Shown here: piece after piece, positions 1-33,035 of the stretch
Layout of the letters: the number at the start of each line of letters is the position of its first letter
How positions within the stretch are numbered: position 1 is the first letter of the stretch
NCBI GenBank assembly: GCA_012270795.1
Contig: JAAXHO010000163.1
Location: forward strand, 1 to 33,035
DNA length: 33,035 nucleotides
Source of the DNA: Candidatus Poribacteria bacterium
GTDB taxonomy: Bacteria; Poribacteria; WGA-4E; WGA-3G
Direction of reading: 5' to 3'
Translations under genes and position numbers: made by a program
Notes under the pieces: generated by a model
What the model saw: only the letters and a program-made list of their open reading frames with translations
What the model was told of the DNA's origin: nothing
Database searches by the model: none

Positions 1-195
1 GTACCCCAACCAGCAATAACAGTGGAATTCCTTAATGAGACAATATTTTTAGAATTGGTATAATAAACGCAAAAAATAGAAAGAAAAATCCATAGTCATG
101 CAACATAAATATATTCTGTTAATGTGTGATTTAATTGGGGTAACCTTTTATTTTTCTTTGTAATTTTACACTTAATTTGGTATACTATATTTCTA
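1..195. other. Gene-free leader upstream of the LPS cluster
   Basis: No credible coding frame is seen here. The stretch is AT-rich. It holds an extended -10-like motif, TGGTATAAT, at 56-64, but no good -35 hexamer sits in front of it. The likely promoter of the next gene lies at its right end. Whether an upstream gene belongs to the same operon cannot be seen. Confidence 0.5.
158..186 (+). promoter_or_regulatory. Sigma-70-type promoter for the lpxL/lpt cluster
   Basis: TTGTAA (158-163) and TATACT (181-186) are separated by 17 bases, and the -10 is preceded by TGG, an extended -10 feature. Transcription would start near 193, only a few bases before the ATG at 196. The message would then be leaderless or nearly so, which fits the lack of an SD sequence. 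Confidence 0.55.
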
Positions 196-1068
196 ATGAA
201 AGATTGGTGTTATGGAATTACAGCCAAACTGACAGGATACTGTATTTCTTTGCTTCCGCATTCATTTTCATTGATTCTCGGTGGATGGTTGGGTGTTCTT
301 GCCTATAGATTTGCATCAAAGCAAAGACGATTGGCATGTGAACACCTACGACAGCGATTGGATATACCTGATGATCTTGCTGTTGAAGCGATTGCAAAAA
401 GATGTTTTGAAAATTTAGGCAAGACTGTTGTGGAGTTTATGCGTTTACCACGTATGATTCCAAAACATATTTATAAGTATATCAGTATTGAGGGGAGACA
501 TCATATAGAGCATTCCATAGCACAAGGAAAAGGTACAATCCTTATAACTGGTCATTTTGGCAATTGGGAACTATTAGCAGCCTGCATAAGTGCGACTGTT
601 GAGCCGGTGACACCTATTGTTCGCAAGTTACGTTCCCCACGTTTAGATGCCATTGTGAGTAGTAAGCGGGAAAAAGTTGGATATGCGACTATTGATCGGG
701 ATACTGGTGTTAGGCATGCGCTTAAATGCTTAAGAAAAAATGAGCTCCTTGGAATAGTTGCTGATGTAGATACAACTGTGAAAGGTGTCTTTGTTGACTT
801 TTTTGGAATTCCGGCCTACACACCTTACAGTCCTGTAGCATTTGCTCTAAGAACAGGTGCAACTATTTTACCGGCTTTCATTATACGCCAACCCGATGGT
901 ACACACCGGGTGGTAATTGAACCGCCGTTGGAATTAGAACGGTACGATGATAAAGAGCAAGAACTTGTTATTAATACACAAAAATTTACCAAAATCATTG
1001 AAGATTATATACGAAAATATCCGGAACAGTGGATATGGATGCATGAAAGGTGGAAAACACGTCCTTAA
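196..1068 (+). CDS. lpxL: LpxL/HtrB-type lipid A (Kdo2-lipid A) acyltransferase
   Basis: Predicted inner-membrane acyltransferase that adds a secondary acyl chain to the lipid A precursor. The 290 residues match the usual family length. A hydrophobic N-terminal anchor (about residues 10-38) is followed by the family's catalytic HX4E motif in the stretch GHFGNWE (H120, E125). The region around residues 185-215 fits the conserved middle of the family. Which acyl position or chain length it uses cannot be told, so the symbol marks the family only. It opens a cluster with lptC, lptA and lptB, so lipid A maturation and LPS export are encoded together. The ATG has no SD, but a promoter ends just before it. 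Its last 26 bases overlap the proposed start of lptC. Confidence 0.88.
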   Translation: MKDWCYGITAKLTGYCISLLPHSFSLILGGWLGVLAYRFASKQRRLACEHLRQRLDIPDDLAVEAIAKRCFENLGKTVVEFMRLPRMIPKHIYKYISIEGRHHIEHSIAQGKGTILITGHFGNWELLAACISATVEPVTPIVRKLRSPRLDAIVSSKREKVGYATIDRDTGVRHALKCLRKNELLGIVADVDTTVKGVFVDFFGIPAYTPYSPVAFALRTGATILPAFIIRQPDGTHRVVIEPPLELERYDDKEQELVINTQKFTKIIEDYIRKYPEQWIWMHERWKTRP

Positions 1069-1591
1069 CCTCACAGTGTTAGGTTGGATTTGTTTGAGTC
1101 TTATGACGGGTTGTGAGCGCGAGGATGAAAAAGAAGCGGAAGTTCCCTTACCTGCCCAGCAGCTTGAAACATTTTCAATGCAACACACTGAGGCGGGTGT
1201 GAAAAAGTGGCATCTTCGTGGAGAATCATCAGAAATTAGAAAAGAAAAGGTAATAGTAAAGAACCCTGAACTTCAGATTTTTGAGGAAGGTAAAATTTCT
1301 ATTACTTTGACAGGAGATAAAGGCGAGTTTTTCCCCACTGGTAAACAGAAAGACAATTTGTATTTTTACGGTGGGGTGGTTGGTGTTAACGAAAGTGGCA
1401 CATTGTTCACAGAGGAACTCCATTGGCTAAACAAAGAGGGACATCTTTATTCCCCCGCTGAAGTTAAGTTAGTACGAGGGGATTCCACTTGGTATGGAAT
1501 TGAAATGGTAGCAAATCCAGACCTTGAAACCGTAAAAATGTCAAAAAATAGATTTAAACTTTATCCTAAAGATGAGGAAAAAAATGAATAG
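1043..1591 (+). CDS. lptC: LPS export periplasmic protein LptC (lipoprotein form)
   Basis: LptC links the inner-membrane LptBFG extractor to the periplasmic LptA bridge. I chose the ATG at 1043. It gives a short basic start, a hydrophobic stretch and a lipobox (LMTGC, Cys24), so this LptC is probably a lipoprotein rather than the membrane-spanning form of E. coli. The longer frame from 947 would add 32 residues in front of the signal and overlap lpxL deeply. The mature part (about residues 40-170) has the alternating beta pattern of the LptC/OstA-like fold, including a GDKGEFFP segment and a KLVRGDSTWYG strand pair. It overlaps the 3' end of lpxL by 26 bases and the start of lptA by 8, so translation is probably coupled. 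The 182-residue length is normal. Confidence 0.85.
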   Translation: MKGGKHVLNLTVLGWICLSLMTGCEREDEKEAEVPLPAQQLETFSMQHTEAGVKKWHLRGESSEIRKEKVIVKNPELQIFEEGKISITLTGDKGEFFPTGKQKDNLYFYGGVVGVNESGTLFTEELHWLNKEGHLYSPAEVKLVRGDSTWYGIEMVANPDLETVKMSKNRFKLYPKDEEKNE

Positions 1592-2618
1592 TATGAAAAT
1601 CATCTGTAAGTTGAATGCTGAAATGTATCGAAAATTACCACACTTCATTGCAATTATGTTTGTATTTCTTGGTGTGATCCTCTGTCTAACAACTCTCCCT
1701 GTGTGGGCAGCGGAAGCACCTGAATCAGAGCAGAAGGATGATGAAGTTGTAACCCAGACAGAGGAGAATCCAGAACCTCAGGTTGAGACAACCGAGGACA
1801 GTAAGTCATCGGAAAAATCGGATGACGAAAATACCCAGACCGAACCAATCAAAGAAGTGATTATTGGCGACTCAGATTTTATGGATAGGGACCAGAAGTC
1901 CGGAATCACGATCCTCACCGGAAATGTAAAAACGGTAAGACTTAATGAAGAAGAGGTTGAAATTGGATTTCTCAATGCAGATAAAGTTACACTCAAGAGT
2001 GATACGAAAACCGGTGAAACCATTGAAATTATAGCCGAAGGTAATGTGGAGATACGAGACCAGGATATCTTTGCAACTTGTGACCATGCAACAATGAATA
2101 ATCTAACGAATATCATCGTTCTCAAAGATAACGTCGTGGTTTTACAGAACGAAGATAGACTTGAAACAAAACTCTTTACCCTCAATAGGACGACCGGTAA
2201 GCAGACAGGTGTCGGAGACGTTAAATTCAAGGTAACCGTGACTCAAGCAAGCCCACCTGATTCAACAGAGGAATCAGAGGAACCCAGTGCGGAAGGTACA
2301 GACGATTCATCATCAAACACGAGCGATAAGGATTCAGTTTCTCCAGATTCAGAAAAAGAAACTGAGAAAAAGCCTAATAGCGAGACTGATGAAGAGGATA
2401 AAGAGGAAAAATCTAATCCTACGGATGCAGAAAAAGAAGGGAAAGAGTCTAAAAATGACGAAGATACTGAATCTGCTGAAACTGAGGATAAAACTGAAAC
2501 AACTGATACAGAAAAAGATACAGAGCCAACTGAACCTGCCGAAACTGAGGAAGATACAGAGCCAACTGATACAGAAGAAGAGAGTGAAGATACAGAAGAA
2601 CCTGAGGAAAAGGAGTAG
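1584..2618 (+). CDS. lptA: LptA-like LPS transport protein with long acidic tails
   Basis: Predicted periplasmic bridge protein of the Lpt machine. A signal peptide (hydrophobic core FIAIMFVFLGVILCL, cleavage near WAA/EA) leads to an acidic linker. The OstA/LptA beta-jellyroll follows at about residues 90-220, recognisable from ILTGNVKTVR, AEGNVEIRDQD and KDNVVVLQNEDRLET. The last 120 residues or so are almost only E, D, S, T, K and P. The whole protein is 344 residues, against about 180 for E. coli LptA, and the excess is all low complexity. Start choice: ATG 1584 has GAGG at a fair distance; 1572 and 1593 are alternatives. The tail-coding DNA contains a 36-base tandem repeat, so the tail has probably grown by repeat expansion. 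Position before lptB supports the assignment. Confidence 0.82.
   Translation: MNSMKIICKLNAEMYRKLPHFIAIMFVFLGVILCLTTLPVWAAEAPESEQKDDEVVTQTEENPEPQVETTEDSKSSEKSDDENTQTEPIKEVIIGDSDFMDRDQKSGITILTGNVKTVRLNEEEVEIGFLNADKVTLKSDTKTGETIEIIAEGNVEIRDQDIFATCDHATMNNLTNIIVLKDNVVVLQNEDRLETKLFTLNRTTGKQTGVGDVKFKVTVTQASPPDSTEESEEPSAEGTDDSSSNTSDKDSVSPDSEKETEKKPNSETDEEDKEEKSNPTDAEKEGKESKNDEDTESAETEDKTETTDTEKDTEPTEPAETEEDTEPTDTEEESEDTEEPEEKE
2516..2608 (+). repeat. 36-base in-frame tandem repeat in the lptA tail
   Basis: Units begin at 2516, 2552 and 2588, each with AGATACAGA. The first two share 18 identical bases at their start, and the third is partial. The period of 36 bases is 12 codons, so length changes keep the frame. 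It encodes part of the Glu/Asp/Thr-rich C-terminus. Confidence 0.7.
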
Positions 2619-2726
2619 TTTCGGCAGCAGCCATTAGTTACCAGAACTGATATAGCAGTATTGTGCTGTTTTAATCAATTTTCTGCATCAATCAGTTTAT
2701 TTGGTAGATATTTCAAATATAAACAA

Positions 2727-3488
2727 ATGGAGAGCAACAGTAGTAACAACGTGGCAACTGAACTACAAGCACATAATCTTGTGAAAAGATATACACGGCG
2801 GGGACCCATCGTCGTCAACGAAGTTAGTTTATCTGTTCAACAAGGGGAAATAGTTGGTTTATTGGGGCCGAACGGTGCCGGTAAATCTACAACATTTTAT
2901 ATAATGGTTGGAATAATTCGTCCTAATTCCGGTAGGATTGTATATGGCGAAAAAGATATAACTTTTTTACCTATGTACAAAAGGGCGCGACTGGGTATTG
3001 GCTATCTTTCTCAGGAAACCTCCATTTTTAGAAAACTGACGGTGAAACAGAATATTGAAGCAATTTTAGAGGCACGTGGGATGCCGAAAGATGAGAGAGA
3101 ACCCCGCATAATTGAATTTACAGATGAACTTGGTATCTCTCATCTGTTAGATCGCAAAGCATATACACTCTCAGGGGGAGAGTGTCGACGGGCTGAGATT
3201 GCAAGAGCATTGGCAGCACAACCTGAATTCATCTTGTTGGATGAACCGCTTTCAGGAATTGATCCTATTGCTGTTGCAGATATAAAACAACTCATTTTAC
3301 ATTTACGAAGTAGAAATCTTGGTATCCTCATAACAGACCATAATGCAGTTGAAACGCTTAATATCGTTGATCGTGCCTATCTTATAGCGGATGGTAAAAT
3401 TACATTGGATGGAACACCAGAAGAACTTATAAATAGTAAAGTTGCAAGGGAACTTTATTTCGGTAAGAACTTTCATTATGCAAAATAG
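2727..3488 (+). CDS. lptB: LPS export ABC transporter ATP-binding protein LptB
   Basis: Cytoplasmic ATPase that powers LPS extraction from the inner membrane with LptF/LptG (not in this window). All ABC motifs are visible: Walker A GPNGAGKST, Q-loop YLSQE, signature LSGGECRRAEIARAL, Walker B FILLDEPLSGID and the switch His in ITDHN. The PLSGIDP and NAVETL stretches are typical of LptB rather than of other ABC ATPases. The first ATG is at 2727 and gives 253 residues. A longer reading from a TTG at 2661 would add 22 unusual residues, so I prefer the ATG, although no clear SD precedes it. A 108-base gap separates it from lptA and 114 bases separate it from rpoN, the order seen in many proteobacteria. 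Confidence 0.95.
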   Translation: MESNSSNNVATELQAHNLVKRYTRRGPIVVNEVSLSVQQGEIVGLLGPNGAGKSTTFYIMVGIIRPNSGRIVYGEKDITFLPMYKRARLGIGYLSQETSIFRKLTVKQNIEAILEARGMPKDEREPRIIEFTDELGISHLLDRKAYTLSGGECRRAEIARALAAQPEFILLDEPLSGIDPIAVADIKQLILHLRSRNLGILITDHNAVETLNIVDRAYLIADGKITLDGTPEELINSKVARELYFGKNFHYAK

Positions 3489-3602
3489 GAGAGCAACCGT
3501 AAACTAACCCTTCACCATAATATTGCTTGAAAACTGAGAAAAATGGTGTATTTCACGCATACACCCTAATGTTCTAATTGTGATGTATTGGAGTGCCGCG
3601 TG

Positions 3603-5429
3603 ATGAAAATCCAACCGAGACTTATACAGACACAGTCACAACAACAAAAAATTGTCATGACACCGAAGTTGCAACAAGCGATTAAGGTGCTGATGATGCC
3701 GCAGCTTGAATTAAGGCAGTTCATTGAACAGGAACTCAACCAAAATCCGCTTTTAGATATTGAGGAGGAGCGTGAAACTGCCCTATCAATGGAAGATTAC
3801 GATCCGAGGCCTGAATGTAACAAACCTGAGGAGAATATTGATAGGGTAGATAGTGCTGTTGATATAGATTGGCATTCAGTTTTTGACGACATGCGGGTGC
3901 CGACTTCAAAAGAAGTTGCTCAATCTGATGATAGTGATGCTCCCGAACCGGATGTTGCTGAAGCACAATCGTTACAGAGTTATTTATACCAACAACTTCA
4001 GTTAGCACCCTTTACAGAAAAAGAACGTTCTATTGGTGAACAAATTATTGGCAACCTAAATGATGATGGTCAACTACAATTAAAACTTTTTTCTCTTCCG
4101 CTTAAATTCGTTTCCGATTTTGAAGCGGGTCATTTATCTGAAGATTTGCAGACAAGTATATCAAAGAAATTATGTAATATAGAAAACGGTAGCAGATCAT
4201 CAAAAACAGACAAAGACAACCGTTATTTTGAGATTGTACAGATAGAACCTACTCTAAAGACTATAGTTTCTAATGCTGGTGGGAAAATTTGGCATATCGT
4301 TGACAAAACAGACAAGGAGAACGTTGACGAGAAAAACAGGAAGACATATACAGTTGTTTGTGAAAATAACGATTTATCTTTATACGAACTTACCATAGAA
4401 GACATTGCGAATAACCAAAAGTGTTCGGTTGCAGAAGTAGAAAAAGTGCTGGAAACAATACAGGATACTTTTGAACCAATTGGCATTGCCTACCGTGATC
4501 TAAAGGAAACACTTAGCATTCAGATTCGAAACCAAGAATCTCAGCAATTTCAACAAAACGGTACATCATTAAATGGAAATGAAGCACCTTTGGCATTAGC
4601 AAAACGTATTATTGAAGACCATTTAGATGACCTCTTAAACAGTAGAATTTCAACGATGTCTCAAGACCTTGGCGTGGAGAGGGACGAGATTATAAAGGCA
4701 TCAAAATGGATAGGGACACTTTCCCCATATCCTGGTCGTTACTTTTCTGATCCCGCCGTCAAAGACTTAGTCAAATCACCTGAAACTATACAAGGAGTCG
4801 TACCAGATATTCAAATCATGGAGATTGATGGTGAATATCAGATCGTTTCAATGGATAATTATATTCCACGTTTACGCATGAATCCAGAATATATAAACCT
4901 AATGCGAGATGACAACAGGAATTTAGATGCTGACGCAAAAATGTGGATTCAACAGAAGTATAATGACGCGATGGATGTACTGAACAGTATTGTCCAACGC
5001 GGGCGTACTATTGAACGGGTCACAGAAGCAATATTTAAAGTACAATCCGATTTCTTGAAACATGGCGCGCAAAGTCTTAAGCCGCTGACACTAAAGACTG
5101 TTGCCGATATGGCAGGTGTTCATGAATCGACGGTGAGCCGCGTAACAAGCAATAAGTATGTACAAACACCGAACGGTACTTACCCACTGAAATTCTTTTT
5201 TAGTAATCAATTAGCAACAACACAAGGCAATTCAGTTTCAGCTGAACATGTGAAATCTGAAATAAGAGATATGATCAGAAAGGAAAATCCAGCAAAACCC
5301 TTAAGCGATCAAATCATAAGTACATCGTTGAAAGAACGTGGGGTCATAGTTGCCAGACGGACTGTTCAAAAATATCGGGAAGAGCTTGGTATCCTATCTT
5401 CACGTCAAAGAAAAAACCTTGAAAAGTAA
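3603..5429 (+). CDS. rpoN: RNA polymerase sigma-54 factor with a large insertion
   Basis: Sigma-54 directs RNA polymerase to -24/-12 promoters and needs an AAA+ activator. Region I (glutamine-rich, MTPKLQQAIKVLMMPQLEL), the acidic region II, the core-binding region, the HTH (TLKTVADMAGVHESTVSRV) and the C-terminal RpoN box (ARRTVQKYRE) are all present. The ATG at 3603 has GGAG 9 bases upstream; a TTG at 3588 is possible but less likely. At 608 residues it is well over the usual 450-500. The excess is a block of about 100 residues (roughly 159-260, DNA about 4077-4382) between NLNDDGQL and YELTIEDIA, which are normally almost adjacent. The insertion is in frame and not low complexity. A candidate target promoter lies at 28443-28458. 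Confidence 0.93.
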   Translation: MKIQPRLIQTQSQQQKIVMTPKLQQAIKVLMMPQLELRQFIEQELNQNPLLDIEEERETALSMEDYDPRPECNKPEENIDRVDSAVDIDWHSVFDDMRVPTSKEVAQSDDSDAPEPDVAEAQSLQSYLYQQLQLAPFTEKERSIGEQIIGNLNDDGQLQLKLFSLPLKFVSDFEAGHLSEDLQTSISKKLCNIENGSRSSKTDKDNRYFEIVQIEPTLKTIVSNAGGKIWHIVDKTDKENVDEKNRKTYTVVCENNDLSLYELTIEDIANNQKCSVAEVEKVLETIQDTFEPIGIAYRDLKETLSIQIRNQESQQFQQNGTSLNGNEAPLALAKRIIEDHLDDLLNSRISTMSQDLGVERDEIIKASKWIGTLSPYPGRYFSDPAVKDLVKSPETIQGVVPDIQIMEIDGEYQIVSMDNYIPRLRMNPEYINLMRDDNRNLDADAKMWIQQKYNDAMDVLNSIVQRGRTIERVTEAIFKVQSDFLKHGAQSLKPLTLKTVADMAGVHESTVSRVTSNKYVQTPNGTYPLKFFFSNQLATTQGNSVSAEHVKSEIRDMIRKENPAKPLSDQIISTSLKERGVIVARRTVQKYREELGILSSRQRKNLEK

Positions 5430-5499
5430 CACTAAGTAACTATTAGAGCGTATCTCATAAATGCAATTTGTCCAAATTCACTGAATCGCGTATCTGGTA

Positions 5500-5525
5500 A
5501 ATCGGGGTTAGAAACCCCTCCTACG
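5500..5525. repeat. Half copy of the GGGGTTTCTAACCCC repeat
   Basis: One arm (ATCGGGGTTAGAAACCCCTC) of the hairpin repeat that occurs as full inverted pairs near 16040, 21270 and 23240. The partner arm is missing. It sits in the 200-base gap between rpoN and hpf, where no gene is seen. Confidence 0.7.
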
Positions 5526-5629
5526 ATTTATGTGATAGGTTGTAGTCAAAGTCATTTTTGCTTTGTGATTGCAATAATTTCCGCTGAAAATTTTCAATCT
5601 TTTTACATATATATGCTGGAGGGAATACT

Positions 5630-6187
5630 ATGAAAATTACATATTCAGGACAACATCTCAAAATTACTGATGACATTCACGACTATATTCTTAAGCGTGC
5701 AGAGAAGATAGAATCTCGTTTTGGGGATATGCATGAGTTCAACGTTATTCTGAAATCGGAAAAGCATCGTTTTGAAGCAGAGGTAAAAGTTACTGCGCCC
5801 AGGGTTTCATTCTATGCGAAGAACGAGACTCATGATTTGATGAGTGCATTGGACGGTGCTATTGACAAAGTTATTAAACAGATTCGTCGATACAAAGAAC
5901 GCGCGAAAGACAGACGGCATAATGCACCGCATCGCGATGTAGTCGCACAATTAAATCCAGATACAACAGAAACATTGGTGGAAACGGACTCGTTTGATGC
6001 ACCGACGATTATTCCTGCATCGGAGAAGTTTGCCTCAAAACCATTGACGGTGGGCGAAGCTGCTACTGAACTTCATTCCTCTGGTGAATCATTATTGATG
6101 TTTCTTAACTCTGAAACGCGACAGGTCAACCTACTTTATCAATCAGACAATGGTGCTTTTGGATGGGTTGAACCCTCATTTACCTAA
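5630..6187 (+). CDS. hpf: Long-form ribosome hibernation promoting factor
   Basis: Binds the decoding region of idle 30S subunits. The long form also drives 100S dimer formation through its C-terminal domain. The N-terminal S30AE domain occupies about residues 1-100 (MKITYSGQHLKITDDIHDYI, and the basic helix IKQIRRYKERAKDRR). A linker leads to the C-terminal dimerisation domain (about 130-183: SKPLTVGEAATEL, FLNSETRQVNLLYQ, GAFGWVEP). The 185-residue length is normal for the long form. An excellent SD, GGAGGG, lies 7 bases before the ATG. It lies just downstream of rpoN, as in many bacteria, although a 200-base gap with a repeat arm suggests its own promoter. Confidence 0.93.
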   Translation: MKITYSGQHLKITDDIHDYILKRAEKIESRFGDMHEFNVILKSEKHRFEAEVKVTAPRVSFYAKNETHDLMSALDGAIDKVIKQIRRYKERAKDRRHNAPHRDVVAQLNPDTTETLVETDSFDAPTIIPASEKFASKPLTVGEAATELHSSGESLLMFLNSETRQVNLLYQSDNGAFGWVEPSFT

Positions 6188-6222
6188 AGGTTTTATGGTG
6201 AAATTATAGTAAAAAACTTCAC

Positions 6223-6290
6223 ATGTAGGAGCGATCTCCAAATCCCGACAATATGTTGTAATAGCCGGGAAGCGGAGTTCCCTCCTACAT
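6223..6290. repeat. TGTAGGAGCGA-type hairpin repeat
   Basis: ATGTAGGA (6223-6230) pairs with TCCTACAT (6283-6290), and inner segments (CTCC/GGAG, TCCCG/CGGGA) extend the stem. It is a member of the same family as 11249-11294 and 21659-21741. The motif TATGGTGAAATTATA just to its left also occurs next to the 21.6 kb copy. It could act as a terminator after hpf, but there is no clear T-run. Confidence 0.65.
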
Positions 6291-6381
6291 TTCATCTATC
6301 TACAATTAATCCTATAACACAACATAACATTTATATAACGTATAAATTTCTTTTACATTAAATTTCCTATCAGGTAAGAAT

Positions 6382-9036
6382 ATGACAAGTCTTCCGAAGA
6401 TTTACGACCCTCAGGAGATTGAGGGCAAATGGTACCAATTTTGGCAGAGCAACGGTTTTTTTCATGCAGAAACCACCTCTGACAAACCCGCCTACGCAAT
6501 AGTTATTCCACCACCTAATATCACTGGTAGCCTGCATATTGGACATGCGCTTGATAACACACTACAAGATTGTCTTATTAGGTGGCGGCGCATGCAAGGT
6601 TACAACACACTCTGGATGCCGGGAACAGACCACGCTGGTATTGTTACTGAACTTATAATGGAACGCAAACTTGCTGAAGAAGGGACCAGTCGAAACGAAA
6701 TTGGCAGAGAGGAGTTCATTGAACGAATGTGGCAATGGAAAAGGGAATCCGCCGGATATATTGTCTCGCAGCTACAACAACTTGGTTGTTCTTGTGATTG
6801 GGATCGAGAAAGGTTTACTCTTGATGATGGACTATCCGAAGCTGTGCGTACTGCTTTTGTAAAACTCTATAATCAAGGACTTATCTATCGTGATACGTAT
6901 ATGGTAAACTGGTGTCCCGAATGTAATACCGCTGTCAGCAATCTTGAGGTGGAACCGGTTGAAATTGATGGGAATTTCTATCATATCCAATATCCCGTGA
7001 TTGATAGTGACGTTGTTCTCGAAATTGCCACGACACGTCCCGAAACAATGTTAGGGGATACCGCTTTAGCAGTGCATCCAGATGATGACAGATACCAGAA
7101 TTTAGTTGAAAAAAAGGTTCTGCTACCACTTGTAAATAGGGAGATACCGATCATAGCAGATGAGTATGTTGATACCGAATTTGGGACAGGTGCTTTGAAA
7201 GTTACGCCCGCGCATGATGTCAATGATTATGAAATCGGATTAAGACACGACCTTGAACAAAGGAACATCTTTACTCCAGATGGACACATGAACGAGGCTG
7301 CGGGAGAGGCTTACGTCGGATTATCGCGCTGGGATTGTAGAAAAAGAGTCGTTGAAGATCTGGAGAAGGAGGGATATCTTGTCAAAATTGTTCCGCACAG
7401 ACATGCAGTTGGACATCACGACAGATGCAATACAATTGTTGAACCTGCCATATCATTGCAATGGTTTATGAATGTGCGTCCCCTTGCGCAACGTGCTATA
7501 GAAGCAACGAAAAAAGGGGAAGTTAAATTCATTCCTGAGCGTGAAACATCCCGCTTTTTTCACTGGATGGAGAACATTGAACCGTGGCCAATTTCACGAC
7601 AAAGATGGTGGGGGCACAGATTGCCTATATGGTATTGTGATGCATGTGAAAAAATCACTGCTGCAATGGGTACACCCCAACAGTGTGAATGTGGATCAAC
7701 GAGTTTTCATCAAGATGAAGATGTATTGGATACCTGGTTTAGTTCCGGATTGTGGCCCTTTTCAACTATGGGATGGCCTCAAGAAACGGATGATCTGAAA
7801 ACATTTTATCCCACATCCGTACTTGTTACCGGTTGGGATATCCTATTCTTCTGGGTGGCAAGGATGATTATGTTAGGGTTGGGCTGTATGAATGAAGTGC
7901 CATTCCGTACTGTATATCTGCACGGACTCATTGCTGACGAAAAAGGTCAGAAGATGAGCAAGTCAAAAGGGAATAGCATTGATCCGGTGGAAACAATTGA
8001 AACCTACGGGACGGATGCATTCCGATTTGCACTTGCAAATATAAGTACACCGATTCCTTATGTGCCACTTCCAGAATCCCAGATAGAATCGGGAAAAAGG
8101 TTTGCTAACAAAATTTGGAACGCAGCACGGTTTATCCTGATGAACTTGGAAAAACATCCTGTTCCAAAAGAGAGACGAACCGTTAAGGAAGATGCCCCAT
8201 TAGAGGTTCAATGGATACAAAGTCGCCTTATCAAGACGATAAAAACTGCAACAGATGCCCTTGAAAACTTCCGTTTTTACGAGGTCGCACAGACGCTCTA
8301 CGCATTCCTGTGGCATGAATTCTGTGATTGGTATCTGGAATTTGCTAAACAACGGCTTACAAGAAACAAACCAGAAGCGTTATGGTATGCTGCGGAAGTT
8401 TTGGAACAGGTCATGCGGCTATTGCACCCAATCATGCCATTTTTAACTGAGGAAATTTGGCAACTACTTCCACACACTAAAGATTCTACGTCATCTGATG
8501 AACCTGCTTCAGTTGCTATAGCACCCTGGCCAGAACCTACTACAGAAAACCCAACAGCAGAAACTACCATGGCCACAATCATGGAAGTGATTGATAATAT
8601 CAGAAGTATTCGAGGTGAATTGAATGTACCAATTGGGGCAGCAGTGGAGGTACACATCCAATCACCAAATGCTGAAATTCGGAATAGGTTGAATACCTAT
8701 CTTGACCAATACCTACCTGCTTTTACAAAAGTAGAGTCAATCACTATTGCAGAGACATTGGAGAAACCGCCTAACTCTGCAGAAGCAGTGATAGGCGCAC
8801 TGACTATCCATATTCCATTAGCAGGGGTCATTGATCTTGAGGCGGAACATGCCCGCCTAACAAAACGTCATCAGCAAACAACGAAGGACGTACTCGCTGC
8901 TCAGAAAACTTTGGACAATCCGAATTTTATAGAACGTGCTCCGGAAAATGTGGTTGTACAAAAACGTGAATTGCTTGAAAGGTTATTGATCGAACAGAAA
9001 AAATTAGAACGTAGTCTTGCAATGCTTGCTTCTTGA
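6382..9036 (+). CDS. valS: Valyl-tRNA synthetase
   Basis: Class Ia synthetase that charges tRNA-Val. The HIGH motif (GSLHIGHALDN, about residue 50) and KMSKS (GQKMSKSKGN) are intact. The editing domain is seen in TTRPETMLGDTALAVHPDD, and zinc-type cysteine pairs are present (CPECNT; CDACEK and CECGS). The C-terminal coiled-coil arm is complete (about residues 820-884, with LEAEHARLTKRHQQ). The 884-residue length is standard. The ATG follows a weak AGG. It is separated from hpf by 194 bases holding a hairpin repeat and lies 41 bases before the thioesterase gene. Confidence 0.97.
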   Translation: MTSLPKIYDPQEIEGKWYQFWQSNGFFHAETTSDKPAYAIVIPPPNITGSLHIGHALDNTLQDCLIRWRRMQGYNTLWMPGTDHAGIVTELIMERKLAEEGTSRNEIGREEFIERMWQWKRESAGYIVSQLQQLGCSCDWDRERFTLDDGLSEAVRTAFVKLYNQGLIYRDTYMVNWCPECNTAVSNLEVEPVEIDGNFYHIQYPVIDSDVVLEIATTRPETMLGDTALAVHPDDDRYQNLVEKKVLLPLVNREIPIIADEYVDTEFGTGALKVTPAHDVNDYEIGLRHDLEQRNIFTPDGHMNEAAGEAYVGLSRWDCRKRVVEDLEKEGYLVKIVPHRHAVGHHDRCNTIVEPAISLQWFMNVRPLAQRAIEATKKGEVKFIPERETSRFFHWMENIEPWPISRQRWWGHRLPIWYCDACEKITAAMGTPQQCECGSTSFHQDEDVLDTWFSSGLWPFSTMGWPQETDDLKTFYPTSVLVTGWDILFFWVARMIMLGLGCMNEVPFRTVYLHGLIADEKGQKMSKSKGNSIDPVETIETYGTDAFRFALANISTPIPYVPLPESQIESGKRFANKIWNAARFILMNLEKHPVPKERRTVKEDAPLEVQWIQSRLIKTIKTATDALENFRFYEVAQTLYAFLWHEFCDWYLEFAKQRLTRNKPEALWYAAEVLEQVMRLLHPIMPFLTEEIWQLLPHTKDSTSSDEPASVAIAPWPEPTTENPTAETTMATIMEVIDNIRSIRGELNVPIGAAVEVHIQSPNAEIRNRLNTYLDQYLPAFTKVESITIAETLEKPPNSAEAVIGALTIHIPLAGVIDLEAEHARLTKRHQQTTKDVLAAQKTLDNPNFIERAPENVVVQKRELLERLLIEQKKLERSLAMLAS

Positions 9037-9077
9037 GAGGCTACTTCTAAGTACCAACACAAAATAGTAACTTAAAA

Positions 9078-9500
9078 ATGGGAATTGAAAATAACAATCG
9101 CTGTTTTGTTTGCGGTAAGAAAAATCCGTATGGGTTGCAGGTGAATCCGGAAATCAGGGATGCTGGAGCCGAAGTTCACATAGAATGCACCCCTCCCGAA
9201 CACATGCAAGGTTGGGCAAACATTCTACACGGCGGCATCATAAGTACACTCTTGGATGAGGCGATCACCCACATTGGTATAGGTACTTATGATGGGCCTG
9301 CTGTTACAGCACAACTTGAAGTGCGTTTTCGTAAGCCAGCACCAACAGGTGTGAAACTCTTTGTTTATGCAGAGCGTACAAAAGTTTCCCGGCGTTTAAT
9401 AGAGGCAAAGGCTGAAGTTAGACTCAGCGATGACACGCTAATCGCTACTGGTGCAGGCAAAGTTATGCCGGTTGATGAGAGTTTCGCACCTACCCTTTAA
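9078..9500 (+). CDS. PaaI-type hotdog-fold thioesterase
   Basis: Predicted acyl-CoA thioesterase of the 4HBT/PaaI superfamily, 140 residues. The N-terminal CFVCGKKNPYGL stretch and the HGGIISTLLDEA motif (helix of the hotdog fold with the active-site region) are typical of this subgroup. Downstream, the strands AQLEVRFRKPAPTG and AEVRLSDDTLIATGAGKV complete the fold. The substrate is unknown. It lies between valS and nadB on the same strand with gaps of about 40 bases, so it is probably co-transcribed with them, but the neighbours do not point to a shared pathway. No SD is seen before the ATG. Confidence 0.85.
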   Translation: MGIENNNRCFVCGKKNPYGLQVNPEIRDAGAEVHIECTPPEHMQGWANILHGGIISTLLDEAITHIGIGTYDGPAVTAQLEVRFRKPAPTGVKLFVYAERTKVSRRLIEAKAEVRLSDDTLIATGAGKVMPVDESFAPTL

Positions 9501-9539
9501 TGCAATAGACGTGAATGCTGAAAGGCTTGCAGCATATTT

Positions 9540-11222
9540 ATGAATACAGAAACAGATTTTTCTACGCTGAATTCAGAAGCGAGTTCAGATTGGTCTACAG
9601 ATGTCTTAATAATTGGAAGTGGTGCTGCGGGGCTGCGTGCTGCGCTTGCTGCAAGTGAAAGTACTGATGTCACATTAATCACAAAAACAACCCTTAAAGA
9701 GAGTAATACTCTCTACGCGCAAGGTGGTATTGCCGTTGCTATGAACGTTGATGACACTGTTGACCTGCATGTAAAAGATACATGTAGTGCAGGGTGTGGT
9801 TTATGTGATATTCAGGTCGTAGAAACAATGGTTGCAGAAGGCATTCCACGTGTGAATGAATTGTTGGAATGGGGTGCTGACTTTGATTGGGAAGGAACAC
9901 TTCCTCGTTTCACACAGGAAGCCGCACATAGTCGCAGAAGAATCGTTCACAAAGGGGATGCCACAGGTCGTGAAACAACGGATGTTCTTGTTCAACGCGT
10001 ATTGAATACAGAACGTATCCAAGTGATATCAAATGCTTTTGCGGTTGATCTCCTAACAGATGCAGTATCCTCTACTGATGATAATAGTACTACATGTTAT
10101 GGTGTATCTGCCATCATAGAGGGGCAACTCAAATACCTTTATGCCAAAGCAACGATTCTTGCAACGGGTGGACTTGGTCGTCTCTATCCGTGTACGTCTA
10201 ACCCGGAGGTCGCCACTGGCGATGGTTTTGCTGCAGCTTGGCGTGCGGGTTGTGAATTGATAGATATGGAGTTTGTCCAGTTCCACCCGACGACGCTTTT
10301 CCTTGACGGTGCGCCAAGTTTTCTCATCTCAGAGGCAGTCCGGGGAGAAGGTGGACGATTGATCAACATTCGTGGTGAACGTTTCATGGACAAATACCAT
10401 GAAAAGGGTGAACTTGCCCCTCGCGATGTCGTCAGTAGAGCCATCCAAAATGAGATGTTTCAGACAGACTTCCCTTGTGTATATCTTGATATAACGCACA
10501 AACCCGCAGATTTCATTCAAGAACGTTTCCCTACAATCTTTGCCACAACAAAACGCTACGGACTTGATATAAATATAGACTTAATTCCTGTGAGGCCAGG
10601 TGCTCACTTTATGATGGGTGGAATCCGCACTAACGCGGAAACGGAAACGAATCTACGTGGACTTTATGCGTGTGGTGAGGTGGCTTGCACGGGTGTGCAC
10701 GGTGCCAACCGTTTAGCAAGTAATTCACTCTTGGAATGTCTTGTATTTGGGGTTCGTGCTGGAACGAATGCGGCATCTTATGCATCTTCGCTAACATGTG
10801 AATCCCCACCAAAAATCCAAATTGAGAAATGCGAAACCGAAGCTAACACAATCGGGTTAGGAGATGACGTAATTCTTGAACTAAAGGATGCTATTCGTGA
10901 GACACTCTGGGAAAACGTTGCGATTGAACGCTACCAAGAGGGATTAGAGCTAACCCTATCCGATCTTGAAGAGATAGGTGCAGAACTCAATCTACATCCA
11001 AGTTCATCAATGTCTATTCAGACAACGGATGTTGGTTTATGTGAAACTGTCAATATGTTGATTGTTGCATGGGTGATTACGCATGCGGCACTGACCAGAG
11101 ATGAAAGCCGCGGGGCACACTTCCGTGCGGATTTTCCTGATGAGGACGAAACGGGTTGGCAGAAACGGACTGTGATGGCACAAGACAAAGAACCTGAATT
11201 TGTCAAACTAAGGTCAAATTAG
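9540..11222 (+). CDS. nadB: L-aspartate oxidase
   Basis: FAD enzyme that oxidises L-aspartate to iminoaspartate, the first step of de novo NAD synthesis. The dinucleotide-binding motif (VLIIGSGAAGLRAALAA) lies near residues 23-39. YAQGGIAVAM, the arginine-rich HSRRRIVHKGDATGRE, EFVQFHPTTL, SEAVRGEGGRLIN and GACGEVACTGVHGANRLASNS-like segments follow in the order expected for NadB. At 560 residues it has normal length, including the C-terminal helical domain. The conserved HPTT and VHGANRLASNSL segments separate it poorly from succinate dehydrogenase flavoproteins, but the overall order and soluble context favour NadB. nadA and nadC are not in the window. Confidence 0.92.
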   Translation: MNTETDFSTLNSEASSDWSTDVLIIGSGAAGLRAALAASESTDVTLITKTTLKESNTLYAQGGIAVAMNVDDTVDLHVKDTCSAGCGLCDIQVVETMVAEGIPRVNELLEWGADFDWEGTLPRFTQEAAHSRRRIVHKGDATGRETTDVLVQRVLNTERIQVISNAFAVDLLTDAVSSTDDNSTTCYGVSAIIEGQLKYLYAKATILATGGLGRLYPCTSNPEVATGDGFAAAWRAGCELIDMEFVQFHPTTLFLDGAPSFLISEAVRGEGGRLINIRGERFMDKYHEKGELAPRDVVSRAIQNEMFQTDFPCVYLDITHKPADFIQERFPTIFATTKRYGLDINIDLIPVRPGAHFMMGGIRTNAETETNLRGLYACGEVACTGVHGANRLASNSLLECLVFGVRAGTNAASYASSLTCESPPKIQIEKCETEANTIGLGDDVILELKDAIRETLWENVAIERYQEGLELTLSDLEEIGAELNLHPSSSMSIQTTDVGLCETVNMLIVAWVITHAALTRDESRGAHFRADFPDEDETGWQKRTVMAQDKEPEFVKLRSN

Positions 11223-11248
11223 CATTCGGATTTGTGAAATTCACACCC

Positions 11249-11294
11249 TGTAGGAACGATCACCGATTCGCGAGTCTCGGAGTTCCCCCCTACA
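11249..11294. terminator. Hairpin between convergent genes nadB and slt
   Basis: TGTAGG and CCTACA flank an imperfect stem (AACGATCACCGA against TCTCGGAGTTCC). It fills the 78-base gap between two convergent genes, so a bidirectional terminator role is reasonable. It belongs to the same dispersed family as 6223-6290, so it may simply be a repeat copy that landed in a permissive place. Confidence 0.5.
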
Positions 11295-11300
11295 AGATAT

Positions 11301-13559
11301 TTATTTGTCAACAGGCAGTTGTCCTATGACTGAATTTTTTACAGGATTCTCTGGATTTCCGAATGCTGAATTCACAGCTGGTGCTTCTGATTGCCCATAG
11401 ATTTCCACATAATTGTCATAGCTATTAATGACTTTTTTGATGTGGAGTCGGGTTTCTCGGATTGTAATTTTTTCCACAAATTCATCAATGTCTTTGATGT
11501 TCTTAGATTCTAACCACCGTTTCATTCTACCCGGTCCACCGTTGTATGCGCCAGACACTAACATTGCGTCCCCATCAAACATTGAATTTAGTTCACCGAT
11601 ATATTTAGTTCCCATTCTGATGTTTACTTCGGGAATCTTGAGCATTCTTGAGTGGAATCTGGGTATTTTGAGTTGGCGTGCAAGTTCTTTGCCGGTTGAA
11701 GGCATGATTTGCATCAGACCGATTGCGCCTGCCCAACTGATTGCATCTCTTTGGTAACGGCTTTCTTCTAAGATCATAGCGTAAATTAAAGATGCGTCAA
11801 CATTGTACAACTTAGCGTATTTTTCAACGTATCTTTCATAATGTAAAGGATAGAGCTGTCTACGGAGTTGTGCCAGTTCATTACTTGCCTGATTATCAAA
11901 TGTTGTACTCAGAAGTGCTTTTTCTGCTATTGCACGTGCCATGTCATATCTTGACAAACGTTCATAACATGTTATCAGAGCGAAGTAACATTCTTTAGCA
12001 GCATCTGGTGTTTTGTCTATGTAACACGACAAAAGATAAATTGCGTCCTCATAAAGTCCGAGTTTCATCATCGTCGGTAGTTGTTCAGGCCATCTTTCAT
12101 TAACAGGTAATTCTGAATCTGGTATAGCTTTGGGTTCCAATTCAGATGTTGTGACATTGAGGATTGCCTTTGCTCTTGCGCTGTAGTACCAGTATCGGGC
12201 TTTTGCCACCTCTGCATATATTTTCTTTGCAAGTTCGAGTTTATTCTGTCGTTCGTGTATTTTTGCCATCCAAAAATGTGCACCCATTGCATAACGGTTA
12301 CCCGGGAAATTTTCTTTTAGTCCTTCAAATGCCTTATAGCTTTCTTCATACCGTTTTTCGTCAAACCGAAGCCATCCAATTTTCCAGGCTGCCCAATCTG
12401 CATATTCACTGCCAGGTGCAACATCAATTAATCTTGAATATGCATCAAGTACTGACTCAGTTTTGCCACGTTTGTCGTGGATTTGTGCGATGTCATAAAG
12501 CGCATTATCTACAAATTCGCTCCATGGATAGTTTTTGACAAAACTCTCAAGGCGATTGACAGCGGTTGTTAGGTTTCCTTTCTTCCGATAAATTTGTGCG
12601 ATTTGGTAGTGTGCACGAGTTAGGTAGTCAGATTTAGTTCCAAGTGTGATGACTGCATTGTAATTCTTCATAGCCGTATTATACCATTTTCTTGCTTGAT
12701 TACTCTGTCCCAGATGATATAACGCCCGACCTTTGATCTTTGGATCTGCACTTTTTGTCAGTGGGGTAAATTCATATACGGCGGATTTCCATTTATTTTG
12801 ATGATAAAGGACTAATCCACAATTGAGTTTATCTTCCACAGTGAGTTTTAGCGATCTGTGGTCATGGGCAAGCATTTTTAATTTACCAAGTGCATTATCA
12901 GCTATTTTATCTGATTGTTTTTCTCTTATAAGTTTTTGGTGTATTTTGAATGCTTCCGTATATTGTGCTAATCCTTCTTCACAACGAGCTAATGCATAAG
13001 TTGCTTCACGGGCATAACCGGGGTGGTCAATTACACCAACTAAGTGTTCTTTTGCTTTAGCATACTGTCTATGCTTTAAATGGAGTTCTGCTAAACTCCA
13101 TTTGACATCAATAGTATAGGAACTATTTTGATAATTTTTGACCAGATGTGCATACCATTGAATCGCCTTGGTATCATTATTCATATCCTCATACAACTTC
13201 GCGAGACGATAGTTTGCGCTGTCAGCAAGTGTATAATCCTTTGTAATTGCTTGAACATAATGCCCCACGGCTTTTGGTCGATTCCGTGATTTCTCGTAAG
13301 CATAACCCAGTACATGATGGATTTCTAGTCTTTCTAACTTAGTCAATTTTGTCTTCAGAATATTCTCTAATTTTGGTATTGCATTTTTGTAATCCCCTTT
13401 ATCTACTGCTGCAAAAGCATCCTTCCACGCAGGTTTGATGTCGTCATCTGCGTTAAGAATCGTTCCGCTTAGCAAGACCATACAGAACAATAGGAACACA
13501 CCGATTGCAAACCTGATTTCATAAGTATTTTGTGTCTCTTTAGAAAACCGCATTTTCAT
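11301..13559 (-). CDS. TPR-rich lytic murein transglycosylase (Slt-type)
   Basis: Predicted exported peptidoglycan lyase. An N-terminal membrane or signal segment (about residues 16-36) leads into many TPR-like helical pairs (about 45-560). The catalytic SLT domain (about 585-715) has the ES dyad in ILEESRYQ, GLMQIMPSTG and GAYNGGPGRM, the three classic motifs. The fold matches E. coli Slt70, although TPRs rather than the usual U domain dominate here. The start must be ATG 13559 (or the ATG two codons later), because a TAA lies immediately before it. The only strong SD (GAGGAGG, 13590-13596) is 30 bases away with a possible hairpin between (see separate entry). The gene converges with nadB. 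Confidence 0.9.
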   Translation of the reverse strand: MKMRFSKETQNTYEIRFAIGVFLLFCMVLLSGTILNADDDIKPAWKDAFAAVDKGDYKNAIPKLENILKTKLTKLERLEIHHVLGYAYEKSRNRPKAVGHYVQAITKDYTLADSANYRLAKLYEDMNNDTKAIQWYAHLVKNYQNSSYTIDVKWSLAELHLKHRQYAKAKEHLVGVIDHPGYAREATYALARCEEGLAQYTEAFKIHQKLIREKQSDKIADNALGKLKMLAHDHRSLKLTVEDKLNCGLVLYHQNKWKSAVYEFTPLTKSADPKIKGRALYHLGQSNQARKWYNTAMKNYNAVITLGTKSDYLTRAHYQIAQIYRKKGNLTTAVNRLESFVKNYPWSEFVDNALYDIAQIHDKRGKTESVLDAYSRLIDVAPGSEYADWAAWKIGWLRFDEKRYEESYKAFEGLKENFPGNRYAMGAHFWMAKIHERQNKLELAKKIYAEVAKARYWYYSARAKAILNVTTSELEPKAIPDSELPVNERWPEQLPTMMKLGLYEDAIYLLSCYIDKTPDAAKECYFALITCYERLSRYDMARAIAEKALLSTTFDNQASNELAQLRRQLYPLHYERYVEKYAKLYNVDASLIYAMILEESRYQRDAISWAGAIGLMQIMPSTGKELARQLKIPRFHSRMLKIPEVNIRMGTKYIGELNSMFDGDAMLVSGAYNGGPGRMKRWLESKNIKDIDEFVEKITIRETRLHIKKVINSYDNYVEIYGQSEAPAVNSAFGNPENPVKNSVIGQLPVDK

Positions 13560-13596
13560 TTATTAGCGTGAACGTAACTACACGCCTTTCCTCCTC
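13560..13596 (-). promoter_or_regulatory. Distant SD with a stem-loop before the slt start
   Basis: On the minus strand, GAGGAGG (13596-13590) is followed by GCGTG (13585-13581), a 10-base loop and CACGC (13570-13566), then six bases and ATG. If the 5-bp stem forms, the effective SD-to-ATG distance falls from 30 to about 10 bases. A GTG-TAG start-stop pair also overlaps the stem. This is a structural reading only. Confidence 0.4.
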
Positions 13597-13757
13597 AATA
13601 CATAAAGACTATGAACGATATAATAATGTAAAAAGCCTTGTTTTTGTGCGGTGTGAAAGTATGAATCACACCAAATTACATATTTTAACGTAACTTATTA
13701 GCAAAAAGCAACAAAATTTTGGTTAATTTCAAATAATGTTTGTTTTTTTACGTAATA

Positions 13758-15992
13758 TCATTTTGAAGGAATATCCCAAAGCAGAATAGTTCCGGTGTTG
13801 TCCCCTTGAATATCTCCACCCCCAATACTTGCGAGAGTTTTTCCATCAGGTGTAAATTTTAAACCGCTAATAAAAAATCCGTGTCCATTATATGTGGTAA
13901 GGAGTTGCCCACTCGCTAAATCCCAAAGAGATATTCTTCCAGATGCATCTCCACATGCAAGAAGTTTCCCATTTGGAGAAAATGCTAACCTACTCACTGT
14001 GGCATCATGCTTAAGAATGTTTTGTGGACGATTATTCGGAATTTCCCACAGATGCACGACTTTATTTTGTAACGCAGCTGCGAGTGTTTTTCCATCAGAT
14101 GAGAACGTTAAAGCATAAATGCGAGATTCATTTAATCCGAATGCTCCTAACACACTTTCTTGCAAATTCTTAGCGGTTTTGATTTTAACCTGTTTTCGTG
14201 TTTGGGTATCCCATAGATCTATTGCATCTTCTGATCCGACAGCAAGGATGTTTCCATCGGGTGACAAAGCCGACACAACAACACGTTTCCCGACTTTTGG
14301 AAACGTATTTATAAGTTTTTTGTTATGAATATCCCACACCTCAATCCCCGCATGTGTTTCGATCGCCAACTTTTCTCCATAAGGAGTCAACACAGATTTA
14401 TTATGAAGGGCGATAACTTTTCCATTGTCAAAAGAAGTGAAGGAACGATCACGGAATACATCTTTGATAGTAAAAACATTCATCTGTTCTCCAGTAGCAA
14501 TATCCCAAACTCTGATTTCACTCTCGCTTTTACTCATAATGCGTTCTCCGATAAGAAAGGCATTATCTTTCGTAATAGCTAAGCTGCTGATACTATTTGT
14601 AATTGATTTCCACTTTTTGTGGTTGTTAGCATTCCATATTTGAATTTGACTGCCGACATCTCCTCCGCTTACAAGATACTTGCCATCGTGCGAAAATGCT
14701 ATTGTCGTGAACGGATTGTTATAACCTGTGATAAGGGCACGTAGCTGCATAGTGTCTTGTGTATCCCGCAGAGCAACAACCCCGTTTCTATCAGCTGTGA
14801 CAAGGATTGTACCGTCATGGGATAATAGAAGATGTTCTGGAGAGTTCTCTAACCATTCTATGACTTGAGTGTGTTTTGCGATTTCCTGTTGTGTAGCAAT
14901 GTTCCATATTTTATAGCCATCATTGTCTATAATTATGAGTGTTTTTCCATCTCCCGAAAACTTTATTTTGACATCTTTTGGAAACTCAGCGATTTTGCGC
15001 CGAGATGGGACATCCCAGAGAGCAGAACCTTTGTCGTCGAGAATAGCCAATGTTTTTCCATCCCCTGAAAATGTAACCTCTATTCCCCATTGAAGCACAG
15101 CAAGTTGTTTTCCCGTGCTAACGTCCCATATTTCTGTTGGACCTCCCTGACCTTCCGAACCACCCTTAAGTGCGCGCCGATAGTTTGCAGTACTCACGAG
15201 GGTTTTGCCATCGGGTGCAAAGTTTAAGGAGTTCACCCATTTTATATAAGGAGCTCCATCCTTTACATCCGGATCGTGATAATAGGGCCGTGACGATTGA
15301 ATCGGTAAAGATTCACTATCATACGTGTGAGATACAAGTTGACTTATTTCATCATTATTCTTACCGCTTCGGAGACTGATTGAACCATCCTTTTTCCCAG
15401 CACCAATAATATAATCACCCTTTTCATCAACATAGGCATCAGCTGCACGTAGCCAGGTTCTATAAGTTTTAGGATCGAGTTTGGGTAGATTGGGATTGAA
15501 GGTAGTTATCTGTTTTCCAGTAGAAACGTTCAATAACCATATAACATCTGACCGATTCTGAACTATGATGATTTTGCTATCAGGTGAGAATTTCAAGGAT
15601 GTGAAAGGTCCTTCAGGTGTATCCATTTTCAACCTAAGTTCACCCGTATCACTATTCCAAAAGTGTATCGTCTTGTCATAACGACTGATTGCAAGTATCC
15701 TGCTATCAGGAGAAAATACTATCTGGGAAGCAAACTGTGGATCAAATTTTATCAGTGGGGTGTTTTGTGCGTTTGTACTTACATCATAAAGCCATACCCC
15801 CGCATAACTGGAAATAGCCAACCGTTTATTATCTGGGGACAGTTGCACGTCAATGATTGCCCCTTTTCCAAGACGTGCTTTAGCACCATCAGGTAAATGC
15901 ATTTGCGTGTAATCTTGGGCAGGTATGCTTGGTAAATGAGATATAAACAGAACCAACAATACCAATATAGTTAAAATGGGTTTTGTTTTCAT
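13758..15992 (-). CDS. Exported WD40 repeat protein (about 14 blades)
   Basis: An N-terminal signal peptide (MKTKPILTILVLLVLFISHL, cleavage near SIPA/QD) precedes nothing but WD40-type repeats. I count about 14 units with the pattern FSPDGKTLA...IxLWDxxTGK, for example near the N-terminus (LSPDNKRLAISSYAGVWLYD) and the C-terminus (FSPNGKLLACGDASGRISLWD). Fourteen blades would make two seven-bladed propellers. No enzyme or anchor domain is present, so a binding or scaffold role outside the cytoplasm is likely. The partner is unknown. The ATG has GAGG about 10 bases upstream. Exported WD40 proteins are unusual in most bacteria but reported as abundant in some sponge-associated lineages. The preceding 198-base gap shows no gene. 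Confidence 0.85.
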   Translation of the reverse strand: MKTKPILTILVLLVLFISHLPSIPAQDYTQMHLPDGAKARLGKGAIIDVQLSPDNKRLAISSYAGVWLYDVSTNAQNTPLIKFDPQFASQIVFSPDSRILAISRYDKTIHFWNSDTGELRLKMDTPEGPFTSLKFSPDSKIIIVQNRSDVIWLLNVSTGKQITTFNPNLPKLDPKTYRTWLRAADAYVDEKGDYIIGAGKKDGSISLRSGKNNDEISQLVSHTYDSESLPIQSSRPYYHDPDVKDGAPYIKWVNSLNFAPDGKTLVSTANYRRALKGGSEGQGGPTEIWDVSTGKQLAVLQWGIEVTFSGDGKTLAILDDKGSALWDVPSRRKIAEFPKDVKIKFSGDGKTLIIIDNDGYKIWNIATQQEIAKHTQVIEWLENSPEHLLLSHDGTILVTADRNGVVALRDTQDTMQLRALITGYNNPFTTIAFSHDGKYLVSGGDVGSQIQIWNANNHKKWKSITNSISSLAITKDNAFLIGERIMSKSESEIRVWDIATGEQMNVFTIKDVFRDRSFTSFDNGKVIALHNKSVLTPYGEKLAIETHAGIEVWDIHNKKLINTFPKVGKRVVVSALSPDGNILAVGSEDAIDLWDTQTRKQVKIKTAKNLQESVLGAFGLNESRIYALTFSSDGKTLAAALQNKVVHLWEIPNNRPQNILKHDATVSRLAFSPNGKLLACGDASGRISLWDLASGQLLTTYNGHGFFISGLKFTPDGKTLASIGGGDIQGDNTGTILLWDIPSK

Positions 15993-16013
15993 TTTGTAAA
16001 TTCCTCTATTGTT

Positions 16014-16141
16014 AACCTAAGTTGCTACCTATTATTTGTTGGAGGGGTTTCTAACCTCGATTTCTTGAGCAAAAACCAGTCTAATCGGGTTTAGAAACCT
16101 CTCCAACAAGAGTACTCAAAAGTAGGTGGCAACTTAGGTTA
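16014..16141. repeat. Concentric inverted repeat, GGGGTTTCTAACC family
   Basis: Inner arms TTGTTGGAGGGGTTTCTAAC (from 16037) and its complement (to 16109) enclose a loop of about 20 bases. Outer arms (about 16014-16034 and 16121-16141, around ACCTAAGTTGC and GCAACTTAGGT) are also complementary to each other, but differ from the outer arms of other copies. The element fills the gap between the WD40 gene and cydB. Confidence 0.8.
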
Positions 16142-16160
16142 TTTTTAGTCAAAAATTTAT

Positions 16161-17177
16161 TCACGAACCTGTTTTTGTTGTTCCCTTAAAAACGGCATAT
16201 AGGTACCAAAAAGCGGGTATCAGTATTATTGCCCCTACAGCAATCACGACTAACACTGGTTTTAGTGCAGATGTGGAAGCAGCAGCATTAGAAAATGTTA
16301 GGTCAGGAGAAACAATATTTGGATACTGAGCAAATCCCCACCCTAAAATTATTAGAACTACTTGTAATGGAACAAGGATACGTGTAAGCTGGTAATATCG
16401 CATCCAAATCGTGCCTATTGCGCTGATTGCTACGACACCGGTCAAGATATGAAACGGTATTGCCCAAACGCTATTTCCCAAACCGCTTCGTATGGGAGGT
16501 GCACCGTTTTCGGACAATAGAAAACTGATACCTGCCATGACACCCACCCCTACAGCAGCAACAAGTGCACGTATTCGAAAATCTTCTTGTAATTCAGAAT
16601 TGTCAGTTTCCAGTGTTAGATAAACTGCAGCGAGTAACGCACAAAGTGTCAGCGTGAAAAAACCGATAGCGAACGGAAATGGTGCGAACCAAGAAGAGAA
16701 AAAGTCGGTTTCTACTAATCCGGTATCCAGATCAATATAAATTGTGCCTGATGCGACTGCTCCTAAAGTAACGCCTAACATAATGGGTGTGATGATGCTT
16801 CCAATAGCAAAGACAAGACTCCATCGTTGATGGGTTGTCTCAGATTGGTCATCGTAAGTGCGAAATACAAAGGAGGTGCCGCGTAGAACAATCCCGATCA
16901 GCATAAAAGTCAATGGGATGTGCAAAGCTGTACCGATGGCAGCGAATGCGACTGGAAACGCGACGAAAAGCAGAACAATAATTACGATCAACCATACATG
17001 GTTTGCTTCCCAAATTGGTCCGATTGCGTGTGATATAAGGTCGCGTTGTTCTCTTGCGCGTGGTCCCGTAGCGAACAGGTCCCAGATACCGCCTCCAAAG
17101 TCGGCACCTCCAGTCAACATATATATTATCAAAGATGCTAACATCACACCTGCGATCCAAATTTCAGGTCCTATCAT
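16161..17177 (-). CDS. cydB: Cytochrome bd-type quinol oxidase subunit II
   Basis: Membrane subunit of the cytochrome bd terminal oxidase, which reduces oxygen with quinol. The N-terminus (IWIAGVMLASLIIYMLTGGADFGGGIWDL) and the HAIGPIWEANHVWLI stretch are hallmarks of CydB, followed by about eight or nine hydrophobic segments. I start at the ATG at 17177 (MIGPEIW...), which gives 338 residues. The frame from 17216 would add 13 residues not seen in the family. A weak GTGG lies upstream. cydA, which carries all the hemes and normally sits next door, is absent: the upstream neighbour is a decayed insertion element and the downstream one a WD40 gene. Either cydA is elsewhere or the element separated the pair. 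Confidence 0.9.
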   Translation of the reverse strand: MIGPEIWIAGVMLASLIIYMLTGGADFGGGIWDLFATGPRAREQRDLISHAIGPIWEANHVWLIVIIVLLFVAFPVAFAAIGTALHIPLTFMLIGIVLRGTSFVFRTYDDQSETTHQRWSLVFAIGSIITPIMLGVTLGAVASGTIYIDLDTGLVETDFFSSWFAPFPFAIGFFTLTLCALLAAVYLTLETDNSELQEDFRIRALVAAVGVGVMAGISFLLSENGAPPIRSGLGNSVWAIPFHILTGVVAISAIGTIWMRYYQLTRILVPLQVVLIILGWGFAQYPNIVSPDLTFSNAAASTSALKPVLVVIAVGAIILIPAFWYLYAVFKGTTKTGS

Positions 17178-17355
17178 AGTTTTCACCACTTTTGTAAATA
17201 TCAAGTGCAATTCCAAGGGTGTGTAAGTTTTGGTTACTTGTCTGAACCAGGATTTTCAGGCTTACCAGATTACCAAGATAAGAGTTTGAGTTATCAACTG
17301 TTCTTGTTTGAAGTTAGACCTGTCCGAGATTACGGATACACATAAGGTTCAATCA

Positions 17356-17728
17356 TTAGAAAACACTTTTGCTAAGCGAAATCCTGAAAATCGGAAACAG
17401 CTGTCTTGACTTTTCTGTAAAGCCTAACTTGAATACCTCACATGCTTTTTCGTTGTTTTCATGACTTTTGCGGGGCACCTTAAGTTTAGCATTCCATTTA
17501 TAGCGAACTAACGCATAAACAGCGGGATAACTCATTTTGACTTCGGTGAACGCCAATCGTCTCTGCTGCTTGTTGACGCGTTTTTACCTGACCACTGCGA
17601 TATAGATATAGCATAGTGCGTCTTTGTTTTTGATAACCTTTAAGTGATTTTCTTGTCAAACTTTTCAACTCTGAAATACTTTCCGTAATCTGCGGAATTT
17701 TGATATTCATTGATTTCAAATCTCTCAT
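17356..17728 (-). pseudogene. IS630-type transposase remnant, deleted and frameshifted
   Basis: One frame (17498-17728, probably from the ATG at 17710) reads an N-terminal HTH: SELKSLTRKSLKGYQKQRR then SGQVKTRQQAAETIGVHRS. It then runs into nonsense. A second frame (17356-17556) picks up later family sequence: MSYPAVYALVRYKWNAKL and KVPRKSHENNEKACEVFK. In intact IS630-like proteins the two stretches are separated by about 50 residues, so an internal deletion with a frame change joined them. The DDE catalytic domain is absent. The fragment lies between the inverted repeats of the element and cannot be active. Confidence 0.75.
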
Positions 17729-17783
17729 CTATAGAATATAAGAATAGTTTAGCAGAAATAGAAAAAAATTAAAAGGAAGAATA

Positions 17784-18076
17784 GGGTGTGTAAAGTTTTT
17801 GGCATGAATTGGGAGTAAAGTTTTTGTATGTGTCTGAACCAGGATTTTCAGGATTTTCAGGATTTTCAGATTTCCAAATCAACGGTATGAATGCCTTTTG
17901 GCATTCCCCGGGATTAGAGTCTGATGCTGTTGAGTTCTATTTCAATAGAGACTGCTTTGGCTGTATACAAAAGACGTTTCGCCTAAGTGTGGAACTTAAT
18001 GATCAAACTCCAATCCTGGAAATCTGGTAATCCTGCAAATCCTGGTTCAGACACATATAAAAACTTTACACACCCC
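17784..18076. mobile_element. MITE-like element of about 290 bases
   Basis: The left end (GGGTGTGTAAAGTTTTT, then TGTCTGAACCAGGATT) and the right end are inverted copies. The left end carries an extra stretch of about 25 bases between the two motifs, with a duplicated TAAAGTTTTT. Inside are a GGATTTTCA tandem run and a GAATGCC-TTTT-GGCATTC hairpin (17889-17906). No protein is likely; a 73-codon frame inside merely translates the repeats. The internal hairpin family also occurs outside this element, so it may be a nested insertion. Confidence 0.65.
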
Positions 18077-18105
18077 TTGCTATTGTTAAATGAACATGCT
18101 ATAAT
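18077..18105 (+). promoter_or_regulatory. Sigma-70-type promoter for the DUF58 operon
   Basis: TTGCTA (18077-18082), a 17-base spacer and a perfect TATAAT (18100-18105). Start of transcription would be near 18112, leaving a leader of about 36 bases before the ATG at 18148. The -35 box begins one base beyond the end of the MITE-like element. Confidence 0.7.
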
Positions 18106-18147
18106 ATATGTTACTGTGAATTAAATGAATCATGCAAATCAAATATC

Positions 18148-19026
18148 ATGCTAAGCACAGAATTTCTTACACAACTTGAGCAACTTCGCATCCAATGCAA
18201 ACAACCTTTCCGAGGCAAATACAGAGGCGATCGACGCAGCCGCAACCGAGGAACAGGTGTGGAATTCGCAGACTATCGCCAATACGAATACGGCGATGAC
18301 CTCCGCTACCTTGACTGGAACGTCTATGCCCGTTTGGATAAGTTGTTTATCAAAATGTTTCAAACTGACCAAGAATTAACCGTATCCATCTTGATAGACA
18401 AAAGCCAATCCATGAAATTCGGTGAACCTACAAAAATAGACTATGGGAAAAAAATCGCAGCAGCATTAACTTATGTAGCATTAGCAAACGCAGACCGAGT
18501 CACTTTATATACATTTGCAGAACGTCTATCGTCAGTCTTACCAACTCTATATGGAAAAACACAATATTATCGTATACAAAAAGCACTAAACACAATAGAA
18601 ACAAGCGGAACAACCCGCATGACAGAATCCCTAAATCAGTTTGCACGTTCCCAACAGAAAGCTGGTGTCGTCATCATATTAAGTGATTTCTTGGATACTG
18701 CTGGATATACAAAAGGCATCAATTCGTTGATAGGTAGAGGGTTTGCGTTGACAATGATTCACATTCAATGTTCTGAAGAAATTGAACCTCCTCCACAAGG
18801 TGAATGGCAGTTAGAAGACACTGAAACAGGAGAAACCAAAGAGATTACGATCAATGAAGAAACTATCGCACATTACCAAAACCAACAACAAGACTATTGT
18901 GAAAGCATACACAACTATTGCAAGCAACGTGGTATAGGTTATGTCCGCATTAACACAGATGTTGACTTTGAGCTCCTTATCCTAAACAACCTGCAACGAA
19001 TTGGATTCATAAAACGTAAACACTAA
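18148..19026 (+). CDS. DUF58 / von Willebrand A-like protein
   Basis: The 292-residue DUF58 protein shows the family block GVEFADYRQYEYGDDLRYLDWN (about residues 37-58). A vWA-type metal site follows, DKSQSM (D84, S86, S88: the DxSxS MIDAS motif), and the later strands VVIILSDFLD complete the fold. Such proteins usually work beside a MoxR AAA+ ATPase in chaperone or envelope assembly systems. No MoxR gene is visible here; the preceding region is mobile DNA. It is first in a three-gene operon with a macro-domain protein and a DUF4159 protein. The function is not established for the family. No transmembrane segment is seen, so it is probably cytoplasmic. Confidence 0.88.
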   Translation: MLSTEFLTQLEQLRIQCKQPFRGKYRGDRRSRNRGTGVEFADYRQYEYGDDLRYLDWNVYARLDKLFIKMFQTDQELTVSILIDKSQSMKFGEPTKIDYGKKIAAALTYVALANADRVTLYTFAERLSSVLPTLYGKTQYYRIQKALNTIETSGTTRMTESLNQFARSQQKAGVVIILSDFLDTAGYTKGINSLIGRGFALTMIHIQCSEEIEPPPQGEWQLEDTETGETKEITINEETIAHYQNQQQDYCESIHNYCKQRGIGYVRINTDVDFELLILNNLQRIGFIKRKH

Positions 19027-19041
19027 CCTATCTCATAGATG

Positions 19042-19065
19042 GTAGGAGGGGTTTCTAACCCGATT
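19042..19065. repeat. Half copy of the GGGGTTTCTAACCC repeat
   Basis: GTAGGAGGGGTTTCTAACCC sits in the 55-base gap between the DUF58 and macro-domain genes, without a partner arm. It contains GGAGGGG, an SD-like string, but too far (about 30 bases) from the next ATG to serve it. Confidence 0.65.
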
Positions 19066-19081
19066 GAACAGGCACACGAAA

Positions 19082-19612
19082 ATGTATAAAATAGAACTTA
19101 TTCAAGGTGACATCACAAAAGCTGAAGTTGATGCAATTGTAAACGCAGCAAACGAAAAACTCATTGGGGGTGGCGGTGTAGACGGCGCGATACGTCGCGC
19201 AGGTGGTGATGAAGTCATCAAGGAATGTGATGAGATAAGGAAAAAACAAGGGGGGTGTCCGACAGGAACTGCTGTCATCACGACTGGTGGAAACCTCCCA
19301 GCAAAATACGTTATCCATACCGTCGGACCAGTCTGGCAAGGCGGTAACAAAGATGAAGATAAATTACTCGCAAGTTGCTACAAAGAGAGTTTAAAGTTAG
19401 CAGTAGAAAACGACATCAATTCTATCGCCTTTCCATCAATCAGTACAGGAGTCTACGGCTACCCAACAGATTTGGCTGCAGCCACTGCAATTCAAACGAT
19501 TAGAAACTGGACTGCCTATTATTCACAGAAAATACCCGAAAATATACAATTTATACTATTTGACATCACTACCTACAAATGCTATGAAAACGCACTAACT
19601 ACCTTTGGTTAA
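19082..19612 (+). CDS. Macro-domain protein (ADP-ribosyl hydrolase type)
   Basis: Single macro domain of 176 residues. The ligand loops are clear: VDAIVNAANEKLIGGGGVDG (about residues 16-35, with the NAAN motif and the glycine-rich phosphate loop) and the SISTGVYGYP loop. This pattern matches the MacroD/YmdB type, which removes ADP-ribose from proteins or hydrolyses O-acetyl-ADP-ribose. The ATG at 19082 gives the standard MYKIELIQGDIT start; a TTG at 19064 would add six residues that overlap the repeat arm. Its place between DUF58 and DUF4159 genes, 18 bases before the latter, suggests a link to that envelope or chaperone module, but no ADP-ribosyltransferase is present in the window. Confidence 0.92.
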   Translation: MYKIELIQGDITKAEVDAIVNAANEKLIGGGGVDGAIRRAGGDEVIKECDEIRKKQGGCPTGTAVITTGGNLPAKYVIHTVGPVWQGGNKDEDKLLASCYKESLKLAVENDINSIAFPSISTGVYGYPTDLAAATAIQTIRNWTAYYSQKIPENIQFILFDITTYKCYENALTTFG

Positions 19613-19630
19613 AAACACAAGGAGAAAAAA

Positions 19631-21079
19631 ATGTCATACAATGCCTCAACACTATATTCAAAAAAAAGAAAATGGCAAGCATTGACCGTTTCCTTTGTTC
19701 TACATTTTATCGGCATCATTGTATTAGGTCTATGGTTATTGAAACCGGTCATACAGCAAACTGATGATCGAACGTACGTTGAATTAATGCATCCCCTTGC
19801 AGATCGTGATGAAATAAGAAAAGAAGTGCCAAAACCAAAACCGAAGCCTATTACGAAAGTAGTTAGAAAAATCGCAACAACTGGCGTAAAAGGAGTTTCA
19901 AGCGCAACAAGTATCCCAACACCAATAAATCCAGTACTCCCTATTGAAGACATCACACCTTCAGACGCACCATCAATGATTGAAAATGTTACCAGACTCG
20001 CACCATCGCCAGAATCCATCCTAAACCAATCTCAAATTGATGGTCCAGAATTAACTGGTGGCGAAGGACCTCCCGAAAGTGTTACAACTATAAGAAGTAA
20101 GGGGGGGAGTGGAAATTTGTCTATAGTCAAACAAGGTGTAGGCAGGTCAGGATTTGGTAATGTAACCCAAGGAACTGGCACCGGGGCAGGCTATGAAGGT
20201 TTAGGTGCTGGTTTCGGAAAGTTACCTACACTGCGAGATGAAATTGGAAACAAACTTGGTGCTGTTATAAAAGGGAAAGGCGCAGACCTGAAGGCACACA
20301 TACGAATCATACGCCTAAAGCACTCACTCAGCGATTGGTGGCAAGACCCAACTGCAATCCCTTCTCTCATAGAATGGTTGGAGGATAACACAGTCGTACG
20401 TGCAGATATGAGTTTCGCTGGGGGAGCCTTAAAAATTACTGACCCACAAATTTTGGATGCCCCCCTCATCATTATGACTGGACACGAAGAAGAAATGACA
20501 ATGGGTCGAAAGTTGATGAAGGGTGAACCGATGAAGCCAGAATTCACTGAAGAAGAACGCGCTGCAATGCGTATCTATGTGTTGGAAAGAGGCGGCACGC
20601 TTTTCTTTGATGACTGTGGACTCAAAGCAGGTTTTTCAAAAACCATTGAGCATGAACTTCGAATGATTTTCCCTGAATTTGCTTTAGAAAAACTCCCTCA
20701 TGACCATGAAATATATAATATCTATTTCAAACTTGATAAACCCCCTGAAGGTGGAGAGGTCTTTTGGCAGAGCGAAAACAAAGCCAGACCCACAAAATAT
20801 AAGTTCCACAGAGGAATATATGTGCCACGAGAACCCGGTGGAAGAAAACGACCCAATCTTGAATATAAAGACGCACAAGGTGTCCTACGCACCACTAACA
20901 GATTAGGTGTTGTATTCAATAGAAAAGACTATCTGTGTGCAATGGAAACTGCAGAGATAAATTCCCGAACAGCACTACGGATGCGCCGTTCCACAGATGT
21001 ATACAGGTTTATGACAAACCTTATGGTCTATTCACTCAAATATGGTGGGAACACAGACCGTTCAGAATACGAGGAATAA
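19631..21079 (+). CDS. DUF4159 protein with a TonB-like N-terminus
   Basis: A single transmembrane helix (about residues 19-38) is followed by a Pro/Lys stretch (KEVPKPKPKPITK), as in TonB-type anchors. A glycine-rich linker (about 140-200) leads to a C-terminal DUF4159 domain (about 215-475: IRIIRLKHSLSDWW, DAPLIIMTGHEE, LERGGTLFFDDCG, GVVFNRKDYLCAME). DUF4159 is of unknown function with a glutamine-amidotransferase-like look, commonly encoded near DUF58 and MoxR genes. The N-terminal fusion to a TonB-like anchor is less usual and would place the domain in the periplasm. A good SD (AAGGAG) precedes the ATG. It ends the operon. Confidence 0.85.
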   Translation: MSYNASTLYSKKRKWQALTVSFVLHFIGIIVLGLWLLKPVIQQTDDRTYVELMHPLADRDEIRKEVPKPKPKPITKVVRKIATTGVKGVSSATSIPTPINPVLPIEDITPSDAPSMIENVTRLAPSPESILNQSQIDGPELTGGEGPPESVTTIRSKGGSGNLSIVKQGVGRSGFGNVTQGTGTGAGYEGLGAGFGKLPTLRDEIGNKLGAVIKGKGADLKAHIRIIRLKHSLSDWWQDPTAIPSLIEWLEDNTVVRADMSFAGGALKITDPQILDAPLIIMTGHEEEMTMGRKLMKGEPMKPEFTEEERAAMRIYVLERGGTLFFDDCGLKAGFSKTIEHELRMIFPEFALEKLPHDHEIYNIYFKLDKPPEGGEVFWQSENKARPTKYKFHRGIYVPREPGGRKRPNLEYKDAQGVLRTTNRLGVVFNRKDYLCAMETAEINSRTALRMRRSTDVYRFMTNLMVYSLKYGGNTDRSEYEE

Positions 21080-21186
21080 TCATAACTAAAACTGTGATTC
21101 AGTCCTGAAAAACAGATGTGATAGGGTTATTTAGTTTTCGGTTTTTCTGCTTTATTTTTCACATTTCAATATAACCATCTGTAGGT

Positions 21187-21491
21187 CCAAATCAACGGTA
21201 TGAATGCCTTATTGGCATTCCCCGGGTAGAGCGTAGTGACACCCATAAGTGTCAATTTAAGAAATGAACCTCTTGTTGGAGGGGTTTCTAACCCCGATTT
21301 TATGCCATTCCCCTCTGCTATCGGGGTTAGAAACCCCTCCAACAAGAGGGAAATAGGGTAGAGTAGTTCCTAAATTGACGCTTATGGGTAGAGCGTAGTG
21401 ACACCCGACACGTTTCGTTCCTGTCGGGTATCGCTACGTTCTACCCGGGGAATGCCTAAATTGCATTCATACCTTTGATTTCTTGATTTGG
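21187..21491. repeat. Composite nest of inverted repeats
   Basis: From outside to centre: a GGTATGAATGC hairpin with ATTTGG/CCAAAT flanks (21187-21220 and 21444-21491); GGGTAGAGCGTAGTGACACC (near 21223 and 21387); CATAAGTGTCAATTTA (near 21244, complement near 21372); and arms of 30 bases at 21269-21298 and 21320-21349 around TTGGAGGGGTTTCTAACCCC. The modules are arranged almost symmetrically. The gene-free region 21080-21887 holds little else: the block from 21080 to 21186 shows nothing recognisable. Confidence 0.8.
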
Positions 21492-21547
21492 CGTATTCTG
21501 CCAAATTTGGATCAAAAACCTTCATAGCCACTTTTCTTATAGGACTC

Positions 21548-21569
21548 GGTGCGGTTAGGAAACCGCACC
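21548..21569. repeat. GGTGCGGTT-AGGA-AACCGCACC hairpin
   Basis: A perfect 9-bp stem with an AGGA loop. An identical copy, with the same ACTC before it, lies at 32962-32983. Confidence 0.75.
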
Positions 21570-21658
21570 TACCGGCCTGAGGTATATAGCTTGTGTTAAA
21601 AATTCGTCCGAAAAACCGTAAACTATGGTGAAATATGGAAAGAATTATACACATCTTC

Positions 21659-21741
21659 TGTAGGAGCGACCTTTGGTCGCGACCGTGCGGGCTCTTCTGT
21701 AGGAGTGCCATCCCGGGTCGCGACCCAAGGTCGCTCCTACA
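21659..21741. repeat. TGTAGGAGCGACC inverted pair
   Basis: TGTAGGAGCGACCTTTGGTC (from 21659) faces its near complement (to 21741), each also containing GGTCGCGACC, a palindrome. Outer flanks around TTATACA and TATGGTAAA are complementary too. TCAGAATGTAGAATTAATTG just right of it (21744 on) recurs at 28253-28278. The copy lies in the gap before the MFS gene. Confidence 0.75.
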
Positions 21742-21887
21742 ACTCAGAATGTAGAATTAATTGTATAATTTACCATAAATAACCCTGCAGATGCAATGCC
21801 TACTATTGACAAATGCAACACAAATGGGACATCGTCACACTCAACACTTACCAATTAGCATAAAATTCTAAGGTAGTCACCATAGGT

Positions 21888-23069
21888 TTGGCATCCAATA
21901 AGTTCAGTCGTGTTTCACTGATTTTACCTATATATCTTCCCGCCCTCCTTCTATCAACAGGGTCGGGAATCATCTCTCCAACAGAATCCATTTACATTAA
22001 CTCATTTAAGTTGTCATATACGCTAACTACATTCGTTATATCGGTTAGAGTCTTAGGAAATATCCCCGCAGGCATACTGGTAGAACGTATCGGTAGAAAG
22101 TCAGCAATGTTACTCGGTTTGGTGATGATTGTCATTTCAACGATTGCCATGGGGATAGCACAGAACCTATTCCAACTCCTCGGCGCGCAACTTATTGGTG
22201 GAATCGGGAACGCGTTGTGGATGCTGTCTCGACACGCCTATATGACTGATGTCATCCCTTTTGTAAAACGGGGCAGGTCTATTGCACTTTTTGGCGGTGT
22301 CAACCGGATGGGAACTTTTGCAGGCAAGTTCGGAGCGATCTTTCTCGGTGCAAACCTACGTCTGCCGTTCTTTGTCTATGCTGGGTTTGCTGTGTTGACA
22401 TTAGTAATATGTTTTTACGCAATTCCTGAAACTAAACGGGAAGCAACTGCCCAATCAAGAAAAACACAACAGCCTTATTTCAAACAGCTTTTCCATATTT
22501 CAAAACAACATTTTAACCTGTTAGCCACAGCTGGTATTGGACAAGTATGTGTCCAAACTATTCGGCGTGGATGCCATATTATCATTCCACTTTATGCCCA
22601 ACACGTAGCAGACTTATCCACACGAAATGTCCGAATAATAGATACAATCTCTTCCGCTGTTGACATGTCAATGTTTCCTGTTGCTGGACACATAATGGAT
22701 CGCTTTAGTAGACGGTTTGCTACAGTACCGGGCATCAGTATCTTTGCGACCGGCATGATGCTGATGCCATTTACACGCGCATTCACACCCCTACTCTTGG
22801 CAGCAGTTCTCATGCGGTTTGGCAATGGAATCGCATCTGGAACGATGATGACAATGGGAGCAGATTTAGCACCGAAGCAGGGAACAGGCGAATTCCTCGG
22901 TTTGTGGCGACTTACTGGCGATTTTGGCGGTGCAGCCGGCCCCGTTGTTGTCGGTAATATAGCTGATCTGCTCGGACTGGTTTATTCTGGATTTGCTTTA
23001 GGCACAATCGGATACATCGGAGTAGCAGTCTTCCTATGGTTAGTCCCAGAGACACTCCAAAGGGAATAA
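21888..23069 (+). CDS. MFS transporter with a TTG start
   Basis: Twelve-helix major facilitator of 393 residues. The family's loop 2-3 signature is seen in GILVERIGRKSA (GxxxDRxGRR type), and again in the second half as GHIMDRFSRRFA. The N- and C-terminal halves each carry six hydrophobic segments, and the ending VPETLQRE is typical. The substrate cannot be read from sequence; the drug/proton antiporter or sugar-efflux-like groups are possible. There is no ATG upstream: the frame is closed by a TAA at 21861-21863, so TTG 21888 is the only sensible start, with a weak AAGGT about 14 bases before it. The stop codon lies two bases from the 3' end of a tRNA on the other strand. Confidence 0.9.
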   Translation: MASNKFSRVSLILPIYLPALLLSTGSGIISPTESIYINSFKLSYTLTTFVISVRVLGNIPAGILVERIGRKSAMLLGLVMIVISTIAMGIAQNLFQLLGAQLIGGIGNALWMLSRHAYMTDVIPFVKRGRSIALFGGVNRMGTFAGKFGAIFLGANLRLPFFVYAGFAVLTLVICFYAIPETKREATAQSRKTQQPYFKQLFHISKQHFNLLATAGIGQVCVQTIRRGCHIIIPLYAQHVADLSTRNVRIIDTISSAVDMSMFPVAGHIMDRFSRRFATVPGISIFATGMMLMPFTRAFTPLLLAAVLMRFGNGIASGTMMTMGADLAPKQGTGEFLGLWRLTGDFGGAAGPVVVGNIADLLGLVYSGFALGTIGYIGVAVFLWLVPETLQRE

Positions 23070-23071
23070 CA

Positions 23072-23157
23072 TGCCGGGAAAGGGACTCGAACCCTTACGC
23101 GCAAGCTGCACACTAGAACCTGAATCTAGCCTGTCTACCAAATTCCAGCATCCCGGC
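23072..23157 (-). tRNA. tRNA-Leu (anticodon CAG)
   Basis: The minus strand folds as a class II tRNA: acceptor GCCGGGA/TCCCGGC, anticodon stem CTAGA/TCTAG with loop TTCAGGT (anticodon CAG, reading CUG), a long variable arm (GTGCA-GCT-TGCGC) and T stem AAGGG/CCCTT with TTCGAGT. The D-loop GGTAGAC and discriminator A fit leucine. The 3' CCA is not encoded. It has its own promoter and converges on the MFS gene. Confidence 0.95.
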
Positions 23158-23171
23158 ATAAACAATAATAC

Positions 23172-23200
23172 ATGATATACATATTCTATAAAAATGTCAA
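23172..23200 (-). promoter_or_regulatory. Sigma-70 promoter of tRNA-Leu
   Basis: On the minus strand TTGACA (23200-23195), a 17-base spacer and TATCAT (23177-23172). Transcription would start about eight bases before the mature tRNA. The same boxes and spacing occur at 32670-32698. Confidence 0.8.
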
Positions 23201-23207
23201 ATAAATA

Positions 23208-23335
23208 AGAAGCATTCAATTGTCACAAAACATCTTTGTTGGAGGGGTTTCTAACCCAGATTTTTCATGTTGTGTATTTCAAATCGGGGTTAGAAACCCC
23301 TCCAATAACAACGAAACTTGACAATTGAATACCGC
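23208..23335. repeat. Concentric inverted repeat, GGGGTTTCTAACCC family
   Basis: Inner arms TTGGAGGGGTTTCTAACCCA (from 23239) and its complement (to about 23306) enclose about 20 bases. Outer arms around ATTCAATTGTCA (about 23213-23225) and TGACAATTGAAT (about 23319-23330) pair with each other and are specific to this locus. It lies between the tRNA promoter and the next promoter. Confidence 0.8.
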
Positions 23336-23350
23336 TTCCTAACATCACTG

Positions 23351-23379
23351 TTGACATCACCACAAAATTAAGGTATCTT
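23351..23379 (+). promoter_or_regulatory. Sigma-70 promoter of the lipoprotein/MBL-cupin pair
   Basis: TTGACA (23351-23356), a 17-base spacer and TATCTT (23374-23379). The start of transcription near 23386 would leave a leader of about 41 bases that contains an AAAGGAG SD. Confidence 0.75.
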
Positions 23380-23426
23380 ATTACAATAATTCACCCTAAA
23401 TTCGCATGACTAAAGGAGAAAAGATA

Positions 23427-23954
23427 GTGAAACGATGGTTTTATATTGTTACATTTTTCTGTATTTGCATCACATACATGGGGTGTCAGTCTAAACCATT
23501 TCGGATGTTGATTGAACCGCAGGAATGGGAAAATCTCGCTACTGCTAAAGGTGCTAAATGTAGTGTTCCCGAAATGATTGATGGCAATCTGAAAACAGTT
23601 GGATATGCAAATAGTAGATGGTTAACTGTGACCCTCCCTGTGAAAAAGACCGTACATCGCATTGTCATTCGTGGCACCAACATTACGGATGCTGTTGTAT
23701 ACAAACAGTTAGAAGGTGACGGTCGTTGGCAAGGGATTATGGAAGTGAGAAACAACCGAGGCCCTGACATTGAGATAAAAATGAGCATAGTCACACAAGC
23801 GTTACGGATATATGTTAGTGGTACTACCGATGACAAACGCAAAGCCCCACAGTTCTCTTTTCGGGAGGGGGGTGGTTTGTCACGCAAAGAGTTAGGTAGA
23901 CCTTTCGCAAAAGAGTTAGAAGTATACGGATTCAAATCAAAGGAAAAAAAATGA
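23427..23954 (+). CDS. Lipoprotein with a discoidin-like domain
   Basis: I start at the GTG at 23427: an AAAGGAG SD lies 8-9 bases before it, and the product then opens with a compact lipoprotein signal (MKRWFYIVTFFCICITYMGC, Cys20). The ATG at 23406 would put the SD inside the gene. The mature part (about residues 30-170) resembles an F5/8 type C (discoidin) galactose-binding fold: NLATAKGAKCS, MIDGNLKT, WLTVTLPVKKTVHRIVI, then ALRIYVSGT. Such domains bind sugars or surfaces. The similarity is weak, so call it probable. The stop overlaps the start of the next gene by four bases (ATGA), which implies translational coupling and a shared job. Confidence 0.7.
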   Translation: MKRWFYIVTFFCICITYMGCQSKPFRMLIEPQEWENLATAKGAKCSVPEMIDGNLKTVGYANSRWLTVTLPVKKTVHRIVIRGTNITDAVVYKQLEGDGRWQGIMEVRNNRGPDIEIKMSIVTQALRIYVSGTTDDKRKAPQFSFREGGGLSRKELGRPFAKELEVYGFKSKEKK

Positions 23955-25012
23955 AACGATTGATGATTGATGGTTTATATAGTTGGTCTGTGTTTAGTGA
24001 AATCCGACAGATAGATTTTAACGGACACCTATGGGTTCGGGGTGAAGGCAATATAGCGATTGACCCTGTTGCTATGAGCGACTCGGACCGTGAACACTTT
24101 GAAAAACTTGGTGGTGCCAAGTGGATTGTGATTACTAATCGTGACCATGAACGTGAAGCTGCTGCCTTTCAGGAATGGACAGGGGCAGAAGTGATCGTAC
24201 ATGAAGCAGATGCTGACTTGGTAGACATCAAACCTTCGCGAACTTTATCTGATGGGGAAACTATTGTACCTGGTTTGAAAGCAGTGCATCTGCAACATGG
24301 GAAAAGTCCTGGTGAAATTGCACTCTATTTTTCACATAAAGGGACTATCCTTTTCGGTGATATTGTTGCTGGTGAACCGATGGGACGCTTATCGCTTCTT
24401 GCAGATGATAAATTAGAAGACGCTCCGAAAGCAGCCATGCAACTTCGTAAGGTATTAGCATTGCGGTTTAATGCAGTTCTCGTCGGAGATGGACACTCCA
24501 TTTTTAGAGATGGACGACAGGAACTGGTTGATTGCTTGCAAGCACGAAACGACATTTACATCAACCGCATCAACCTCAATGAAATGGAATGGGCACATAG
24601 AAAAGCAGTAGGTCCTTACTGTTTTGACTATAAAGACATTGACCCGTTGATTGGTGCGAAAAACATAGGATATTGTGTTTACCGCTTGCCTTCGGGTAAT
24701 GCGACTTTTCCGATGCACTTGCACCACTTTGGTGAGGAGATGTGTTATGTGATGGATGGCACATGCACACTCAAAACACCTCAAGGTGATATTGAAGTGA
24801 AAATGGGTGATTTTATTGCATTTCCTCCAGGTCCGGTCGGTACGCATAAGTTTGTAAACGAAGGTGACCAACCTGTTACCCTGCTGATACTCGGCACAAC
24901 CACTCCTCACGATGTCAGCGAGTATCCTGATTCTAATAAGGTTTTACCTTTTGTGCTTCAAAAGATTTACCGCAAAGACCCAAGTCTTGAATATTTTGAC
25001 GGCGAGGTGTGA
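23951..25012 (+). CDS. Metallo-beta-lactamase-like / cupin fusion protein
   Basis: Two domains in 353 residues. The N-terminal part (about 1-205) has the metallo-beta-lactamase order: TNRDHER (D65, H66), QHGKSPGE (H116), LFGDIVAGE (D137) and VGDGHSIF (H182). The usual HxHxDH motif is here reduced to its last Asp-His, so one metal site is degenerate. The C-terminal part (about 235-320) is a cupin with both motifs: HLHHFGEEMCYVMDG (H256, H258, E262) and PPGPVGTHKFVN (H299). The cupin metal site is complete. The protein has no signal peptide, although its coupled neighbour is a lipoprotein. Substrate and reaction are unknown. Confidence 0.85.
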   Translation: MKRLMIDGLYSWSVFSEIRQIDFNGHLWVRGEGNIAIDPVAMSDSDREHFEKLGGAKWIVITNRDHEREAAAFQEWTGAEVIVHEADADLVDIKPSRTLSDGETIVPGLKAVHLQHGKSPGEIALYFSHKGTILFGDIVAGEPMGRLSLLADDKLEDAPKAAMQLRKVLALRFNAVLVGDGHSIFRDGRQELVDCLQARNDIYINRINLNEMEWAHRKAVGPYCFDYKDIDPLIGAKNIGYCVYRLPSGNATFPMHLHHFGEEMCYVMDGTCTLKTPQGDIEVKMGDFIAFPPGPVGTHKFVNEGDQPVTLLILGTTTPHDVSEYPDSNKVLPFVLQKIYRKDPSLEYFDGEV

Positions 25013-25030
25013 TAGTTAGTCAGTTTCTGC

Positions 25031-25649
25031 TTATATTCTACGCTTATGTTGGTTTGCTTTTGCACGTGCATCTGTAAGATTGGGATCGACAATAGCATGC
25101 AGTGACTTTTCTAACCCCCTCCGTATTTCAGTATGTTCAGGTTTTGAAGCTAAATCCACGTTTTCTAACGGGTCAACACCTACATTTGTGTTCGTGGTCT
25201 CCTGGCCCGCATTCTGCGACGTGTGAGTTGGAGCCGCGCCGTGCGTCTGCTGTACGTCTTGGTGGATTGCCTTTTGTGTTACGCCACCGAGGTAAATCAT
25301 CTAACAAGCGATTGTTAAAACCGAGAAAGCGATCCTTTCCATTGAAGTGTGTGCGTCCACACAGGACGGTCTTATATCCCTCCTTAGTCAAGTAGTCTCC
25401 CCACGTTTTGTGTTTCCGGTCAAGTATTGCCCCTAAATCCCACGCATCAATCTGATGCGGATAGCGTCCTGTCAGCATTGACAAACGGGATGGAGTGCAT
25501 ATTGGACTGTTGCAATAGGCGTTATCAAAGGTGTAACTCTGCTCAGCGAGACGGTCAAGGTTTGGAGTCTGGACAACTGGATGCCCACTGTTCCCCATGA
25601 CAGTTCCAGTATGTTCATCAGAAAATAGAAAGACGATATTCATAATCAT
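25031..25649 (-). pseudogene. Sulfatase with a large internal deletion
   Basis: The N-terminal 155 or so codons (25173-25649) are a normal type I sulfatase start: NIVFLFSDEHTG, the CTPSR motif in ICTPSRLSMLTGRYPHQ whose Cys becomes formylglycine, then RTHFNGKDRFLGFNNRLL and NSHVAECGPGDHEHK. The frame then ends. A different frame (25031-25170) carries a sulfatase C-terminus, DPLENVDLASKPEHTEIRRG with ARAKANQHKRR. A full enzyme would be near 480 residues, so about 300 codons are missing and the join shifts the frame. The remaining catalytic and metal ligands are lost. The start lies three bases after the stop of the upstream lipoprotein gene, with no SD of its own. Confidence 0.8.
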
Positions 25650-25652
25650 TGT

Positions 25653-26558
25653 TTAATCATCGTCGTGATCGTCATCATCATCGTCGTGATCGTGATCATC
25701 ATCATCATCGTGATCATGATCGTCATCGTCGTCATCATCGTCGTCATCAAAACGAAGATTTGGAAAATCCGCTCGGTTTTGCTGGTTTATCCAATCTCTG
25801 AAGAGTTGAATTTGCGCAGCAGTCATCGGTGGACCATGACCAGCAGGAGGCATCCTGCCTGATACCATTTCTTCTACAATATCACTACTGTTGGCATTTC
25901 CAAGTATAAAAACTGACTCTCCTTCGTCGTCACCACTTATAAAACTCTGATATGTTCTGAAATCGAGTCCATCGTATCCATTTGCGTCGTGACATCCAGA
26001 GTAGGCACATCTTGCTGTAAGAATAGGTTGAAGATTTTGGTTAAAGGATGCTTCTGGTTCTGATACATTTCCTGTGGGTGGTTGTTGTGGTGGTTGCACA
26101 GGTGTTGTTGCGGGTGTCTGCTGATTTATCCAATCTCGGAAGAGTTGGATTTGGGCATTGGTCAATGGCGGACCACCTATTGGCATTCTCCCAGAGACGA
26201 TTTCTTCAATTATATCGCTCGACTGTGCATCACCAGCAATAAAAATTGGTCCGGTATCTCCGCCTGCTATAAATGTTTGATATGAACTTAGATCGATGTT
26301 TAGCGGTCCATTTGCGACATGACAACCAGCAAAAGCACATCTTGCTGTCAGTATTGGTAAAAGATTCTGATTGAAGGCAGCTTCACTTTCTGGACTTTCA
26401 ACGCTGCCCATATTCTGATTTTGTGTATCTGAACCTGGATCAGTTCCAGAAGAAACATTATCAGGTGGAAGCACTGTATTTACAGGCGTATCACATCCAT
26501 GAATACAAAACATTAGAACTAAAGCAAACAGAAAAACCCATCGTATATTTGTAAACAT
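25653..26558 (-). CDS. Lipoprotein with two CX4CH cytochrome-c-like domains and a poly-Asp/His tail
   Basis: A lipoprotein signal (IHGC, Cys22) leads to two near-identical domains (about residues 62-147 and 171-260). Each has a heme-type motif with four rather than two residues between the cysteines (CAFAGCH at 74-80, CAYSGCH at 184-190), a distal RMP methionine (M125, M236) and the ending AQIQLFRDWINQQ. They resemble planctomycete-type cytochrome c (PSCyt) domains. The last 31 residues (271-301) are 26 Asp and 5 His, a probable metal-binding or calcium-responsive tail. SD GAGGA lies 7 bases before the ATG. It is downstream of the barrel and single-domain cytochrome genes and is probably part of the same transcript. 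Heme attachment is predicted, not shown. Confidence 0.82.
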   Translation of the reverse strand: MFTNIRWVFLFALVLMFCIHGCDTPVNTVLPPDNVSSGTDPGSDTQNQNMGSVESPESEAAFNQNLLPILTARCAFAGCHVANGPLNIDLSSYQTFIAGGDTGPIFIAGDAQSSDIIEEIVSGRMPIGGPPLTNAQIQLFRDWINQQTPATTPVQPPQQPPTGNVSEPEASFNQNLQPILTARCAYSGCHDANGYDGLDFRTYQSFISGDDEGESVFILGNANSSDIVEEMVSGRMPPAGHGPPMTAAQIQLFRDWINQQNRADFPNLRFDDDDDDDDDDHDHDDDDDHDHDDDDDDHDDD

Positions 26559-26641
26559 ATTAGTATCCTCGTTGTTGAGCAGTTATACCATTTCTATAAA
26601 TTATTGTCTCATTGGACGGTTGTTATCGTAACTTTTCTTTT

Positions 26642-26667
26642 GGACACAAACTGGAAGTTTGTGCTAC
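26642..26667. repeat. CACAAACT-GGA-AGTTTGTG palindrome
   Basis: A perfect 8-bp inverted repeat followed by CTAC, in the 177-base gap between the two cytochrome-like lipoprotein genes. Three related, less perfect copies lie at 29220-29313. Confidence 0.65.
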
Positions 26668-26735
26668 AAAAGAGGCATTAACATTTAGAAATAGTGTTAC
26701 ATTGAATAAATATGAGACTTTATTTTTGATTGGTA

Positions 26736-27152
26736 TTAGTTATCTTTTGCTCCTGCGTTTATCCAGTCAATAATAAGTTGAATTTGTTCTGCATCCAAAT
26801 AAGGCCCGTCAGGTGGCATTTTTTGTTTGACGACTTCCTCAACGAGTTCGCTTTCCTTTGCATTTCCTGCATGAATTAGTGGACCGTGTTCACCACCTTT
26901 TTGTAAAGTCTCATAGGTTCTTAAGTCAACATCATCTGGTCCATCAGCGACATGGCATCCTACAAGTGCGCACTGATTCGTGAGAATAGGAGATATGTCG
27001 GTATTGAATGAGGGTATAGGCCTGTTTCCAGTATCTGGACTGTCAAAGGCGAGACCTAATTCAGTGGCATATTCATCAAAAGTCTTGCCACATCCAATGA
27101 TGAATAATGTAATTCCAAGCAATAATAGAATAATTATTTGAGGGGTGTGCAT
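26736..27152 (-). CDS. Small lipoprotein with one CX4CH cytochrome-c-like domain
   Basis: The signal peptide ends in a lipobox (IIGC, Cys21). The single domain (about residues 50-135) matches each repeat of the downstream lipoprotein: SPILTNQCALVGCH (C61, C66, H67), a KMP methionine (M112) and AEQIQLIIDWINAG at the end. At 138 residues it is complete. The CX4CH spacing is the same as in its neighbour, which argues for a real family trait, not a sequencing error. SD AAGGA precedes the ATG by nine bases. Only 18 bases separate it from the barrel gene upstream, so they are surely co-transcribed. A role in electron transfer or metal handling at the outer membrane is inference from the context. 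Confidence 0.82.
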   Translation of the reverse strand: MHTPQIIILLLLGITLFIIGCGKTFDEYATELGLAFDSPDTGNRPIPSFNTDISPILTNQCALVGCHVADGPDDVDLRTYETLQKGGEHGPLIHAGNAKESELVEEVVKQKMPPDGPYLDAEQIQLIIDWINAGAKDN

Positions 27153-27170
27153 ATTAATTGTTCCTTTTCA

Positions 27171-28226
27171 CTAACGGAAGACGAATTGGCATCCGGCTGT
27201 GAACTGCAATCGGTTCATGAGTTGTATTCCTGTTAGATTTTGGTACACCGGTATCTGAAGCTCAAACGCTAAACGGTTCCGTTGAAGAGGTCCTCTTGTA
27301 AGGGTAGGGATCATAAAATCGGTTGAAATAGCGATGTCAAGTTGCGTGTTTCCCTGGGAATCTATTTGGTGAATTGGACTTCTGTTTTGATTCAACTCAG
27401 GGTCGCTGCTGAACGTCGCTTTATGTGAAAATAGAAGTCTCCCTCCAAATTGGAACCAATTGTTTACACGTTGTGTGCTCCAAGCAGTCACAGTGAAAGT
27501 GTTGCCATGCCGATATTTGCGAGCATTTTGATGTAAGGGTAAGGAACTGAGCAATTGGCTACCATAACTCCAGTCCTCTTTTGTGCCGAAAAGCGTGATG
27601 CCCGGACACGCTTCATAGGAACCACTACCCAGTTGCATCGGGTAAGGTAACATCCGACCGTCATCTCCCGTCTTTGCGATACTCCCAGATGGCAATGAAA
27701 CACCAATGTTCCCGATGAGCGTAAGGTGTCCTTTTTTTAATAGCGACACCTGCGCGTCAAATTTTATATCGCCAAAACCTTCGCTGTCTAAATTATATAT
27801 CCCGACAGATTGTTTTTGATGTCCTCCTTCTTGCTGATATGAACCTTCCATCTGCATAATGTGCTCACGATAATTCATTATTGCCATCAAAGTAATATGA
27901 TCATGTGGAACGTAGATAGCACTGTACATCTGTGTTGACGTGATCATATACTTTGGTGCCAACATATAATCTTTTAGCACATCTGCTGTTTCAAGCGTAT
28001 CTGTGCCAGACTGCAATGCCTGCCAACCTATCACCGTGCCTCGGTAACTGAACATTACATCCCCTGCTTTATGTCCATGGTTGGCTGTTACACCAATAGG
28101 TGCGTCCCCATCAAGGTGAAGTGTTGAGATATCCGCCAAAGTGACAGACAACGTGAGTAGAAAAAGAGAAATACTGAGTGTTACTACCAAAATATTTGGT
28201 TGCCGACAAAACTTTTTGAATAACAT
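27171..28226 (-). CDS. Predicted outer-membrane barrel protein (phenol MetA-degradation/transporter-like family)
   Basis: A signal peptide (LVVTLSISLFLLTLSVTLA) precedes a histidine-containing opening (APIGVTANHGHKAGDVMFSY). A beta-rich body of alternating strands and tight turns ends in aromatic QFVFR, as expected of an outer-membrane barrel. LPYPMQLGSGSYEACPGITL is a hallmark of the transporter family often labelled phenol MetA degradation, which tends to sit near copper or cytochrome genes. That family link is from memory of the motif and should be tested. The start is the ATG at 28226: the SD AAGGAG directly touches the alternative ATG at 28232 and is six bases from this one. It heads the cytochrome operon, with a leader of about 200 bases and a sigma-54 promoter beyond. 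Confidence 0.75.
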   Translation of the reverse strand: MLFKKFCRQPNILVVTLSISLFLLTLSVTLADISTLHLDGDAPIGVTANHGHKAGDVMFSYRGTVIGWQALQSGTDTLETADVLKDYMLAPKYMITSTQMYSAIYVPHDHITLMAIMNYREHIMQMEGSYQQEGGHQKQSVGIYNLDSEGFGDIKFDAQVSLLKKGHLTLIGNIGVSLPSGSIAKTGDDGRMLPYPMQLGSGSYEACPGITLFGTKEDWSYGSQLLSSLPLHQNARKYRHGNTFTVTAWSTQRVNNWFQFGGRLLFSHKATFSSDPELNQNRSPIHQIDSQGNTQLDIAISTDFMIPTLTRGPLQRNRLAFELQIPVYQNLTGIQLMNRLQFTAGCQFVFR

Positions 28227-28252
28227 AATCATCTCCTTATTTATGGTGAATT

Positions 28253-28366
28253 TCAGAATGTAGAATTAATTGTATAATCTAACGTGAGTTTGATAAATCA
28301 AATTTTTGAATTCGGCAGAATACGCCAAATCAAGAAATCAACGGTATGAATGCCATTTAGGCATTC
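28253..28366. repeat. Repeat copies in the leader of the barrel gene
   Basis: TCAGAATGTAGAATTAATTG (28253 on) repeats 21744-21769 identically over 26 bases. A GAATGCC-ATTTA-GGCATTC hairpin (28348-28366) with the same flanks (AAATCAACGGTAT before, CCCCG after) as those at 17889 and 21202 follows. Both lie between the sigma-54 promoter and the gene, so they would be transcribed as 5' UTR. Confidence 0.7.
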
Positions 28367-28442
28367 CCCGTGCGGCGTTCTGCATTGGTTAGGAAATCGC
28401 CCCTACCCCCGGAAAGATAAATTCCGTTAATTTAGTATAATG

Positions 28443-28458
28443 TGCAATAATTGTGCCA
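28443..28458 (-). promoter_or_regulatory. Sigma-54 (-24/-12) promoter of the barrel-cytochrome operon
   Basis: On the minus strand TGGCAC (28458-28453), five bases and TTGCA (28447-28443). This matches the conserved core of the RpoN consensus, with GG and GC exactly 12 bases apart. Predicted start of transcription is near 28432, about 205 bases before the ATG at 28226. No other full match was found in the gene-free regions I read. Confidence 0.8.
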
Positions 28459-28508
28459 CCTCATGCAGCCAGCAAACATCTATATTTTGGTATGATTTTT
28501 CGACTATT

Positions 28509-28547
28509 TGTTCAATAAATGGACAGTCCTGTTCAAAAAATGAACAG
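28509..28547 (-). promoter_or_regulatory. Two tandem dyads, probable activator (enhancer) sites
   Basis: CTGTTCA-N5-TGAACAG (28529-28547) is a perfect 7-bp dyad. TGTTCAATAAATGGACAG (28509-28526) is a weaker copy 21 bases away, two turns of the helix. They centre about 86 and 106 bases upstream of the predicted sigma-54 start, the usual place for a sigma-54 activator. The regulator is not in the window. Confidence 0.65.
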
Positions 28548-28590
28548 TGGGACAATAAGTAGATGAAATATAAACTTCTAATTGAAATAT

Positions 28591-28983
28591 CTATAACTGC
28601 AACAAAATCAATGGTTGAACTGTTATGTTTTGATAAGTTTCTTCGGTGACTTGTTCGGAGAAAAATGGGTTGAAAAACGTGTCTGCTGTAGCTAAGAAAT
28701 CGGGTAGGTTTAAACCCATATAGTGTCCATTAACGTCATCAATTTCAGTAACAACTTGTCGTAATTTGGTACGTCCTGCAGTAGAGAGTGTTCGCAACGG
28801 ACGCAGCATTCGCATGTGATATTTGATGAGCGATGCAGATACTTGAATCAACCCTTGCAAGAACAGGCGATATGTATCTTCTGCTTGATGCCATAGTCCT
28901 TCCCATGCTTCGTGTGCTTCCCACCAATATGCGAAGTTATAGAGATCAACGCCGTATAAGTAATCCTCATTCTGTTTCCACAT
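28591..28983 (-). CDS. DUF309 family protein; conserved N-terminus lacks a normal start
   Basis: The DUF309 signature is clear: YWWEAHEAWEGLWHQ, followed by FLQGLIQVSASLIKYHMR. The family is small, helical and of unknown function. From the first ATG (28983) the product is 130 residues. The same frame stays open upstream to 29172 and reads sequence that looks family-like (FPPYRHIPGVTPHPIRD, then GHSYG), but contains no ATG, GTG or TTG. Either the true start is a rare codon (ATC at 29160 or ATA at 29169) or the 5' end has been lost to the repeats at 29196-29313. There is no SD near these. The product from ATG 28983 may still be made. Confidence 0.75.
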   Translation of the reverse strand: MWKQNEDYLYGVDLYNFAYWWEAHEAWEGLWHQAEDTYRLFLQGLIQVSASLIKYHMRMLRPLRTLSTAGRTKLRQVVTEIDDVNGHYMGLNLPDFLATADTFFNPFFSEQVTEETYQNITVQPLILLQL

Positions 28984-29195
28984 TTCTGGTGTGAGCGGGT
29001 TCTCTATAGTTTCCTCTTCTGTTCCGTAACTATGTCCGAGCGGGTCCCGTATTGGATGGGGTGTTACCCCTGGAATATGTCGGTATGGTGGAAACGGTTT
29101 TTGTGGACAATAGCGATTCCAATTTGGTTCAAAAGGTTGTGGTTGTTTGTGTGTTTCGATATTTTGTATTTTCAGAGATTTACCCCTTTATCCGA

Positions 29196-29313
29196 TCCCT
29201 AACGCACAAATCCCTAACGCACAAACTGGAAGTTTATGCTACCACTGCACAAACTGGAAGTTTATGCTACAAAGAGAAAATCAATCAACACACAAACTAA
29301 AAGTTTATGCTAC
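29196..29313. repeat. Tandem cluster of short repeats upstream of DUF309
   Basis: TCCCTAACGCACAAA occurs twice in a row (29196-29225). Three copies of CACAAACTGGAAGTTTATGC-CTAC-type sequence follow (29220-29242, 29247-29270, 29291-29313), the last degenerate. They are diverged relatives of the palindrome at 26642. Spacers are 4 and 20 bases, which is not CRISPR-like. Confidence 0.65.
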
Positions 29314-29348
29314 AAACTCCTGCAAGCAGGGAATGTGTAAGTGCTGTT

Positions 29349-30707
29349 TTATCTGCCAATGCCGATGTAATGGAATCCGGCTGTGCGTGCTTCTCTTGGC
29401 GTAAAGAGGTTGCGTCCATCTACAAGGATTGGCGTTTTCATGTGTTTTGCGAGTTTGCGTAATTCCAGTCTATGATACTGCTTCCATTCCGTTACCAGTA
29501 TGAGTGCGTCTGCGTTGTAAGAGAGTTTATAGACATCCTCAATGAATGTTACAGAGATGTCTTTCAGTGCTTGTTTTGCGTTTGGTATTGCGATTGGGTC
29601 GTGTGCGCGGACATTTGCTCCTTCAGTGACAAGTTGTCGTATTATATCGAGTGATGGTGCTTCCCGTATGTCGTCAGTATTCGGTTTGAAGGCGAGTCCC
29701 ATGATGCCGATTGTTTTCCCTTTGAGTGTTTTGAGGATGGTTTGTAGTTTATTGACGATTCGTGTGCGTTGTTGAAAGTTGACGGTGCGTGCGGCTTCGG
29801 TTATTTGCATTTCGTATCCGGTTTTTGCTGCGACCCCCAACAATGCTGCGGTATCTTTCGGATAGCAGCTGCCGCCCCATCCGAGTCCGGCTCGTAGGAA
29901 TCTCTGTCCGATACGTGCGTCAAGCCCAATTCCACGTGCGACTTCTGTTACGTCTGCTCCTACTTCTTCACAAAGGCCGGCGATTTCGTTGATGAAACTG
30001 ATTTTGAGTGCGAGGAAAGTGTTTGCAGCATATTTTATCATTTCAGCACTGTTTGGGTCAGTCGTCATCATCGGTGGTAGGTGATATGTGGCTGGTCGTG
30101 GTAATGCGGATGGCGGGGCGAATGTTTGCTCTAATATGGGTTTATAGAGTCTTCGCAATGCATCAATTGCGTCATCGCTGTTTGCTCCGACTACGATACG
30201 GTCAGGATAGAATGCGCCTTGTAGTGCCAATCCTTCCTGTAGGAATTCTGGGTTTGAAGCGATGGACACGTTCCCTTGTATTTTTCTTTCAGTGAACACG
30301 TTTTCAACGACTTGTGCGACACGTCTGTTTGTTCCGATTGGGACGGTGGATTTTACGACGAGGGTATAGTGTTTATTTGGCATGCAGGCTTCAGCGACTT
30401 CCCTTGCGGCTTGTTCTACGTGGCGTGTATCTGCCTCCCCATTCTTTTTCGGTGGCGTGCCGACAGCAATCATGATGAGTTCTGCGTCTGGCACGACTTC
30501 AGCGACGTTGGGTGTGAACCGAATTGTATGGTGAACTTCGTCGAGGAGTGTCTGAATTCCGGGTTCATGGATTGGACTTTTTCCATCATGTAACTGGTTT
30601 AGTTTGCTGCTGTCCTTATCCACTGCTGCGACATCGTGGTTGAGGTAGGAGAGGACAACGGCTGTGGTTAAGCCGACGTATCCTGTTCCGATAATTGTAA
30701 TTTTCAT
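29349..30707 (-). CDS. ugd: UDP-glucose/UDP-sugar 6-dehydrogenase
   Basis: NAD-dependent enzyme that oxidises a UDP-sugar (most likely UDP-glucose to UDP-glucuronate) for surface polysaccharide. The Rossmann motif GTGYVGLTTAVVLS begins at residue 7. EFLQEG, the lysine and asparagine of EMIKYAANTFLALKISFINE and the catalytic Cys281 in GWGGSCYPKDT are intact. The C-terminal half has GLAFKPNTDDIREAPS. At 452 residues it is slightly long; about 16 extra residues (APPSALPRPATYHLPP, near 197-212) sit before the central helix. Substrate could be UDP-ManNAc in related enzymes, but the motif order fits Ugd. It has AAGGA before the ATG. A TGGTATTAT extended -10 at 30726-30718 is very close to the start. 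Confidence 0.92.
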   Translation of the reverse strand: MKITIIGTGYVGLTTAVVLSYLNHDVAAVDKDSSKLNQLHDGKSPIHEPGIQTLLDEVHHTIRFTPNVAEVVPDAELIMIAVGTPPKKNGEADTRHVEQAAREVAEACMPNKHYTLVVKSTVPIGTNRRVAQVVENVFTERKIQGNVSIASNPEFLQEGLALQGAFYPDRIVVGANSDDAIDALRRLYKPILEQTFAPPSALPRPATYHLPPMMTTDPNSAEMIKYAANTFLALKISFINEIAGLCEEVGADVTEVARGIGLDARIGQRFLRAGLGWGGSCYPKDTAALLGVAAKTGYEMQITEAARTVNFQQRTRIVNKLQTILKTLKGKTIGIMGLAFKPNTDDIREAPSLDIIRQLVTEGANVRAHDPIAIPNAKQALKDISVTFIEDVYKLSYNADALILVTEWKQYHRLELRKLAKHMKTPILVDGRNLFTPREARTAGFHYIGIGR

Positions 30708-30807
30708 TTATTTCCTTATAATACCAATTCAAATTAATAATGTGTCATTTAGGAATTCATAAGTTATTTTCATAAGAAAGACTTTTCTTTTGTAAACTCA
30801 ACCTCAC

Positions 30808-31050
30808 GGTCGCGACCAGAGGTCGCTCCTACCATAACATTTTGACAAATGGTATCTTGTTTTATAGAAATGGTATAAGAACAAGACATTACCCATTTAT
30901 TTTTTTATCTTCATACGGGGCTGAAGAGAGTTTCTGCATCTGAAAATTTCTTAAGTTTACATCTATGGGTTTTGCTTTGTTCTACCCGACCTGCAACGGG
31001 TAACCCCTATTCATATCATACATGTCGGGTTTCGCTTCGCTCTACCCGAC
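30808..31050. repeat. Repeat arms and hairpins between ugd and the binding-protein gene
   Basis: The 379-base gap (30708-31086) has no gene. It holds a half copy of the GGTCGCGACC/AGGTCGCTCCTAC family (30808-30832), a hairpin ACCCG-N8-CGGGT (30984-31001) and GTCGGGT-N13-ACCCGAC (31024-31050). The last could end transcription of the binding-protein gene, but also belongs to the TACCCGAC repeat seen near 21410. Confidence 0.6.
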
Positions 31051-31086
31051 CTACGGTTCTTTGGCAGTTTAGGTTGGGTGTAGCGA

Positions 31087-32451
31087 CTATTTTGCTAAAT
31101 TTTTTGCTTTTTTGTATTTTTGTTTTGCGAATTGTCCCCACTCTTTTATTTTTTGGTTGCGATAGACTTGGTCTTTCCACTTTGTTTCTGCGATATTCAT
31201 TGCTTCTGTTTCGGTTAATGGCATTTCCACGAGGGCTGCTATTGCTGCCTCTCGTTTTTTTGCGTCTTTGCATTTTCCGATAGCTTTCCATGCGTCAACA
31301 AGGTCTTCGTGCGAGTCGATAATAAGTGTTCCGAAAAGGTCGTTGACGATATCCCAGCGTGTGCTTCCAGTATTTGAATCGTAGGGAAATGGTGGATTTT
31401 TTAGCGTAAAGGGATTGGTAACGACACACCGGTTACCCAGTTTTTCATAGAGTGCAGGTAGGACACTTCCGCGATTGAGTCCACCTTTCCATTTTGGACC
31501 TTCGTCATCGGTGTCGCGTAGCATCCATAGTTTTTGTGCTTGTTCGGATAGCACAAATTGTAAGAACAATTTTGCGATTTCTATGTTGGGTGCCCCTTTT
31601 AGAATAGCGATGGAATCCGGATTTACGACGGTGCCGTCTGCTGGTAAGATGAATTTAATTTTGTCTTCACCGACCACAACGATTTGGCTATAAGCATAGA
31701 AGTCTATTGCTAATCCGTATATGACTTCGCCATTGACGATATCTCTTGGAATTTCGTTTGATCCTGCAGTGAATTTTTTGACATTTCCGCCAAGTTTTGT
31801 GAGTAAAGCGAACCCTTTTTCCCATCCGTGCGTTTGTAGTATGATTTCGTACATCATGTGTGCGCTGCCGCTTTCTCTGGGGTCTGCAGCACCGATATTG
31901 TTTATTAGGTCGGTTTTTCCTAAATCTTCCCATTTTGTAGCTTCGGGTAGTTTTAGCAACTGGCGCAGTTGTTCGTTATACATGATTCCGAAGCTGGAGA
32001 GTGCTGTTCCGTACCATCTGTATTTTGCATCGTAAACTGGTATACCGTTATAGTTCTGAGGTATCTGTTCAAGTTGTTTTTCTGGGAGTTTGTATGAAAC
32101 CAACAAGTTGTTGTCTGCGAGGCGTAGGTAACTGTCTGTTCCCCCGCCGAAGAAGATGTCGATTCCGATTCCCTCTGGGACACGTTTGAATTCGGATTCT
32201 ATATGTCGGTAATTGGAGGAAGTGCCGCCGAGGTCGCGCCAGTCGGTTTCTACTGTTTTTCCTGTTTTTTCTTTATACCATTTTTCGAAGTTTGTGCCAA
32301 ATTCTGATTCAATACTTTCGGGATGGGGTGAGATAATAATGAGTTTGTCTTGTGCGGATACGGTTGTAATCGCTATTATGTATAGAAGTATGCCTATTGT
32401 TAGTTTTGTGATTGCTTTTGATTTCTTACGAATTGGGATTAATTTGGGCAT
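31087..32451 (-). CDS. ABC transporter substrate-binding protein (iron(III)-type)
   Basis: Exported binding protein of the bacterial solute-binding family related to FbpA/AfuA. The chosen ATG (32451) has GGAG about 10 bases upstream and gives a signal peptide (TKLTIGILLYIIAITTVSA/Q) and 454 residues. The longer frame from 32679 would bury the signal and is rejected. Family-like segments are IISPHPESIESEFGTNFEKW, GIDIFFGGGTDSYL, WYGTALSSFGIMYN and AKLFLQFVLSEQAQKLW. It is longer than typical FbpA (about 340); the excess lies at the C-terminus (from about residue 360), rich in Lys and Glu. No permease or ATPase gene is adjacent. Substrate: ferric iron is the default guess, but phosphonate, sugar or thiamine relatives exist. 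Confidence 0.8.
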   Translation of the reverse strand: MPKLIPIRKKSKAITKLTIGILLYIIAITTVSAQDKLIIISPHPESIESEFGTNFEKWYKEKTGKTVETDWRDLGGTSSNYRHIESEFKRVPEGIGIDIFFGGGTDSYLRLADNNLLVSYKLPEKQLEQIPQNYNGIPVYDAKYRWYGTALSSFGIMYNEQLRQLLKLPEATKWEDLGKTDLINNIGAADPRESGSAHMMYEIILQTHGWEKGFALLTKLGGNVKKFTAGSNEIPRDIVNGEVIYGLAIDFYAYSQIVVVGEDKIKFILPADGTVVNPDSIAILKGAPNIEIAKLFLQFVLSEQAQKLWMLRDTDDEGPKWKGGLNRGSVLPALYEKLGNRCVVTNPFTLKNPPFPYDSNTGSTRWDIVNDLFGTLIIDSHEDLVDAWKAIGKCKDAKKREAAIAALVEMPLTETEAMNIAETKWKDQVYRNQKIKEWGQFAKQKYKKAKNLAK

Positions 32452-32486
32452 GGTTTTGGTTCTCCTCTCACTATTTTTGTGATGCC

Positions 32487-32627
32487 TTAGACTCTGAACG
32501 TTGAAATGATGTCCGACATTTTCCATACTAATATTATGATTCCGATGAGTAGGACGATGTACCAGACTATCATTGGTTTTATATGGTGTTTCTTTATGAA
32601 GGAACGTGTCGGTTTGTTTTGGTTCAT
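32487..32627 (-). CDS. Small single-span membrane protein
   Basis: A 46-residue product from ATG 32627: a basic N-terminus (SFIKKHHIK) and one transmembrane helix (MIVWYIVLLIGIIILVW, about residues 19-35). I do not recognise it. The case for a real gene is good: AGGAG lies seven bases before the ATG, and a near-consensus promoter lies 40 bases upstream. The next gene on the same strand, 35 bases on, is the binding protein. Extending the frame upstream to 32717 would cross the promoter, so that is rejected. It may help the transporter or act on its own. Confidence 0.65.
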   Translation of the reverse strand: MNQNKPTRSFIKKHHIKPMIVWYIVLLIGIIILVWKMSDIISTFRV

Positions 32628-32669
32628 TTGGATGCTCCTGTGAATATGACTGCATTTTTGTTGTGTTGT

Positions 32670-32698
32670 ATGATAGCATGTTTTTGATTTTGTGTCAA
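32670..32698 (-). promoter_or_regulatory. Sigma-70 promoter of the small membrane protein/binding protein pair
   Basis: On the minus strand TTGACA (32698-32693), a 17-base spacer and TATCAT (32675-32670). The leader to ATG 32627 would be about 36 bases. Confidence 0.85.
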
Positions 32699-32728
32699 TT
32701 TGAATTGTGTTTGGCATTGCGGATTTTT

Positions 32729-33035
32729 TGTCTGAACCAGGATTTACAGAATTTTCGGATTTTCAGGATTTGCCTCAACAGGTTCTATTCCTAAAGTTGG
32801 CATCAAAACGCATGAAAGAGCCTTGATGAGGTAATCCTGGTAATCTAATAATACCAGGGAATGCCATTGGGCGAATGCGCGCATGGCATTCGCCATGATT
32901 CATACCCGGGGAATGCTATATGAAGATTAAAAAATAAATTAGGTAATTCTTAGAGATACTCGGTGCGGTTAGGAAACCGCACCATAAGCGTCAATTTAGC
33001 GACTACTCTACCCATTTCCCTCTTGTTGGAGGGGT
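32729..33035. repeat. Repeat-filled right end of the window
   Basis: Gene-free. It holds a TGTCTGAACCAGGATTTACA arm (32729 on), a hairpin GGCGAATGC-N7-GCATTCGCC (32870-32894), the GGTGCGGTT hairpin (32962-32983), ATAAGCGTCAATTTAG and, at the very end, CCCTCTTGTTGGAGGGGT. That last string is one arm of the element seen whole at 21269-21349, so the window stops in mid-repeat. Confidence 0.75.

Follow-up and report, generated by a model that had tools for sequence, protein, structure and literature searches.

A predicted sigma-54 promoter preceding cytochrome-like lipoprotein genes is real and conserved in Poribacteria, judging by comparison of orthologous sequences, and it probably belongs to a previously undescribed sigma-54 regulon of one order of these bacteria. 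The best explanation of our data as a whole, to which we assign a probability of roughly 60% jointly with the regulon itself, is that an NtrC-type activator and sigma-54 control a set of genes for surface uptake and electron transfer, perhaps for iron.

The promoter lies in a DNA stretch of 33,035 nt (hereafter the window), positions 1-33,035 of the forward strand of contig JAAXHO010000163.1, from the assembly GCA_012270795.1 of a Candidatus Poribacteria bacterium (GTDB lineage Bacteria; Poribacteria; WGA-4E; WGA-3G). Its relevant features are the following.

28591-29160, minus strand: DUF309 gene, the conserved upstream neighbour of the lip locus
28529-28547 (17-bp part 28530-28546), no strand: upstream dyad CTGTTCA-N5-TGAACAG, TGTTCATTTTTTGAACA, a probable activator site, centre at about -106
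28509-28525, no strand: second dyad TGTCCA-N5-TGAACA, TGTCCATTTATTGAACA, centre at about -85
28443-28458, minus strand: sigma-54 core TGGCAC-N5-TTGCA, TGGCACAATTATTGCA, an exact consensus match
28280-28441, no strand: dispersed repeat of about 162 bp, most of the leader, starting directly after the core
27171-28232 (likely start 28226), minus strand: outer-membrane barrel-like protein (Phenol_MetA_deg family), an inserted gene outside the conserved unit
26736-27152, minus strand: lip1, one-domain PSCyt1 lipoprotein with CALVGCH and an MP ligand (PF07635, 33.2 bits, cut-off 22)
25653-26558, minus strand: lip2, two-domain PSCyt1 lipoprotein with CAFAGCH and CAYSGCH (PF07635, 41.1 bits over two stretches, cut-off 22)
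25656-25751, minus strand: poly-Asp/His C-terminal tail of lip2, read from the sequence
25037-25649, minus strand: sulfatase remnant, the conserved downstream neighbour of the lip locus
3588-5429, plus strand: rpoN (PF04552, E 7.5e-58, single match)

The promoter and its conservation

An earlier note on this DNA had described a full-core sigma-54 promoter and two tandem dyads upstream of a barrel gene and two lipoprotein genes on one strand, and every one of these elements was found. The core is the sole exact match within the window; it carries GG at 28457/28456 and GC at 28445/28444, i.e. a GG-N10-GC core in the TGGCAY-N5-TTGC context, and predicts a transcript start near 28432, from which the dyad centres are counted. 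The second dyad lies 21 bp downstream of the first, and this spacing predominates across the sites of the regulon. A single sigma-54 gene, rpoN, was found in this genome, and it is located on the same contig. A second promoter had also been suggested in the 177-base gap between lip2 and lip1 (26559-26735). We dropped this idea since the gap contains an inverted repeat and lacks any sigma-54-like site, and sigma-70-like matches are no more frequent in this region than in shuffled sequence.

An activator-dependent sigma-54 promoter before the lipoprotein genes is supported because the core and the dyads are conserved across orthologous loci, which was the test proposed in the earlier note. The core is kept in the orthologous DUF309-lip intergenic regions of four relatives (G002, G006, G015 and G009), and core and dyads also precede the lip genes of further members of the genus and of three sister genera, giving four genera in all with this arrangement before PSCyt1 lipoproteins. 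In the relatives the upstream dyad has the consensus TGTYCA-N5-TGRACA and is placed at -88/-89 of the core. In G013, which has the closest relative of lip2 (81%), the interval between the DUF309 gene and lip1 is without such a promoter.

The exact core has 30 matches in this genome versus 2 for the reversed pattern. This count was rejected as sole proof because about 20 of the 30 matches lie within coding regions; many of these come from WD40 genes, in which the repeats contain the core sequence by coincidence. The combined pattern of dyad and core yields 3 matches in this genome, 70 when 36 Poribacteria genomes are searched and about 194 when 85 are, nearly all confined to one order, and the reversed controls give 0 matches in every set.

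The barrel gene and the dispersed repeat

The barrel, lip1 and lip2 genes are tandem ORFs of 353, 138 and 301 aa, and the earlier note grouped them as one module. Synteny and DNA alignment instead indicate that the barrel gene is a recent insertion between the promoter and lip1 in this genome. The DNA at 28277-27169 aligns at 86% identity with another G009 locus, in which the barrel orthologue (82%) sits among PSCyt2/PSD1, DUF1501, Rieske and cytochrome b genes and no such promoter is found. G009 also has the lip genes, about 1.67 Mb from its barrel gene. The barrel and the 162-bp repeat separate the promoter from lip1 in this genome only; the repeat has more than 50 partial matches in the genome and further matches throughout the genus.

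One might still regard the three genes as a dedicated surface module, with the barrel serving as an exit or anchor for the cytochromes. Their tandem order would fit this, as would the 18 bp between the barrel stop and the lip1 start and the redox genes beside the barrel orthologue in G009. However, the barrel is absent from 20 of the 20 other lip loci examined, the barrel and lip genes of G009 are far apart, and none of the barrel homologues has the dyads and the core upstream. The module is thus refuted as a conserved unit, the three genes do not co-occur in related genomes where the earlier note had proposed to look for them, and we consider this reading highly improbable. The barrel as the owner of the promoter was likewise rejected, the promoter being missing from all its homologues. 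With the barrel and the repeat now placed after the promoter, this promoter probably drives transcription of the barrel gene. The locus is a clear example of gene insertion downstream of a pre-existing regulated promoter, and it cautions that adjacency of genes in one genome need not mean one unit.

The assignment of the barrel protein itself, also made earlier, holds only marginally: it matches Phenol_MetA_deg (PF13557) with 24.1 bits, the cut-off being 22. Two homologues match the same family, also just over the cut-off, and the function of the family is itself only putative. A single-sequence structure model (pLDDT 31) gave no usable fold.

The predicted cytochrome lipoproteins

The lip proteins are predicted to be lipoproteins of the outer membrane or the surface whose cytochrome domains are monohaem and class-I-like. 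Both N-termini are lipobox-like, and a location at the surface appears likely. Orthologues of lip1 are about 65-88% identical, and lip2 occurs across the family. The one- and two-domain CX4CH organisation and the poly-Asp/His tail on the latter, noticed earlier, were all seen. In lip2 the MP lies at +50/51 from each CX4CH with conserved motif spacing, and nearly every lipoprotein domain has CX4CH with MP at about +50. Almost every two-domain homologue in the family has an Asp- or Asp/His-rich tail.

The lip proteins share with the planctomycete-type cytochromes c of the PSCyt1 family a Pfam match above the cut-off, the Cys-Cys-His motif and the downstream Met. They differ in having CX4CH rather than CXXCH and Asp/His tails, and in being small stand-alone lipoproteins, whereas the known proteins are large and carry DUF1549/DUF1553. 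A direct sequence search of solved structures with lip1 gave no match, and a profile search gave FoxE of Rhodobacter ferrooxidans SW2 as the nearest solved relative (E 3.7e-8); the structure model of lip1 has intermediate confidence and resembles known folds only weakly. FoxE, an Fe(II) oxidase, is a bihaem cytochrome accepting electrons from Fe(II), with CxxCH motifs and the partners FoxY and FoxZ (PMC10654088). It has two cytochrome domains like lip2, but the lip domains are of the CX4CH type, and lip2 is predicted to be a lipoprotein and has an Asp/His tail.

The non-standard CX4CH spacing and the conservation of the Asp/His-rich tail across genera could also mean that the lip proteins are now haem-free, with domains and tails acting as metal scaffolds, e.g. 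for Ca, Zn or Cu. We regard this as quite unlikely, as the MP axial-ligand motif recurs in nearly every domain, the alignment shows no variation at the two Cys, the His or the Met, the PSCyt1 matches exceed the cut-off, and cytochrome-assembly genes are encoded. The prediction of haem-carrying domains is preferred.

Regulon targets, activator and proposed role

Besides the lip loci, the genes behind the retrieved sites fall mostly into a few recurring classes, encoding 20 TonB-dependent receptors, 13 WD40 proteins, 10 squalene-cyclase-like alpha/alpha-toroid proteins and 4 PSCyt1 proteins. In a sister family (G044, G043 and G046) a TonB receptor and a PSCyt1 lipoprotein share one operon behind the promoter. 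The earlier idea of an outer-membrane barrel working with cytochrome lipoproteins thus stands for this family, TonB-dependent receptors being barrels, and fails for the barrel of the window.

Heme and haemoglobin receptors typically have a His between their FRAP and NPNL motifs. The models closest to the regulon receptor are those of haem, haemoglobin and siderophore receptors; the regulon receptor shares full-length similarity and the FRAP motif with the TonB heme/haemoglobin receptors (TIGR01785, TIGR01786; PhuR), but scores below the cut-offs of both NCBIfam subfamilies (192 versus 323.75 and 179 versus 316.85 bits) and has no His between FRAP and SPDL (FRAPSLNDTTAVEVTNEG..SPDL in 7 of 7 checked).

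The genome encodes 8-9 activators, and receiver-type activators with a Fis-like HTH are present. Autoregulation was rejected as a guide to the activator since none of their genes has dyads nearby. Proximity is a weak guide: the candidate C253:9088-10512 lies near the receptor operon, at a distance of about 9-11 kb, in only three genomes, all from one genus, and such closeness has a chance of about 8%, given about 20 activators per 5 Mb.

We propose that an NtrC-type enhancer-binding protein would bind the tandem 17-bp dyads (CTGTYCA-N5-TGAACA), spaced by 21 bp or two helical turns, and loop to the sigma-54 polymerase to open the promoter. The pair lip1-lip2 would be the ancestral target at this locus, next to the TonB-dependent receptors, WD40 propellers and toroid proteins elsewhere. 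The arrangement resembles the NtrC, AtoC and ZraR-type regulons in the -24/-12 core, the paired 17-bp inverted-repeat sites about 70-110 bp upstream and the receiver-type activators with a Fis-like HTH, and differs from NtrC-family regulons in the site TGTYCA-N5-TGRACA and the target set. We know of no regulon with this site and these targets (TonB receptors, PSCyt1 lipoproteins, WD40 and toroid proteins). No published sigma-54 regulon for Poribacteria was found in the literature; a survey of sigma-54 from 2025 names neither Poribacteria nor cytochromes in its text, and calls TonB control by sigma-54 in Flavobacteriia unconfirmed (PMC12316311).

The regulon would probably serve to import, driven by TonB, a substrate that contains or binds a metal and is probably related to iron; at the surface the lipoprotein cytochromes would donate electrons to this substrate or accept them from it. 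Metal handling is plausible. A more specific version, which we put forward tentatively, is redox-coupled uptake of iron or another metal across the outer membrane, reductive or oxidative, under sigma-54 enhancer control, in which the TonB receptors would work with the lipid-anchored CX4CH cytochromes and the Asp/His tails would collect the metal.

An alternative hypothesis could be that the regulon functions in the breakdown of carbohydrates or polymers, the TonB receptors importing glycans and the PSCyt1 lipoproteins taking electrons from secreted dehydrogenases. The lip locus is flanked by sulfatase and UDP-glucose dehydrogenase genes, and in the barrel locus of G009 PSCyt-type domains lie beside DUF1549/DUF1553 and DUF1501 proteins. 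But the sulfatase gene of this genome is a decayed copy that has lost about 240-250 internal codons and changed frame, and in a sister genus (g2) the sulfatase does not adjoin the lip genes; the receptor models point to haem, haemoglobin and siderophores, and no glycan-uptake partner was recognised among the operons read. We consider this reading unlikely and prefer the metal-related one. On the other side of the locus, the ATG start of the DUF309 gene in relatives is ATC in this genome, the next in-frame ATG being at 28983.

Poribacteria are uncultured and often sponge-associated, and this regulon is defined from sequence alone. Its predictions are directly testable: a single binding site, a few promoters in each genome and a two-component activator. 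The unusual target set ties TonB receptors to predicted surface cytochromes.

The sigma-54 promoter at lipoprotein loci

The window is one complete contig (33,035 b) of a 5.18 Mb genome, whose relatives among the public genomes are MAGs of Candidatus Poribacteria. Read along the minus strand, the locus has the following order.

Upstream: UDP-glucose dehydrogenase gene
28591-29160: DUF309 gene
28529-28547: dyad A, perfect, with 7-bp arms
28509-28525: dyad B, one mismatch
28443-28458: sigma-54 core, exact TGGCAC-N5-TTGCA
28441-28280: dispersed repeat
27171-28232, minus strand: barrel gene, predicted outer-membrane type
26736-27152, minus strand: lip1, one-domain lipoprotein gene
25653-26558, minus strand: lip2, two-domain lipoprotein gene
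25037-25649: sulfatase remnant

The dyads are inverted repeats that start 21 bp apart. Transcription would start near 28432 as predicted from the GG and GC positions, and on this basis the dyad centres lie at about -106 and -85, in agreement with the earlier note. The sole rpoN copy found in the genome (3588-5429) is on the same contig, ~23 kb from the promoter.

Our comparisons indicate that the promoter is conserved and belongs to the lipoproteins, not to the barrel. The sigma-54 promoter described in the earlier note recurs at orthologous loci: between DUF309 and lip in G002, G006 and G015, this core is preceded by the two dyads, placed at -88/-89 and -67/-68 relative to it. Core and dyads also precede lip2-type genes in G005 and G003. 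In G009 all 16 bases of the core are identical, and a palindromic repeat separates it from the dyads. The gene order in the genus is UDP-glucose dehydrogenase, DUF309, lip1 and/or lip2, often sulfatase, and then metallo-beta-lactamase/cupin on the opposite strand. PSCyt1 lipoproteins in three sister genera (g2, g3 and g4) have other neighbours and are again preceded by dyads and a core, mostly TGGCAT. The conservation is not universal, since G013, with the closest lip2 (81%), has no promoter between DUF309 and lip1.

Both lip1 and lip2 match the cytochrome domain PSCyt1 (PF07635) above cut-off. In nearly every lip domain examined CX4CH is followed 48-51 residues later by an MP motif. An alignment of 12 domains shows no variation at the two cysteines, the histidine or the methionine. 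A family of cytochrome-c assembly proteins is also present. The lip1 structure model is helical (pLDDT 77), and its weak fold matches include hydrazine synthase alpha, the bihaem Fe(II) oxidase FoxE and small cytochromes. An Asp- or Asp/His-rich tail is found on almost every two-domain homologue of the family and also on several with one domain.

The barrel gene and decay of the locus

The barrel, lip1 and lip2 had been taken as one unit, a grouping that we abandon: none of the 20 other lip loci that we examined has the barrel, and no barrel homologue has core and dyads upstream. The single close orthologue of the barrel (82%) is in G009, where it lies 1.67 Mb away from the lip genes, at a separate locus with PSCyt2/PSD1, DUF1501, PPC, Rieske and cytochrome b genes as neighbours. 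DNA alignment to these two G009 loci gives the insertion joints: 28277-27169 is 86% identical to the barrel locus, and the lip locus is matched by the DUF309 side down to ~28582 and by lip1 from 27132 onward. Judged from these alignments, the barrel is an insertion at this locus; it is probably now read from the sigma-54 promoter. A rearranged locus fits the decay nearby. The sulfatase has an internal deletion of ~240-250 codons and a frame change, with intact copies in relatives, and the DUF309 gene, a 189-codon frame without stop, starts with ATC versus ATG in relatives, G009 included.

The interval between core and barrel is a dispersed repeat with >50 partial matches in this genome. It starts immediately 3' of the core and folds as a strong hairpin, and its 57-bp centre has dozens of copies in this genome and also occurs throughout the genus.

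The regulon, nearly confined to one order

Searched for a core plus a near-perfect dyad, 36 genomes of the phylum yielded 70 matches and 85 genomes ~194 (sums over tabulated counts), and the reversed control yielded none; all matches except one fall in one order. We fetched 60 stretches at matches of the first search and at two further sites of this genome, known lip loci not being refetched.

Targets of the fetched sites, classed by the longest gene close to and downstream of the core
TonB-dependent receptor, ~770 aa: 20/60
WD40-type protein: 13/60
Squalene-cyclase-like toroid, 370 aa: 10/60
PSCyt1 lipoprotein: 4/60 (known lip loci excluded)
TolB-like propeller: 4/60

The remaining sites are mixed, and some are probably chance matches. 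A second dyad 21 bp from the first is much commoner across the fetched sites than other offsets. The set in this genome comprises the window locus, a TonB receptor (contig C237), a toroid (C287) and two WD40 genes (C258, C192). Sister family f4 has the same promoter in front of the receptor. Downstream of this receptor, G044, G043 and G046 have PSCyt1 lipoprotein genes, and a second receptor occurs in G044, G047, G041 and G045.

In contig C111, intergenic sigma-54 cores precede GroEL-like and ClpB-like genes, which agrees with the sigma-54 control of chaperones published for Bacteroidota and Planctomycetota (PMC12316311). Motif counts can mislead, as many of the exact core matches of this genome fall within WD40 genes. 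The toroid (L273:18351-19490, contig C287) is a secreted 370-aa alpha/alpha-toroid resembling the squalene-hopene cyclase C-terminal domain, with dyad and core upstream in many genomes.

Candidate activator and function

Sigma-54 regulons in which activator sites occur in pairs are well documented. This genome encodes eight to nine enhancer-binding proteins, and no dyads were found near their genes. The candidate activator C253:9088-10512 is an NtrC/AtoC-like response regulator with an AtoS-like kinase gene upstream. Its orthologues in G044, G047 and G041 lie ~9-11 kb from the receptor operon and have an identical recognition segment, ILGINRNTLH. This linkage is a lead only, because the three genomes represent one genus and such proximity has a probability of ~8% by chance. 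The receiver-type activator L040 (C194:24328-24801) has lost the GAFTGA loop and for this reason probably cannot act on sigma-54.

Our literature search covered open-access papers only, where absence is not proof. It turned up no publication about sigma-54 control in Poribacteria, and none that brings cytochromes, TonB-dependent receptors and enhancer-binding proteins together with sigma-54; a 2025 cross-phylum sigma-54 survey (PMC12316311) does not mention Poribacteria in its text.

The models closest to the regulon receptor are those of heme/haemoglobin and siderophore receptors. The regulon receptor scores below their cut-offs, and its FRAP and SPDL motifs have no His between them; hence our functional reading is held at moderate confidence. 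The main rival is electron transfer serving polymer or sugar oxidation. Our preferred reading is that the regulon would serve TonB-driven uptake together with surface electron transfer, probably with an iron-related substrate.
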